DNA from: a virus
Reading direction: 5' to 3' (one strand)
IMG/VR virus record: IMGVR_UViG_3300027963_003320
Span: 1-53,394 of that record
Length of the DNA: 53,394 bases
In this document: positions 1-53,394 of the stretch, one piece after another
Layout: each line of letters begins with the position of its first letter
Numbering within the stretch: position 1 is the first letter of the stretch
The notes under the pieces: generated by a model
Databases searched by the model: none
Seen by the model: only the letters and a program-made list of their open reading frames with translations
Told to the model about the DNA's origin: nothing
Translations under genes and position numbers: made by a program

Positions 1-246
1 GATTTAAAGATGGCAATTGGTTATTCTTCGATTTCGACAAATAGAGTAACATTTACAGCAACAAAATCATATGATGAAGTAGTTAAACCAATTTCATTCT
101 CAGCAAAATATTTAAAAGAAATCCTTACTGCAAACAAAGAAGCAACATCTGCAAAATTAAAAGTATCAACTGATGGTTTAGCAAATGTTCAATTCCAAAT
201 AGATGACTTTATTTGTAAGTATTATTTAGTAGAAATCTCAAATTAA
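1..246 (+). CDS. 45: Sliding clamp, C-terminal part (T4 gp45-like)
   Basis: This is the 3' end of a gene that begins before the window; the frame is open from base 1. The visible 81 residues resemble the last part of a PCNA/gp45-type sliding clamp, with the helix-strand block FSAKYLKEIL, a strand around LKVSTDGLANVQF and the typical ending YYLVEI. A clamp encircles DNA and tethers the polymerase. Clamp loader genes follow within 1 kb in the T4 order 45-44-62, which supports the call. The N-terminal domain cannot be seen, so the call rests on the C-terminal pattern and synteny. Confidence 0.75.
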   Translation, partial: DLKMAIGYSSISTNRVTFTATKSYDEVVKPISFSAKYLKEILTANKEATSAKLKVSTDGLANVQFQIDDFICKYYLVEISN

Positions 247-250
247 TAAA

Positions 251-595
251 ATGAAAGAACAATTAGAATTATTCCCAACAGAAGTTGGTTATGAATTATC
301 CCCACAAGAGGAATTACAACAACAAGAAGCGGGTAGTGTAGAAATGCCAGAAGAAAAAATAATCACGGACAGTGAGTGGTGTTTTCAATTTTTCAACAAT
401 GAACCAACTGTTTTTGCATGGCAAGAGTTGGGAGTAGAACCAAATCCATTGGTATTACAAATCAATCCAGTTGAAGGTGAAGGTTTGAATTTCCAACAAA
501 ATGGAATGACATTTAGAATTTTCCCTAGAGAAATATCAAAAGAAACAAAACTACAAAGATTGGAACAAAATGAAAGTAAAAATAAAGAAGCTTAG
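251..595 (+). CDS. Hypothetical protein with N-terminal clamp-binding-like motif
   Basis: A 114-residue acidic protein of unknown family. It sits between the clamp and dUTPase genes, 4 bases after the clamp stop, and its end overlaps the dUTPase start by 26 bases. Residues 4-8 read QLELF, which fits the bacterial beta-clamp-binding pentapeptide QL(S/D)LF except for Glu at position 3. The rest is Gln/Glu-rich and then carries a small possible beta domain (about residues 40-95). A role as a clamp-binding accessory factor is inference from motif and position only. Confidence 0.6.
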   Translation: MKEQLELFPTEVGYELSPQEELQQQEAGSVEMPEEKIITDSEWCFQFFNNEPTVFAWQELGVEPNPLVLQINPVEGEGLNFQQNGMTFRIFPREISKETKLQRLEQNESKNKEA

Positions 596-1001
596 TCCGG
601 AAGCAGTTATACCCACCTACGCAAAAGATGGTGATGCCGGTATGGATTTAGTTGCAACATCAATGAAGTTTGATGGTACACAAATCACATACGGAACAGG
701 ATTAGCAATGGAAATACCCGAAGGATTTGTAGGATTAGTATTCCCTCGTTCATCCATTCGTAAAACCGATTTATCATTAAGTAATTCGGTAGGTGTAATT
801 GATAGTGGATATAGAGGTGAAATACAGGCAACTTTTAATCAAAGGTCATTATCATCTCAAAGTGGTAGTTTCGTATATGGTGTTGGTGATAGAATTATGC
901 AAATTATGATTATCCCACATCCTCCGATTGAGTTTGAAGAAGTAGAAGAATTAAATAACACCGAAAGAGGCGAAGGCGGATTCGGTTCAACTGGAAAATA
1001 A
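570..1001 (+). CDS. dut: dUTP diphosphatase (trimeric dUTPase)
   Basis: This enzyme hydrolyses dUTP to dUMP and pyrophosphate, keeping uracil out of DNA and feeding dTMP synthesis. At 143 residues it has the usual length of the trimeric family. All five motifs are visible in order: AGMDL (23-27), PRSS (59-62), GVIDSGYRGE (75-84, with the catalytic Asp), GDRIMQ (106-111) and the C-terminal P-loop-like GEGGFGSTG (134-142). The start overlaps the upstream gene by 26 bases. The stop is followed one base later by the clamp loader ATG, so the genes are co-transcribed. Confidence 0.96.
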   Translation: MKVKIKKLSPEAVIPTYAKDGDAGMDLVATSMKFDGTQITYGTGLAMEIPEGFVGLVFPRSSIRKTDLSLSNSVGVIDSGYRGEIQATFNQRSLSSQSGSFVYGVGDRIMQIMIIPHPPIEFEEVEELNNTERGEGGFGSTGK

Positions 1002-1002
1002 T

Positions 1003-1950
1003 ATGAGTTTTTTCGCAAACGATATAAACAAAAGAGAACATAGTTTGTGGGTGGAGAAATACCGTCCACAAACTCTTGCTGACTATGTTGGTAATGAAAC
1101 CATCAAAGAAACAATTCAGCAGTATTTAGATGCAAACGATATACCTCATTTGTTGTTATACGGAAAAGCGGGTACGGGTAAGACCACACTTGCTAAACTA
1201 ATCGTAAACACAATCAAATGTGACTTTATGATTATCAACGCATCGGATGAAAACAATGTGGATACTGTTAGAACAAAAGTAAAGAACTTTGCATCATCGG
1301 TTGGGTTTGCAGGTTTCAAAGTAATCATCTTAGATGAGTTTGATTATATGACACCGGGAGCACAAGCGATTTTGAGAAACTTAATGGAAACATTCAGTAA
1401 GCATTGTCGTTTCATCTTAACTTGTAACTATATTGAGAAAATCATTGACCCTATACAAAGTAGATGTCAGTCTTTCGCAATCACTCCTCCGACTAAAAAG
1501 GATGTAGCAGTTCAGGTAGCAAAGATATTAGATACTGAAAAGATTAAGTATGAGCCAAAGAATATGGCTGATGTGATTAATTCATATTATCCAGATATTA
1601 GAAGAATACTTAATACTTGCCAATTACAATCTACAAAAGGTGAATTGAAAGTAGACCATAGAGTAATGGTTGAAGCAAATTTTGCAACTAAACTTATTGA
1701 CCTTTTAAAAGAAAGTGACGATAAGAGAAATATGTTTATGAAAATTAGACAGGCAGTAGCAGATAATAAACTAAACGACTATTCGGAAATGTATACAATG
1801 TTATACGACAAAGTGGACGAATACGCAACAGGAAATGTAGCAAATGTGATTTTAACTATTGCAGATGGTCTTTCAAAGGACGCATTGGTAGTAGATAAAG
1901 AAATCGTATTTATGTCTACAATTATACAAATATTAAACATAATAAAATAA
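1003..1950 (+). CDS. 44: Clamp loader large subunit (T4 gp44 / RFC small-subunit-like AAA+ ATPase)
   Basis: This AAA+ ATPase opens the sliding clamp and places it on primer-template DNA. The 315 residues carry the RFC-type EKYRP box (18-22), Walker A GKAGTGKT (54-61), Walker B VIILDEFD (107-114), a sensor-1 LTCN (139-142) and the arginine-finger SRC motif (153-155). A collar-like helical region fills the C-terminus. Length and motif order match T4 gp44 and archaeal RFC small subunits. The clamp lies upstream and the predicted gp62 partner two genes downstream, as in T4-like phages. Confidence 0.93.
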   Translation: MSFFANDINKREHSLWVEKYRPQTLADYVGNETIKETIQQYLDANDIPHLLLYGKAGTGKTTLAKLIVNTIKCDFMIINASDENNVDTVRTKVKNFASSVGFAGFKVIILDEFDYMTPGAQAILRNLMETFSKHCRFILTCNYIEKIIDPIQSRCQSFAITPPTKKDVAVQVAKILDTEKIKYEPKNMADVINSYYPDIRRILNTCQLQSTKGELKVDHRVMVEANFATKLIDLLKESDDKRNMFMKIRQAVADNKLNDYSEMYTMLYDKVDEYATGNVANVILTIADGLSKDALVVDKEIVFMSTIIQILNIIK

Positions 1951-2189
1951 TGGAACAACAACAACAATTACCCCCGAATTTTAATTTAAACGATGCAAGA
2001 GATATGGATTGTGATTGTGGTGGAAAGATTTTCTTACCAGGTTACAGATTCAAAAAAATTAGTAGATTATTAACAGGTGCACCCAAAGATTCGGTTATGC
2101 CGATTGAATTGTATGTATGTGCAACTTGTGGTAAACCTTTAAATGAATTACTTCCACAAGAACTACAAGAAACAAAAATCATAGAATAA
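1950..2189 (+). CDS. Small zinc-ribbon protein
   Basis: A 79-residue protein whose two Cys pairs, CDCGG near residue 21 and CATCGKP near residue 57, would bind one zinc ion in a zinc ribbon. Between them lies a basic stretch. It overlaps both neighbours by one base and sits between the two clamp loader genes, which suggests a role in replication or late transcription. No family could be assigned by eye. The zinc site is seen; the job is not known. Confidence 0.7.
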   Translation: MEQQQQLPPNFNLNDARDMDCDCGGKIFLPGYRFKKISRLLTGAPKDSVMPIELYVCATCGKPLNELLPQELQETKIIE

Positions 2190-2638
2190 TGGCACAAAAG
2201 TTATTTGACCATATTAATGCAATAACTACTATTCAAGACCCAAAGTATTTTGACAAACTGTCAGAAGAAGATTTAAAAACTTGGAGTAACTTTATGATTA
2301 ATAGATTTTTATCAATGAAGCCTGAATGGGTTGAATTGATTGCATCTATATTACCCCTAACTCAAACTCTTTCCCCCAAAGAAATGTATAGTTTGTATAT
2401 TAATGTTATTCCAAAAGGTAAATACTTTTTGAAATATATTAAAGGAAAATCCGAAGATAAATACGAACAATTTATAGTAGACCTTTTAAAAAAAGAATAT
2501 GATTGTTCGGAAAATCAGGCAATTGACTATTTAGAGGTACTATATTCCACAAGAGAAGGTAGAGAATATCTTAAATATGTTTGTGAAAAATATGGTATAG
2601 ACAAAAAACAAATTACAAAACTGAAACTTAAAATCTAA
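2189..2638 (+). CDS. 62: Clamp loader small subunit (T4 gp62-like)
   Basis: The 149-residue product is probably the non-ATPase partner of the gp44-like loader. It shares the layout of T4-like gp62: an N-terminal segment, then a block of the type MINRFLS...PEWVELI, then a PKGKYFLKYIKGK-like basic segment. T4 and cyanophage gp62 have comparable MVNRALS and P(R)GKR(F/Y) blocks. It is shorter than T4 gp62 (187 residues). Position after gp44 supports the call, which rests on remembered family pattern rather than a search. Confidence 0.65.
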   Translation: MAQKLFDHINAITTIQDPKYFDKLSEEDLKTWSNFMINRFLSMKPEWVELIASILPLTQTLSPKEMYSLYINVIPKGKYFLKYIKGKSEDKYEQFIVDLLKKEYDCSENQAIDYLEVLYSTREGREYLKYVCEKYGIDKKQITKLKLKI

Positions 2639-3855
2639 TGGAGGAAATAACTTCACAATCGTATTGTAAATTTCCATTTATTCATATATGTTCATTAGCA
2701 GATGGAAGTACAAAACCATGTGGTATTGCAGACTCATTTGAAGATGGTATGAATTTAAACGAACATACAATTGAAGAAGTATATAATTCTCCACAAATGA
2801 AGCAACTTCGTAAAGATATGCTTGAAGGTGTTAGAAATAAAGTATGTAATGTATGTTATAGAAAAGATGATGCGGGAGAGTACAGTACTAGACAATTTTA
2901 TAATGATAATCAACTATGGGAACACCCCATTGTAAACGAAGATTATAGTGTAGATTCTATTCAACATTTTGATATTCGTTTTTCTAATTTATGCAATTTT
3001 ACTTGCAGAATGTGTGACCACGGGTCATCTTCAAATTGGTATGATGCATATAAGGTATTTGGGTTTCCAAAACCAACATCAAAAGTAATTAAATTAAGAG
3101 AAAATATTCTTGAAGATTTAATACCTCATATGAAAAATATTAAAAGTTTTTATTTTGCAGGTGGAGAACCATTGATAATGCCCGAACACAATGAGATAAT
3201 AAAATGGTTATATCAAAATTTACCAATAGATGAAGATGCGGGATGTAGACAATTGAGATTACATTACAATACAAATTTATCTATATTAAAATTTGAATCA
3301 ACGGATTTAATAAAAATGTGGAAAGGGTTTAAAAGAGTATTTTTATCAATTTCTTGTGATGGGGTACACGAAGTAGGAGAATACCAAAGAACAGGATGGA
3401 ATCACGATATATTTGTTGAAAATATGAATACGATTAAAAAAAGTTTTGTAGTATCTTCGACAAGAACAGGTGATAAAAAAAATTCAAATGAATTGATTTA
3501 TAATTTCCAATTTACAACTACAATTTGGAATATGCATCATATATTTGATTTTATTAAATTTATGAAAGAAAACAAATTTATAAAAACTTCTGAAAATATT
3601 GACTTTACATATGCATGGTCTCCCGATTATTGTTCTATAAATAATTTTGAGCCACATATAAAAGAAAAAATGAATTTGTTATTCAAAAAAAATATGAGAT
3701 ACATAAAATCTGAAAAAACAAAAGCAGAATTTAATGGTATTCTTAAATTTATGAATACAGAATCTACTGCAAACCCAGAATATGTAAAAGATTGTTCTAA
3801 AAAAATGGATATACTAAGAGCTCCATTAGAAAACGAAATAATTAATTTAGTATAA
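2638..3855 (+). CDS. Radical SAM protein, twitch-like (copy 1)
   Basis: A 405-residue radical SAM enzyme. C119, C123 and C126 form the CX3CX2C motif that holds the SAM-binding 4Fe-4S cluster. A Gly-rich FAGGEPL segment, which contacts SAM in the family, follows. The first 75 residues hold extra Cys (10, 18, 28, 70, 73) in a pattern seen in phage proteins named twitch-domain radical SAM, perhaps for a second cluster. The substrate is unknown. A paralogue lies at 22680-23930 just before the Fe-S assembly genes. No promoter is visible directly upstream, and it overlaps the gp62-like gene by one base. Confidence 0.85.
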   Translation: MEEITSQSYCKFPFIHICSLADGSTKPCGIADSFEDGMNLNEHTIEEVYNSPQMKQLRKDMLEGVRNKVCNVCYRKDDAGEYSTRQFYNDNQLWEHPIVNEDYSVDSIQHFDIRFSNLCNFTCRMCDHGSSSNWYDAYKVFGFPKPTSKVIKLRENILEDLIPHMKNIKSFYFAGGEPLIMPEHNEIIKWLYQNLPIDEDAGCRQLRLHYNTNLSILKFESTDLIKMWKGFKRVFLSISCDGVHEVGEYQRTGWNHDIFVENMNTIKKSFVVSSTRTGDKKNSNELIYNFQFTTTIWNMHHIFDFIKFMKENKFIKTSENIDFTYAWSPDYCSINNFEPHIKEKMNLLFKKNMRYIKSEKTKAEFNGILKFMNTESTANPEYVKDCSKKMDILRAPLENEIINLV

Positions 3856-3887
3856 TTTGGTAAATCAAATTATTTGTCGTATATTAG
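3856..3887 (+). promoter_or_regulatory. Bacteroidota-type promoter (P1)
   Basis: TTTG at 3856-3859, exactly 20 bases, then TATATTAG at 3880-3887. This matches the Bacteroidota primary-sigma form TTTG-N19/21-TAnnTTTG. It is one of eight 32-bp copies in the window that share TTTGGTA and usually CGTATATT. Only seven bases separate it from the ATG at 3895, so the mRNA of the nuclease and the long glycan operon is likely leaderless or nearly so. Confidence 0.8.
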
Positions 3888-3894
3888 ATATAAT

Positions 3895-4779
3895 ATGGCA
3901 AGAGTATCATTTTCACAATATAGTATGTGGCATAATTGTCCACAACAATACAAATTAGCATACATAGATAAGTTAGGTGAATCGTCATCTAACATTCATT
4001 CAATCTTTGGAACCGCAATGCATGAGACACTTCAAAATTATTTGGAGAAATGTTTAAGAATATCAAAGTCACAAGCTGACAAAATGATTGACTTAAATGA
4101 GTATTTAAAAGAAAGAATGAGAGATGCATATCTTAAAGAAACGGAAGGGGAAATAGGAAATACAACAATTTGCACCAAAGAAGAAATGGTAGAGTTTTTA
4201 GAAGATGGAAATGTCTTATTAGATTGGTTCCAAAAACCGAAAAACTTTAACAAATTCTTTTCGTTAAAACACGATGAGTTGGTAGCAATTGAACAACCTA
4301 TAAACACAAAGATTTCAGAGAATGTAAACTTCATGGGTTTCATAGATTTAATTATCAGAGATACATTTACAGGTAGATATAGAATCATTGACTTTAAGAC
4401 TTCTACAAGAGGTTGGAGTAAGTATCAAAAATCAGACCCTGTTAAAAGTGCACAAATCTTATTATACAAAAAGTTCTATGCTGAATTACTAAACATTTCC
4501 GAAGATGTGATTGATGTTGAGTTTATCATTTTGAAAAGAAAGGTAGAAGTAAGAGAGGATATTCCAACACATAGAATTAGTAAACATATACCTGCAAATG
4601 GTAAGGTGTCGGTAAACAAAGCATGGAAAGGTTTTACGGACTTTGTAGAGAGTGTATTTGACAAAGATGGTAATTATAAAACTGAAATAGAGTACCCAAA
4701 GAACGCAACTAAACTATGTGAATGGTGTGAGTTTTTTCATAGAGGATTATGTGATAGAGGATTAAAAAATTTAAATTAA
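3895..4779 (+). CDS. PD-(D/E)XK nuclease, RecB/Cas4-like, with probable Fe-S cluster
   Basis: A 294-residue nuclease. The start was moved to ATG 3895 because promoter P1 covers the upstream TTG at 3874. RecB-family features are visible: N-terminal SQYSMWHNCPQQYKLAY, His43 in FGTAMHE, Asp151 in GFIDLI, the IIDFKTS core with D166 and K168, and the QILLY helix at 187-191. C15 together with C275, C278 and C286 recalls the AddB/Cas4 arrangement that holds a 4Fe-4S cluster. In the cell it probably trims DNA ends during recombination or packaging. The Fe-S cluster is inference from Cys spacing. Confidence 0.85.
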   Translation: MARVSFSQYSMWHNCPQQYKLAYIDKLGESSSNIHSIFGTAMHETLQNYLEKCLRISKSQADKMIDLNEYLKERMRDAYLKETEGEIGNTTICTKEEMVEFLEDGNVLLDWFQKPKNFNKFFSLKHDELVAIEQPINTKISENVNFMGFIDLIIRDTFTGRYRIIDFKTSTRGWSKYQKSDPVKSAQILLYKKFYAELLNISEDVIDVEFIILKRKVEVREDIPTHRISKHIPANGKVSVNKAWKGFTDFVESVFDKDGNYKTEIEYPKNATKLCEWCEFFHRGLCDRGLKNLN

Positions 4780-4800
4780 ACAATATATATTTTAAAAGTT

Positions 4801-6183
4801 ATGGCAAAAAAGAAAATTCTGTTATTAGCGGATGATTTAAGAATGAGTAGTGGTATTGCAAATGTTTCTAAACAATTAGTTTTAGGAACTGTTGATAAAT
4901 ATGATTGGGTACAATTAGGTGCAGCAATCAAACATCCTGAAGCAGGTAAAGTATTTGATTTAAACGATAGTGTTAGAGAACAAACAGGCGTAAAAGATGC
5001 AAGTGTTAAAATATATCCATTTGATGGTTATGGTAATGCTGATGTAATCAGACAATTGTTAATGGTTGAAAAACCTGATGCAATCCTACACTTTACTGAC
5101 CCAAGATATTGGTTATGGTTATATGATATTGAGCATGAAATTCGACAAACCTGTCCATTATTCTTTTATCATATTTGGGACGATTTACCAGACCCAAAAT
5201 ACAATAGAGATTACTACGAAAGTTGTGATTGGATTGGATGCATTTCAAAACAAACATATGGTATTACGCGTAGAGTTTGGGGTTGGGATAAAGAAAAACA
5301 TTGGACTAAACCTGAAGCTTGGCAAGTAAGTTATGTACCACATGGTATCAATTCAGATTTATACAAACCAGTAGAAGTTCCAAAAGATTTTAAAGAAAGT
5401 ATATTTGGAGTTAAAGAATATGATTTTGTATTGTATTGGAATAATAGAAATATTCGTAGAAAACAACCGGTTGATGTAATTCTTGCATTCGATAAATTTG
5501 TAGAAGCACTTACTCCTGAACAAAGAAGTAAAGTATGTTTATTAATGCACACTACTCCTGTTGAAGAACATGGAACGGATTTACCAAGAACAATTGCAGA
5601 ATGTTGTTCACCTGAAACCAATGTAGTATTTGCACCAAATAGATATTCCGAAGAACAATTAAATTGGTTATATAATATAGGTGATGTGACAATCAATGTA
5701 GCATCAAACGAAGGATTTGGATTAGCAACGGCAGAGTCAGTAATGGCAGGAACACCAATCATATTAACGGTTACAGGTGGTTTACAAGACCAATGTGGAT
5801 TTAGAGACAAAGGTACGGGTAAATTGATAACTGCAGAAGATTATGTTGAAATTGGTTCTTTACATGATAGAAATAAAAAAGCAGGTGTAGTTTGGGGAGA
5901 TTGGGTTAAACCAATTTGGCCAGTTCGTTCAACAACAGGTTCAGTTCCTACTCCATACATTTTTGATGATAGAGTTGACTTTGAAGATATTACTCCTTTA
6001 ATTATGGATTGGTATAAAATGCCAAAAGAAGATAGAGATAAAGCTGCACTAAAAGGTAGAAAACATTTTATGGGTGAAGGTCTGTTAAGTAGAGAAGCAA
6101 TGTGTAAAGAATTAGTAGATGGTATGGAAGGAGCATTTGAAAATTGGAAACCAAAACAAAAATTTAAATTAATAGAGTTATAG
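4801..6183 (+). CDS. Glycosyltransferase, GT4-like (1)
   Basis: A 460-residue retaining GT-B glycosyltransferase that would move a sugar from a nucleotide donor. The N-terminal LLADDLRMSSGIANVSKQL segment is typical of the acceptor domain. The donor site EX7E motif is visible as E304 and E312 in EGFGLATAE, followed by AGTPIILT and a GGL turn. It opens a run of sugar genes and is followed one base later by a second GT4-like gene. Acceptor and sugar cannot be told. A-rich DNA with a TATATTTT-like box lies upstream, but P1 probably drives it. Confidence 0.88.
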   Translation: MAKKKILLLADDLRMSSGIANVSKQLVLGTVDKYDWVQLGAAIKHPEAGKVFDLNDSVREQTGVKDASVKIYPFDGYGNADVIRQLLMVEKPDAILHFTDPRYWLWLYDIEHEIRQTCPLFFYHIWDDLPDPKYNRDYYESCDWIGCISKQTYGITRRVWGWDKEKHWTKPEAWQVSYVPHGINSDLYKPVEVPKDFKESIFGVKEYDFVLYWNNRNIRRKQPVDVILAFDKFVEALTPEQRSKVCLLMHTTPVEEHGTDLPRTIAECCSPETNVVFAPNRYSEEQLNWLYNIGDVTINVASNEGFGLATAESVMAGTPIILTVTGGLQDQCGFRDKGTGKLITAEDYVEIGSLHDRNKKAGVVWGDWVKPIWPVRSTTGSVPTPYIFDDRVDFEDITPLIMDWYKMPKEDRDKAALKGRKHFMGEGLLSREAMCKELVDGMEGAFENWKPKQKFKLIEL

Positions 6184-6184
6184 T

Positions 6185-7453
6185 ATGAAACCAACATTAG
6201 TATTTCAGGCACCAATAGCAACAAGAAGTGGGTATGGTGACCACGCGAGAGATTTATTACATTCTCTTTATAAATTAGATAAATTTGAAATCAAAGTTAT
6301 CAGCACTCGTTGGGGCAATACTCCAATGGACTCACTTAATTATGACAATCCATTTCATAAGTGGATAGTTGATAGTATTATTCCAAAAGTAGAACAAAAG
6401 CCTGACATTTATATTCAGGTTACTGTACCAAATGAATTTCAAGCAGTAGGACATTATAACATTGGAATTACTGCAGCAATTGAAACAACACATTGTCCAT
6501 TAGATTGGGTACATGGTTGTAATAGAATGGATTTAATTATAGTACCATCTGAACATTCAAAAAAGAGTTTAGTGGATAGTGTTTATAATGAGGCCGACAA
6601 CAATACAAAACAATTAATAGCACAACATAGAATTCAAAAACCTGTTGAAATTCTCTTTGAAGGATTTGATGAAATGGATTTTGGAACCGATGATGTGGTG
6701 AATGTAACTGAATTAGATGCAATCAAAGAAGATTTCGCATTTCTATTTGTAGGACATTGGTTAAGAGGTGATTTGGGTGAAGATAGAAAGAATGTGGGAA
6801 TGATGATTAAATCGTTTGCAATGGCATTCAAAAACGAAAAGGTTAAACCAGCATTAGTTCTTAAAACCAGTTCAGCAGGATTTAGTGTTATTGATAGAGA
6901 AACTACTATTAAAAAAATAAAAGATGTATTAGGAAAAGATTATAAGTCAGTTCCAGTTTATCTTTTACATGGTGACTTAACTCCATCTGAAATGAATGGG
7001 TTGTATGAACACAAAAAGGTAAAAGCAATGTTAAACTTTACAAAAGGTGAAGGATTTGGTAGACCTCTTTTAGAATTTAGTTTGACAGGTAAGCCGGTTA
7101 TCGTAAGTAATTGGAGTGGACATATTGATTTCTTAAAACAAGGTGCAGTATTATTAGAAGGTGAATTGAAACCTGTACATGAATCAGCAGCCGACCAATT
7201 CCTTTTAAAAGAATCACAATGGTTTAATGTAAATATTTCAAAAGCATTAACTGCAATGAAAGATGTTTATAAGAATTATGAGAAATATAAAACTGAATCA
7301 TCTAAATTGGGAAAACATAATTTAGAAAAATTTAGTCTAACCAAAATGACAGAAGGATTTGATACTATTTTAAATCAGTATGGTATTTATAGTAAGATAC
7401 AACCAAAGTTTCAACAATTACAATTACCAAAATTGAAAATGTTAAATAAATAG
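6185..7453 (+). CDS. Glycosyltransferase, GT4-like (2)
   Basis: A 422-residue GT-B enzyme. The N-terminus contains a GYGDHARDL segment like that of the upstream GT4. The EX7E donor motif is E289 and E297 in EGFGRPLLE, followed by TGKPVIVSNWSGH. Its GT4 core resembles that of the first GT4 gene, so the pair may act in sequence on one glycan or form a complex. It starts one base after the upstream TAG and its own TAG overlaps the GTG start of the next gene. Confidence 0.88.
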   Translation: MKPTLVFQAPIATRSGYGDHARDLLHSLYKLDKFEIKVISTRWGNTPMDSLNYDNPFHKWIVDSIIPKVEQKPDIYIQVTVPNEFQAVGHYNIGITAAIETTHCPLDWVHGCNRMDLIIVPSEHSKKSLVDSVYNEADNNTKQLIAQHRIQKPVEILFEGFDEMDFGTDDVVNVTELDAIKEDFAFLFVGHWLRGDLGEDRKNVGMMIKSFAMAFKNEKVKPALVLKTSSAGFSVIDRETTIKKIKDVLGKDYKSVPVYLLHGDLTPSEMNGLYEHKKVKAMLNFTKGEGFGRPLLEFSLTGKPVIVSNWSGHIDFLKQGAVLLEGELKPVHESAADQFLLKESQWFNVNISKALTAMKDVYKNYEKYKTESSKLGKHNLEKFSLTKMTEGFDTILNQYGIYSKIQPKFQQLQLPKLKMLNK

Positions 7454-7926
7454 TGAGTAAATATAGTCCAATATATCGTAGGTACATAGATGATAAAAAT
7501 ATTGTAATGCCAAACCAAATGGTAAGGGCTAAGTTTTATCTAATAAAAGAATATGAATATGTAGATGGAACAAAAGGTAGATATACAGAAGCAACCGCAC
7601 CTATTATATTTACACTATTTGTATCGAGAGCAAAGAACATTGTCCATGCAGTAAAAGTAACAGATGTTAGACCTGATTTGATAAAAAAGTTTTTTGGTAA
7701 GTTTGTAAATGAAGAAACCGAACTATTAGAAGTAAAAGGTTCTTCAAAAAAAATATATCAATCAATTGTTAAAAAAGTTCCAATTATAAATGACAACGCA
7801 TATAGAACATATAAGCTAGATGGATTTGGAAGAATATTAGAATTGGATATGGATGTTGATTTGATGACGCCAAAAAATAAACATGTAGAAGGAATAGACC
7901 CAAAATCACAAATAAAAAGTAAATAG
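7453..7926 (+). CDS. Hypothetical protein (GTG start)
   Basis: A 157-residue protein with no recognised family. The start is GTG overlapping the upstream TAG. The first in-frame ATG is 18 codons later and would lose a conserved-looking basic segment (YSPIYRRYID). The sequence is rich in Lys, Val and Tyr with mixed alpha/beta character and no signal peptide or membrane segment. It lies between two glycosyltransferase genes in the same operon, with a two-base gap to the next gene. Confidence 0.6.
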   Translation: MSKYSPIYRRYIDDKNIVMPNQMVRAKFYLIKEYEYVDGTKGRYTEATAPIIFTLFVSRAKNIVHAVKVTDVRPDLIKKFFGKFVNEETELLEVKGSSKKIYQSIVKKVPIINDNAYRTYKLDGFGRILELDMDVDLMTPKNKHVEGIDPKSQIKSK

Positions 7927-7928
7927 TT

Positions 7929-8168
7929 ATGACATCAAAAGAATTTGTTAGTTGGTTAAAAGGATTTACAGACGGAGTACATGAATTTAACATTACTCCA
8001 AAACAATGGGACAACTTAAAAGAAAAGTTAGCAGAAGTGGATGACAATACAATCCCTATGGGTGGTTTGTTAACCGACTATAATAGATTTGGAACATCAA
8101 CTACAACATCACTCCCATCGGGTAGTTCAATTAGTTATACAAATTCAACTGACGAAAAAATATTTTAA
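7929..8168 (+). CDS. Small hypothetical protein
   Basis: A 79-residue protein. The first half has a helical segment (VSWLKGFTDG..ITPKQWDNLKEKL) and the second half is Ser/Thr-rich and likely disordered. Its stop overlaps the ATG of the next glycosyltransferase. No function can be read. Operon position links it to glycan synthesis or simply to the same expression time. Confidence 0.6.
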   Translation: MTSKEFVSWLKGFTDGVHEFNITPKQWDNLKEKLAEVDDNTIPMGGLLTDYNRFGTSTTTSLPSGSSISYTNSTDEKIF

Positions 8169-8791
8169 TGAAATTAAGTTACGCAATAACGGCTTGTAAT
8201 GAAGTCGAAGAAACTATTAGATTGGTAAATCAATTATTAAACTACAAAGAAGAAAATTCGGAAATAGTTGTTTTATTAGACACACCAAAATCACCTACTG
8301 AATTAGTAGAGTATTTGGAATTGCAAGCAAACGCAGACCACATTACACTTATTGAATCCGAATTTGATAACGATTTTGCACAATGGAAAAACTTATTAAA
8401 TTCACAATGTAAGGGTGAATGGATATTTCAATTAGATGCGGATGAGTATTTGACTCCGGATTTGATTGTAAATATGGAAGCATTGTTAGATAGTAATACG
8501 GATAAGGATATGATTGTTGTTCCAAGAATCAATACGGTTGAAGGATTGACTGAAACACATATTAAAAAATGGGGATGGAATATAAATGAAAAAGGTTGGG
8601 TTAATTTCCCAGATGTTCAAACTCGTATCTACAAAAACTCTGACAAAATTGGATGGAGTGGTAAGGTACATGAAAGAATAGTTGGGTTTGAATCATATAC
8701 AAATTTTCCAGCAGATGAAATATATTGTATCAGACATCCTAAGACAATAGACAGACAAGAAAGACAAAATAATTATTACGATACTTTATGA
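8168..8791 (+). CDS. Glycosyltransferase family 2-like
   Basis: A 207-residue GT-A glycosyltransferase. It starts with the usual beta-strand and acidic loop (SYAITACNEVEETIRLV) and carries the metal-binding DxD as LDADEY near residue 92. A WGWNINEKGWVNFPDVQTR region and a C-terminal IRHPKT segment are found in related GT2 proteins. It is shorter than most GT2 enzymes and lacks membrane helices, so it probably acts in the cytoplasm. Its TGA overlaps the next gene's start. Confidence 0.82.
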   Translation: MKLSYAITACNEVEETIRLVNQLLNYKEENSEIVVLLDTPKSPTELVEYLELQANADHITLIESEFDNDFAQWKNLLNSQCKGEWIFQLDADEYLTPDLIVNMEALLDSNTDKDMIVVPRINTVEGLTETHIKKWGWNINEKGWVNFPDVQTRIYKNSDKIGWSGKVHERIVGFESYTNFPADEIYCIRHPKTIDRQERQNNYYDTL

Positions 8792-9681
8792 AAATAACAT
8801 TTATATATGACCATAAACCAAATGAACTTTGGTCTACACCATTGTCTTTATTAAATGAATTTAAAGAAAGAGGTTGGGAAACCGAAATAGTACAAATACC
8901 CGATGGTGATGATTCTCAATTACAATTATGGATTCAACAAGATATTCCAACGGATATTGTATTGTTTATGGATTGGGGTAGGTTTGATTCTAAATGGTTA
9001 GATAAGAATTTAAAACCATATGCATTTTGGATACAAGAAAGTGGTGATGACCCACAAAACTTTGAAAGAAACTATCCAAAAGCAAGTAGATTTCACTATA
9101 CAATTACTCCCGATAAGGAATCTGCAGAAGAATATAGAAGTAGAGGTATAAATGCCGATTGGGTTCCACATTGGGCAGATACGATGTTTCAATTTCCAAT
9201 GAATTTAGAACCCGAATATGTGGCAGTAACAAGTAGAGGTAGAGGTGGTTCTCATTTCTTAGACCACTTAACAAATTGGGCAGAAGGTGCAATTGGAAAT
9301 CAAAATGGTATGGATGCAAAACAACATACTGAATTTTTAAATAAAGGTTTGATGGTTATTCAAAATAGTAGATGGGGTGAAATCACTCGTAGAATTTTTG
9401 AAGGTATGGCTTGTGGTAAATTGGTCTTAACGGATAAATTAGATATAAGTAGGGGTTTAGAGGAATTATTTATAGATGGTGAAGATATTGTTTTATATAA
9501 TGATATGTTTGATTGTATTGAAAAAATGAACTACTATAATGAAAATGAAGAAGAGAGAGAAAGAATTGCATATAACGGAATGGCAAAGGTTATAGCAAAT
9601 CATACACAAATACAAAGAGTTGATAAATTAATAGAAAAATATGAAAATTTTAATAACAGGAGTAGCAGGCCTATTGGGTAG
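8788..9681 (+). CDS. Glycosyltransferase, CgeB-like GT-B
   Basis: A 297-residue protein resembling the CgeB/DUF3880 type of GT-B glycosyltransferase. Visible landmarks are the FIYDHKPNELWSTPLSLL start, ADWVPHWADT in the linker region, and the C-terminal RRIFEGMACGKLVLTD donor-site segment with GLEELFIDGEDIVLYND. These proteins transfer sugars from nucleotide donors; the acceptor is unknown. The end overlaps the epimerase gene by 41 bases. Confidence 0.8.
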   Translation: MKITFIYDHKPNELWSTPLSLLNEFKERGWETEIVQIPDGDDSQLQLWIQQDIPTDIVLFMDWGRFDSKWLDKNLKPYAFWIQESGDDPQNFERNYPKASRFHYTITPDKESAEEYRSRGINADWVPHWADTMFQFPMNLEPEYVAVTSRGRGGSHFLDHLTNWAEGAIGNQNGMDAKQHTEFLNKGLMVIQNSRWGEITRRIFEGMACGKLVLTDKLDISRGLEELFIDGEDIVLYNDMFDCIEKMNYYNENEEERERIAYNGMAKVIANHTQIQRVDKLIEKYENFNNRSSRPIG

Positions 9682-10657
9682 TAGTTTGGCCGACTGGATT
9701 ATTGAAAATATACCAAATGTAGAAGTAGTTGGTATCGATGATTTATCGGGAGGATATAGAGAAAATGTAAATCCAAAAGTAATATTTTGGCAACAAAATT
9801 TAATAGAACATCCAATAGAGAATGCATTCGATGTCCATAGATTTGATTATGTATTTCATTTTGCAGCATATGCAGCAGAAGGATTATCACCATTTATTAG
9901 ACAATATAATTACCAAAATAATTTAGTAGCAACTTCCAGAATTGTAAATAATTGTATAAAATATAATGTTAAAAGATTGATATTTACATCATCACTCGCA
10001 GTATATGGATATGGTGAAGGCGGGTTGTTTAATGAAACACAAATACCTAAACCAATCGACCCATATGGAGTAGCAAAGTATGCATGTGAAATGGATATAC
10101 AAATTGCAGGAGAACAACATGGATTAGATTGGTGTATTATAAGACCACATAATGTATATGGTATTAAACAAAACATATGGGACAAATATCGTAATGTGTT
10201 AGGTATATGGATGCATCAGTATTTGAATGGAGAACCAATGACTATATTTGGTGATGGTGAACAAACTAGAGCATTTAGTTATATAGATGATATAGTTGAA
10301 CCACTATGGAACGCAGCAATTAGACCAGAGGCATCTAAAGAGATTATCAATTTAGGTGGAGTCGAAGAATGGAGTGTAAATAAAGCAAATTCATTATTAA
10401 AAAGTATTATAGGTAGTGGCGAAGTTGTTTATAAAGAGGGAAGACATGAAGTAAAAAATTCAATACCAACATTTCAAAAATCAATAGATATTTTGGGATT
10501 TGAACATAAAAATAATTTAAAATTAGGCCTTACAAAAATGTGGGAATGGGCCAAAAAACAGCCTAAGCGAGAAATCTTTAGCTGGCCTTCCTACGAAATT
10601 GATAATGGAATTTATTCATTTTGGAAAACAAAAAATAATGCAAAAACTACCGATTAG
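9641..10657 (+). CDS. NAD-dependent nucleotide-sugar epimerase/dehydratase
   Basis: A 338-residue extended SDR enzyme, of the type that epimerises or dehydrates nucleotide sugars such as UDP-glucose. The NAD-binding TGVAGLLGS (Gly7, Gly10, Gly13) is at the N-terminus. The catalytic Ser lies in FTSSLAVYG and the Tyr-Lys pair is Y142 and K146 in YGVAK. RPHNVYG and the GDGEQTRAFSYIDD block are typical of GalE-like members. It would supply a sugar donor for the surrounding transferases. Substrate is not determined. Confidence 0.9.
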   Translation: MKILITGVAGLLGSSLADWIIENIPNVEVVGIDDLSGGYRENVNPKVIFWQQNLIEHPIENAFDVHRFDYVFHFAAYAAEGLSPFIRQYNYQNNLVATSRIVNNCIKYNVKRLIFTSSLAVYGYGEGGLFNETQIPKPIDPYGVAKYACEMDIQIAGEQHGLDWCIIRPHNVYGIKQNIWDKYRNVLGIWMHQYLNGEPMTIFGDGEQTRAFSYIDDIVEPLWNAAIRPEASKEIINLGGVEEWSVNKANSLLKSIIGSGEVVYKEGRHEVKNSIPTFQKSIDILGFEHKNNLKLGLTKMWEWAKKQPKREIFSWPSYEIDNGIYSFWKTKNNAKTTD

Positions 10658-11381
10658 TATAGGAATACTATCTTGGCATAGTGGACAAGTATTAGTAGAT
10701 ACACTAACTACTTATTACGAAAATGGTTTATTCGATATGGTAAATGATGTGACTATCCTATTTCAGGAAGTAACACCACAAGATATGGAAATTGCAAGAC
10801 ACTTTGGTTTAGATTTCATAGGGTTACAAAAGAATATAGGAATAGGACAGGCATTCATTCGTTTAACTGAAAATGCACAAACCGATTATGTTTTAGTATT
10901 AGAACATGATTGGAATTTAATTGAAAATAGTGAAACTACATATGAAAGATTACAAGATGGTACTTACTTATTAAATGAGTGTCCTATAAACGCCGTTAGA
11001 TATAGACATAGAGAGCAACCTGGTAATCCACATTTTTCATTTAGAAATAAAGGTAAAGAACTTACTTATTATGATGATGAGATTGGATGTACATCACCAC
11101 ATCTTTTAGATTCGTTACATTGGTTAGACCCATCCATTGAATTTCCAGATAAGATACAAAAATTAGGACAACATTTTATAACAACATCTCGTTGGGGTAA
11201 TTGGACTAATAACCCAACAATGTATAAGAAAGATTTTTATTTAGAAACTGTTAGACAATTTGCAGGTGAAGGAATTGCATTGGAAGGAAATATTAGTAAA
11301 TGGTGGGCACAACAACAATTTGGAGTTGCACATGGTGAAGGATTATTTAAACATAATGACTGGCAAAAATACGGAAAATAA
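10638..11381 (+). CDS. Glycosyltransferase-like, GT-A fold
   Basis: A 247-residue product. I chose ATG 10638 (MQKLPISIGILSWHSG) over an upstream non-ATG start at 10599, because the first strand of a GT-A fold begins there; the gene then overlaps the epimerase by 20 bases. The ISIGILSWHSG start and VLVLEHDW acidic motif near residue 85 fit a GT2-like enzyme with an atypical DxD. A helical C-terminus ends with KWWAQQQFG. The exact family is unclear. Confidence 0.7.
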   Translation: MQKLPISIGILSWHSGQVLVDTLTTYYENGLFDMVNDVTILFQEVTPQDMEIARHFGLDFIGLQKNIGIGQAFIRLTENAQTDYVLVLEHDWNLIENSETTYERLQDGTYLLNECPINAVRYRHREQPGNPHFSFRNKGKELTYYDDEIGCTSPHLLDSLHWLDPSIEFPDKIQKLGQHFITTSRWGNWTNNPTMYKKDFYLETVRQFAGEGIALEGNISKWWAQQQFGVAHGEGLFKHNDWQKYGK

Positions 11382-12751
11382 TGACAAAATTAATTATCTT
11401 TGATTTAGATGGTGTATTAGTAGAAGCTAAACAAATACATTTCGATACTCTAAATAAAGCCCTATGGGAAATTGGACAAAGTAACAAATATGTAATTACT
11501 GAAGCAGAACACCTATCCATATATGATGGATTAAAAACCAATCAAAAATTGGAGTTATTAACACAAAACAAAGGATTAGATAGAGATACATACGAAACAG
11601 TTTGGAATAGAAAACAACAACTTACAATTGAGGCTATATCCGAATTACAACCAGATTTAGAGAAGATTGAATTGTTTAAAGAACTTCGTAATAGAGGTTA
11701 TAAGTTAGCATGTGCTTCAAACTCAATTAGAAGGTCTGTGTTGGTTATGTTAGCAAAGATAGGTATAATTGAGTATATGGATTTAATCATCTCTAATGAG
11801 GATGTAAAGAACTCTAAACCACATCCTGAAATGTATTGGAAGGCAATGAGTATGATGAGTGTTTTGCCTGAAGAAACTCTTATTGTAGAGGATTCTCCAC
11901 ATGGACTTTTGGCAGCAAGTAGAAGTAGAGCAAACGTTTTAAGAGTAGATAATCCAAAAGATTTGGTAATATCAAAAATTATTCGTAAATTAGAGGAAAC
12001 TAAAAAAGTTATGAGCATACCAAAATGGCAAGGTGGTAAGATGAATGTACTTATCCCAATGGCTGGGGCAGGAAGTAGATTCCAAGCAGCAGGTTACACA
12101 TTCCCAAAACCACTAATTGATGTGGAAGGAAAACCAATGATTCAGGTCGTTGTTGATAATTTAAACATAGAAGCTACATACATTTATGTAGTTCAGAAAG
12201 AACATAGAGAGAAGTACAACTTAGATACCCTATTAAACTTAATCACTCCGAATTGTAAAATAGTAGAAGTAGATGGTATTACAGAAGGTGCAGCGTGTAC
12301 GACCCTATTAGCCAAAGAATTCATTGATAACGATGAACCATTGGTTATGGCAAACTCCGACCAATTCGTAGAATGGGATTCCAATGAGTTTATGTATAAG
12401 ATGATTGAACAAAAAGTTGATGGTGGCATTTTAACATTCAAAGCGACACACCCTAAATGGTCATTCGCTAAAGTGGATGAGTATGGATATGTAACGGAAG
12501 TAGCAGAGAAGAATCCTATTTCAGATATAGCAACTGTTGGTGTTTACTATTGGGCCAAAGGTTCTGATTATGTAAAGTACGCAGAACAAATGATTAGTAA
12601 GAACATTAGAACCAATAATGAATTTTATACTTGTCCAACTTTCAATGAAGCAATTGCTGATGGTAAAAAGATTAAAACATTTAACATTGATAAGATGTGG
12701 GGATTGGGTACACCTGAAGATTTAAATTACTATTTAGAAAATAAGAAATGA
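11381..12751 (+). CDS. HAD phosphatase fused to sugar-1-phosphate nucleotidyltransferase
   Basis: A 456-residue two-domain enzyme. Residues 1-215 are a HAD phosphatase: FDLDGVLVEA with D8 and D10, a CASNS motif II, KPHPEMY and VEDSPHG. From residue 221 a nucleotidyltransferase starts with IPMAGAGSRF and FPKPLIDVEGKPMI. The pair could dephosphorylate a sugar bisphosphate and then activate the sugar-1-phosphate with an NTP. With the GHMP kinase at 21644 this recalls the GmhB/HddC steps of activated-heptose synthesis, but the substrate is inference. Confidence 0.88.
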   Translation: MTKLIIFDLDGVLVEAKQIHFDTLNKALWEIGQSNKYVITEAEHLSIYDGLKTNQKLELLTQNKGLDRDTYETVWNRKQQLTIEAISELQPDLEKIELFKELRNRGYKLACASNSIRRSVLVMLAKIGIIEYMDLIISNEDVKNSKPHPEMYWKAMSMMSVLPEETLIVEDSPHGLLAASRSRANVLRVDNPKDLVISKIIRKLEETKKVMSIPKWQGGKMNVLIPMAGAGSRFQAAGYTFPKPLIDVEGKPMIQVVVDNLNIEATYIYVVQKEHREKYNLDTLLNLITPNCKIVEVDGITEGAACTTLLAKEFIDNDEPLVMANSDQFVEWDSNEFMYKMIEQKVDGGILTFKATHPKWSFAKVDEYGYVTEVAEKNPISDIATVGVYYWAKGSDYVKYAEQMISKNIRTNNEFYTCPTFNEAIADGKKIKTFNIDKMWGLGTPEDLNYYLENKK

Positions 12752-13182
12752 TACTAATATCACATAGAGGAAACACAAACGGAAAGTTTGAATCATATGA
12801 AAACGAACCAGCATACATCGACAAAGCAATATCAGATGGATTTGATGTAGAGATTGATGTGTGGATGGTAGAAGGTCAATTATTTTTAGGACATGATAAA
12901 CCACAATATGGTGTTTCACAACATTGGTTTAGTGAAAGATTGCAACATTTGTGGATACATTGTAAAAATATAGAAGCAGTGGAATGGTTTAATATGCTTA
13001 ATAGTTATCACTATTTTTGGCATGAAGGAGATACTCTAACACTTACGTCAATGAATGTAGTTTGGGCATATCCTGGCAAACAACCAATCAAAGGTAGTAT
13101 TGCGGTTATGCCGGAAATCAATAATGATAATTTAGATGATTGCATAGGAATTTGTTCAGATTATATAAACGATTATAAATGA
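12748..13182 (+). CDS. Glycerophosphodiester phosphodiesterase-like protein
   Basis: A 144-residue protein resembling a short GDPD/PI-PLC-type domain. The N-terminal SHRGN (His6, Arg7), an ENEPAYIDKAI helix, the metal-binding EIDVW and LGHD match the first half of GDPD enzymes, which cleave glycerophosphodiesters. It is much shorter than free-standing GDPD (about 240 residues), so the barrel may be reduced. Such short proteins occur in capsule and teichoic-acid-like gene clusters. Its start overlaps the upstream TGA. Confidence 0.72.
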   Translation: MILISHRGNTNGKFESYENEPAYIDKAISDGFDVEIDVWMVEGQLFLGHDKPQYGVSQHWFSERLQHLWIHCKNIEAVEWFNMLNSYHYFWHEGDTLTLTSMNVVWAYPGKQPIKGSIAVMPEINNDNLDDCIGICSDYINDYK

Positions 13183-13847
13183 AAATAGGAATTAATTTAG
13201 TAGGAGTTTCATATAACGATGGAAAGATTGGTAGATATAGAAATTATGAAGATGCCATTGATGGTTTTATGACTAATGTTGTAAATCCATTAAAAGAAGA
13301 AGGACATGAAATATCTTTTTATTTATTTACATATGACTCTCCAAAAAAAGAAGATATTATAAAAATATACAATCCCAAAAAATCAACATTTTTAGACCCG
13401 AATTATAATAAATTAGGCGGTGGTGATAAATTGGAAAATGGAATGAAAACCATATCAGTAACTTATATTAATAGTTTGTATGAATTGGAAAATGAAGATT
13501 TGGATTTAGTAATATCAACAAGATTTGATATATCATTTAATAAAAATCCATTTAAAGAATATGAATATGATTTGAATAAATGTAATTATTTATGGAGAGA
13601 ACCTGAATTTACTCATGTCCCCATTGTAAGTGATACCTTTATAGTATTCCCACATTCAATGACATCAAATTTAATAGATGCAATTATAGAAATGGAAACC
13701 AATCCACCACATGGAGTTGGAGTTGCAATGCATAATATTTATATACCAATGTGTAATCAGGTAGGTAAAGATAATGTAAAAATAGTTTGTGATGAATTCA
13801 AAAAAAGTCACATAAATGACATATACACATTAACAAGACATGAATAA
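13179..13847 (+). CDS. Putative glycosyltransferase (RFD/RTD type, 1)
   Basis: A 222-residue protein of no certain family. The start MKIGINLVGVSYNDG, the helix after it and the LVISTRFDI strand ending in an R-x-D motif near residue 117 resemble the protein at 46528-47310 (YVIKLRTDL). That motif takes the place of the DxD of GT-A glycosyltransferases in such proteins. Context within the glycan operon supports a transferase role. It overlaps both neighbours. Confidence 0.55.
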   Translation: MKIGINLVGVSYNDGKIGRYRNYEDAIDGFMTNVVNPLKEEGHEISFYLFTYDSPKKEDIIKIYNPKKSTFLDPNYNKLGGGDKLENGMKTISVTYINSLYELENEDLDLVISTRFDISFNKNPFKEYEYDLNKCNYLWREPEFTHVPIVSDTFIVFPHSMTSNLIDAIIEMETNPPHGVGVAMHNIYIPMCNQVGKDNVKIVCDEFKKSHINDIYTLTRHE

Positions 13848-14631
13848 GTTATTAAACGCATATCTTTGGGGTTATAAAAATTGGGAAGCAGCTGATAACT
13901 CTTTCCGAAAATTTAGAGAGTTCTATCCTGACGGAGATATTAATATTAGTGTCGATGATAATGGTGATTTTGAAAATTATACAAAAGTAGCTGAAAAATA
14001 TAATGCAGAATGTTATAAAAATCCATTTCAAATAGGATATCCTGGTAGTTTTCAAAATCATAAAAGTGATAGAGATTGTTGGCCAAAAGATAACGCATTA
14101 CTTTGGTGTGATAACATATATTGGGCTTGTAAAAAATCCGATTCTAAATTTATGGTTATATTAGAAGAAGATAGTTTTATTATAAAACCAATCAGCATTA
14201 TTAAAAATAACGAATTTGGAATAGCAGTTTTAGAATATAATGCAAATATAATAACTGAAAATATATTGTATATAATTCAACAAATAGGTGGTAATACCGA
14301 TGTTCCATTAAATATATTTGGTAACAAAGGATATGGTGCTAGTGGTGGATTTATCATAGATTGTCAAAAATGGATTATTAGCTGGGAAAAATTCAGACAC
14401 ATATTAGAATTAAATTATGATATGATTGCATCGTATGATAAATTAATTGGTTGGCCAGATTCATTAGGACAATTTGTTATTATGGCCGGTGGATTTAATG
14501 TTGTTCAGAATAAACAAATGGTACAAGCTTGGTATCACGAACGACCAGATTTATATCCTAACTATACCAATTGGAAAAACTACGAAATAGTTGATTATTT
14601 AAAAGATATAGAAGAAATTAGAAAGTTATAA
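13840..14631 (+). CDS. Putative glycosyltransferase, GT-A-like
   Basis: A 263-residue protein. It has a Rossmann-like start (LLNAYLWGYKNWEAADNSF), an INISVDDNGDFENY segment and an acidic MVILEEDSF motif near residue 109 in place of DxD, followed by GYGASGGF, which resembles the acceptor loop of GT-A enzymes. No named family is recognised. Neighbours on both sides overlap or abut, so it is translated as part of the glycan operon. Confidence 0.6.
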   Translation: MNKLLNAYLWGYKNWEAADNSFRKFREFYPDGDINISVDDNGDFENYTKVAEKYNAECYKNPFQIGYPGSFQNHKSDRDCWPKDNALLWCDNIYWACKKSDSKFMVILEEDSFIIKPISIIKNNEFGIAVLEYNANIITENILYIIQQIGGNTDVPLNIFGNKGYGASGGFIIDCQKWIISWEKFRHILELNYDMIASYDKLIGWPDSLGQFVIMAGGFNVVQNKQMVQAWYHERPDLYPNYTNWKNYEIVDYLKDIEEIRKL

Positions 14632-15386
14632 TGAAAGATTTAGTTATATCAGCAATAGCAAACTATTTGCCAGAAAAGATTAAAATATACATTGAATCAC
14701 TAAACGATTGTGGTTACGATGGTGATAAGGTGATGATATGCTATAACATACCAAAAGAAACAATTGATTATTTAACAGATAAAGCTTGGGAATGTTATGG
14801 TGCTGAATTACAAGGTCATCCTCATATGAGAAGATTAATTGATATGTGGTGGTTCTTACAGAATGATGTGAGAGAATGGAATCATATAATTACAACAGAT
14901 GTAAGAGATATTGTATGGCAAACAAATCCATCCGATTGGTTAAGATTGACTAATAAGGATAAAATAATTTGTGCATCTGAATGTGTTACATATGAGAACG
15001 AACCTTGGGGTCACAAAAATATCCACGAAGGATATGGGCCGATGTTTTGGGATTGGATTAAATCAAACACAATTGCTAATGTAGGAGTAATTGCTGGAAA
15101 ACATAAATTAGTAAAAGATTTATTAATGTTGAATTGGTTAGTATCTCAATCAGGAGATGTTAGACATTTTACAGACCAAAGTTCTTTTAATTTTGTAATA
15201 CACAACGAACTTATAAAAGATAAAGTTGATATTAATTCAGATTTTGCATTACAAGTTGGAACTACAAAGATTGATTTTAAAATAGAAAATGATTTAGTTA
15301 TGAACGGTGATGTTCCATTTGTATTAGTACATCAATACGATAGAAATTCAGAATTAAATACTTTAATAACAAACAAATACAAATAA
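14631..15386 (+). CDS. Putative glycosyltransferase, GT-A-like (DVRD motif)
   Basis: A 251-residue protein. The N-terminus DLVISAIANYLPEKIKIYIESL is followed by a helix-strand pattern and IITTDVRDIVWQ near residue 88, an acidic motif like that of some capsule-type GT-A enzymes. NVGVIAGKHKLVKDL and TDQSSFNFV further down fit a nucleotide-sugar transferase fold. The acceptor is unknown. Stop and start codons overlap with both neighbours. Confidence 0.62.
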   Translation: MKDLVISAIANYLPEKIKIYIESLNDCGYDGDKVMICYNIPKETIDYLTDKAWECYGAELQGHPHMRRLIDMWWFLQNDVREWNHIITTDVRDIVWQTNPSDWLRLTNKDKIICASECVTYENEPWGHKNIHEGYGPMFWDWIKSNTIANVGVIAGKHKLVKDLLMLNWLVSQSGDVRHFTDQSSFNFVIHNELIKDKVDINSDFALQVGTTKIDFKIENDLVMNGDVPFVLVHQYDRNSELNTLITNKYK

Positions 15387-15871
15387 TGATTGTAGGTAGA
15401 GGTGATATAGCTTCCGTATTAAACGACAGACAGGGGGCAATTTTCTTTGCAGCTGGTGTTTCAAAAAGTACTGAAACTAAAGAAACGGAATTTCAACGTG
15501 AAATGGAATTATTGGATAAACAAGATAAAACTAAATGTCTATTTTATTTCAGTACAATTGCATTAGATGATATTAATAAAAATAACGAATATCATACTCA
15601 TAAACGCAGAATGGAATTACTTATAAAATCCAATTTTCAAAACTATAATATTATTAGAATTGGCAATATCACATGGGGAAGTAATCCAAATACATTTATC
15701 AATTATATTAAAAACAAAATTAAAAACGGAGAGCCTGTTGAGATAAAAGATGAATATAAATATATGATTGATAAAGAGCAATTGGTTTTATTAACAAATA
15801 ATCTACCATTGATAGGGCAAAATCAAATAAGTGTGTTTGGTCGAATGGCAAAAGTAAAAGAATTGATATGA
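15386..15871 (+). CDS. Short SDR-like protein (reduced epimerase)
   Basis: A 161-residue protein that looks like a stripped-down NAD-dependent epimerase. GRGDIAS at the start replaces the Gly-rich loop. FFAAGVS, YFSTIAL, an H-x-x-x-K pair (HTHKRRME) and NIIRIGNITWG follow in the order expected of an extended SDR. The substrate-binding half is almost absent, since typical members exceed 280 residues. It may need a partner, or work on a small substrate. Overlaps neighbours by one to four bases. Confidence 0.62.
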   Translation: MIVGRGDIASVLNDRQGAIFFAAGVSKSTETKETEFQREMELLDKQDKTKCLFYFSTIALDDINKNNEYHTHKRRMELLIKSNFQNYNIIRIGNITWGSNPNTFINYIKNKIKNGEPVEIKDEYKYMIDKEQLVLLTNNLPLIGQNQISVFGRMAKVKELI

Positions 15872-16764
15872 TAGAAATTGTAATTTGGATAGCACCAACT
15901 GACATTGATGATTTAGAAAAATCTTTAAATAGATTAGATATTGGAAAAGATTATCTAACAAAAGAACAATGTAATAATATTAAATTTAATATTGTTATGT
16001 GCGTTTCGGATGAGATAATTGATTGGAGTAAAAGTAATGTTACTAAAGAAGAATGTACTGAAAAATTCTTAGGATTAAAACCCTTAACGGATTGGGCATC
16101 TCCTAGTATTTTTGAAACTACAACTACTATTAATGGTTGTACATCAATGAGAAGATTATCGGGTTATTCCGATTCAAAATATTATATATGGTTAGATACC
16201 GATATTATATTTGACCCACTAACATTAGCACATTCAATCAACTCAATAGACATAATTGAAAGTGTTGGGATTACTAAATTTGTATCTATTCCCGAAATAG
16301 TAAGACAATGGGATTCTACATGGGATTGTTTGGTTAATGAAAGATTTATAACCAAACCAATAGGATATCAGGCAACCAATAACCCACACATTGATGCTAC
16401 TATTTACGGAGAACCCATATTAGAAGAAGTTCGTAATAATGTTCCTCATCAACCATATATGAAATTTGGAGGTGGTTGGTTCGCATTAATATCAAAAGAA
16501 TTAATGAAGGCAATTCCATTTCCAGAAAACTATGGACACTATGGATTAGATGATACCTACTTAATGTGGGGTGCAAATATATTACAAGACCCTACTATAA
16601 AACAATTCAAATTAAAAAATATTATTGTTTGTGAAAATTATTTTGACAGAATGACTACTTATAAGGGTAAAATACAATTTATAGACAAACGAGAAGAATA
16701 TAAAAAGTATAATGAACAAATGTTTCACATAGGATTAGAAAATTTAATAAAAAACAAACAATAA
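15868..16764 (+). CDS. Glycosyltransferase, GT-A-like (DTD motif)
   Basis: A 298-residue protein with a classical metal site: YYIWLDTDIIFDP near residue 110. The GGGWFALISKEL and GLDDTYLMWGAN blocks downstream match the acceptor-binding and catalytic-base regions of GT2-like enzymes. The first 60 residues are more divergent. It directly precedes a 2OG-Fe(II) oxygenase with a one-base overlap, so the oxygenase might act on the same glycan or lipid. Confidence 0.75.
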   Translation: MIEIVIWIAPTDIDDLEKSLNRLDIGKDYLTKEQCNNIKFNIVMCVSDEIIDWSKSNVTKEECTEKFLGLKPLTDWASPSIFETTTTINGCTSMRRLSGYSDSKYYIWLDTDIIFDPLTLAHSINSIDIIESVGITKFVSIPEIVRQWDSTWDCLVNERFITKPIGYQATNNPHIDATIYGEPILEEVRNNVPHQPYMKFGGGWFALISKELMKAIPFPENYGHYGLDDTYLMWGANILQDPTIKQFKLKNIIVCENYFDRMTTYKGKIQFIDKREEYKKYNEQMFHIGLENLIKNKQ

Positions 16765-17540
16765 TGACACTAGAAGAATCAAAGAAGTCACTAAAATTAA
16801 ACGGATATTGTGATTTTGAATTAAAAGATTTAAATGAAGAATTTTATAATTTATTTGAAAGTTTAAAATATATTGATGGAGATACACAATATTTAAACGA
16901 ATTTAATTCAGTAAGATTTGATTATAAACCAGATAATGAATTTGATATGAATAAAAATTATCACTTTAATTCATTTGCAGAATCTGATAATAAAAAAAAT
17001 GAAATTATTAAAGAATATGATGAAAAACATATTCCTCAATTGTGGTTATATGCAGTAAGATTACCAACAAATTCTGAAGATTTTAGCAGAACCAAACATA
17101 TAAAAGATAAAAATGCATTTGACAATGTATTTTATAGAATATCAGAATATTTTTATGGTGAAAATGAAAAGAATGTAAATATGGGATTACAATGGACTTG
17201 CTATTCCGAAGGATGTTTTTTAAAAGACCATAATGATGGGCAAGGTGACGAATATCAAAATACTTGTGCAATCTTAATTTATTTAAATGATGAATGGGAA
17301 CAAGACTGGGGTGGTAATTTAATATTAAGAAATACAAAAAATCCAAATGATAAAGATAGATTTACTCAATATAAAGTAGTTCCTAAATTTGGAAAAGTTG
17401 CAATTATAGATTTAAAAATATTTGATGTGTCACACGCAGTAGAAAAAATTATTGGTGACCATAAAAGATGTACATTATTAGCATTTGCAACATCTAAAAC
17501 TAAAAGAGATAAAATAAAAATTGAGAAAAAAGTTATCTAA
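16764..17540 (+). CDS. 2-oxoglutarate/Fe(II) oxygenase
   Basis: A 258-residue protein with a double-stranded beta-helix core like prolyl-4-hydroxylases. The iron ligands are H156 and D158 (KDHNDGQ) and H224 (VSHAVE); R235 (KRCTLL) would bind 2-oxoglutarate. The WGGNLIL segment is typical. Such enzymes hydroxylate or oxidise proteins, sugars or nucleobases using O2. In phages they are found near glycosyltransferases and base-modification genes. The substrate here is unknown. Confidence 0.82.
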   Translation: MTLEESKKSLKLNGYCDFELKDLNEEFYNLFESLKYIDGDTQYLNEFNSVRFDYKPDNEFDMNKNYHFNSFAESDNKKNEIIKEYDEKHIPQLWLYAVRLPTNSEDFSRTKHIKDKNAFDNVFYRISEYFYGENEKNVNMGLQWTCYSEGCFLKDHNDGQGDEYQNTCAILIYLNDEWEQDWGGNLILRNTKNPNDKDRFTQYKVVPKFGKVAIIDLKIFDVSHAVEKIIGDHKRCTLLAFATSKTKRDKIKIEKKVI

Positions 17541-18181
17541 TGAAAACTTTGTATATATTTGGTGATTCTTTTTCTACGAATTTTTCAACAATAAATGAAA
17601 TCCAATTGGAAGATTCTTGGCCAATATTATTATCAAATAAATTGGGTTATGAATTAAAATCATTCGCATCAGCAGGAATATCAAATTATGGAATATTAAA
17701 TACAATTTATAATAATTCAAATTTTGATAAAGATGATATTGTTATAATTGGCATCACATTCTATGATAGATTATATGATTTTTGGAAAAACATAGGAATA
17801 GATTTAAGAAATAATAATACGGAAGGATTTACACAAAACGAAATAAACTTCTATCAGGAAAAAATAATAAACACAAATGGAATGATGCAATATACACAAA
17901 ATGCATTATTACAATATAATTTTATAATTGATTCTATTAAAAATATAACAACAAATGTTTATTTTTGGAATATGGATAAATGTGGTCTGCCTTTGTTTAA
18001 TAAAATGGTTAAAAATAATCAAAAAAGTTATATAAAACCATTTAATGAAACCTGTTGGATTGATTATTGTAATTCAAATCCAAAGTGGTGGCAAACAAAT
18101 GATGATAGACATTTTGGAAAAACTGGCCATTTAGAATTTTTTCAATATTTATATGAGTATATACAAAAAGATTTAATATGA
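17540..18181 (+). CDS. SGNH/GDSL hydrolase-like protein (paralogue 1 of 7)
   Basis: A 213-residue protein. Block I is YIFGDSFS, with the nucleophile Ser in GDS at about residue 10. An ASAGISNYG segment supplies the block II Gly and VIIGITFYDR the block III region. NDDRHFGKTGHLEFF near the end supplies the catalytic Asp and His. SGNH enzymes are esterases or acyltransferases that often deacetylate glycans. Six more proteins of this form are spread over the window. It starts at the stop of the oxygenase gene. Confidence 0.75.
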   Translation: MKTLYIFGDSFSTNFSTINEIQLEDSWPILLSNKLGYELKSFASAGISNYGILNTIYNNSNFDKDDIVIIGITFYDRLYDFWKNIGIDLRNNNTEGFTQNEINFYQEKIINTNGMMQYTQNALLQYNFIIDSIKNITTNVYFWNMDKCGLPLFNKMVKNNQKSYIKPFNETCWIDYCNSNPKWWQTNDDRHFGKTGHLEFFQYLYEYIQKDLI

Positions 18182-18552
18182 AATTTGAAATAACACATCC
18201 AAAGATTTGGAAAGCAGTAAATGAAAAAAAGCTTCCAATGAAACATAAGATTCAAATCTATGAAAAATTGGGTGGAGCATATCGTTTAGGTGAGGATGGT
18301 GGAGAACAGGTCTATAATAAAATGACCGAACTACTTAAAAGTAGAATAAATGAAGGTCCTGAAACACAAGACCACGAAGTATCTATGGCAGGTAGCCAAT
18401 TAGACGATATTATTAGAAACGCAACGGAATTGAAAGGTAAAGTAGGTCAAGAAGAAATAAATCTACCAGGTTGGATTCAAGACCACATTTCACAGGCAAT
18501 GCAATTTATTAACCAAGCCAACACAGGCTATCATAAATTAGGAGAAAAGTAA
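18178..18552 (+). CDS. Conserved-looking phage protein, unknown function
   Basis: A 124-residue soluble protein. It begins with MKFEITHPKIWKAV and has a helical centre (QLDDIIRNATELKGKVG). Its C-terminal half, starting LPGWIQDHISQA, recalls the LPxWVQDKI-type segment of small virion-associated proteins in T4-like cyanophages. That likeness is from memory and is the only clue. It starts a subgroup of non-sugar genes within the operon. Confidence 0.6.
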   Translation: MKFEITHPKIWKAVNEKKLPMKHKIQIYEKLGGAYRLGEDGGEQVYNKMTELLKSRINEGPETQDHEVSMAGSQLDDIIRNATELKGKVGQEEINLPGWIQDHISQAMQFINQANTGYHKLGEK

Positions 18553-18866
18553 TGGAAAATATGTATTCAGTAATAATTACGGCAATAACCGTATTAGGTG
18601 GAACATCGGCATGGAGATACTACGAAAAAAGAGCATTTCGTAAAGAAAAAGATGATGAGTTTATCAGACACGATTGTAAAGACCGTATCTCTAAATTAGA
18701 AGCATTATTAGAATCTGCATCAAAAGAAAAAGATGAACTTCGTAGTATGGTATTAAATCTTACAAAAGAAGTAGCAGCATTGAGTGTTAAAGTTGAGTTC
18801 CTTAATAAAGAAAACGATAAGTTAGAAAAGGCACTACCAAAGACAAAGAAACAATTAAATGGTTAA
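18552..18866 (+). CDS. Membrane-anchored coiled-coil protein
   Basis: A 104-residue protein. Residues 5-22 form one hydrophobic segment (YSVIITAITVLGGTSAW), then a basic stretch, then a long heptad-rich coiled coil from about residue 40 to 92. The topology, one N-terminal anchor and a coiled coil, is that of inner-membrane spanins (Rz-like), but also of many other small phage membrane proteins. There is no lipobox partner next to it. The lysis role is a weak guess. Confidence 0.65.
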   Translation: MENMYSVIITAITVLGGTSAWRYYEKRAFRKEKDDEFIRHDCKDRISKLEALLESASKEKDELRSMVLNLTKEVAALSVKVEFLNKENDKLEKALPKTKKQLNG

Positions 18867-19722
18867 TTTACTTAAAGAATTCTTTTTCGGCCAACGATTT
18901 GCAAAGTTAGATGGTCGTAATATTGAGTTGGGTAAAGTTTACGGAAACCCAATGGTAAACGCATTCACACCATTGCAAGAAGAAGAAACCAAAAAATTAA
19001 GAATATTTGATTTTGACGATACATTAGTTAAAACAAAATCTCACATATACATTACAAATAAAGACGGAAAAAAATCAAAATTAACTCCTGGTGAATACGC
19101 AGTGTATGAACCAAAAGACGGAGACAATTATGATTTTTCAGATTTTGAACAAGTTAAACAACCACAAGAAATTAAAGGCGTTACTAAATTATTAAAAACA
19201 GTTGTAACTGCAGAAGGTGAAAGAAAGGTAGTAATATTAACTGCTAGAAGTGCATACAAACCTGTTAAGGATTATTTACAAGATATTGGATTGGAAGGTA
19301 TATATGTAGTCGCATTGGCATCTAATAACCCACAAGACAAAGCAGATTGGATTGAAGATAAAATCAAAGCAGGCTATAACGATGTCTTTTTTATAGATGA
19401 TTCACATAAAAATATTAGTGCAGTAAACAAACTTAAAGACAAATACCCTAATATTAAAATGAAGGTTAGTCATGTCAAACACGATATACCTGCACCACCA
19501 AAACAATCCGATATGAAATCACAAAAAGATAAGGAGACAACAAAAAAAGTTGAACCTAAAAAAAATGACATGAGTTTGAAATCTCTGTTACCAAAAAAAG
19601 ATTTGGACAAGACTATTAAAAATCCAGAGACAGGTAACAAAATCAAAATCAAAACAGCATTAGGATACGATAAAACCAAACCAGTATATAAAGCGGCACA
19701 ATTCGCATTAAAAAATAAATAG
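18859..19722 (+). CDS. HAD-type phosphatase with charged C-terminal tail
   Basis: A 287-residue protein. Residues 47-52 (IFDFDDTLV) give the DxDxT nucleophile motif of HAD phosphatases, VILTARSAY motif II, and VFFIDDSHKN motif IV. This is close to the phosphatase half of polynucleotide kinases and to small phage HADs. After residue 210 a Lys-rich linker leads to an NPETGNKIKIKTALGYDK segment that lacks a known fold. The SLKSLLP motif in the linker echoes KLKNLMP in the ParB-like protein at 29914. Confidence 0.8.
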   Translation: MVNLLKEFFFGQRFAKLDGRNIELGKVYGNPMVNAFTPLQEEETKKLRIFDFDDTLVKTKSHIYITNKDGKKSKLTPGEYAVYEPKDGDNYDFSDFEQVKQPQEIKGVTKLLKTVVTAEGERKVVILTARSAYKPVKDYLQDIGLEGIYVVALASNNPQDKADWIEDKIKAGYNDVFFIDDSHKNISAVNKLKDKYPNIKMKVSHVKHDIPAPPKQSDMKSQKDKETTKKVEPKKNDMSLKSLLPKKDLDKTIKNPETGNKIKIKTALGYDKTKPVYKAAQFALKNK

Positions 19723-19724
19723 TT

Positions 19725-20171
19725 ATGATATACCTTTTCACAGGTCAACCCGGAAGTGGTAAAACTACTCTGGCTAAGAAGTTACAAATGTGGTTACAAA
19801 CTGATAAAAAAAATTGGAGAAAATCCGTATTTCATATTGACGGAGACCAACTAAGAGAATTATTTCCAAATACAGATTATTCCAAAGAAGGAAGATATAA
19901 GAATATCAACAAAGCTTTTGATATAGCAAAGTTTTTAGACGCATCAGGTAACGATGTCGTAATATCATTAGTTAGTCCTTATAAAGAATTAAGAGAGGAA
20001 TTTAAGTCTCAATGCAAAGTACAAGAGATATATTGTCATACTAAGCAAATGAGAGGTAGAGAAGATAAGTTTGCATTAGACTACGAACCACCTACCGAAT
20101 TTTATGTAGATTTGGACACATCAGAAAATCCAGATGATACATTTAAAAAATTACTTAAAATGATGTTATAA
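19725..20171 (+). CDS. Adenylylsulfate kinase-like P-loop kinase
   Basis: A 148-residue P-loop kinase. Walker A is GQPGSGKTT (7-15). HIDGDQLRELF and the RYKNINKAFDIAKFL helix correspond to the DGDxxR and R(x)N motifs of APS kinase. VVISLVSPYKELREEF and YEPPTEFYVDLDTS match the rest of the CysC fold. APS kinase makes PAPS, the sulfate donor for sulfotransferases, but no sulfotransferase or sulfurylase is seen here. Short phage members may phosphorylate something else. Confidence 0.78.
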   Translation: MIYLFTGQPGSGKTTLAKKLQMWLQTDKKNWRKSVFHIDGDQLRELFPNTDYSKEGRYKNINKAFDIAKFLDASGNDVVISLVSPYKELREEFKSQCKVQEIYCHTKQMRGREDKFALDYEPPTEFYVDLDTSENPDDTFKKLLKMML

Positions 20172-20172
20172 T

Positions 20173-21048
20173 ATGTTTAATAAAATATATTCAAATGGTT
20201 GTAGTTTTATGTGGGGCCACCACCATAATAATCCGTGGTATTTTAAATATTTTGAAGAAACCAAAGATATTGATATAAGTGCATTTTTGGAGGAATGTAA
20301 AAATCATAATCAAGGACAAGAAAATACACAATATACAAATCCAAATGTATTTAAACCATTTAATGAATTTGATTGGGTAAGAGAAAAGTATAATTACGCA
20401 AATAGAGTAGCGGAAGATTTTGGTGTTGAATTAATAAATGAATCTATTTTTGGTGGGTCTACTCATAGAATGTTTAGAAAAACAATTCAATATATAATTG
20501 AAACCAATGATGAAGATTTACAAAAAACTTTATTTTTAATAGAAATACCGCCTATCGGTAGAGGAGAAATTTATTTTTGCAATCAGGAAAGATATTGTAG
20601 TTTCGTAGGTGATGATAATTTTGATTTTATAAAGGAAGAAAATTTTGAATTAATTCAAAATTGGTATGATAAATCTTTTGATTTTGGAATAGAAGCTGCA
20701 TCGGACTTTCAAAAATTATATTTATTAATAAATTTATTAAAATCAAAAGGTATAAAGTTTTTATTTATACAATGTGGAGATGAAAGAATTAGAGAAGTCA
20801 AAAAATTAAATAAAAAATATGGAACTATTAAAAGTTTTGAAAAAATACAAAATGATATAACATATAATTCTGTACAATTTAAAAATGAACATAAAATTAC
20901 ATATGATTTAATGAGTTGGGTTTTGAGGGAAATGAAATGTAAATTTAGTGATGATACGAATGGTGTAAGTTTTGATGGTCATAATTCTATAAGAGGTTCA
21001 AAATTAATAGCAGACCAAATAGTAAAGCACATAAAAAATAATTTTTGA
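20173..21048 (+). CDS. SGNH hydrolase-like protein (paralogue 2 of 7)
   Basis: A 291-residue protein. Block I is the variant YSNGCSFMWGHHHNNP, in which Ser follows Cys instead of Asp. INESIFGGSTHRM is block II-like, and SFDGHNSIRGSKLIADQI near the end provides the Asp-x-His pair. The extra His-rich turn after block I could bind metal. The middle is Glu/Lys-rich. It begins one base after the APS-kinase-like gene and ends the subgroup. Confidence 0.68.
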   Translation: MFNKIYSNGCSFMWGHHHNNPWYFKYFEETKDIDISAFLEECKNHNQGQENTQYTNPNVFKPFNEFDWVREKYNYANRVAEDFGVELINESIFGGSTHRMFRKTIQYIIETNDEDLQKTLFLIEIPPIGRGEIYFCNQERYCSFVGDDNFDFIKEENFELIQNWYDKSFDFGIEAASDFQKLYLLINLLKSKGIKFLFIQCGDERIREVKKLNKKYGTIKSFEKIQNDITYNSVQFKNEHKITYDLMSWVLREMKCKFSDDTNGVSFDGHNSIRGSKLIADQIVKHIKNNF

Positions 21049-21081
21049 TATACTTATTCGTATAATTAAATAGTTATTAGT

Positions 21082-21687
21082 ATGGAAAATGAAAATGAAG
21101 AAGTAGAGGGGTTTTTCCCAAATTTACAAAATAGTAGAACTACAAAAAGAGGATTAGGTGCAAGACCTTTAATGGAATCCCAAATCAAAGCAGCACAAGA
21201 AAAATCTCGTTCGGCATTTGAAGCCGCAAGAACATTGGGTGTATCATATAACACATATAAGAAATACGCAAAGATGTATGGTGTTTTTGACGACCTTAAA
21301 AACCCATATGGTATTGGTATTGAAAAAGCCAAACATATTAAAAATAAAAAATATGATATAGATGATATAATTGATGGAAAGCATTTACACTATCCATTAT
21401 TTAAATTCAAAAATAAATTATTTGCTAGTGGTTATATTCCAAAAATTTGTAGTAGTTGTGGGTTTAGTGAAGAAAGAATTACAGACAGCAAAATGCCATT
21501 GTTAATTGACTTTCTTGATGGAAATTTGAATAATAGAAAATTAGATAATATTAGAGCATTATGTTATAATTGCTTTTTCTTATTAGTAGGTGAACGAAAT
21601 GTAAAAAATTGGTACGCAGAAAACGGAGGACAAATAACAGAGGATGAAGAAAAAAATATACAGGAGCAAAGTTCCATTCAGGATTAG
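21082..21687 (+). CDS. Putative DNA-binding protein, HTH plus degenerate HNH-like zinc fold
   Basis: A 201-residue protein. Residues 45-70 (AFEAARTLGVSYNTYKKYAK) look like a helix-turn-helix. The C-terminal part has Cys pairs CSSCGF and CYNCFF around an LDGNLNNRKLDNIRALC block, which is the frame of an HNH endonuclease. The catalytic His positions are replaced (IDF and FF), so cleavage is unlikely. This may be a homing-nuclease relative kept as a DNA-binding regulator. A weak TTTG/TATAATTA pair lies upstream with wrong spacing. Confidence 0.65.
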   Translation: MENENEEVEGFFPNLQNSRTTKRGLGARPLMESQIKAAQEKSRSAFEAARTLGVSYNTYKKYAKMYGVFDDLKNPYGIGIEKAKHIKNKKYDIDDIIDGKHLHYPLFKFKNKLFASGYIPKICSSCGFSEERITDSKMPLLIDFLDGNLNNRKLDNIRALCYNCFFLLVGERNVKNWYAENGGQITEDEEKNIQEQSSIQD

Positions 21688-22678
21688 TTTTGGCGGTGGC
21701 GGGACGGATATGCCAGACTATTGTAAGTACCACACCGGTGCTGTAATCAATACTACTATTCGTTTATTTACTCACACATCCTTAGAATTAAGAGATGATA
21801 CCAAAGTTACCTTTAAATGGATAAATAAAGACGAATTTGAGGAGCATGAATTTAGTGATGACTTAGATTGTTCTTATGGATTAAAGTTGTTTAAAGCAAC
21901 TCACAATCACATTTGTAAACGATATAATATAGAGCCCATTGGATATAACATAGTTTCCAACCAGGATGTACCAACAGGTAGTGGTTTAGGTACTTCATCT
22001 ACTCTCATAGTTTCTCTCATTGGTGTTTATATGGAATTATTCAATTTACCATTGGGTGAGTATGATATTGCAGAAATGGCAATTCAAATTGAAAGAATAG
22101 AGTTAAAAGAAAATGGTGGTAAGCAAGACCAATATGCAGCAGCATTTGGTGGATTCAATTATATGGAATTTAAAGGTGATGATGTAATAGTCAATCCACT
22201 TCGTATAAAAGATAGTGTACAAGATGAAATGGAAAATAATGTAGTTCTTTATTTTACCAATTTTACCCGTAATAGTTCCGATGTATTGACCGAACAAGTA
22301 CAAAAGATGAAAGACAAAAATAAAACATCCACATTATCACTTCATGCATTAGTAGAACAAGCTAAATTAATGAAAGATTGTTTAATAAAAGGAGCAATTG
22401 ATGATTTAGGTGAAATATTGGATTATGGATTTCAACAAAAGAAAATGTTAGCTAAAGGAATTAGTACACCTGAAATAGAATTACTATATAAAACCGCATT
22501 GGAAGCAGGTGCAACTGGTGGAAAGATAAGTGGAGCAGGTGGAGGAGGGTTTATGTTTTTCTATTGTCCAAATAACACAAAATACGATGTCATCAAAGCT
22601 TTGGATAAATTAAAAATGGGGTATCATCAACCATTTACTTGGAATAAATTAGGAATTAGAACTTGGCAAATAGGATAA
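21644..22678 (+). CDS. GHMP sugar kinase, HddA-like
   Basis: A 344-residue GHMP kinase. The start SKVPFRISFGGGGTD and the ATP-binding VPTGSGLGTSSTLIV are typical of D-glycero-D-manno-heptose-7-phosphate kinase and related sugar kinases; motif 3 is KISGAGGGGFMFF. HddA makes heptose-1,7-bisphosphate for GDP-heptose. The HAD-nucleotidyltransferase fusion at 11381 and the nucleotidyltransferase at 28727 could supply later steps; no GmhA isomerase was seen. It overlaps the upstream gene by 44 bases. Confidence 0.82.
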   Translation: MKKKIYRSKVPFRISFGGGGTDMPDYCKYHTGAVINTTIRLFTHTSLELRDDTKVTFKWINKDEFEEHEFSDDLDCSYGLKLFKATHNHICKRYNIEPIGYNIVSNQDVPTGSGLGTSSTLIVSLIGVYMELFNLPLGEYDIAEMAIQIERIELKENGGKQDQYAAAFGGFNYMEFKGDDVIVNPLRIKDSVQDEMENNVVLYFTNFTRNSSDVLTEQVQKMKDKNKTSTLSLHALVEQAKLMKDCLIKGAIDDLGEILDYGFQQKKMLAKGISTPEIELLYKTALEAGATGGKISGAGGGGFMFFYCPNNTKYDVIKALDKLKMGYHQPFTWNKLGIRTWQIG

Positions 22679-22679
22679 T

Positions 22680-23930
22680 ATGATTAAGAAATGTAATTTT
22701 AATAAAGCATGTGTTTTACCATTTTCACATTTTAATGCGTACCCAATGGGAGACGCAAGAGCATGTACTATGAGTGAAATAATCAAAGATATCAATTTAA
22801 ATGAAATGTCTATTGATGAAGCGTTCAATTCAGAAGAGTATAAAAAACTAAGACATGATATGCTAAATGGTGTCGAAAATGATATTTGTAAAGTTTGTTA
22901 TAATATGGAAAGTAGAAATTCCGAAAGTTATAGACAAAAAGCAAATAAAGAATATAAAGACATTAACGGTTGGGAAATTAAAGATTTGGTAAAAGGTATA
23001 AAAAAAGACGGTGAATTAAAACCAAATTTTATAAAATTAGATATAAGACCTTCAAATATATGCAATTTTAAATGTAGGACATGTTCCTCACAATATTCAA
23101 CAAGGTGGATTGAAGAAGAACGAGATTATAATATATCCGTTGGATTGGATTTTGATGAAAATAAATACAAAACAGCAGAAAAATCTTTTGGAATTTCAAA
23201 TGAAAGTATTGTAAATCTACAAGAAATTTATATAGCGGGTGGTGAATCTTTATATATGACGGAGATGTATAAATTTATAGAAAAAATTGAAAACAAGTCC
23301 AAAATAACATTAAACATACACACAAATTTCAGTTTATTAAAATTTAAAAAATATGATGTATTTGAACTTTTAAAAGAATTTGGAATGGTAAATTTTTTTA
23401 TATCATGTGATGGCATTGGAGAAATTGGAGAATATATAAGAACAGGATTTAATTGGGAAACTTTTTGTAAAAATATTGAAACTTTATTAGTATTAGAAAA
23501 TAATACTAATAATTTTCGCCATAATTTTCATTTTACATCATCTATTCTAAATGTTTTTCATTTTTTTGAATTTTTAGAAGAAATGAAAAAAAGAAAATAT
23601 ATAAATGATGATTCTCAAGTACAATTTTATCCAGTAAGATGGCCGACATATTTAAATAGTGTAAATTTTAATTTGAAAAAAGAAATAATAGATTATTATA
23701 ATTCAAATATAGATAAAATAGAATCTAATAATTTAAAAACTCAAATTCAAAATTTTATAGATTATATAAATATGGTAAATATGACAGAAGATTGGACTGA
23801 AAACCACAATGAAGCGGGTATAGATTTTAGAGCAATAAGTAGTGCAAAAGCAATGTTAGAATTTGGAAATAAATTTAATGAGACAGAAATACCAGAAAGT
23901 TTAATTTATTTGAAAAATATTCTTATTTAA
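22680..23930 (+). CDS. Radical SAM protein, twitch-like (copy 2)
   Basis: A 416-residue paralogue of the protein at 2638-3855. The CX3CX2C motif is C128, C132 and C135; IYIAGGESLYM is the SAM-contacting Gly-rich segment. The N-terminal Cys set (C5, C11, C29, C70, C73) and the LRHDMLNGV...CKVCY block repeat those of copy 1. It starts one base after the HddA-like kinase. A promoter and the Fe-S assembly genes come directly after it, which would make cluster supply easy to coordinate. Confidence 0.85.
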   Translation: MIKKCNFNKACVLPFSHFNAYPMGDARACTMSEIIKDINLNEMSIDEAFNSEEYKKLRHDMLNGVENDICKVCYNMESRNSESYRQKANKEYKDINGWEIKDLVKGIKKDGELKPNFIKLDIRPSNICNFKCRTCSSQYSTRWIEEERDYNISVGLDFDENKYKTAEKSFGISNESIVNLQEIYIAGGESLYMTEMYKFIEKIENKSKITLNIHTNFSLLKFKKYDVFELLKEFGMVNFFISCDGIGEIGEYIRTGFNWETFCKNIETLLVLENNTNNFRHNFHFTSSILNVFHFFEFLEEMKKRKYINDDSQVQFYPVRWPTYLNSVNFNLKKEIIDYYNSNIDKIESNNLKTQIQNFIDYINMVNMTEDWTENHNEAGIDFRAISSAKAMLEFGNKFNETEIPESLIYLKNILI

Positions 23931-23934
23931 AAGA

Positions 23935-23966
23935 TTTGGTAAAGTAATAAATTTGTCGTATATTTA
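23935..23966 (+). promoter_or_regulatory. Bacteroidota-type promoter (P2, iscU)
   Basis: TTTG at 23935-23938, 20 bases, then TATATTTA at 23959-23966. It lies after the radical SAM stop and 16 bases before the iscU ATG, giving a leader of about 11 bases. It separates the Fe-S assembly genes from the glycan operon. Confidence 0.82.
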
Positions 23967-23982
23967 TAGATAAACAGATAAT

Positions 23983-24393
23983 ATGGCATATTCAGATAAA
24001 GTTTTAGACCACTACCAAAACCCTAAAAATGTAGGAACTTTGGACAAATCTAAACAAAATGTAGGAACGGGTTTAGTAGGTGCACCAGAATGTGGTGATG
24101 TAATGAGACTACAAATAGAAGTAATTGATAATATTATTGTTGATGCAAAATTCAAAACCTTTGGATGTGGTTCAGCAATCGCATCATCTTCGGTAGCAAC
24201 TGAATGGTTAAAAGGTAAAACAATTGAGACCGCATTAACAATTGACAATATGGATTTGGTTGAGGAGTTAAATCTCCCTCCCGTTAAAATCCACTGTTCA
24301 GTTTTAGCAGAAGATGCTATCAAATCGGCTATCAACGATTATAGAGTAAAAAACGGATTAGAGGAAATAATCTTCGACGCCTCACATGTATAA
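23983..24393 (+). CDS. iscU: Fe-S cluster scaffold protein IscU
   Basis: A 136-residue IscU, the scaffold on which Fe-S clusters are built from sulfur passed by a cysteine desulfurase. All three ligand Cys are kept: C37 in GAPECGDVM, C62 in FGCGSAIASSS and C105 in KIHCSVLAED, as is the D39 next to C37. The LPPVK motif (98-102) is the docking site for the HscA chaperone. No IscS or HscA gene is in the window, so the host proteins are probably used. It has its own promoter and leads into ferredoxin and iscA. Confidence 0.96.
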   Translation: MAYSDKVLDHYQNPKNVGTLDKSKQNVGTGLVGAPECGDVMRLQIEVIDNIIVDAKFKTFGCGSAIASSSVATEWLKGKTIETALTIDNMDLVEELNLPPVKIHCSVLAEDAIKSAINDYRVKNGLEEIIFDASHV

Positions 24394-24403
24394 AAAATAA
24401 ATT

Positions 24404-24712
24404 ATGAGTTTTATTATTGGAAATAGTTGTATTGATTGTATGGATACTGCATGTGCAAGTGCATGTCCGGTAGATTGTATTCACGGACCTATCGATATGG
24501 AAGGTTCGGGTGGTGAAATTGAAAGAGATGGTAGAGCTGCATTTCCCGGTGGACAAATGTATATCAATCCTGACACTTGTATCAATTGTGGTGCATGTGT
24601 TCCAGAATGTCCTGTTTCTGCAATTTACGAAGATGAGGATATTGCAATTAAAGCAGGTGACGAAGTATCGGTGCATAAAAACTATGAATTTTTCGGACTA
24701 AAATACGCATAA
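24404..24712 (+). CDS. 4Fe-4S ferredoxin (copy 1)
   Basis: A 102-residue dicluster-type ferredoxin. The first site is CIDCMDTACASACPVDC and the second CINCGACVPECPVSA, each with the CxxC and CP arrangement that binds 4Fe-4S clusters; the first site is longer than usual. Ferredoxins pass single electrons and can reduce the cluster of radical SAM enzymes. It lies between iscU and iscA, overlapping the latter by one base. A close paralogue is at 29164-29481. Confidence 0.93.
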   Translation: MSFIIGNSCIDCMDTACASACPVDCIHGPIDMEGSGGEIERDGRAAFPGGQMYINPDTCINCGACVPECPVSAIYEDEDIAIKAGDEVSVHKNYEFFGLKYA

Positions 24713-25035
24713 TGGTAACAGTATCAGAAGGTGCAGCAAAAAAACTAAATTCACTCATTGAAGAAAGTGGGTTCAAAACTCCATTCGTTAGAGTGGCAGT
24801 TAAAGGTGGTGGATGTAGTGGATTGTCATACGACCTTTCATTTGATACCGACCAACAAACAGGAGACACTCTTGCAGAAGATAAGGGAGTACAAATCTTA
24901 ATAGACATGAAATCGTTACTATATCTTTTCGGGACTGAATTAGATTTTTCAGACGGACTTAATGGTAAGGGTTTCCAATTTATAAACCCTAACGCATCCC
25001 GTACCTGTGGATGTGGTGAGTCATTTGCATTATAA
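24712..25035 (+). CDS. iscA: A-type Fe-S carrier protein IscA
   Basis: A 107-residue IscA/HesB-family protein that receives Fe-S clusters and hands them to target enzymes. The three Cys are in place: C35 in GGCSGLSY, and C99 and C101 in RTCGCGESF near the end. Length and layout fit IscA/ErpA. Together with iscU and the ferredoxin it forms a compact assembly operon. Its stop overlaps the start of an SGNH gene. Confidence 0.94.
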   Translation: MVTVSEGAAKKLNSLIEESGFKTPFVRVAVKGGGCSGLSYDLSFDTDQQTGDTLAEDKGVQILIDMKSLLYLFGTELDFSDGLNGKGFQFINPNASRTCGCGESFAL

Positions 25036-25844
25036 TGAATAGAAAAACAAAAGGAACAGAACAAAAACTTTGGATAATTGGTGATAGTTTTACCAGCTTA
25101 CGATATGATAAAGAATCGTGGCAATTATATTTGTATGAAAATTTTGTTGGAAAAAATATGTATATATCATCCAAAGGAAGTAGAGATACTCAAACTATTT
25201 TTGATATTTTTTTACAAAATATACACAAAATCAATCCAAATGATGTTGTAATTTTATTTTTACCAAGTTTAATTAGATTTAGATTACCATTAAAATACCC
25301 ATATTGTGATGTAGAATATTCTTCAGATGAATTGAATAGTGAAACATATCAAATACCAATGTCTGGTATGCTTGGCAATGAACAACTTACATCAAATATT
25401 GCAACTACGGCACAAGAAATTGAAAGACAAAGCAAACTCACATTAGAATCACCATTAGATGAATTAGATTTTGAAGTCTTTGAGTCTAATTATTCAAAAT
25501 CTAAAATACTAAATTTTGCTAATATAACTCAAATGATTAATTGTTCAAAAGTGTTTACTGATAATTGGAATATGATATTAAAATCTATACAACTATATGT
25601 TCCATTTAAATTGATATATTATAGTTGGGCAAATGAATTAGATTCTTCTATTGTAAATACCAAAGATGTGATAATAAACGAATTGGGTTTTTGGGAAACT
25701 CTATCTGATGTTTGGCTTAAAACCGATGGTCAATCTGGAATTCAAGGTGACCCCCATTGGACTGATACGATGGACAAAGCATTTGCAGAACATATTATAA
25801 AAAGTTATCCACAATATTTCGATTATGAGTCTAAAACCTTCTAA
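25035..25844 (+). CDS. SGNH hydrolase-like protein (paralogue 3 of 7, tandem unit A)
   Basis: A 269-residue protein. Block I is LWIIGDSFTSLRYDK, with the Ser in GDS. SSKGSRDTQTIFDIFLQN forms block II, VVILFLPSLIR block III, and GDPHWTDTMDKAFAEHI supplies Asp and His. The next SGNH protein (25914) has the same layout and an almost identical C-terminus, so the two arose by tandem duplication. Unit A has a longer middle section. Confidence 0.75.
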   Translation: MNRKTKGTEQKLWIIGDSFTSLRYDKESWQLYLYENFVGKNMYISSKGSRDTQTIFDIFLQNIHKINPNDVVILFLPSLIRFRLPLKYPYCDVEYSSDELNSETYQIPMSGMLGNEQLTSNIATTAQEIERQSKLTLESPLDELDFEVFESNYSKSKILNFANITQMINCSKVFTDNWNMILKSIQLYVPFKLIYYSWANELDSSIVNTKDVIINELGFWETLSDVWLKTDGQSGIQGDPHWTDTMDKAFAEHIIKSYPQYFDYESKTF

Positions 25845-25912
25845 AGAAAACTTAAGTAAAACGGAAAAACCGACAAAATTCGAATACATATTTGAAGATG
25901 AAGAATCAAAAT
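25779..25912 (+). repeat. 134-bp direct repeat, copy 1
   Basis: Covers the end of SGNH paralogue 3 and the start of a small downstream reading frame. Aligned by eye with 26586-26719 it shows only four differences in 134 positions (about 97% identity) and no gaps. It marks the edges of a tandem duplication of about 0.8 kb. Confidence 0.9.
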
Positions 25913-25914
25913 AA
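25825..25914 (+). CDS. Truncated copy of the small protein at 26632
   Basis: A 29-residue reading frame (ATG at 25825, TAA ending at 25914) that is too short for most gene callers. Apart from Ser for Asn at position 2 its residues equal the first 29 of the 66-residue protein at 26632. It stops at ...DEESK because the ATG of the second SGNH unit overlaps there. It is probably a remnant left by the tandem duplication. Whether it is still translated is unknown. Confidence 0.6.
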   Translation: MSLKPSKENLSKTEKPTKFEYIFEDEESK

Positions 25915-26651
25915 TGAATAGAAAACTTTGGATTATTGGTGATAGTTTTGCAGGGATGTATGATAATGCCTGGGTTAAAACTATTTCCGACAAATTTGAT
26001 GGAAATTACCAAGTTTCATCCTATGGAAGTAGAGATGTACAAACTATTGTTGATATCTTTTTAAGAAATTTAAAAAATATAAAAGAAAACGATTTAGTAA
26101 TTTTAACATTACCAACTTTAAGAAGAGTAAGATTGCCATTACAAACCGGTTTAATGGATGTAGAACATTCAAATGAATATTGTCATAATGTAGATAAACG
26201 AAAATATTTAGATTATTTTGTTGGATTTGGACAATATACATTAGAAAATCCTGAACATATATTAGAACAACCACTAACAGGAATTTCAGATAAAGATTTA
26301 TTAGATGAAAATTTTAAATTTAATTTGAATTTACTTACAATAATAAACTCATCGGATGCAGTTAAAAATAGTTTTCAGGAAATGTTTAAATCATTTAAAT
26401 CATACTTTCCATTTGAAATTATAATATGGAGTTGGACAAACGAATGGGATATTCCAGAAATTTTAACTCGTGCTAAAATAGAAGAAATACTAGGATTTTG
26501 GGAATCACATCATATTTTATTTAATGAATCAGATGGTGAACTGGGTATAAAAGATGATTTTCATTGGAGTAAAAAAATGAATGATGCATTTGCAGAACAT
26601 ATTATAAAAAGTTATCCACAATATTTCGATTATGAATCTAAAACCATCTAA
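25914..26651 (+). CDS. SGNH hydrolase-like protein (paralogue 4 of 7, tandem unit B)
   Basis: A 245-residue protein. LWIIGDSFAGMYDN is block I, SSYGSRDVQTIVDIFLRN block II, LVILTLPTLRR block III, and KDDFHWSKKMNDAFAEHI the Asp/His block. The last 20 or so residues nearly equal those of paralogue 3, while the middle has diverged and is shorter. This suggests an old duplication with recent exchange at the 3' end. It overlaps the full-length small gene at 26632. Confidence 0.75.
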   Translation: MNRKLWIIGDSFAGMYDNAWVKTISDKFDGNYQVSSYGSRDVQTIVDIFLRNLKNIKENDLVILTLPTLRRVRLPLQTGLMDVEHSNEYCHNVDKRKYLDYFVGFGQYTLENPEHILEQPLTGISDKDLLDENFKFNLNLLTIINSSDAVKNSFQEMFKSFKSYFPFEIIIWSWTNEWDIPEILTRAKIEEILGFWESHHILFNESDGELGIKDDFHWSKKMNDAFAEHIIKSYPQYFDYESKTI

Positions 26652-26719
26652 AGAAAACTTAAGTAAAACGGAAAAACCAACAAAATTTGAATACATATTT
26701 GAAGATGAAGAATCAAAAT
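26586..26719 (+). repeat. 134-bp direct repeat, copy 2
   Basis: Second copy of the repeat at 25779-25912, ending where the small gene continues into sequence missing from copy 1. The spacing between copies is 807 bases. Confidence 0.9.
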
Positions 26720-26832
26720 CCATCTGGAAGTATGATTTGAAGAAATTTAGGAATGGGCCCATATCAGTTGAATATCATTGGAAAGCACACTATCTAAAAG
26801 AATTAGAAATTCGTCAAAAAAGAGGAAGATAA
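26632..26832 (+). CDS. Small basic hypothetical protein
   Basis: A 66-residue protein overlapping the end of SGNH paralogue 4 by 20 bases. It begins MNLKPSKENLSKTEKP and ends with a basic helix (LKELEIRQKRGR). Trp/Tyr residues in the centre suggest a small fold. No family is recognised. A shortened copy at 25825 follows the other tandem unit, so SGNH gene and small gene were duplicated as a pair. Confidence 0.65.
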   Translation: MNLKPSKENLSKTEKPTKFEYIFEDEESKSIWKYDLKKFRNGPISVEYHWKAHYLKELEIRQKRGR

Positions 26833-26863
26833 TTGGTAATATCAAAAATCTTTCTTATATTTA
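26832..26863 (+). promoter_or_regulatory. Bacteroidota-type promoter (P3, Hc1-like gene)
   Basis: ATTG at 26832-26835 (first base differs from TTTG), 20 bases, then TATATTTA at 26856-26863. A 24-base A/C-rich stretch leads to the ATG at 26888, of the A-rich kind Bacteroidota ribosomes use in place of a Shine-Dalgarno site. Confidence 0.75.
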
Positions 26864-26887
26864 ATAACAAAACAAAAAACAGCAATT

Positions 26888-27070
26888 ATGGCTAGTAAAA
26901 AAGAAGAACTATTTCAAACAATGAAAGAATTGTTTAATAAGTTCGAAGAAGAACACAACAAGACAACAAAAGTATCACAAAAGAATGCAAGAACCTTAAT
27001 CGGTGACTTAAAAAAAGTAGTTACAGATTATCGTCAGGCTTCAGTAGAAGAGACTAAAAGCAGTAATTAA
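26888..27070 (+). CDS. Histone H1-like (Hc1-type) nucleoid protein
   Basis: A 60-residue Lys-rich, helical protein. The layout ELFQTMKELFNKFEEEHNK, then Ala/Arg/Thr stretch, then IGDLKKVVTDYRQASVEE closely recalls the short Hc1-family proteins that are widespread in Bacteroidota and bind DNA. It has its own promoter and its own terminator, so it is made as a separate, probably abundant mRNA. A phage copy could coat phage DNA or disturb the host nucleoid. Family assignment is by pattern. Confidence 0.75.
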   Translation: MASKKEELFQTMKELFNKFEEEHNKTTKVSQKNARTLIGDLKKVVTDYRQASVEETKSSN

Positions 27071-27095
27071 AATTTACGCAGTCAAATATACTCAC

Positions 27096-27127
27096 AATCC
27101 CTCACCCTAAGAAGTGGGGGATTTTTT
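27096..27127 (+). terminator. Rho-independent terminator after Hc1-like gene
   Basis: CCCTCAC (27099-27105) pairs with GTGGGGG (27114-27120) around an 8-base loop and is followed by six T. The stem sequence is the same as in the terminator at 41807. The T-run overlaps the -33 box of promoter P4. Confidence 0.88.
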
Positions 27128-27156
27128 GGTAATGTCAAAAATATTTCGTATATTTA
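27125..27156 (+). promoter_or_regulatory. Bacteroidota-type promoter (P4, DUF4494-like gene)
   Basis: TTTG at 27125-27128 (inside the T-run of the preceding terminator), 20 bases, then TATATTTA at 27149-27156. The leader to ATG 27184 is A-rich (AACAAACAAAAAACAAAAG). Confidence 0.85.
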
Positions 27157-27183
27157 TTTATTAACAAACAAAAAACAAAAGTT

Positions 27184-27390
27184 ATGGCAAAGTATTATTC
27201 AGTACAGGTAGCAATCGAAGTAGAAGATGCTAAAGGCAAAATCAAAAAACAAAAAGAAAATTATTTAGTAGATGCATTGTCTTGCACAGAAGCAGAAGCT
27301 AAGTTAGTAAACAAATTCGTAGAAGAAGCAGTGAAGCTTGAATATGAAGTAGTAAAAGTATCAGAAACAAACATCATTGAAGTATTTTAA
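27184..27390 (+). CDS. DUF4494-like small protein
   Basis: A 68-residue protein. The pattern VEDAKGKIKKQKENYLVDALSCTEAEAKLV matches the core of DUF4494, a short Bacteroidota family of unknown function with a KxxExYLVDALSFTEAEA signature. It has its own promoter and overlaps the next gene by one base. Because DUF4494 is largely confined to Bacteroidota, it supports the host assignment and suggests acquisition from a host. Confidence 0.75.
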   Translation: MAKYYSVQVAIEVEDAKGKIKKQKENYLVDALSCTEAEAKLVNKFVEEAVKLEYEVVKVSETNIIEVF

Positions 27391-28511
27391 TGAAAATCGG
27401 CCTACTATATAGAGCATATGAAGATTGTGTAGCAATACTACATGCATTTTGTGAAACCAAATTTGATTTAGAAAATGGTTCAAATACATTTACATTTTTT
27501 TACAAAGATGATGAATATGTATTTTCAAAAGATGTAGAAGTTATAGGAAAATGTGATTATAAAATACAATTATTTCATACATTTAATGAGTGGAAAGATT
27601 TCAAAGGATTTGATAAATTGATACAAACACAAATTGTAGAAAATTATCACATTACAAATGAAGAATTATTAGAATATTTAGATGCCGGAAATATATGTAT
27701 ATCATCGGCATCTATTTCATTTGAACATCCTAATTTTTTTTATGACCCAATTATAAATTTGATATTTTTCTATTATCATTATGGTTATAATTTTTTAAAT
27801 TATTATAAATTTGATAAAAAAGAAAATTTATTGGGAATATACCATAGACCAACCAACGGATTAAATTTAAATAAAAATCATAGAAATCATTTATATGACG
27901 AAATAAAAAATGTTATGGGTGATGATTTTGTATCATATGAATCAAATGAATATAATCAAAAAGTATTATTTCAATCATATATTACATTTGGCCATTGGGG
28001 TAATACTCACATTTCATCTTATATGGATTTTACAACATCAGTTTGTAATGTTGTATTTGAAACACTATACGCTACTGCTAATGTAGAAGGCCCTGCAACG
28101 GGTAATAAAATGTATGGTAGACAATACATTACGGAAAAAACATTAAAAGCAATATGTTTCTCAGAAGAAAATATATTTTTTATATGGTACGGCCCTACGA
28201 ATTTATACAAACATTTGATGGGTATGGGATTTTGGTTTTTAAATTCGGAATTTTATGATGAATCTTTGGAAATACCACATATGGACAATTTGCCATCTTA
28301 TTCACACATTGAACAATCTTTGATAGATGCATCATTGTATTTGAAAAAATTAAAAGAAGAATATAAAACAAACGAAGAAGTTCATAGTTATTTAGTAAAA
28401 AAATATGGCCATAAATTACAAAAAAATGTAGAATTATTTAAGACTATGTTAAATAGTTATGATAAAAAGGATTTACTATTAAATTTAATAAAAAATGGAA
28501 ACAGAAATTAA
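27390..28511 (+). CDS. Putative glycosyltransferase, GT10-like C-terminus
   Basis: A 373-residue protein. The C-terminal half has the order of a GT-B donor domain of the GT10 kind: SVCNVVFETLYA, then YITEKTLKAICF, then FIWYGPTNLYKHLMGMGFWFLNSEFYDES. The N-terminal half is unrelated to anything recognised. The ITEKTLKA and GP.NLYKHLxxMGF blocks also resemble the N-terminal part of the methyltransferase fusion at 48485. Donor and acceptor are unknown. The end overlaps the next gene by 17 bases. Confidence 0.62.
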   Translation: MKIGLLYRAYEDCVAILHAFCETKFDLENGSNTFTFFYKDDEYVFSKDVEVIGKCDYKIQLFHTFNEWKDFKGFDKLIQTQIVENYHITNEELLEYLDAGNICISSASISFEHPNFFYDPIINLIFFYYHYGYNFLNYYKFDKKENLLGIYHRPTNGLNLNKNHRNHLYDEIKNVMGDDFVSYESNEYNQKVLFQSYITFGHWGNTHISSYMDFTTSVCNVVFETLYATANVEGPATGNKMYGRQYITEKTLKAICFSEENIFFIWYGPTNLYKHLMGMGFWFLNSEFYDESLEIPHMDNLPSYSHIEQSLIDASLYLKKLKEEYKTNEEVHSYLVKKYGHKLQKNVELFKTMLNSYDKKDLLLNLIKNGNRN

Positions 28512-28740
28512 AGAAGAAAAAGAATTAGTTCTTAAAAGAGTTCCACCTGGAGATAGATGGGTATTCGCAGATGGTAGTAAAACCATATATCCATCACTAA
28601 CCGATGCATTAGAAGGTTGGTATCAAGAAAACGGAGATACTAACTTTTATATAGAAGCTCGTAACGGAACTGTTGAAATCATAAAAGAACAAGAAGTAGA
28701 AAAACCTGTAAAACGATTCTCATTATATGGAGAAGACTAA
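28495..28740 (+). CDS. Small hypothetical protein
   Basis: An 81-residue acidic protein with a compact centre (VPPGDRWVFADGSKTIYPSL) and a helix (TDALEGWYQEN). No family is recognised. It overlaps the genes on both sides (17 and 14 bases) and ends FSLYGED. Coupled translation with the nucleotidyltransferase that follows is likely. Confidence 0.6.
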   Translation: METEIKEEKELVLKRVPPGDRWVFADGSKTIYPSLTDALEGWYQENGDTNFYIEARNGTVEIIKEQEVEKPVKRFSLYGED

Positions 28741-29164
28741 AACATTAGTCATAACAAGTGGTTATTTCAACCCCGTTCATAAAGGGCATATAGACTATTT
28801 AACACAAAGTAAAGAGCTTGGTGATAAACTCTTTGTAATAGTAAATAATGATATTCAAAGAGAGATGAAAGGGTCTAAAGAGTTTATGAATGAGGATGAA
28901 AGGAAACTTGTTATAGAAACATTAAAACCGGTAGATTGGGCAGTAGTTGCAATAGATAAAAATAATAGACAAGTTGACAAATCCATCGAAATGATACATA
29001 TGTTATACAAAGATGAATTTCAGAATTTCATTTTTACCAATGGTGGAGACCAGACAGAACAAACGATTGCAGAAGGTGATATTTGTAAAAAATTGGGAAT
29101 TAAAATGGTATTTGGATTGGGTGATAAAATACAATCATCATCGTGGTTATTAATGGATAAATAA
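28727..29164 (+). CDS. Cytidylyltransferase-like nucleotidyltransferase (HldE C-domain type)
   Basis: A 145-residue enzyme of the HxGH superfamily. ITSGYFNPVHKGHIDYL holds the HxGH motif near residues 18-21, and NEDERKLVIETLKPVDW matches the ER(x)xxV block of the heptose-1-phosphate adenylyltransferase domain of HldE and of glycerol-3-phosphate cytidylyltransferase. It would join a sugar or polyol phosphate to a nucleotide. With the HddA-like kinase it could serve an activated heptose, but the substrate is inferred. Confidence 0.82.
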   Translation: MEKTKTLVITSGYFNPVHKGHIDYLTQSKELGDKLFVIVNNDIQREMKGSKEFMNEDERKLVIETLKPVDWAVVAIDKNNRQVDKSIEMIHMLYKDEFQNFIFTNGGDQTEQTIAEGDICKKLGIKMVFGLGDKIQSSSWLLMDK

Positions 29165-29481
29165 TGAGCTATATTATAGGAAAAGATTGTATTGGATGTA
29201 TTGATACAAGTTGTGTAAAAGTGTGTCCTGTTGATTGTATTAATGGCCCTATAATAATAGACGGATTGGGCAAGGAAGTAGCAGGGATGAGTGATGAAGA
29301 TAAGGTGGGCAAACAAATGTATATCAATCCTGATGTATGTATAAAATGTGGTGCATGTATTCCTGAATGTCCTGTTGACGCAATTTACAGAGATGAAAAA
29401 GAAGCATTACATTTTAACGATGAAGAATCTATACACAAAAATTACGAATTTTATGGAGAAACATTTTCCAAAAAAATTTAA
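29164..29481 (+). CDS. 4Fe-4S ferredoxin (copy 2)
   Basis: A 105-residue paralogue of the ferredoxin at 24404. Sites are CIGCIDTSCVKVCPVDC and CIKCGACIPECPVDA. The insert between the sites differs and the end is FSKKI instead of KYA. Two ferredoxins from one phage suggest two electron-transfer partners, for example the two radical SAM enzymes. The start overlaps the nucleotidyltransferase stop. Confidence 0.93.
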   Translation: MSYIIGKDCIGCIDTSCVKVCPVDCINGPIIIDGLGKEVAGMSDEDKVGKQMYINPDVCIKCGACIPECPVDAIYRDEKEALHFNDEESIHKNYEFYGETFSKKI

Positions 29482-29485
29482 TATT

Positions 29486-29493
29486 TATATTTA
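29486..29493 (+). promoter_or_regulatory. Possible -7 box before small helical protein
   Basis: TATATTTA at 29486-29493, followed by an A-rich leader to ATG 29517. A clear TTTG at the 20-base distance is missing, so this is only a partial match to the other promoters. Confidence 0.35.
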
Positions 29494-29516
29494 ATCATAA
29501 ACAAAACAAAAACAAA

Positions 29517-29753
29517 ATGGGACTATTCACATTTATCAAAAACCTTTTCTCTAAAGTAGAAGGTATTGAAAGTCAAGTTGAGTCATTTGTAGCAGAAGTT
29601 GAAACTAAAGCTCCTCAAGTAGCAGCTAAAGTTAAAACGGAAGTAACTAAAGTTAAAAAAGCAACTGCAAAAGCTAAAGAAGTCGTAGCAGAAGTTGAAA
29701 CTAAAGTTAAAAATGTAACTGCAAACAAAGCAACTAAGACAACAAAAAAGTAA
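29517..29753 (+). CDS. Lys/Ala-rich helical protein
   Basis: A 78-residue protein. After a short hydrophobic start (GLFTFIKNLFSKV) it is a continuous Ala/Lys/Val/Glu helix with repeated AKVKTEVTKVKKATAKA-like units and a Lys/Thr tail. It resembles both histone-H1-like tails and amphipathic membrane-binding helices. The net positive charge suggests DNA or membrane contact. It is followed by another very basic small gene. Confidence 0.62.
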   Translation: MGLFTFIKNLFSKVEGIESQVESFVAEVETKAPQVAAKVKTEVTKVKKATAKAKEVVAEVETKVKNVTANKATKTTKK

Positions 29754-29780
29754 GTAAAGTAAATCGGAAAATAACTAAAA

Positions 29781-29912
29781 ATGGCAAAAGCAAAAGCAGC
29801 TAGTTCTAACAAAACCTCATTTGGTACAAGAAAGACTGGCCCAGGTTCTGGACAAAAGAGTTACAACAAACATACTCCAAAACCAAAACGATACAGAGGA
29901 CAAGGTAGATAA
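29781..29912 (+). CDS. Very basic 43-residue protein
   Basis: A short reading frame from ATG 29781 to the TAA ending at 29912. The product begins MAKAKAASSNKTSFGTRKTG and ends KPKRYRGQGR, with no acidic residue, so it is strongly positive. The start lies in an A-rich leader with an ATGGCA context like many neighbours, and the next ATG follows one base after the stop. Nucleic-acid binding is likely; the exact role is not known. Confidence 0.6.
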   Translation: MAKAKAASSNKTSFGTRKTGPGSGQKSYNKHTPKPKRYRGQGR

Positions 29913-29913
29913 T

Positions 29914-31059
29914 ATGATAAAGCTTAAATCATTAATAAATAAATCTTTTTTATTAAAGGAAGAGGATATCGTCAAAAACAAAAAGACGGGTAATGTATAT
30001 ACTGTACAACAAATGGACCCCGATAAACACGATAAAGCAACCCCTGCTGAGATTGAAAAAACTAAAGCTAAGTCAGGTGGTGTCATTCCGAAAGTAGGAC
30101 AAGAACCATCTACACCAAAGCCAGGTGTTAACCCACAGGCAAAACCTCAACAACCAACGGCACAACCCGCAGCAGGAGAAAAACCGAAAGCAGGAGAAAA
30201 ACCAAAAGCACAACCTACACAACCTCAACCAGGTGAAGCACCTCCTCCAGGAAAATTAAGTGGTAAAGATTTTCAAAGTTCTGCAGAAAAAAATGCAGAA
30301 AAAGAAAAACCACAAAGACCTGGTGCAGATGATATGAAGTTGAAAAACTTAATGCCAGGCATTGATACATCTAAAAAAACATTAGACCAAGTTAGTCCGA
30401 TGGAAAAAATGGAAGTAGCAACTAAAATTGATGCTTTGGTTGCAATGACCGATAAGGCAAAAGCAAATGGTGAAAAACCAGAATTCTTTAATCTTTGTGA
30501 TGTATCAATTCCAGGGTCAAATATATATTGTGAAGATAATTTAGGTATAGATAGAAACGATATGCCTCAATTCAAAGGTGATGCAAGACCTGGTTCACCA
30601 GCATCTAAATTACCAAAAAATAAAAATGGTGAAGTTGATGGTGAAGCATTCTTTAAAGAACTATTAGTAAAAGATGGTATTAAAGTAGATGGCCCACATG
30701 ATGTTCCACCGGATAGATTAAAAGCAACTCAAAAGAATATGGTTGGTGATAAAGTTGCAGGTATGTATAAAGGACTTGAAGAAAATCCCAATGACCCAGG
30801 TTTAACAGCACCTATATATGTTTCTAATGATGGTTATGTATTAGATGGCCACCATAGATGGGCAGCAATTGTTGCATATAATGCAAAAAATCCTGATAAG
30901 CCAATTCCTATGAAGGTAAACATAATAGATGAACCTATAAAACCATTGGTAAACAGAGCAAATAAGTATGCAGACCACATTGGTATTGAAAAGAAAGCCG
31001 CAGTAGCAGGACAGAGGTCGGGTACACCTCAAAACCAATCTCCAGAAAAAAAAAAGTAA
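29914..31059 (+). CDS. ParB/sulfiredoxin-like domain protein with Pro-rich linker
   Basis: A 381-residue protein. I chose ATG 29914 over an upstream TTG, because the small basic gene occupies the space before it. After a short N-terminal domain, residues 65-120 are Pro/Gln/Lys-rich and probably disordered. Residues 290-360 hold a ParB/Srx-like fold with VSNDGYVLDGHHRWAA; its DGHHR motif is the nucleotide-binding/nuclease signature. The frame ends in an A10G run, and the next ORF is open in the -1 frame right across it, so a longer fusion may be made. Confidence 0.75.
   Translation: MIKLKSLINKSFLLKEEDIVKNKKTGNVYTVQQMDPDKHDKATPAEIEKTKAKSGGVIPKVGQEPSTPKPGVNPQAKPQQPTAQPAAGEKPKAGEKPKAQPTQPQPGEAPPPGKLSGKDFQSSAEKNAEKEKPQRPGADDMKLKNLMPGIDTSKKTLDQVSPMEKMEVATKIDALVAMTDKAKANGEKPEFFNLCDVSIPGSNIYCEDNLGIDRNDMPQFKGDARPGSPASKLPKNKNGEVDGEAFFKELLVKDGIKVDGPHDVPPDRLKATQKNMVGDKVAGMYKGLEENPNDPGLTAPIYVSNDGYVLDGHHRWAAIVAYNAKNPDKPIPMKVNIIDEPIKPLVNRANKYADHIGIEKKAAVAGQRSGTPQNQSPEKKK
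31046..31056 (+). promoter_or_regulatory. Candidate -1 frameshift site (A10G)
   Basis: Ten A then G. In the zero frame the codons read GAA AAA AAA AAG TAA; the last seven bases A AAA AAG equal the dnaX slippery heptamer. A slip by -1 reads on as GTA AAT ACT and runs without a stop into the ORF at 31101. A sequencing or assembly error in the homopolymer cannot be excluded. Confidence 0.55.
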
Positions 31060-31100
31060 ATACTAAACCATCCAAAAGAGTTTCTTCTAATGGTGAGGAA

Positions 31101-31784
31101 ATGGGAACAATTCAAACTAAAAAGGGTTCAACTATTTTTGGTGTAGAACATGATGATATTGAAGGTGCCAAAAAAGTGGTAGATGATGTTAAAAAAATGT
31201 ATTCACCAAATGATAAAATTGTATTTATGGGTGAAGGTGGTGACAAAGATAATAATTATGTTCCAGGTAGTGAACAAGAATATATCCACAATGAATTAAA
31301 AAAATCATTTCCAAATATGGAAAATGATAGTTGGGATGGGGCAGATTTAGATGTCCACAATGACCAATCTTTACTATATAAATATCAAAAAAAGAAAACC
31401 GGATTACCACATAATATTATTATGGCGGGCAATTGGGCAAGTATGGTTGGACAAGGTGAGGGGTTAGATAGTATGAATCCATCTAAGTATTTGGATGACG
31501 ATGGTAAGAATTTTTTACAACAATCAGCAAAAGAAGCAGGATTTCCACCTATTAGCAATTTTGACAAACCAAACAAAAAAGATAAAAAAATATTATATAG
31601 ATTATCATTCCCTGCAGATTATAACGATAAAAATACTGGTGTAAGTAAAGTATCTGATTCATTCAACGCAGCTAGAGATGAAAATTTAATTCGTAAAACA
31701 AAGGACTACGAAAATAAAGGATATAAAGTGGTATCAACTGCAGGAAATGGCCACATTGATTTAATAAAAAATAGAAAAAAATAA
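31101..31784 (+). CDS. Hypothetical protein or -1 frame extension of the ParB-like protein
   Basis: From the ATG at 31101 a 227-residue product is encoded, but the frame is open upstream to the A-run at 31046, with VNTKPSKRVSSNGEE before the Met. The fold is not recognised. Landmarks are FGVEHDDIEGAKKVV, IVFMGEGGD and GSEQEYIHNEL, then VVSTAGNGHIDLI near the end, which could be a metal-dependent hydrolase. It may be a separate gene or the C-terminal domain of a frameshift fusion of over 600 residues. Confidence 0.65.
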   Translation: MGTIQTKKGSTIFGVEHDDIEGAKKVVDDVKKMYSPNDKIVFMGEGGDKDNNYVPGSEQEYIHNELKKSFPNMENDSWDGADLDVHNDQSLLYKYQKKKTGLPHNIIMAGNWASMVGQGEGLDSMNPSKYLDDDGKNFLQQSAKEAGFPPISNFDKPNKKDKKILYRLSFPADYNDKNTGVSKVSDSFNAARDENLIRKTKDYENKGYKVVSTAGNGHIDLIKNRKK

Positions 31785-31790
31785 ATTGTT

Positions 31791-32531
31791 ATGAATAAGT
31801 TATGGATTTTTGGTGATAGTTTTTCACATGGGCATGGCTTTAATGATTCCGACCCATTTTATGAAGTCACTTTATCCGATGATATTGATAAACGATATTG
31901 GTGTGAAATTGTAGCAGATGAATTAAATTTAGAACTACATAATCATGCTAATGTGGGTGCATCTAATGATTATATATTAGACACCATCTTAAATAACGCA
32001 GACAAGATTGGAGAAAACGATTATATTGTAATCCAAGCTGCGTATTATAGTAGATTTGATGTTCCACATAAAAGTTCATTTAGTTTCTTACACACAATCG
32101 TTAGATATGGTGATAGTAGACATATTAAAGTAAACCTAATAGGTGACGACGATATGACCGACCACAAACACGAAACATTAGTAGACTTTGCAGTTTACTT
32201 TGCAGGATTACCAGCATACGAACATAGACAACTTAATAGATTTGAAAAATTAATAGGTTTATTAAAAACAAAAAATGTTGTATTTTGGTGTTTAAAATCT
32301 CCAGATTCTCCAAATATAGATGAAATTGAAATTATAAAAAAACCATACTTTATAAAATTTGATGAAAAGTATATAGGTGCGGAAGATTCTTATAAAAATT
32401 ATAAAGCAACTATGACTGACGAAAGTGGTGGTAAAATACAAGATGGGCATATCGGTGTTTTAGGACAACAAGTGATGGCAATGGAAACTCTTAAAAAATT
32501 CAACAAAACATACGATGACAAAAGAAAATAA
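31791..32531 (+). CDS. SGNH hydrolase-like protein (paralogue 5 of 7)
   Basis: A 246-residue protein. Block I is LWIFGDSFSHGHGFN, block II HNHANVGASNDYILDTIL with the conserved Asn, and block III YIVIQAAYYSR. The end IQDGHIGVLGQQVMAM supplies the Asp and His. Of the seven paralogues this one is closest to a standard GDSL esterase. It overlaps the next paralogue by 17 bases. Confidence 0.76.
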   Translation: MNKLWIFGDSFSHGHGFNDSDPFYEVTLSDDIDKRYWCEIVADELNLELHNHANVGASNDYILDTILNNADKIGENDYIVIQAAYYSRFDVPHKSSFSFLHTIVRYGDSRHIKVNLIGDDDMTDHKHETLVDFAVYFAGLPAYEHRQLNRFEKLIGLLKTKNVVFWCLKSPDSPNIDEIEIIKKPYFIKFDEKYIGAEDSYKNYKATMTDESGGKIQDGHIGVLGQQVMAMETLKKFNKTYDDKRK

Positions 32532-33294
32532 TATATTTGCAGTAGGATGCTCTTTTACATGGGGTGAATCTTTACAATTCTTTTCAGGATTAGATTCAGT
32601 AGTATGGAAAAAAGTAAGACCACAATTTCCAGACGCATTTAAAACATTGGATGATGGTCAATTAAATTTTATTAAAGAAAACAGATGGCCAGCACAATTA
32701 GCTAAAAAATTGAATGTAAATCATATTACTCAGGCAAAGAATGGTGGTTCAAATAATCAATCTTTACTTAAAGCTCAATATTTTTACAATAATACTGAAA
32801 ATTTAAAAAACTATAAAACTTTTATAATACAAATTACCGATTTTTCCAGAGACCCAATTATTTTTAAATTACCAAATGGTGAAACTATTGGAATAAGTGA
32901 TGCATCTATTATAAGAGAAGAAAAGGAAATATTTGGATTAGCTAATGATGATATAATATTTGATTCGTATCAGTATTTTTATGATAAATTATATGAATTT
33001 GTATTAGAATTAGAAAAATCAAATATTAAAACATTTATAATATGTTATCCTAAAGATGCAGTAGAACCATTATTAAATCATAGTTTATCAAAATATTATG
33101 TTCCATTGATATATGATAGTATAGAATATTCTTCAACGGATGATATAAGTAAACACCAACCACAATTAGTAATATCAAACTACTTTGCACCACAAAATTT
33201 AAATTATGGTGATAATCATTTGGTATTAGAAGGACATAAAATAATTTGTGATAGTATTTATTCCAGAATACTTGTAGATAATAATTTAAAATAA
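32515..33294 (+). CDS. SGNH hydrolase-like protein (paralogue 6 of 7)
   Basis: A 259-residue protein. Block I is the variant FAVGCSFTWGESL, in which Cys replaces the usual Asp before Ser. Block II is AKNGGSNNQSLLKAQYF and the Asp/His block is YGDNHLVLEGHKIICDSI. Like paralogue 2 it belongs to a GCS subgroup. Endolysin follows six bases later. Confidence 0.72.
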   Translation: MTKENNIFAVGCSFTWGESLQFFSGLDSVVWKKVRPQFPDAFKTLDDGQLNFIKENRWPAQLAKKLNVNHITQAKNGGSNNQSLLKAQYFYNNTENLKNYKTFIIQITDFSRDPIIFKLPNGETIGISDASIIREEKEIFGLANDDIIFDSYQYFYDKLYEFVLELEKSNIKTFIICYPKDAVEPLLNHSLSKYYVPLIYDSIEYSSTDDISKHQPQLVISNYFAPQNLNYGDNHLVLEGHKIICDSIYSRILVDNNLK

Positions 33295-33300
33295 TATAAT

Positions 33301-34158
33301 ATGCTATTAAAAAGAGGTGACAATAACGAAAGTGTCAAACAATTACAAACAAAATTAGGTTTAGAAGCAATTGGTAACTACGGCCCTAAAACCGAAGATG
33401 CAGTAAAAGCATTTCAATTAAAAAATGGTTTAACTCCAGATGGTATTGTAGGAAATACTACATGGAATAAAATTATGGGTATTACGGAAGCAACAGCTCC
33501 AGTAACTCCTGCAGAAGTCTTAACTCCAAAACCAACTCCTGTAACAAATACAACCGGATTAAAGTTAGATACATTAAAAGGACATATTCCTGATAGTGTT
33601 ATAGCAATGATACCAGAAGTAGCATCTAAGTTTGAAATCAATACTCCATTAAGATTGGCTCATTTCTTAGCACAATGCGGACATGAAAGTGGTGGATTTA
33701 AATTAACACAAGAAAACTTAAACTATTCAGCTAAAGGTTTGAATGGTATCTTTAAAAAATATTTCCCAACATTAGAGTCAGCGGTTCCATACGAAAGAAA
33801 ACCAGAGAAAATTGCCAACAAAGTATATGGTGGTAGAATGGGTAACGGAGCAGAAGCAAGTGGTGAAGGTTGGAAGTTTCATGGTAGAGGATTTATTCAA
33901 TTAACAGGAAAAGAAAATTATACAGCATTCACTAAATCAATCGGTGAAGATTGTGTTGCAAACCCTGATTTAGTAGCAAGTAAGTACGCATTGGCTTCAG
34001 CAGCATGGTTCTTTAATAAGAATGGTTTACATAAAATGGCTGATGGTGGTGCAAACGATGATACTGTTACAAAAATTACTAAAAGAGTAAATGGTGGAAC
34101 TATTGGATTACCTGACCGTATCAAACATTTCAAAGAATATTATCATTTGTTGGCATAA
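33301..34158 (+). CDS. Endolysin: peptidoglycan-binding domain plus GH19 lysozyme
   Basis: A 285-residue lysis enzyme. Residues 1-60 form a PG-binding-1 domain (KRGDNNESVKQLQTKLG ... GPKTEDAVKAF). A Thr/Pro linker (65-85) joins a GH19 chitinase-like domain that cuts peptidoglycan glycan strands. The catalytic Glu is E129 in CGHESGGF, and GWKFHGRGFIQLTGKENY and SAAWFF are family blocks. No signal peptide is present, so a holin is needed for export; a small membrane gene follows. Confidence 0.93.
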   Translation: MLLKRGDNNESVKQLQTKLGLEAIGNYGPKTEDAVKAFQLKNGLTPDGIVGNTTWNKIMGITEATAPVTPAEVLTPKPTPVTNTTGLKLDTLKGHIPDSVIAMIPEVASKFEINTPLRLAHFLAQCGHESGGFKLTQENLNYSAKGLNGIFKKYFPTLESAVPYERKPEKIANKVYGGRMGNGAEASGEGWKFHGRGFIQLTGKENYTAFTKSIGEDCVANPDLVASKYALASAAWFFNKNGLHKMADGGANDDTVTKITKRVNGGTIGLPDRIKHFKEYYHLLA

Positions 34159-34159
34159 A

Positions 34160-34191
34160 TTTGGTGTATTGAAATAATTTTCGTATATTAG
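34160..34191 (+). promoter_or_regulatory. Bacteroidota-type promoter (P5)
   Basis: TTTG at 34160-34163, 20 bases, then TATATTAG at 34184-34191. Only four bases separate it from ATG 34196, so transcription would begin at or next to the start codon, giving a leaderless mRNA. Confidence 0.78.
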
Positions 34192-34195
34192 TTAT

Positions 34196-34384
34196 ATGGA
34201 AAAATTAAAAATTACATTAAATGTTATTATCGTCACTTGTGTTATAGGTTTAGCAATATCGTATCTAACACAATTGATACCAGCATTACCAAAATTGACA
34301 TTCTTAGAAGCAGTTGGAGTATATTGTCTTTGGACACCATTACATCACTTTTTGAATACATTTGGAAAAGATAATATAGAATAA
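34196..34384 (+). CDS. Small two-helix membrane protein, candidate holin
   Basis: A 62-residue protein. Residues 6-30 are a clear membrane helix (LNVIIVTCVIGLAISYL) and residues 38-55 a second hydrophobic segment with His-His at its end. Size and position straight after the endolysin suit a small holin. It has its own promoter, so it could be timed apart from the endolysin. A superinfection-exclusion protein of the Imm kind is another choice. Confidence 0.6.
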   Translation: MEKLKITLNVIIVTCVIGLAISYLTQLIPALPKLTFLEAVGVYCLWTPLHHFLNTFGKDNIE

Positions 34385-34441
34385 TACTATTTATAATGAC
34401 TTATTTTATATTTATATTCGTAAAAGTAAAAACGAGTATAT

Positions 34442-35098
34442 ATGAAAGCAAAGTTATTGCATCTAAAAAGTAACGCAAGGAACTATTTTGAAAAGTTTCT
34501 TATTGGTTTTGTTGGTCTATGGGTTGTAAGTGCATTATTATTTGAAGTAGTAATGATTACTTTGGAAATGTCAGGTAAAACCGAAACCACACAAGCGGTA
34601 TCGAATTGGTTTAGTTGGCATTTTGATGGAAGATTTAAAAATAGTCCAGAAAATATAATGTACAACGCCGAAGAACATATTTGGGTTGAAAGTGTTACCA
34701 ACGAAGTTAAAATTGGTAAGTTAGCAGGAAATAGAAAATTGGAGTTTGGTGTTAAGAATATTTTAGAAGAGTATTTACAGGAAAGAGGATTAGACCTTGC
34801 AACTGATGCAACACAAAGATTAAAAGTTTCAATTATATATTTGGATGTTTTGACTACAAAGAAAAATGTTTCTATTTTTCATAGTGGAGAAGAAACGGTG
34901 GTAATTCGTTTGAGAGGAACATTATACAAAGATGGTAAAAAAGATAAAGAGGTTATAGTAGAGGAAAGCTCGTCAGAAATCTCAATGTCAACTCTTATAG
35001 TAGATGAGGGTGGTAAATTTAATCAGACATCATTGAGTAACGCACTTAAAAAGGCTTCTGACAAATTAATCACTAAACTATTAGGAGAAAAAAAATGA
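34442..35098 (+). CDS. Membrane-anchored protein with CsgG-like domain (1)
   Basis: A 218-residue protein. One hydrophobic segment (about residues 20-42, FLIGFVGLWVVSALLFEVV) anchors it. The remaining part has FGVKNILEEYLQERG, a strand pair (LKVSIIYLDVL, VVIRLRGTLY), then GGKFNQTSLSNALKKASDKL. The same order occurs in the CsgG-like protein at 43259 (ANIVLEYLDN ... KFNQSTISISTKKALDIA), so I take the two as distant relatives. A partial -7 box (34407-34414) lies upstream. Confidence 0.6.
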   Translation: MKAKLLHLKSNARNYFEKFLIGFVGLWVVSALLFEVVMITLEMSGKTETTQAVSNWFSWHFDGRFKNSPENIMYNAEEHIWVESVTNEVKIGKLAGNRKLEFGVKNILEEYLQERGLDLATDATQRLKVSIIYLDVLTTKKNVSIFHSGEETVVIRLRGTLYKDGKKDKEVIVEESSSEISMSTLIVDEGGKFNQTSLSNALKKASDKLITKLLGEKK

Positions 35099-36753
35099 TA
35101 AAAACACTATTAACGATACTTGGAATACTAGTAATATCCATATCGTCAAATGCACAATTAACAATAAACCAATCAGTAACGCCTACAACAGGTTTAAAGG
35201 TTGGTGATACTATTTCAGTAAAGTATACAGTTGCAAGAGGTACAACTACACCAAGATATTTTTGGTTGAGATATCAATTCAACAATAAAGCATTAGCATA
35301 TGTTTCAACCACATTCTCACAAGGAACATCGGTACAAACATATTACACAAGTTGGACATCATATAAATTTACAGCAAGTACGGCAAATAGTATTACGGCT
35401 AAAGATTTGTATGCACAATATCTAATATCTCCATGGGGTTACGCAACTAACGCAGATTGGAATGTTGGTCAATTGACTGTACAAAGAACAGATGCATCAA
35501 TCAACGGAGATATTGCAACTCAAAAATATGTAATTAAAGATTTGGGTGAATATACAAACATTCATAAATTAGACTTATCTTATTCAATTGACGCAACAAG
35601 TGCATACATTACTCCAATTACAACCGACCCAGGTACAATGTCATTAACAAATGTAACAGGTAACACATCTCAATTCAAAGTAAGAGTTTTGTTTCCAACC
35701 GGATATAATATTGCCGACCATGGAATTTCATTATTACAATTAAACGCAACTAAAACTGATGTTAATTGGGGTACTTCTACATTGGCATATAAACAATTAG
35801 ATGCAAGTGGTGAAGCAACATTTACTACTGAAATTAAAGTTGGGGATACGATTGGGTTAATGGTAAGTCCACCAAACGCTAAAACATGGATGAATAATAT
35901 TATAACAGTATCCGACGCATATAAAGCATTTTTAGGTATTGCTCAAACTGACATTAATGGTACAAAAAACTTTTTCCAATATAATCGAGAAAGAATAATG
36001 GCCAATGTATCTAAAGATGACGGAGCTGGTACAGGTATTTACAATGAGACAGACGCATATTATTTATTTTCACATGTAATGGGTATAGATGTGAGTACAC
36101 AAGCATATATCCCATCATCTACCGCAACATCACTTCGTTATGGTAGTTCATTATTAAATCAAGGATGGTTAGATGGTACAAACAAATATATAACAATAGT
36201 AACATCACCAACACAGGTTGTAGATATGGTTTTTGCTTGGAATGGTGATTTAGATTTTTCTCACTCATCTTCTCTAACCGAAATTGCAAGTAGAATTGCA
36301 GCCGGTACTTATGCAAATTCAATAAAAGATAATACAGCAACAATTAAATCATTTGGAGTTCAATCAATGTCATATACACCAACGATTGAGGAAGCTAAAT
36401 TAGGTTTGGCATCTACAATTGTGAATGGTAAAGTAGTATTGACAGGAACATTGACAAGAGAGGGATTAGCGGGTTTAGAGGTAATCTTACAATACGATAA
36501 TACTAAATTAACTTTTGACAATATTTTATTTGACGCAGGAGCAGGTGTAACTAACTTTTCAACAAACGGAGATGGTAGATTAACATTTGGTTCTATGGAC
36601 CAGACAAAAGTAGGTAGAATTAGAATAGGTACTCCATACAAATTAACATTTATTCCAAAAGAAACTATAACAAATACTGCAGGTTTATTCTATACAGTTT
36701 TAGCTGACGCAGTTGATGGAGCCGGAAATAAGATTAACTTAATAGTTGAGTAA
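35095..36753 (+). CDS. Secreted protein with dockerin-like and cohesin-like regions
   Basis: A 552-residue exported protein. Residues 1-21 are a signal peptide ending SSNA. The rest is Thr/Ser-rich beta structure. Around residues 275-340 a DAYKAFLGIAQTDINGTKNF segment and an IYNETDAYYLFSHV segment resemble the two halves of a dockerin, though the calcium loop is imperfect. The last 115 residues (LEVILQYDNTKLTFDNILF onward) look like a cohesin-type beta sandwich. It pairs with the next gene, which has the same plan. Confidence 0.68.
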   Translation: MIKTLLTILGILVISISSNAQLTINQSVTPTTGLKVGDTISVKYTVARGTTTPRYFWLRYQFNNKALAYVSTTFSQGTSVQTYYTSWTSYKFTASTANSITAKDLYAQYLISPWGYATNADWNVGQLTVQRTDASINGDIATQKYVIKDLGEYTNIHKLDLSYSIDATSAYITPITTDPGTMSLTNVTGNTSQFKVRVLFPTGYNIADHGISLLQLNATKTDVNWGTSTLAYKQLDASGEATFTTEIKVGDTIGLMVSPPNAKTWMNNIITVSDAYKAFLGIAQTDINGTKNFFQYNRERIMANVSKDDGAGTGIYNETDAYYLFSHVMGIDVSTQAYIPSSTATSLRYGSSLLNQGWLDGTNKYITIVTSPTQVVDMVFAWNGDLDFSHSSSLTEIASRIAAGTYANSIKDNTATIKSFGVQSMSYTPTIEEAKLGLASTIVNGKVVLTGTLTREGLAGLEVILQYDNTKLTFDNILFDAGAGVTNFSTNGDGRLTFGSMDQTKVGRIRIGTPYKLTFIPKETITNTAGLFYTVLADAVDGAGNKINLIVE

Positions 36754-38657
36754 TGAAAAAATTATTAGTTACATTCCTTTTAACAATATTATCATTCGTA
36801 ACCTACTCTCAATCAGGAGTGGGTTATGTTAATTATACCTCTTACAAAACACATAATGGTACGGGGGTAACAAACCAATACCTACAATTTCCATATACGG
36901 CAGCCGAATTTGACAATATATTAAACACAGCAAATTCAAATACAACCATAACAAGTACAGGAGAAGTTACTCTCGCAACTATGTGTAATGGTTCAACCGG
37001 AACACCACATTGGGGAGGTGATTTTTACGCAATTAAATTTGAATTTTGGTTTATCCCAACACAAACGGGTAGTTATTCATTTGGTATTAATTCAGATGAT
37101 GCAAGTGATTTATCCGTAGATGGAACAATGATAACAACTTTCTATGGTGGACATGCTTCCTATGCATATTATTATGGTTCAACAAATATGGTTGCTGGTA
37201 CAAGGTATAAGATAGTTGTTAGATATCAAGAATATGGTGGGGGTGATGCACTTTATGTAAGATGGTCAAGACCAAATGCACCAAATTCATATTCATATTG
37301 GAATGAAGAAGTAACAAATATCAATAGTACACCAACTAAAAAAGCAGTAGCAAATTTTAATTTGAATACCAATCTAACAGCAACAACATTTGCAGTAGCT
37401 TCGGCACTAAGTTCTGCAGGTTTGGTTGACATAACAACATCATTAGATAGTACTAAAATATCAAGCGGAACTAAGGGAACAATTGTAGGTGGAGAAGTTG
37501 AATGGTCATATATTGATTTAGGTGCAACAACAAGCACATTACACATTGATATGAGAAAATTTGGTAATACAACACCATCATCGGTTTCTCAAATAAATTT
37601 ATTAGATGTTTATGATGGTAATGTAACTTATATTAGTAATGATGGAACATGGTCAAATTATACTATCCCCTCATCTCTACCAAAAGTAACCAATGGAACA
37701 TCAACCAATACTCAATATATTAGAAATGGTAATGGATACTACGCATTTAAGTGTGAGGTAACATTTGCATCAGTAATGGCATATAATCCTCAATCAATAT
37801 CCGTAACAACTACAAATACAATATCAACTTTATATAATAGTATTGTGACGGTGTCGGATGTTTATTTGGCATTTAAGGAATTTGCAAATGGTGGTATATT
37901 TGGAAATCAAAGTGGTAACGAATTTACATATGGTATTCAGTATAAGAATGCAGATATAAATGATGATGGATATTTTAATGAAAAGGATTGTTTTGCATTA
38001 CTACAAAATTTGACAGGTGCAAAAACATTAGTAGATACATTCAACTTAAATAAAACAATGAGAATTATACCACAAACAAAATATGATAGTATTGGTAAAT
38101 CTAATTGGACAACATTTACAACACCATTGGGTAGTGGGTATTCATTTGATATAAACACAGGTAAAGCATCCGATACATTAAACTTAACAATGGCTTGGAA
38201 AGGTGATGTAAACATATCACATTCAACAACACCTAAGTCAAATGGTATTACTACAATGAGTATTAAAACTATGAATGTGGTTAGTACCGATATTAACGCA
38301 TCTATAATGACGGAAATAATTGGTGATAGTATTTATGCATATATTACATTAGACCCATTAGGACAAAATGTAGTAGGTACTCAATTCCAATTAAACTATG
38401 ATAATTCGGTCTTAAAGTTCAAAGGAATACAATTTACTACAAATGGTTCACCTACTAACTATGCAAGTGATAAGGGTGATTACATCAATTTGGGTTCGTT
38501 GGTAAGTGATGGTAGTACAAGTTTAGATAAGACAACAACATATAAGATTTCATTTTCGTCAAACACAAAATTGGATAACATATTGGGTTTAATTTCAATA
38601 GGTTCAACGGACGCAGTTAATAAAGATGGAAAAACACTAAAAATAAAAATAAACTAA
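36753..38657 (+). CDS. Secreted protein with PA14, dockerin and cohesin-like domains
   Basis: A 634-residue exported protein with signal peptide (1-19, ending TYS). Residues 20-170 form a PA14-like carbohydrate-binding domain (FWFIPTQTGSYSFGINSDDA, YKIVVRYQEYGGG). Residues 401-412 are a perfect dockerin/EF-hand calcium loop, DINDDGYFNEKD. The C-terminus (about 515-634) is cohesin-like (FQLNYDNSVLKFKGIQF). Having both partners of a cohesin-dockerin pair in each of two adjacent proteins suggests they bind to each other. Confidence 0.75.
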   Translation: MKKLLVTFLLTILSFVTYSQSGVGYVNYTSYKTHNGTGVTNQYLQFPYTAAEFDNILNTANSNTTITSTGEVTLATMCNGSTGTPHWGGDFYAIKFEFWFIPTQTGSYSFGINSDDASDLSVDGTMITTFYGGHASYAYYYGSTNMVAGTRYKIVVRYQEYGGGDALYVRWSRPNAPNSYSYWNEEVTNINSTPTKKAVANFNLNTNLTATTFAVASALSSAGLVDITTSLDSTKISSGTKGTIVGGEVEWSYIDLGATTSTLHIDMRKFGNTTPSSVSQINLLDVYDGNVTYISNDGTWSNYTIPSSLPKVTNGTSTNTQYIRNGNGYYAFKCEVTFASVMAYNPQSISVTTTNTISTLYNSIVTVSDVYLAFKEFANGGIFGNQSGNEFTYGIQYKNADINDDGYFNEKDCFALLQNLTGAKTLVDTFNLNKTMRIIPQTKYDSIGKSNWTTFTTPLGSGYSFDINTGKASDTLNLTMAWKGDVNISHSTTPKSNGITTMSIKTMNVVSTDINASIMTEIIGDSIYAYITLDPLGQNVVGTQFQLNYDNSVLKFKGIQFTTNGSPTNYASDKGDYINLGSLVSDGSTSLDKTTTYKISFSSNTKLDNILGLISIGSTDAVNKDGKTLKIKIN

Positions 38658-39559
38658 TGAGACATTTAATAGTATTTATAGCATTTATATTTGCTTGTTT
38701 AATTACAGATAAAGCTTTTGGACAAATACAAAAACCTGATACACTACAATTATCACCAAAAGAATTATTTGGAGAAAGTGGTAATATGAATAACTTAGGA
38801 ATATTAGAGTCTTATATTGATTTTTCAAAAGATGTCCTATCATCATCAAACCTTTCAGTAGGTATAATTGGAAAGCAAGTATCTACTACATTAAATTTAG
38901 GATATAGTAAGTCATCAAATAATGGTAAATGGGCTCACTCATTTGCATCATCAATAAATCCTATATGGAACTACTATGGAGTAGGTTATGGTTTTAGTAG
39001 AAATACGGATACAAGAACTACTACATTACAATCATTCTATTCAACCGACTTTAATTTTCAAAAAGATATTACCTTATCATTCATAGATGTATTTAGAACT
39101 AAAAAATGGGGAACATTTGGATATAGTTTAATTGCATCAAAATCATTTTGGAATTCATACGAAGGTGAGTGGGAAGGAAAATATACAGTAGATGAAAATT
39201 ACAATTGGGTGAAAAATATATATCCAATATTACCGGCAGCATCTCAAATAACTTATAGGGGTATGGCAATGTACACATATACATTCAAAACAAAAAGAGT
39301 AAACATCTCACCACAAATATTTGCTATGAGTGATATCTACAAAGTATTCAAAGATGGTACTACATCGGATTTAGCATACTTTGATGATTTCAATTTGGAC
39401 TTATATTGTGGTACATCTATTGATTGGAAAATAACCAAAAGATTTATATTAAACACTAACATCAGATATAATACAACTTGGGATAAATTAAGTGAGTCGG
39501 TTGGATATAAAAAGAGTAACCCAATTCTATTTATGATAGGAACAAATTTTCAATTTTAA
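38657..39559 (+). CDS. Outer-membrane beta-barrel-like protein
   Basis: A 300-residue protein with signal peptide (1-22, ending FGQ) and alternating polar/aromatic strands such as YYGVGYGFSRN and YGYSLIASKSF. It ends in Phe (IGTNFQF), as outer-membrane proteins recognised by BamA do. The RVNISPQIFAMSDIY segment resembles KLTISPQVFTMFAPI in the protein at 44800, so the two barrels are related. It follows the cohesin-like proteins without a gap. Confidence 0.7.
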   Translation: MRHLIVFIAFIFACLITDKAFGQIQKPDTLQLSPKELFGESGNMNNLGILESYIDFSKDVLSSSNLSVGIIGKQVSTTLNLGYSKSSNNGKWAHSFASSINPIWNYYGVGYGFSRNTDTRTTTLQSFYSTDFNFQKDITLSFIDVFRTKKWGTFGYSLIASKSFWNSYEGEWEGKYTVDENYNWVKNIYPILPAASQITYRGMAMYTYTFKTKRVNISPQIFAMSDIYKVFKDGTTSDLAYFDDFNLDLYCGTSIDWKITKRFILNTNIRYNTTWDKLSESVGYKKSNPILFMIGTNFQF

Positions 39560-39903
39560 TGAAAAAGATATTATTCATATTAGCATTGACTTTAATTGGG
39601 TGTAGAAAAGTAGAACCAGTAGTGATAACACCTGTTGTAACAACAAATGTATTCAATAATGCCAAAAACACTATTGATAACGGACAAGAAATACAATTTG
39701 ATTTAACAAAAAATGGTATATATACTCTAACAATGGGCGATAGTACGACCAACCAAGTTTTGACAAGAGAAAGGTTTAATGGTAAAATTGGAATAAATAA
39801 AAAGAAAATATACACTAAATCGTTATCAGTTAAATATTTATATCTGTTATTGGAGGATGAAAACAAAAGTAAAGTAGGAAAAACAATAATAATAGTAAAG
39901 TAA
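39559..39903 (+). CDS. Small lipoprotein (1)
   Basis: A 114-residue protein with a lipoprotein signal: MKKILFILALTLIGC, lipobox LIGC with Cys15. The mature part is a small beta domain (FDLTKNGIYTLTM, VKYLYLLLEDENKSKVG) of about 95 residues that resembles the sandwich of type IX secretion tails. Anchoring by the lipid would place it in the periplasm or on the outer membrane. Confidence 0.7.
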   Translation: MKKILFILALTLIGCRKVEPVVITPVVTTNVFNNAKNTIDNGQEIQFDLTKNGIYTLTMGDSTTNQVLTRERFNGKIGINKKKIYTKSLSVKYLYLLLEDENKSKVGKTIIIVK

Positions 39904-39904
39904 A

Positions 39905-40285
39905 ATGAGAAAATTAGATAAAATTTTAGGATTAGGATTTTTGTTAACATTGGTATTGCTAAGTTGTAGAAAAACAAACGATGTAATATTGATAAACCAA
40001 ATCCCATCGGAATTAGCAATTAATAGTGTAAGTGGTATTAAATTGGAAACACCATTTGTAACATCACAAGTATCTATGAATGTTAAAAGTGAAGTAGCAC
40101 AAACAGTGACTATTAAGATTTTTGACATATCTAATCGTGTAGTATCAAAGTCAACAAGTGATGTGAAAGCAGGTGATAATGTATTAAAAGTATATACAAC
40201 CGCATTACCATCATCAGCATATAGAATTGCATTATTTGATAACAAAGGTAATCAATTAGGAATAACAGATTTTAATAAAATATAA
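39905..40285 (+). CDS. Small lipoprotein (2), T9SS-tail-like fold
   Basis: A 126-residue lipoprotein with lipobox VLLSC (Cys20 or 21). The mature domain VTIKIFDISNRVVSK ... AGDNVLKVYTTALPSSAYRIALFDNKG closely follows the Por-secretion-system C-terminal sandwich of Bacteroidota. Its last 12 codons (ending NQLGITDFNKI) form a 36-bp sequence that is repeated exactly after the next gene. This shows that the next gene is an inserted cassette. Confidence 0.72.
   Translation: MRKLDKILGLGFLLTLVLLSCRKTNDVILINQIPSELAINSVSGIKLETPFVTSQVSMNVKSEVAQTVTIKIFDISNRVVSKSTSDVKAGDNVLKVYTTALPSSAYRIALFDNKGNQLGITDFNKI
40250..40285 (+). repeat. 36-bp perfect direct repeat, copy 1
   Basis: The last 36 bases of the lipoprotein gene including its TAA. 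It is identical to 41018-41053 at all 36 positions. Confidence 0.95.
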
Positions 40286-40296
40286 AACTAAATAAA

Positions 40297-41013
40297 ATGG
40301 CAGACAGAAACGGAGACGGAATAGTATATCATCGCTCAGATTGCGGAGATAACAATGTAAGATGGTATGGATTTGGTGGCGACGGCCCTTGTTCAACATG
40401 TGAATCATGGGGACTTACCGACAAAGCAATACGATATATTCATGACCATCCTGAAACAAATCATAGAATTGAAGATGTGACCGGTAGAGAATGGGAAGAA
40501 GAAGTAGCACCGGTACTGATTAATATTGGAAATCAAATAGAGTCCGTAATTAAAGAAGGTTATGAAGAAGTAAAAGATGGTGTATACGATGCATACCAAT
40601 GGGCAGACAAAAACGCTTGTAATATAGTGGTAACCGCAGCTATTTCAGCGGGAATTGTTTACGCATTTACGCCAGAGCCGGCAAACCCAACGGCGGTGGC
40701 AACATCAACTACTCTATCAGCAATGGCATCAACTATTACTAGTATGGCTGTTAAAGTTGCGGTAGTAGGAGAAATGAGTGAAATCATAACAAATGCATTT
40801 TTACTAATACCGTATGTAAGTGATAGTATTGACCATACATTATTAAAAAATATAATTTCAAATTGTTTAGCTAAAAGTTTAGATTCTGCAGCGTTGTGGG
40901 CAACACCAGCTGGAGTTGGTATTGCAATTGGAGCAGCATTTGCACCGGTTATTGCAGATTTGATATGTACAAAAACTTGTCCTGAAGGATTTACTAAAGC
41001 ATTCACAGGATAA
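40297..41013 (+). CDS. Cargo protein with hydrophobic helices, unknown function
   Basis: A 238-residue protein without a signal peptide, unlike its neighbours. The N-terminal 70 residues contain C16, C32 and C35 and several His, a possible metal-binding domain. Three hydrophobic stretches follow (about residues 108-126, 130-158 and 200-225: NIVVTAAISAGIVYAF, TLSAMASTITSMAVKVAVVG, AGVGIAIGAAFAPVIADLI). Such a plan is found in membrane-active effectors, but no family is recognised. Confidence 0.65.
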   Translation: MADRNGDGIVYHRSDCGDNNVRWYGFGGDGPCSTCESWGLTDKAIRYIHDHPETNHRIEDVTGREWEEEVAPVLINIGNQIESVIKEGYEEVKDGVYDAYQWADKNACNIVVTAAISAGIVYAFTPEPANPTAVATSTTLSAMASTITSMAVKVAVVGEMSEIITNAFLLIPYVSDSIDHTLLKNIISNCLAKSLDSAALWATPAGVGIAIGAAFAPVIADLICTKTCPEGFTKAFTG

Positions 41014-41017
41014 TATT

Positions 41018-41053
41018 AATCAATTAGGAATAACAGATTTTAATAAAATATAA
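41018..41053 (+). repeat. 36-bp perfect direct repeat, copy 2
   Basis: Identical to 40250-40285. Here it is not part of a gene and lies between the cassette stop and the ATG at 41055. Confidence 0.95.
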
Positions 41054-41054
41054 T

Positions 41055-41402
41055 ATGGCAAAGGCAACAAAAACAACAAAGACATCGGAAGAAGCTGCAA
41101 TGGCTAAAAACGAAAAACATAATGACGGAACTATGAGTGGTTTGAAAAAAACTATGATTGGTACAGTTGGTACATTGGTAACTGCAGGTGGAGCATTTTT
41201 AATGACTTACTTACAAAAACCAAAAGAGAGTGATAAACAAGTTCAACCTCAATCAATCAACATCAACATGCCGGCTCAACAACAAGCAGCAGGTGGTAAA
41301 ACTGTAATCATCAAAGAAAAAAGTGCAACTCCTGCAACTGCAGCACCAAAACCTAAAAAGAAAGAAGGTGATGAGTTTAAAGAAGAAGCACCAAAATGGT
41401 AA
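41055..41402 (+). CDS. Small membrane protein with charged tail
   Basis: A 115-residue protein. Residues 1-30 are Lys/Thr/Glu-rich, residues 33-52 a membrane helix (MIGTVGTLVTAGGAFLMTYL), and the rest a Pro/Gln/Lys-rich tail. There is no signal peptidase site, so it is probably anchored with the tail on one side of the inner membrane. A 31-residue membrane reading frame overlaps its end. Confidence 0.62.
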   Translation: MAKATKTTKTSEEAAMAKNEKHNDGTMSGLKKTMIGTVGTLVTAGGAFLMTYLQKPKESDKQVQPQSININMPAQQQAAGGKTVIIKEKSATPATAAPKPKKKEGDEFKEEAPKW

Positions 41403-41491
41403 TATGGTATCAAATAGGAACGGTAGTATTCTTTATAGGACTAATATCGTTTTTAATTAGACAGGCATTAAAAATTAAAAAAGATAAATAG
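41396..41491 (+). CDS. 31-residue single-helix membrane protein
   Basis: A short reading frame from ATG 41396 to TAG 41491, overlapping the upstream gene by seven bases. The product MVIWYQIGTVVFFIGLISFL continues with a Lys-rich end (KIKKDK). It is a single membrane helix with positive-inside charge. Its small size and location between two membrane-protein genes make it a possible lysis or holin helper. Confidence 0.5.
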   Translation: MVIWYQIGTVVFFIGLISFLIRQALKIKKDK

Positions 41492-41525
41492 GTTACATAG
41501 TTATAAACATTTTAAAAACAAAACT

Positions 41526-41789
41526 ATGACATTTAAAGAATGGGTAATTGACATTTTCAAAGACGAAAGAGGTGCAATTTCCGTAAAACCAGTAATCGCA
41601 TTTATAGGTTCATTATTCCTTTGTGGAACAATGTTAGCTAATTCATTTACCGAAGACCATTTCAAACCAGCAGCTGAATTAGTAAATGCCGTAATGGTAA
41701 TTACTGCTATCGGTATGGGTGCAGATACTTTGGATAAATTTACTAGCAAAAAAGTAGAAGAACCTAAAAAAGAAGAAGAATTAGGATAA
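41526..41789 (+). CDS. Two-helix membrane protein, candidate holin
   Basis: An 87-residue protein. Two hydrophobic segments (about residues 22-40, KPVIAFIGSLFLCGTML, and 52-68, LVNAVMVITAIGMGA) are joined by a short acidic loop. The C-terminus is Lys/Glu-rich. The DERGxxSVKPVIA start and GMGADTLDKF ending recall small proteins named holin in phages of Bacteroidota. It is the last gene before a strong terminator. Confidence 0.62.
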   Translation: MTFKEWVIDIFKDERGAISVKPVIAFIGSLFLCGTMLANSFTEDHFKPAAELVNAVMVITAIGMGADTLDKFTSKKVEEPKKEEELG

Positions 41790-41806
41790 CAATTTCTTAA
41801 TATAGA

Positions 41807-41833
41807 AACCCTCACTTTATGTGGGGGTTTTTT
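41807..41833 (+). terminator. Rho-independent terminator
   Basis: AACCCTCAC (41807-41815) pairs with GTGGGGGTT (41821-41829) around loop TTTAT, followed by a T-run to 41833. It ends the transcript of the exported-protein genes and candidate holin. Confidence 0.9.
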
Positions 41834-41837
41834 ATTT

Positions 41838-42539
41838 ATGTATATGAATAACTTATTAACGATAGTAATACCTTGTAAAAATGAAAAAGATAACATATAT
41901 GAGTGTATTGGATTTATTGCAAAGCAAGTGGGGTTCGCAGGAACTAGAGTTATTATTGCAGATACTTCCGATGAGGAGGATAGTTTAAATTTTTTACAAT
42001 ATACGGAGGATAACTACCGATATTCACTAAATATTGAACTAATCAAAGGTGGGTTTCCTGCAAAGGCAAGATTAGAAGGTAGTAAATTAGTAACCACTCC
42101 GTATGTATTATTTTTAGATGCAGACATAATGTTACAAAATAAATTCTTATTAGGTGAGTGCTTGGCATATAATACGGATTTAGTGACTGTACCATTTCAA
42201 ACCGAAACTGGATTTAATTGGATATTCCGTTTATTTGATATTCAGCAACAATTGAGTAATCTATTAGGAACACCATTCGCAATTGGTGGATTTCAATTGT
42301 GGAAAACGGAAGCATATTGGAAAACAGGTGGATATGATGAAACTCATTTATTTGCAGAAGATTATTGGGTTTCACAAAAAGCAGAAGTAATGAAAATACA
42401 TAATACAAAAGGAGTATGGACATCTGCAAGAAGATTTAAGAACAAAGGATTTTTTTACATGTTTATATTAAGTATAAAATGCTACATCAACCGAAACAAT
42501 ACAGAGTTTTTCAAACATCACCATCAATATTGGACATGA
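41838..42539 (+). CDS. Glycosyltransferase family 2
   Basis: A 233-residue GT2 enzyme, possibly starting at the second Met (41844). TIVIPCKNEKDNIYECI is the classical N-terminal strand, FLDADIML the DxD and GGFQLWKTEAYWKTGGYDE the acceptor region; EDYWVSQKA supplies the ED catalytic base. The protein lacks a C-terminal membrane segment. Its TGA overlaps the ATG of an LpxH-like gene, so both act in one transcript, apart from the main glycan operon. Confidence 0.88.
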   Translation: MYMNNLLTIVIPCKNEKDNIYECIGFIAKQVGFAGTRVIIADTSDEEDSLNFLQYTEDNYRYSLNIELIKGGFPAKARLEGSKLVTTPYVLFLDADIMLQNKFLLGECLAYNTDLVTVPFQTETGFNWIFRLFDIQQQLSNLLGTPFAIGGFQLWKTEAYWKTGGYDETHLFAEDYWVSQKAEVMKIHNTKGVWTSARRFKNKGFFYMFILSIKCYINRNNTEFFKHHHQYWT

Positions 42540-43252
42540 AATATAAAGCAATTATAGTATCTGATTTACATTTAGGAACAAAGGATAGTAAGGCTGAAGA
42601 GTTTATACAATTTATAGAGGAACATCCAACTGACCTACTAATTTTGAATGGAGATATAATAGATGGGTGGGCATTAAATAGAGGTACAAAATGGAAAAAA
42701 CAACATACCAAAGTAATCAGTAAGTTATTAAAGTTATCTAACAAAACACAATTAGTTTGGATAAGAGGTAATCATGATGAATTCATACAAGAGTTTATTG
42801 GTAGTCACTTTGGCGGTATTGAAATTAGAGAAGATTATGTTTTGGAATTAAGTCATAAAAAGTATTACATATTTCACGGAGATGTGATTGATGTGTTTAT
42901 TACAAAGTATAAGTGGTTGTCCAAAATAGGGGCAATAGGGTACGATTTTGCACTTACTTTGAATAGATGGTACAATCACTACCGAAAGTGGAGAAAGCTT
43001 CCATATCAGTCTATATCACAAAAAATAAAAGCAGGTGTAAAGGTTGCAACAAACTACATAAACGATTTTGAAGTAACTGCATTATCTATGGCTACCAAAA
43101 AAGGATGTGATGGGGTGATGTGTGGTCATATACATCAACCCGAAGATAGAATGATAAATGGTAAAAGATATGTTAATAGTGGAGATTGGGTAGAGAATAT
43201 GTCAGCTATTTGTATTGATAACGATGAAAATCTATATTTATACAAAAGATAA
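42536..43252 (+). CDS. LpxH-like metallophosphoesterase (UDP-2,3-diacylglucosamine hydrolase type)
   Basis: A 238-residue enzyme starting at ATG 42536, which overlaps the upstream TGA. The five calcineurin-type metal motifs are present: SDLHLG, NGDIIDGW, RGNHDE, FHGDVIDVF and CGHIHQPE. The size and FHGDVID/GHIHQPE pattern match LpxH, which makes lipid X in lipid A synthesis at the inner membrane. A phage version with a glycosyltransferase could change the host lipopolysaccharide. Other phosphoesterase substrates are possible. Confidence 0.82.
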   Translation: MKYKAIIVSDLHLGTKDSKAEEFIQFIEEHPTDLLILNGDIIDGWALNRGTKWKKQHTKVISKLLKLSNKTQLVWIRGNHDEFIQEFIGSHFGGIEIREDYVLELSHKKYYIFHGDVIDVFITKYKWLSKIGAIGYDFALTLNRWYNHYRKWRKLPYQSISQKIKAGVKVATNYINDFEVTALSMATKKGCDGVMCGHIHQPEDRMINGKRYVNSGDWVENMSAICIDNDENLYLYKR

Positions 43253-43258
43253 GTATGT

Positions 43259-43981
43259 ATGAAAAGTTTATTCGTATTATTAAGTTTTTGTTTGTTAAGC
43301 AGTGTTGTGGGTGTTGCTCAAACGATAGGAAGCACTAAGACAGAAGATTTCAAAGCAGATTTCGAAAAGAAAAGAGACATCTCTCAATACATGGATTACG
43401 ATGGCCCTAAAAAGAACATTCAAATCCTAAAATGTGGTATTGGTGATGAGGTATATGAAATGTATCCTGAACTAAAAGAAAAGAGAGTTGGATTGGGTGT
43501 TGCAAATATCGTATTAGAATATTTGGACAACCTTAATAGATTTGAATTTACCGAAGATAAGACTGAGATTAAAAATAGAATGGTAAAACAATATCAGGCA
43601 TCTCAAGCTGGTATTTCTGAAAACAAAATAGATGGTAGAGGAAAGATTAAGTTAGCACATTACTTTGTAGAGATTGAAGTTTATGATTACTCCGTTAGTG
43701 AAGATGAAACTATTAACTTAAAAGATGGTATTAAAGATAATTTAGTAACTCGTTTAGGTTTGCAAGTTAGATTTACAAATGCAGAGAACGGAACAATTAT
43801 AGCAGCAAGTGGATTGGGTGAAGCAAAGACTAATAGACAATTAACTTTATTATCAGACGCAACAATAGACCCAATTAAGTTTAACCAATCAACTATTAGT
43901 ATTTCAACTAAGAAAGCATTGGATATAGCATGTGCAAATATTTTAGACAAGATGATTAAAAAAGGTGTATTCACTAAATAG
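43259..43981 (+). CDS. CsgG-like exported protein (2)
   Basis: A 240-residue protein with signal peptide (1-20, ending VGVAQ; no clear lipobox Cys). RVGLGVANIVLEYLDNLNRFEFTED is the N-terminal CsgG/TolB-type strand-helix unit. Then come KIKLAHYFVEIEVYDYSV, VRFTNAENGTIIAASGLG and a KALDIACANILDKM helix near the end. CsgG forms the outer-membrane pore for curli subunits. No CsgA, CsgE or CsgF is recognised nearby, so the exported cargo is unknown. Confidence 0.7.
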   Translation: MKSLFVLLSFCLLSSVVGVAQTIGSTKTEDFKADFEKKRDISQYMDYDGPKKNIQILKCGIGDEVYEMYPELKEKRVGLGVANIVLEYLDNLNRFEFTEDKTEIKNRMVKQYQASQAGISENKIDGRGKIKLAHYFVEIEVYDYSVSEDETINLKDGIKDNLVTRLGLQVRFTNAENGTIIAASGLGEAKTNRQLTLLSDATIDPIKFNQSTISISTKKALDIACANILDKMIKKGVFTK

Positions 43982-43984
43982 ATT

Positions 43985-44551
43985 ATGAAAAAATTATTAA
44001 TGTTATTGTTGGTTATCCCAATGATATCTTTCTCACAGGTATCAAGTTGGAGAACAAACACATCTCAACAATCACAATCAACTCAAATAAGAGTTCAACC
44101 ATCTATACCACAACAAAATAATGTGAGTAGTTGGAGAACACAAACGGCACCAATTAGACCTGGTGATAACTTTGAAGGACAACCATTAGTAAGAAGATAT
44201 AGACCTACAACATACAATCCATATGGTTTACAATATGGTGTATGGGGATGGTATCAACCTTATCCTTACATTTGGTATGATAACTACGGGTGGAGACAAA
44301 GAAGTGTAGTTAGAATATACGAAAATGGTAGGAGAGATACAATTGCATCAACACCTGTATTATTTTCAGCAGGTATAGGACATACGAGTAATAAACAAAC
44401 CGCATTTTGGGGATTGATTGGTAGTAATAAAGGATATTTCATTATGGATTATGTAATGACTTATGCAATAGACCACAATCAGTATTATCCATATGGTCAA
44501 ATTAACAATGTTGACTTTCCACTTAGTAAAGAAGATTGGAAAAAAGAGTAA
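43985..44551 (+). CDS. Exported protein, 5' part, interrupted by in-frame TAA
   Basis: A 188-residue product with signal peptide (1-17, ending SFS). Two SSWRT units (about residues 20 and 48) flank a Gln/Ser/Pro-rich stretch, then a Pro/Tyr/Trp-rich region (YNPYGLQYGVWGWYQPYP). A beta domain begins near residue 115. The TAA at 44549-44551 cuts this domain short, since the same frame stays open to 44800 and completes it. The intact gene would be 271 residues. It could be a recent nonsense mutation or a readthrough site. Confidence 0.7.
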   Translation: MKKLLMLLLVIPMISFSQVSSWRTNTSQQSQSTQIRVQPSIPQQNNVSSWRTQTAPIRPGDNFEGQPLVRRYRPTTYNPYGLQYGVWGWYQPYPYIWYDNYGWRQRSVVRIYENGRRDTIASTPVLFSAGIGHTSNKQTAFWGLIGSNKGYFIMDYVMTYAIDHNQYYPYGQINNVDFPLSKEDWKKE

Positions 44552-44602
44552 ACTTTCTATGTTGGTGCAGGTAAAAGAATTGGTAAAATTGGAATACATG
44601 GT

Positions 44603-44800
44603 ATGATAGGATTTGGTAATGAAGTGATTAGATGGCAAGGTAAAGATGACTTAGGTGGTATCTCATTTCCAAAATCAAACACATCATTCACTACATACAA
44701 AATCGGACTAATAAGAGATTTCAAATTCGTTACATTAAAAGTAGATACAGACCCAATTAGAGGGTATTCTCAAATCTCAATCGGACTGAACAATAAGTAA
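44603..44800 (+). CDS. 3' part of the interrupted exported protein
   Basis: From ATG 44603 a 65-residue piece (MIGFGNEVIRWQGKDDLGG ... ISIGLNNK) is open; in the same frame the reading runs back to the TAA at 44549 with TFYVGAGKRIGKIGIHG. The pattern of alternating strands (VGAGKRIGKIGIHGMIGFG) is that of a beta-barrel end and continues the upstream protein. It has no leader of its own. If made separately it would lack a signal peptide, so it is more likely a remnant. Confidence 0.55.
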   Translation: MIGFGNEVIRWQGKDDLGGISFPKSNTSFTTYKIGLIRDFKFVTLKVDTDPIRGYSQISIGLNNK

Positions 44801-46494
44801 TGAAGAAATGGTTAGCAACTATTTTATTGTTAATTGTTACAACCTTAACTGCATCAAAAGCAGAAGGGCAAACCGTTACCCAAACTTATATAGACCCATG
44901 TGACCAAAAGGTATATGTGGTCGTAATTCCATTCGGACAAAATCAAACTATCGCAGTTATTAGAGGTAAATCTAAAATTGTAACATTAGCAGATATCAGT
45001 AGTGGTGCATTTCAAACATGGGTGAATAGTGTATTCGCAACACCTTGTCCACAAAACGATGCAATAAGATTAGCACAAGAAGCTGCAGCAAGAGCAGCCG
45101 CAGATGCCGCAGCAAGAGCTGCCGGTGATGCTGCCGCAAAAGCCGCCGCAGATGCTGCATCAAAAGCAGCATCGGATGCCGCAGCAAAAGCTGCATCGGA
45201 CGCTGCTGCAAAAGCTGCTGCAAGTGCCGCAAGTGGGGCTGCAAGTAATGCAGCATCATCTGCTGCAAGTGGAGCTGCATCAAATGCTGCAAGTGGTGCT
45301 GCGAGTAACGCCGCAAGTTCGGCAGCAAGTGGAGCTGCATCATCTGCAGCCGGTAATGCAGCAGGTGGTGCCGCAAGTTCCGCTGCAGCAAGTGCCGCAG
45401 CACCTCCACCTGTAAATGTTCCTCCACCTACACCAACATCAACACCACCTGCCGCAGCACCACCACCTGCAAGTGGTAGTTCATCTCCACCGCCTGCAAG
45501 TGGTAGTGGTTCATCAAGTAGTTCATCATCAACGGAAGCAAAACCGGCTGAAGCAAAGCCGGCAGAAAGTAAACCTGCTGAAACTAAATCGGACAAACCT
45601 GCAGAACAAAAGCAAGAGGAAAAGAAAACGGAAACAAAACAAGAAGAAAAGAAAGAGGAAACAAAAACTGAGGAAAAGAAAGAAGAATCTAAATCTGAAG
45701 AAAAGAAATCAGAAGAAAAAAAGGAAGAAACTAAAAAAGAAGAAGAGAAGAAAGAAGAAAGTAAAAAAGAGGAAGAGAAAAAGAAAGAAGAAGAAAAGAA
45801 AAAGAAAGAGGAAGAGAAAAAGAAAAAACAAGAAGTAACAAACCCAACTTTATTAGCATCGGACATAACTGTTGCAGAAGCTACTCCTGGTAGTTATTTG
45901 GCATCTATATCATTGGGACTTAGTAAATCATCCCTAGCAGGTGATGTAAGTTATAGTGCAGGATTGGTAGTCAATAGTAATTTAAGTTCAATAGTAACAA
46001 CGGGTGGTATAACAAAAATGGGAATGACGGAAGATGGTCAATTGGATGCAATACATTCATACGGAACTGCATTTGCATATTTGGGTGGAAACTATATGAA
46101 CTTATTGGGATATACATACATTAAACCAACTCCGAAAAAAGGAACATATGGTTATAATGTGGGTGTAATCAATCTATTCTTAAAAAATGATGCCGGTGGT
46201 TTTGACTATAATATGGCAACATCGGCAATTGTATTTTGGACTAAACCTTATTCCTATTCAAAAAAACTTACAATATCACCACAGGTATTTACAATGTTTG
46301 CACCTATAAGTTATAATAGTGTAACAGGTGGAACAACAGTCAATAGACATATGGGATTTTTATTAGGAGCTGCATTTGACTATAAAATTAGTAAAAGATT
46401 TGGATTCTCAGCTAACTACAAAATGAGTGGTAATACTAAACCATATTCAACATTTCTAAGTAACTTTCAGATAGGTTCTAGGATGGTATTATAA
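44800..46494 (+). CDS. Exported protein with Ala/Ser, Pro/Ser and Lys/Glu low-complexity regions and a C-terminal beta-barrel
   Basis: A 564-residue protein. Residues 1-23 are a signal peptide; a small N-terminal domain has C34 and C83. Residues 94-206 consist of Ala-rich tetrad-like units (AASKAASDAA, then AASGAASNAA). Residues 206-247 are Pro/Gly/Ser-rich. Residues 248-349 are a highly charged Lys/Glu stretch that may form a single alpha helix. Residues 350-564 are a beta-barrel related to 38657-39559. It may be a stalked outer-membrane protein crossing the periplasm. Confidence 0.75.
   Translation: MKKWLATILLLIVTTLTASKAEGQTVTQTYIDPCDQKVYVVVIPFGQNQTIAVIRGKSKIVTLADISSGAFQTWVNSVFATPCPQNDAIRLAQEAAARAAADAAARAAGDAAAKAAADAASKAASDAAAKAASDAAAKAAASAASGAASNAASSAASGAASNAASGAASNAASSAASGAASSAAGNAAGGAASSAAASAAAPPPVNVPPPTPTSTPPAAAPPPASGSSSPPPASGSGSSSSSSSTEAKPAEAKPAESKPAETKSDKPAEQKQEEKKTETKQEEKKEETKTEEKKEESKSEEKKSEEKKEETKKEEEKKEESKKEEEKKKEEEKKKKEEEKKKKQEVTNPTLLASDITVAEATPGSYLASISLGLSKSSLAGDVSYSAGLVVNSNLSSIVTTGGITKMGMTEDGQLDAIHSYGTAFAYLGGNYMNLLGYTYIKPTPKKGTYGYNVGVINLFLKNDAGGFDYNMATSAIVFWTKPYSYSKKLTISPQVFTMFAPISYNSVTGGTTVNRHMGFLLGAAFDYKISKRFGFSANYKMSGNTKPYSTFLSNFQIGSRMVL
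45060..45405 (+). repeat. Ala/Ser-coding tandem repeat region
   Basis: Imperfect units rich in GCA, GCC and GCT codons encode about 110 residues of AA(S/A)xAA(S/G)x. Codon choice varies among the Ala codons, so the amino-acid pattern, not the DNA, is under selection. Confidence 0.8.
45537..45835 (+). repeat. Lys/Glu-coding repeat region
   Basis: A purine-only stretch of GAA/AAA/AAG/GAG codons for about 100 residues of EEKK-type repeats. It would form an extended charged helix and is prone to slippage. Confidence 0.8.
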
Positions 46495-46527
46495 TTGAAA
46501 AATGTTATATTTATCTAAAATAGTTTT

Positions 46528-47310
46528 ATGAAAATTGCAGTTATTTTCGGTGGACAAATACGAACAGGTGTAGAAACTTCAAAAAGTATATTTAATTTTC
46601 TAGGAGAATATTTACCATATTGTGATTTTTTTGTACATACTTGGGATATCACATCATATAAAAATGGAGATTATCAGAATTCACATTCACCTGATTTTAA
46701 TTGGGATGCTATAAAATTAAAAGAAGAATATTTAAATGAGTTTTTAGAAATATACAAACCATTAAAATATAAAATGACTCCGTTTTTAAAATATAGAGAA
46801 GAAATGGAAAATATTCCATCACAATTACCACCATTACCACCAATGCCTGCCTGGACATATTCATTTTGGAAATCAAATGAATTAAAAAAAGAATATGAAA
46901 ATGAAAATAATTTTAAATATGATTATGTCATAAAATTAAGAACAGATTTAATATTCTGGCCTGAAATGATTTTAAAACCTATATTGGAATTTATAATAAA
47001 TAGTCAATTGAAAAAATTACCAATATATCATTTGGAAGATATGTTATACTTATCTACAAGTGAGGGAATGGATATTATGAGTTCAATAGGACATCCAACG
47101 AATGGTATATTATTGGAAGATTTTAGACAAAACTATTCAAACGATTTGAATAGAAGAATTGTTAAATTTGCACATGATACATTTGATAACATACCAAAAA
47201 TTAGTTTTGGAGCAAATTCTGGATATTTTTTATTAAGGCCTGAGGCAAAGGATTTTTCTTATGAAGAAATGGATAAGATGTATTATATATTTAAACACTA
47301 CTATGATTAA
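46528..47310 (+). CDS. Putative glycosyltransferase (RTD type, 2)
   Basis: A 260-residue protein. It starts KIAVIFGGQIRTGVETSKSIFNF and has FFVHTWD near residue 36. The strand YVIKLRTDLIFWPEM near residue 140 gives an R-T-D motif like the RFD of 13179-13847. FGANSGYFLL further down suits an acceptor loop. Such proteins are often named after capsule transferases without proof. A TATATTTA box (46506-46513) lies upstream but lacks a matching -33 box. Confidence 0.6.
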   Translation: MKIAVIFGGQIRTGVETSKSIFNFLGEYLPYCDFFVHTWDITSYKNGDYQNSHSPDFNWDAIKLKEEYLNEFLEIYKPLKYKMTPFLKYREEMENIPSQLPPLPPMPAWTYSFWKSNELKKEYENENNFKYDYVIKLRTDLIFWPEMILKPILEFIINSQLKKLPIYHLEDMLYLSTSEGMDIMSSIGHPTNGILLEDFRQNYSNDLNRRIVKFAHDTFDNIPKISFGANSGYFLLRPEAKDFSYEEMDKMYYIFKHYYD

Positions 47311-47322
47311 AACAAAAACAGC

Positions 47323-47958
47323 ATGAAAAAAGTAATATTGTTGGTTACACTATTAGTTATTAGTGTTACATTATTCTCACAAGATGTATTAGTATTAAAA
47401 CATACAAATTACACATCGAATTTCAGCAAGTCAAAAAAATATCCAGTAATGGTAGAGTGGTGGGAAACTAAAGCAAAAGTTAGTTGTCCAAATCCATTAC
47501 CAAGAAGAGATGCATTTCAACCTGACCCACAAGCAATAGTAGAAACGGATATCAAAGCTGACTATGTAGGTAGTGGTTATGATAGAGGGCATATGTCTCC
47601 TGCAGCATCCAACCAATGTCAAACTGCAGATGTTCAAATTGAATCGTTCTATATGAGTAATATGTCAGCACAAACACATAGACTAAATGCAGGTGATTGG
47701 AAGTCATTAGAAGTTTTGACAAGAGAATGGGCAAGTAAATATGATTCAGTTCACATATGGGCAGGTAATGTAGGTGAGATTAAAAGAATAGGTAGAGTTA
47801 CAGTTCCAAAACAATGTTGGAAAGTAGTATACATTAAAAAAACAAAAGAGTGGATGTTTTTTTTATTTGAAAACGACCAATCAAATCCAGACGGAATAAA
47901 TAACAATAAAGTTTTAAGACAAGATATAGAAAAATTAACAAGATTAAAATTTAAGTAG
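47323..47958 (+). CDS. Secreted DNA/RNA non-specific endonuclease (NUC family)
   Basis: A 211-residue nuclease with signal peptide (1-19, ending LFS). The beta-beta-alpha-metal motif is DRGH (87-90) with His90 as general base; N113, Q117 and N122 in SNMSAQTHRLNAGDW form the Mg site and helix. This matches the Serratia nuclease/NucA family, which cuts DNA and RNA without sequence choice. Export would put it in the periplasm or outside, away from phage DNA. No inhibitor gene was recognised. Confidence 0.9.
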   Translation: MKKVILLVTLLVISVTLFSQDVLVLKHTNYTSNFSKSKKYPVMVEWWETKAKVSCPNPLPRRDAFQPDPQAIVETDIKADYVGSGYDRGHMSPAASNQCQTADVQIESFYMSNMSAQTHRLNAGDWKSLEVLTREWASKYDSVHIWAGNVGEIKRIGRVTVPKQCWKVVYIKKTKEWMFFLFENDQSNPDGINNNKVLRQDIEKLTRLKFK

Positions 47959-47962
47959 CAAA

Positions 47963-48475
47963 ATGAGAACTACCAAACTTGTAACATTAAATGAAGAAAT
48001 CCAATTAATAGATAAATTGGGTGATGAGTTATTAAGTGGTGGGTTTAATTCATCTAATTCGGTCATTATAGTCGTTTCTACGGACTATTCAGCAATAGCA
48101 GGACAAATACTTAGACACAAACTATCTTTCAATGGTGAGATAGTAGAGGGGTTTGGAATAGATGTACCATATCCTGATGAGGTGTGGAATAAAAAATATG
48201 TAGATACAATGTCAGCAGTATTTCAAAACTATGGTTATCTATTACAACGCAAAACAGTAATATTAATTGAAGCAGGTGTGATTAGAGGTGGCAATTATGA
48301 GTTTGTAACAAAATGGATGAAAAAACATTTAGGAATAGGAACACCAATTATCACTTTAACAATGTTTGAAAATATAGATAGTAGGTTTAAATCGGACTTA
48401 GTAGGTGAATATTATGATGATAAAACAGAAGATTTAACTTTTTGGTGGGAAAAGGATAACAAACATTGGAAATAA
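47963..48475 (+). CDS. Phosphoribosyltransferase-like protein
   Basis: A 170-residue protein. The first strand VIIVVSTDYSAIAGQIL and the later KTVILIEAGVIRGGNYEFV resemble the first loop and PRPP-loop region of type I phosphoribosyltransferases, although the standard acidic pair is replaced by EAG. A nucleotide-salvage or queuosine-like role is possible. The end FWWEKDNKHWK is unusual. The call is tentative. Confidence 0.5.
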   Translation: MRTTKLVTLNEEIQLIDKLGDELLSGGFNSSNSVIIVVSTDYSAIAGQILRHKLSFNGEIVEGFGIDVPYPDEVWNKKYVDTMSAVFQNYGYLLQRKTVILIEAGVIRGGNYEFVTKWMKKHLGIGTPIITLTMFENIDSRFKSDLVGEYYDDKTEDLTFWWEKDNKHWK

Positions 48476-48484
48476 TATAAGGTT

Positions 48485-50161
48485 ATGCAAATTGATTTTA
48501 ATTGGGTAAAGGTAGATAATATAAATAAATTTATTTATTTTAATTATTTTATATTTTCATCCGGCAATATGTTTTTTGAAAAATATGCATTTGATTTTGT
48601 TATTGAATTGGTAAATAGTAAAAAATATACCGATTATAAAATAATAATAGACCAGTTATCCGAACCAATTTGTAATGCAGGTAAACAGAGTTCAACAAAT
48701 GGATACCTAAACAATTATAAACTAATTGCTCCACATTTAAAAAATAAAGAAGTATATTTTATTTCTGATAATTCAAGTAAACAATTTAAAGAATGGATTA
48801 AAGAAGAATTTGGATGGAAACATATAACATACCACTTTCATTTTAATAATATAGTTACGGCAGCATTTACAAAATTGCCAATAAAAATAAAATCGGATTC
48901 GTATAAAAAGAAAATTATTATTATAAATGGAAATATGGATAATGACCACAAACCATTAGCTAAAAAAATGATGACTGATTTAAACCTATGGGATATATCA
49001 TATTGGTCATTCGCTGATAATACTAATTTTGGAATGGAAATATATCAACATTCAAAAAATTTATTTGTAATTTTTCAAAAATTAATTCCCCTATTTGAAA
49101 ATTCATTTTTATATGTAGTGACAGAAACATCATCTGATAACACTTACACCGATACAAATATTAGAGTAGATTTTATGTCAAAAATGGGTAGAGCATTGAT
49201 ATTACCTATGCCATTTGTAGTAATTGGAAATATGGGTGTATTAAAACATTTAAAAGAATTGGGATTCAAAACATTTTCAAATTGGTTTGATGAATCATAT
49301 GATGATATTGAAAATTTGGAAGAAAGAATGGTAGTAATAAAAAATTTAATTAAATCATTAAAAGATATAACATCCGAAAACCAATTAAAAATGAGAAATG
49401 AAATGTTAGACATTTTTACGCATAATAGGAAAGTTTTAAAAGAAATGATGTATTTTGAAGAAAAAAATATAAATTTGGAAATACCAAATTTTTTAACTAA
49501 ATTTGGTTATGAACCAATTAACTATGAAATAATGGAAGAATATAATATAAATAAATTTACAATTTTTTATCATAAAAATTTAGATGGTGGTGGGACTACA
49601 TTTGGAATAAATGCATTAAATTCATCAAATGTAAAAAAACAAATAAAATCCGGAAATATTTTAGAAATATGTTCGGGTCCTGGTTTTATGGGATTTTGGA
49701 CATATTATCACGAATATGCTAAAAAATTATTTTTATTAGATATTAATTCTGAAAATGAAGAGTATATAAATAAAACAATAGATTATAATACAATTGGTAA
49801 TAATACAAAGTTTAAACAATCCAATGTATTTGATAGTTTTACAGATAATATAATTTTTGATACAATAATAAGTAATCCACCACATTTTAAAACAAAAAGA
49901 CCTGGAGGATATAGAAATGAAAATGAAAAATTAATATCATTAGATGAAAATATGGAATTTCATATAAAATTTTTTAAAGATGTTAAACGATTTATGGATA
50001 AAAATAGTCGTATTATATTGGTTGAAAATTGTGATGGAGTAACTGAAGAAGATATACGAGAAATGACAAAAAACGATTTTAGAGTAGAATTAGTTGAATA
50101 TAATAAATATGGTTGGCAAGGAGAATCTACTTTTTATACAATTATTTTATACTTATTGTAA
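48485..50161 (+). CDS. Glycosyltransferase-like domain fused to a class I methyltransferase
   Basis: A 558-residue two-part protein. The first 330 residues hold TDTNIRVDFMSKMGRALILPMPFVVIGN ahead of LKHLKELGFKTFSNWFDESYDDI, which resembles the donor half of the protein at 27390. From about residue 385 a SAM methyltransferase begins: ILEICSGPGFMGFWT (motif I), LFLLDINSEN (motif II) and ISNPPHF (motif IV, NPPH as in N-methyltransferases). It might add and then methylate a sugar or base. The target is unknown. Confidence 0.72.
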   Translation: MQIDFNWVKVDNINKFIYFNYFIFSSGNMFFEKYAFDFVIELVNSKKYTDYKIIIDQLSEPICNAGKQSSTNGYLNNYKLIAPHLKNKEVYFISDNSSKQFKEWIKEEFGWKHITYHFHFNNIVTAAFTKLPIKIKSDSYKKKIIIINGNMDNDHKPLAKKMMTDLNLWDISYWSFADNTNFGMEIYQHSKNLFVIFQKLIPLFENSFLYVVTETSSDNTYTDTNIRVDFMSKMGRALILPMPFVVIGNMGVLKHLKELGFKTFSNWFDESYDDIENLEERMVVIKNLIKSLKDITSENQLKMRNEMLDIFTHNRKVLKEMMYFEEKNINLEIPNFLTKFGYEPINYEIMEEYNINKFTIFYHKNLDGGGTTFGINALNSSNVKKQIKSGNILEICSGPGFMGFWTYYHEYAKKLFLLDINSENEEYINKTIDYNTIGNNTKFKQSNVFDSFTDNIIFDTIISNPPHFKTKRPGGYRNENEKLISLDENMEFHIKFFKDVKRFMDKNSRIILVENCDGVTEEDIREMTKNDFRVELVEYNKYGWQGESTFYTIILYLL

Positions 50162-50182
50162 ATAACTTAAAATTAAATTATT

Positions 50183-50341
50183 ATGTGGAAAATTTGCTTA
50201 TCAGGAACAGACATTGCAATTGAAGGATGTGAGTCTATGACCGAAGAACAAGTAACTATTTGGTTTTTAGAAAATCAAGTAACATTAGATGAAGCAAATG
50301 AATATGGTGATACCACTAAATTCATTTGCTTAAATGTTTAA
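50183..50341 (+). CDS. 52-residue hypothetical protein
   Basis: A short reading frame from ATG 50183 to the TAA ending at 50341, where the next gene's ATG overlaps. The product is acidic (MWKICLSGTDIAIEGCESM ... KFICLNV) with Cys at both ends and a central helix. An A/T-rich leader of 20 bases precedes it. Codon use fits the neighbours. Function unknown. Confidence 0.6.
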   Translation: MWKICLSGTDIAIEGCESMTEEQVTIWFLENQVTLDEANEYGDTTKFICLNV

Positions 50342-51054
50342 TGGTGGATTATAAAGGTTACGAATTTTATTTATTTGGATGTTCACATTCATCCAATCTA
50401 CATCACGAAACATTTCCTTATTTTGATAAAGCGGTTACATTGTGTTATGGTGGAAATTCTAATGATAGAATTTTACGTGAACTAAAAGATACAATATTAC
50501 ATTTAACAAATAATTTAACACAAAAAGTAGATAATATATATTTTAATATACAATTTACTTATTTTAATAGATTTGAAATATATTCGGATGTAGATAAAAA
50601 ATATATTCCATTTCACTCTCCAAACATAGCAAAACAACATTTTACAGAAAATCATCCATTATCAAAAGAATATAACGAATTTTATAAAAATTGGTTAACT
50701 TATATTTTTGATGAAGAAACTAGATTAAAAGAATTACTAATAGAATGTAAAATTCTTAAAAATTTAATGGATTCATTTGGTATAAAATATAGTTGGTGTT
50801 TGTGGGCAGGAATACATGGTGTTGAAATTGTAAATAGTGAAAAGCAAATAATTCAACAAAATATTATATTTACAAATGAATTTGAAGAACTTGGATTTGA
50901 AAAATTTGATGAATTTTGGTATTTTGAAGATTACGCAAAATTTAATAAAATGAGAAATTGTGATATAGCGGATAATATAGATGAACATTTACATACTGAA
51001 GCAAATTATGTTTTAGCAGAAATCGTCAAATTAAAATTCATACAAAAAACTTAA
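50341..51054 (+). CDS. SGNH hydrolase-like protein (paralogue 7 of 7)
   Basis: A 237-residue protein. ATG 50341, which overlaps the upstream TAA (TAATG), is preferred over a TTG at 50326. Block I is LFGCSHSSNLHHE, with Cys before Ser as in paralogues 2 and 6. YGGNSNDRILRELKDTIL forms block II, with a conserved Asn, and DEHLHTEANYVLAEIV the Asp/His block. It is the most diverged member and the last protein gene before the RNA island. Confidence 0.68.
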   Translation: MVDYKGYEFYLFGCSHSSNLHHETFPYFDKAVTLCYGGNSNDRILRELKDTILHLTNNLTQKVDNIYFNIQFTYFNRFEIYSDVDKKYIPFHSPNIAKQHFTENHPLSKEYNEFYKNWLTYIFDEETRLKELLIECKILKNLMDSFGIKYSWCLWAGIHGVEIVNSEKQIIQQNIIFTNEFEELGFEKFDEFWYFEDYAKFNKMRNCDIADNIDEHLHTEANYVLAEIVKLKFIQKT

Positions 51055-51091
51055 TACATAACTCATTGATTTCCAATAACTTACAAGTTTA

Positions 51092-51123
51092 TTTGGTAAT
51101 TCAGGATATTTATCGTATATTTG
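51092..51123 (+). promoter_or_regulatory. Bacteroidota-type promoter (P6, tmRNA)
   Basis: TTTG at 51092-51095, 20 bases, then TATATTTG at 51116-51123, a full match to TAnnTTTG. The tmRNA 5' end at 51136 lies 13 bases further on. Confidence 0.88.
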
Positions 51124-51135
51124 ATATAACAAATT

Positions 51136-51501
51136 GGGGATGCTATGGAATTGATTGCAATGTAAATGGTAGTATCACACGTGGACAAAGCATGAATGTC
51201 CTTAAATACTTGCAAAACAACAAAAGACGAAAAGTCAACAATGACTTACAATGACCTTATGGCATTCGTAGGTATGGATTACGCTGTAGCAGCATAACCA
51301 ATCCCGTACACATCATGGGACTTTAAATAGAATGTGAAATGAGTTTACTGAAACCTAAAATCAGTTGGTGGCCAGTTGTATTACCATACAGCCCTTATTA
51401 TTTTGGAAAGTTTGTAAGATTAAACTTTATCCTAAACGTGTGAAATGCTGATATTATTAGTTCTTTGTAAGACAGGGGTTCGATTCCCCTCATCTCCACC
51501 A
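51136..51501 (+). ncRNA. ssrA: Transfer-messenger RNA (tmRNA) with tag GMDYAVAA
   Basis: A 366-base RNA that rescues stalled ribosomes by acting first as tRNA-Ala, then as mRNA. The ends pair as a tRNA acceptor: GGGGATG (51136-51142) with CATCTCC (51491-51497), one G-U pair, then A and an encoded CCA. A T-arm AGGGG-TTCGATT-CCCCT precedes the 3' strand. The tag frame is best read from GGT 51271 as GMDYAVAA then TAA (51295-51297), ending in the protease signal AVAA. Bacteroidota host tags commonly end YALAA. Helices such as CCCGTACACATCATGGG follow the tag. Confidence 0.92.
51271..51297 (+). other. tmRNA tag reading frame (GMDYAVAA-stop)
   Basis: GGT ATG GAT TAC GCT GTA GCA GCA TAA. The resume codon is set at GGT by analogy to the TTCGTA-GGx context of Bacteroidota tmRNAs. 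The frame is also open upstream (AFV), so a longer tag is possible. Confidence 0.75.
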
Positions 51502-51511
51502 AAAAAACATA

Positions 51512-51543
51512 TTTGGTAATTTGAAAAAGTTATCGTATATTTA
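51512..51543 (+). promoter_or_regulatory. Bacteroidota-type promoter (P7, initiator tRNA)
   Basis: TTTG at 51512-51515, 20 bases, then TATATTTA at 51536-51543. The tRNA begins at 51553, so the primary transcript would start very close to the mature 5' end. Confidence 0.86.
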
Positions 51544-51552
51544 ATTTAATAT

Positions 51553-51624
51553 CGCGGGATAGAGCAGAGGTAGCTCACGTGGCTCATAACCACAAGGTCG
51601 GAGGTTCGAATCCTTCTCCCGCAA
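51553..51624 (+). tRNA. Initiator tRNA-fMet (CAT)
   Basis: Cloverleaf with anticodon CAT in loop CTCATAA (51583-51589). Initiator features are the C1 x A72 mismatch at the top of the acceptor (CGCGGGA / TCCCGCA) and the A11-U24 pair in the D-stem. The anticodon stem is GTGG/CCAC, so one of the three G-C pairs usual in bacterial initiators is U-A. T-loop is TTCGAAT. CCA is not encoded. Confidence 0.93.
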
Positions 51625-51629
51625 CAAAT

Positions 51630-51696
51630 AAGATGATTGGTTGAAGCCAATAGTAATAAAACCGACTATGTGTTAAAGCCGGACATCAATTATCTT
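51630..51696 (+). other. Acceptor-like helix with hairpins (tRNA-shaped remnant or processing element)
   Basis: AAGATGA (51630-51636) pairs with TTATCTT (51690-51696), seven pairs with one G-U. Inside are TTGG-TTGAAG-CCAA, resembling a D-arm, and CCGAC/GCCGG with one mismatch. No T-arm with TTC is present and no anticodon is convincing. It may be a decayed tRNA, or the end of the tRNA-fMet transcript since A and T runs follow. Confidence 0.4.
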
Positions 51697-51714
51697 AAAA
51701 AAGTTTTAAATAAA

Positions 51715-51746
51715 TTTGGTAGAATAAAAAATTATTCGTATATTTA
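51715..51746 (+). promoter_or_regulatory. Bacteroidota-type promoter (P8, giant structured RNA)
   Basis: TTTG at 51715-51718, 20 bases, then TATATTTA at 51739-51746. No protein gene starts within 1 kb downstream, so this promoter serves the structured RNA. Confidence 0.85.
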
Positions 51747-52659
51747 TTAAAACCGAAAGGAAGTTCTTTAAAAGATTAAAATATTTACGAAGTGGGTTTC
51801 GACTCACATAGTAAACAACGGCCGCTTATGGTCGTCAAATAAACTACGAAAGTAGGATAAAGTGGGTGTATTTAAGTGATACATCTGCGGTTACTCTCCC
51901 CGTAAGGAGAGACTAACTTAAGTAAGCAAGTGGGATATTGTTTGAGCTTTGTACGAAAGGGTAACACTATATCGGAAGAGTTTGGATAATTGGGGTAGTA
52001 TAGATACTCCAATTGAGGTGGGAACACCAATAAGAATAACCCATAGAATATCTTGTAAGAAGTGTAGACTTAATCCCTCTACATCATTGCGGTATTCAGT
52101 TTGATAGTTATCTTAACATTAAGCCATCCGAAAGGACGCAAGATAAGATAGTGTACAAGTGGTGTTGTTACCATCCTTATATAGAGTTTGCCAAAACCTA
52201 TATTTGAAGATGACTTAAAAAACCGCAGTAGGGATATTGCATCGAGTAGTTTAGTATTCTCTTGACCAAAAGTTGAGGGAGCTAGTGGTAAACCGCTACT
52301 TGAATCATTCTATAAACTAAAACTCAATTTGAATAGTAATTCAAACTACAATTTAAAATTAAGCTTAAGTGTTTACCAGTTGCAGATGAAAGGTGTGTAC
52401 ATAGTTAAGAGATGTTCTTAGCCACGATACCTCCGCAAGAGGTCTGTGATTCTATCGAAAGGTTTCTAATTCCGCAAGAATTAATTAGGTCGCGAGGCTT
52501 GAAGAAAATAAGTAAGTAGAGAGTAATCGGCAACTTATAGACTGATAGTCTTAAATCATCCACATTGAATTGGTACTACTCAAAAGGTAGTGGAAACGGG
52601 AGGAACTAATAATCTTTCTAAAGCTGGTTCACCAAATAGAGTATTCTCATCTATTTATA

Positions 52660-52731
52660 AGCGGTGTTAGTGTAACAGTAGCACATCGGACATTCCAGTT
52701 CGAAGGAGGGGGGCAGCACCTTTTACCGCTC
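52660..52731 (+). tRNA. tRNA-like domain, Gly(TCC)-like, with abnormal T-loop
   Basis: AGCGGTG pairs with TACCGCT (seven pairs, one G-U), a D-arm TTAGTGTAACAGTAGCAC is present, and CGGAC/GTTCG closes a six-base loop ATTCCA that would show TCC. The T-arm is AGGGG/CCTTT with loop GGCAGCA in place of TTCRANY. So it is tRNA-shaped but unlikely to be a working tRNA. It sits inside the 3' domain of the giant RNA. Confidence 0.5.
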
Positions 52732-52735
52732 AACA

Positions 52736-52806
52736 GTAATTTAATGAGGCTAGTATTAACCGGAGCATGACTTGACGTGGCGTATTTTGAAATTGAATTA
52801 CTTTTT
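52736..52806 (+). terminator. Terminator-like end of the giant RNA
   Basis: GTAATTTAAT (52736-52745) pairs with ATTGAATTAC (52792-52801), ten pairs with one wobble, followed by five T. The 46-base loop is itself structured, so this is both the last helix of the RNA and a probable transcription end. Confidence 0.6.
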
Positions 52807-52817
52807 ATAGAGAAAAA

Positions 52818-52886
52818 ATGAAGAACTTAACATTACATACAGCAGATTGTCTAACCATTAGAATTTGGGGTGGCAATAGTATGTAA
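52818..52886 (+). CDS. Possible 22-residue leader peptide
   Basis: ATG 52818 to TAA 52886 encodes MKNLTLHTADCLTIRIWGGN followed by Ser-Met. An A-rich stretch (GAGAAAAA) precedes the ATG, as at other starts here. It lies between the giant RNA and the terminator ahead of the tRNA array. It could be an attenuator peptide or chance; there is no further support. Confidence 0.3.
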   Translation: MKNLTLHTADCLTIRIWGGNSM

Positions 52887-52918
52887 AGTTAGGAAAGTTT
52901 ATTCAAATAATTTATGGA

Positions 52919-52948
52919 AACCCTGACTTTAATTAGTTGGGGTTTTTT
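52919..52948 (+). terminator. Rho-independent terminator before the tRNA array
   Basis: AACCCTGACT (52919-52928) pairs with AGTTGGGGTT (52935-52944) around TTAATT, followed by T. The tRNA-Ile begins seven bases after it and no promoter of the P1-P8 type is seen between, so the array depends on readthrough or on a different promoter. Confidence 0.85.
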
Positions 52949-52954
52949 GTTTTT

Positions 52955-53026
52955 GGAGTATAGCTCAATTGGTTAGAGCACCATCCTGATACGGTGGTTG
53001 TTGAAAGTTCGAGTCTTTCTATTCCA
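52955..53026 (+). tRNA. tRNA-Ile (GAT)
   Basis: Cloverleaf with anticodon GAT in loop CTGATAC, stem CCATC/GGTGG. D-arm AGCTCAATTGGTTAGAGC and T-loop TTCGAGT are standard. The acceptor GGAGTAT/CTATTCC has one mismatch at its base. No encoded CCA. Confidence 0.9.
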
Positions 53027-53033
53027 ACACATA

Positions 53034-53104
53034 TCCGGTTTAGTGCAATGGCAGCATGTAGGTCTCCAAAACCTTTGATTACAGTTCGAGTCTGTAAACC
53101 GGTG
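53034..53104 (+). tRNA. tRNA-Trp (CCA)
   Basis: Anticodon CCA in loop CTCCAAA, stem AGGT/ACCT. D-stem GTGC/GCAT, T-arm TACAG-TTCGAGT-CTGTA. The acceptor CCGGTT/AACCGG is well paired; the first pair is T-T. G73 is the Trp discriminator. No encoded CCA. Confidence 0.88.
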
Positions 53105-53109
53105 CAAAT

Positions 53110-53182
53110 AGTTTCATAGTGAAATGGATTATCACATAACACTACGAATGTTAGAGTGTAGGTTCGAGTCCTACTGAAACTA
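53110..53182 (+). tRNA. tRNA-Arg (ACG)
   Basis: Anticodon ACG in loop CTACGAA, stem TAACA/TGTTA. The acceptor AGTTTCA/TGAAACT is perfectly paired and the T-loop is TTCGAGT. A34 would need deamination to inosine by host TadA. No encoded CCA. Confidence 0.92.
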
Positions 53183-53188
53183 CAATAA

Positions 53189-53259
53189 GGTGAGTTGTCC
53201 GAGTGGCTAGGTGAAGGTCTGCAAAACCTTTTACATTGGTTCGATTCCAATACACACCT
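53189..53259 (+). tRNA. tRNA-Cys (GCA)
   Basis: Anticodon GCA in loop CTGCAAA, stem AAGGT/ACCTT. U73 is the Cys discriminator. The acceptor GGTGAGT/ACACACC has one A-A mismatch. T-arm ATTGG-TTCGATT-CCAAT is standard. Confidence 0.9.
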
Positions 53260-53266
53260 CTTATAT

Positions 53267-53338
53267 GTTGAGCGTAGCCTAATGGTAGGGCAAAAGTTTG
53301 TGGCACTTTGTGTGTGAGTTCGATTCTCATCGTTCAAC
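53267..53338 (+). tRNA. tRNA-His (GTG)
   Basis: Anticodon GTG in loop TTGTGGC, stem AAAGT/ACTTT. The encoded G(-1) at 53267 faces C73 at 53338, the His identity pair. Acceptor TTGAGCG/CGTTCAA, T-loop TTCGATT. Confidence 0.92.
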
Positions 53339-53344
53339 CAAAAT

Positions 53345-53394
53345 ACCCGTATGGCGGAATTGGTATACGCAGTGGTCTTAGAAGCCATACAATT
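53345..53394 (+). tRNA. tRNA-Leu (TAG), cut by the window end
   Basis: ACCCGTA acceptor strand, TGGCGGAATTGGTATACGC D-arm of the Leu/Ser type, and anticodon TAG in loop CTTAGAA closed by TGGT/GCCA. The variable arm and 3' half lie beyond the window. Confidence 0.82.

Follow-up and report, generated by a model that had tools for sequence, protein, structure and literature searches.

A GOLLD RNA of a probable Bacteroidota phage carries a boxA-type element shared with ribosomal RNA leaders

What is encoded by the roughly 1 kb that separates an initiator-like tRNA from a tRNA array near the end of an uncultured virus genome? We analysed the entire virus record of 53,394 bases, referred to below as the window. 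The first-pass annotation of this DNA had described about 1 kb without a gene at this place and proposed a giant structured RNA, either a GOLLD relative or a new class; we likewise found no protein gene of note at 51640-52930. A covariance scan of 47000-53394 with Rfam models, the check which that annotation had recommended, returned GOLLD (RF02032) with 277.7 bits (E 3.5e-79, gathering score 150) over model positions 1-416 of 416, and no ROOL match up to E = 5. Because of this match the GOLLD option was the correct one, and we regard it as practically certain that the RNA belongs to GOLLD, a known family to which it adds a member. A ROOL identity is rejected for lack of a match. The reading as a giant structured RNA is borne out by a predicted fold of 51752-52737 that is more stable than dinucleotide shuffles (z -3.1) and by helices that covary in relatives. 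The best explanation of the locus as a whole, to which we assign a probability of about 0.8, is a GOLLD RNA transcribed by the host RNA polymerase together with the rRNA antitermination complex. The features on which this reading draws are as follows.

51092-51122, plus strand: promoter of the same type as that of the GOLLD unit, before the tmRNA gene (pattern search); no boxA in the sequence read after it
51136-51501, plus strand: tmRNA gene (RF00023, 79.2 bits, gathering score 47)
51512-51542, plus strand: promoter of the same type before tRNA-Met (pattern search); no boxA in the sequence read after it
51553-51625, plus strand: tRNA-Met (CAT) (ARAGORN; RF00005, 60.8 bits)
51715-51745, plus strand: promoter of the GOLLD unit, TTTGGTA-N14-TCGTATATTT, an exact copy within a five-member family
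51763-51773, plus strand: putative boxA-type antitermination element GTTCTTTAAAA, a perfect match to GYTCTTTAANA
51784-51815, plus strand: leader hairpin with a UUCG-type loop between boxA and the 5' domain (predicted fold)
51820-52235, plus strand: 5' domain of GOLLD, not covered by the Rfam model (homology and 22 covarying helices)
52242-52653, plus strand: GOLLD 3' domain (RF02032, Rfam covariance model, full length)
52305-52370, plus strand: A/U-rich linker in the 3' domain (unpaired stretch in the Rfam alignment)
52473-52477, plus strand: loop CGCAA, candidate self-kissing loop L21a (assigned by position)
52661-52730, plus strand: deviant tRNA-Gly(UCC)-like element, 7 nt after GOLLD (relatives, covariation)
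52916-52947, plus strand: predicted intrinsic terminator of the GOLLD unit (stem with T tail), followed by the tRNA array

The order of the gene block is tmRNA, tRNA-Met, GOLLD and tRNA array. The earlier account of the region was right about the giant RNA but had overlooked the tmRNA at 51136-51501 and the tRNA-like element at 52661-52730. By inspection, tRNA-Met is initiator-like, with a C1-A72 mismatch. ARAGORN finds tRNAs on both sides of the GOLLD gene, in keeping with the occurrence of GOLLD in phages and prophages near tRNA genes. ARAGORN does not call the tmRNA of the window; its tag frame (51226-51297) reads DEKSTMTYNDLMAFVGMDYAVAA-stop and is identical to the tags that the program calls in L138, L158, L128 and L130. 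In many phage loci (the window, L138, L158, L128, L130, L134, L147 and others) a tmRNA precedes tRNA-Met and GOLLD. Usual tmRNA tags have 10-14 amino acids; tags near GOLLD are often longer, with 22-26 and a conserved interior STMT[FY]..DxMAF.. A 151-aa open reading frame on the minus strand (52933-53388), antisense to the tRNA array, is taken as chance, and a repeat scan of 51000-53394 found no tandem repeats. PHROGs matches on 20 window proteins include a clamp loader, glycosyltransferases, radical SAM proteins and a nuclease; they fit a phage without naming its lineage.

Relatives were gathered by two pattern searches of a viral collection and one of genomes, followed by nhmmer, which yielded 163 GOLLD loci, 146 of them with a full 3' domain. 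Locus counts given below are not counts of independent events, since related phages share ancestry. Both viral patterns target the 3' domain, and the choice of loci therefore does not bias what is said about the 5' end. The order tRNA-Met, GOLLD is found also in L002, a 634-kb uncultured phage.

The promoter that had been noted upstream of the RNA is one of five exact copies of TTTGGTA-N14-TCGTATATTT in the window (at 51092, 51512, 51715, 23935 and 27125), where shuffles predict none (0 in 100). We take it to be the Bacteroidota -33/-7 type. It would place the start of GOLLD transcription near 51752. A TANNTTTR element precedes boxA in 84 of 110 relatives, and hairpins similar to that at 51784-51815 are present in near relatives. 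At the other end, a terminator-like sequence had been reported by position 52806; a terminator is indeed predicted but lies farther downstream, at 52916-52947, and GOLLD itself ends at 52653. Terminator prediction gave two sites against 1.2 expected, and the one at 52916-52947 is supported mainly by its position.

The leader of the transcript contains GTTCTTTAAAA, which agrees at every position with the boxA consensus GYTCTTTAANA published in PMC5725501, a consensus derived for gamma-proteobacteria, the inferred host phylum here being Bacteroidota. It lies about 11 nt past the inferred start and thus, like an rRNA-type boxA, early in an untranslated transcript. In 96 of 115 distinct GOLLD loci the strict 9-mer GYTCTTTRA stands 380-700 nt ahead of the 3' domain, where the background of 0.018 per stretch of that size predicts about two. 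In most of the other 19 the corresponding place holds a variant that differs by one or two bases. The loci of Mycobacterium and Oceanobacillus and L267, with other 5' sequences, are exceptions, and L232 has no GTTCTT element within 900 nt; boxA of the window form is therefore not universal in GOLLD. Six of 20 stretches from genome contigs are GOLLD by Rfam, and none of these six bears it.

The same element is found before ribosomal RNA genes. The 16S leaders were drawn from genomes of the order to which G001 belongs (59) and of its phylum (198), since no 16S gene was found in six genomes with pattern matches. Of 36 distinct Bacteroidota leaders, 25 have the strict motif no more than 350 nt from 16S, and most of the other 11 have a near variant. 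In these leaders boxA lies 80-270 nt before 16S, and its context is common to the two kinds of transcript (aaanGTTCTTTGAaA in rRNA leaders, aaanGTTCTTTgAAa in GOLLD). This shared context and the promoter type fit a Bacteroidota host; judged from sequence, the gene most likely belongs to a tailed phage of that phylum. A literature search, largely without subscription journals, found no paper treating boxA and GOLLD together, and the link appears new to the literature searched. Overall, we consider it likely, from sequence comparison, that the boxA of the window works as an antitermination signal.

Could the conserved GTTCTTT instead be a phage promoter or initiation element? Its near-fixed spacing would suit such a role: the distance from the promoter to the start of boxA is 26-28 nt in many loci, and 16 nt in the window. 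However, hardly any other promoter of this type bears it. About 280 further same-type phage promoters left 11 boxA matches, which by inspection are four further GOLLD genes, four sites before tmRNA or tRNA genes and three sites inside tmRNA genes. Together with the occurrence of the element 80-270 nt before 16S in rRNA leaders, this makes the initiation reading unlikely. A boxA-type element right after tmRNA or tRNA promoters was seen at L147 ~7970 (plus strand), L065 ~10022 (plus strand), L211 ~7711 (reverse complement) and L002 ~4495. Since it stands right after such promoters in a few phages, boxA may mark stable-RNA units in general.

A second alternative accepts the element as boxA and lets it act in trans, abundant GOLLD serving as a sponge that titrates NusB-S10 and lowers host rRNA synthesis in infection. 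It draws on the same evidence from GOLLD loci and rRNA leaders, and the element falls in a part of the transcript that is predicted to be unpaired in the centroid fold. A sponge, however, could bear boxA anywhere, whereas the observed place right after the promoter is what action in cis requires. We consider a sponge quite improbable and retain antitermination in cis as the preferred function.

The first-pass annotation had assigned this stretch to a 13-bp helix closing 858 bases (51766-51778 with 52610-52623); the 5' strand of this helix overlaps GTTCTTTAAAA. The complementarity exists in the window (13 pairs, one bulge, duplex -7.3 kcal/mol), but only 6 of 110 relatives retain the full set of 13 pairs, and 66% of cells are paired versus 96% for consensus helices. 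Covariation between the two strands, proposed with the helix as its test, was not seen among the 110 relatives. The 3' strand sits in a hairpin of the Rfam GOLLD consensus that changes on both sides (GUUGG/CCAAC in L002 versus GGGAG/CUUUC in the window), and the 5' strand agrees with the boxA found in rRNA leaders. The helix is best seen as chance complementarity, with each strand conserved on other grounds. On the 110 relatives we reject the long-range closing helix, and with it, as very improbable, the reading of GTTCTTT as its 5' strand rather than an antitermination signal.

The Rfam model covers only the 3' half of the RNA. In an nhmmer search from the window sequence the 5' domain is full-length in 107 of 110 loci bearing boxA or a near variant. 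RNAalifold predicted 22 helices with 106 pairs between 51822 and 52233 (83 sequences of <95% identity), with standard pairs in 95.9% of cells; moving the 3' partner by 1-3 columns lowered this share to 37-42%, and exchanging partners at random between sequences lowered it to 77-78%. Some lean is expected in these figures, the structure having been predicted on the alignment also used for testing, though that alignment was built from sequence alone. Both sides change in 76 of the 106 pairs. The median length from boxA to the 3' end is 876 nt over 110 loci, in line with a GOLLD RNA of >800 nt with a less conserved 5' domain. In L240 and L246 the 5' region is unlike that of the window, and GTTCTTTAA-type elements nevertheless lie upstream, at -414 and -377. 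The idea that this giant phage RNA forms a class of its own and only looks like GOLLD could point to the short model (416 positions) and to a 5' half without an Rfam match, but it has next to no probability and is rejected by the high-scoring, full-length match of the 3' domain.

A rise in expression during phage lysis counts among the criteria for GOLLD. The solved GOLLD structure, env-38, is a 14-mer with a cap made of the 5' domain and a ring made of the 3' domain (PMC12286853); it was found downstream of Met-tRNA, and its linker faces the cage interior (PMC12286853). A symmetric contact between subunits through loop L21a is reported to switch between GC and CG (PMC12286853). We examined the candidate L21a at 52473-52477 in 105 distinct relatives, all of them loci not chosen by this loop; the count had been repeated without loci from the first viral pattern because that pattern is biased for a CCGCAAG loop. 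The centre is GC in 59, CG in 20 and AU in 4, self-complementary in 83 of 105; of the 22 others, most have diverged at this place or cannot be aligned there. GC, CG and AU are all self-complementary, which supports the L21a contact, and AU is apparently a further state of the loop. The linker at 52305-52370, which carries no tRNA in the window, would be the counterpart of the interior-facing linker of env-38. By analogy with that structure, the RNA of the window probably forms a multimeric cage.

The element at 52661-52730, called by neither ARAGORN nor Rfam, has a D-loop without GG, an expanded anticodon loop and a non-canonical T-loop. Searching the entire viral collection by pattern yielded nine further copies (L081, L158, L211, L295 and L310-L314), and all 10 copies, that of the window included, lie directly 3' of GOLLD. 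Each has a D-loop AACAGT or AATAGT and a T-loop GGCAGMA or AGCRAAA, departing from a canonical tRNA elbow; without GG in the D-loop and TTCRA in the T-loop, a normal elbow is unlikely. Pairing is kept in 96.6% of cells and five of six anticodon-stem pairs are changed on both sides, which argues against simple decay. The acceptor and the UCC loop presumably fit glycine identity. Other loci have an ordinary tRNA-Gly or tRNA-Met at the same place, and an ARAGORN tRNA lies within 60 nt in 19 of 76. In L138, L143 and L147, tRNA-Gly-like genes ~20 nt after GOLLD have a ~24-nt hairpin inserted in the D-loop and are not called by ARAGORN. Processing at the neighbouring tRNA-like element may define the 3' end of GOLLD, a possibility that we hold tentatively.

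The antitermination factors of rRNA operons are recruited by boxA, which is both required and sufficient for this (PMC10250234). Since an untranslated transcript of ~1 kb would be exposed to Rho as rRNA is, we infer that GOLLD is completed and folded with the help of this complex, which the phage would take over from its host. Host RNA polymerase would initiate near 51752, and the nascent boxA, like that of an rRNA operon, would bring in NusB-S10 (NusE) of the host. The polymerase would then become Rho-resistant over the ~1-kb untranslated RNA, which would also aid co-transcriptional folding. As in env-38, the 5' domain would fold into the cap and the 3' domain into the ring of a multimeric cage. 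The 3' end would perhaps arise by processing at the tRNA-like element, and transcription would stop at 52916-52947. A more ambitious joint reading, in which a GOLLD of a Bacteroidota phage is made like rRNA by boxA-loaded polymerase and has an elbow-less tRNA-Gly-like RNA as partner or cargo, strikes us as rather doubtful; in it, this RNA, present directly at the 3' side of GOLLD in one lineage, retains an anticodon loop with UCC and an acceptor of the glycine type and is not a translation tRNA.

Among known systems, the RNA resembles GOLLD (RF02032, env-38) in its full 3' domain, separate 5' and 3' domains, length of >800 nt, adjoining tRNAs, position downstream of Met-tRNA and palindromic candidate L21a loop. 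It differs in the boxA leader, undescribed for GOLLD in the literature searched, in the deviant tRNA-Gly-like element on its 3' side and in the neighbouring tmRNA. ROOL is likewise a large, cage-forming phage RNA near tRNAs (PMC12286853), but ROOL is without an Rfam match here up to E = 5. With the rRNA operon and its rrn antitermination complex the locus shares a boxA that fits the consensus early in a long untranslated RNA and the extended context of Bacteroidota rRNA leaders; unlike there, boxA precedes a phage cage RNA and a leader-trailer closing helix was not found. As for the tRNA-like element, we take a non-proteinogenic tRNA-Gly of Staphylococcus to be similar, with a UCC anticodon and a D-loop that has lost the GG pairing with the T-loop. 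We treat this as no more than a lead, as the element of the window differs in its expanded anticodon loop, its host and its constant place directly after GOLLD.

If GOLLD production needs the host rRNA antitermination complex, the few bases of boxA offer a genetic handle: changes there should abolish full-length GOLLD while sparing all proteins. The reach of the Nus complex, with rRNA and a few mRNAs as its targets, would then come to include a non-coding RNA of a phage, a class that the boxA survey PMC5725501 states to be outside its consideration. The setting of tmRNA, initiator-like tRNA and tRNAs points to a role of the GOLLD cage tied to the translation apparatus, and the tRNA-like element, found only beside GOLLD, is a concrete candidate for its working partner.
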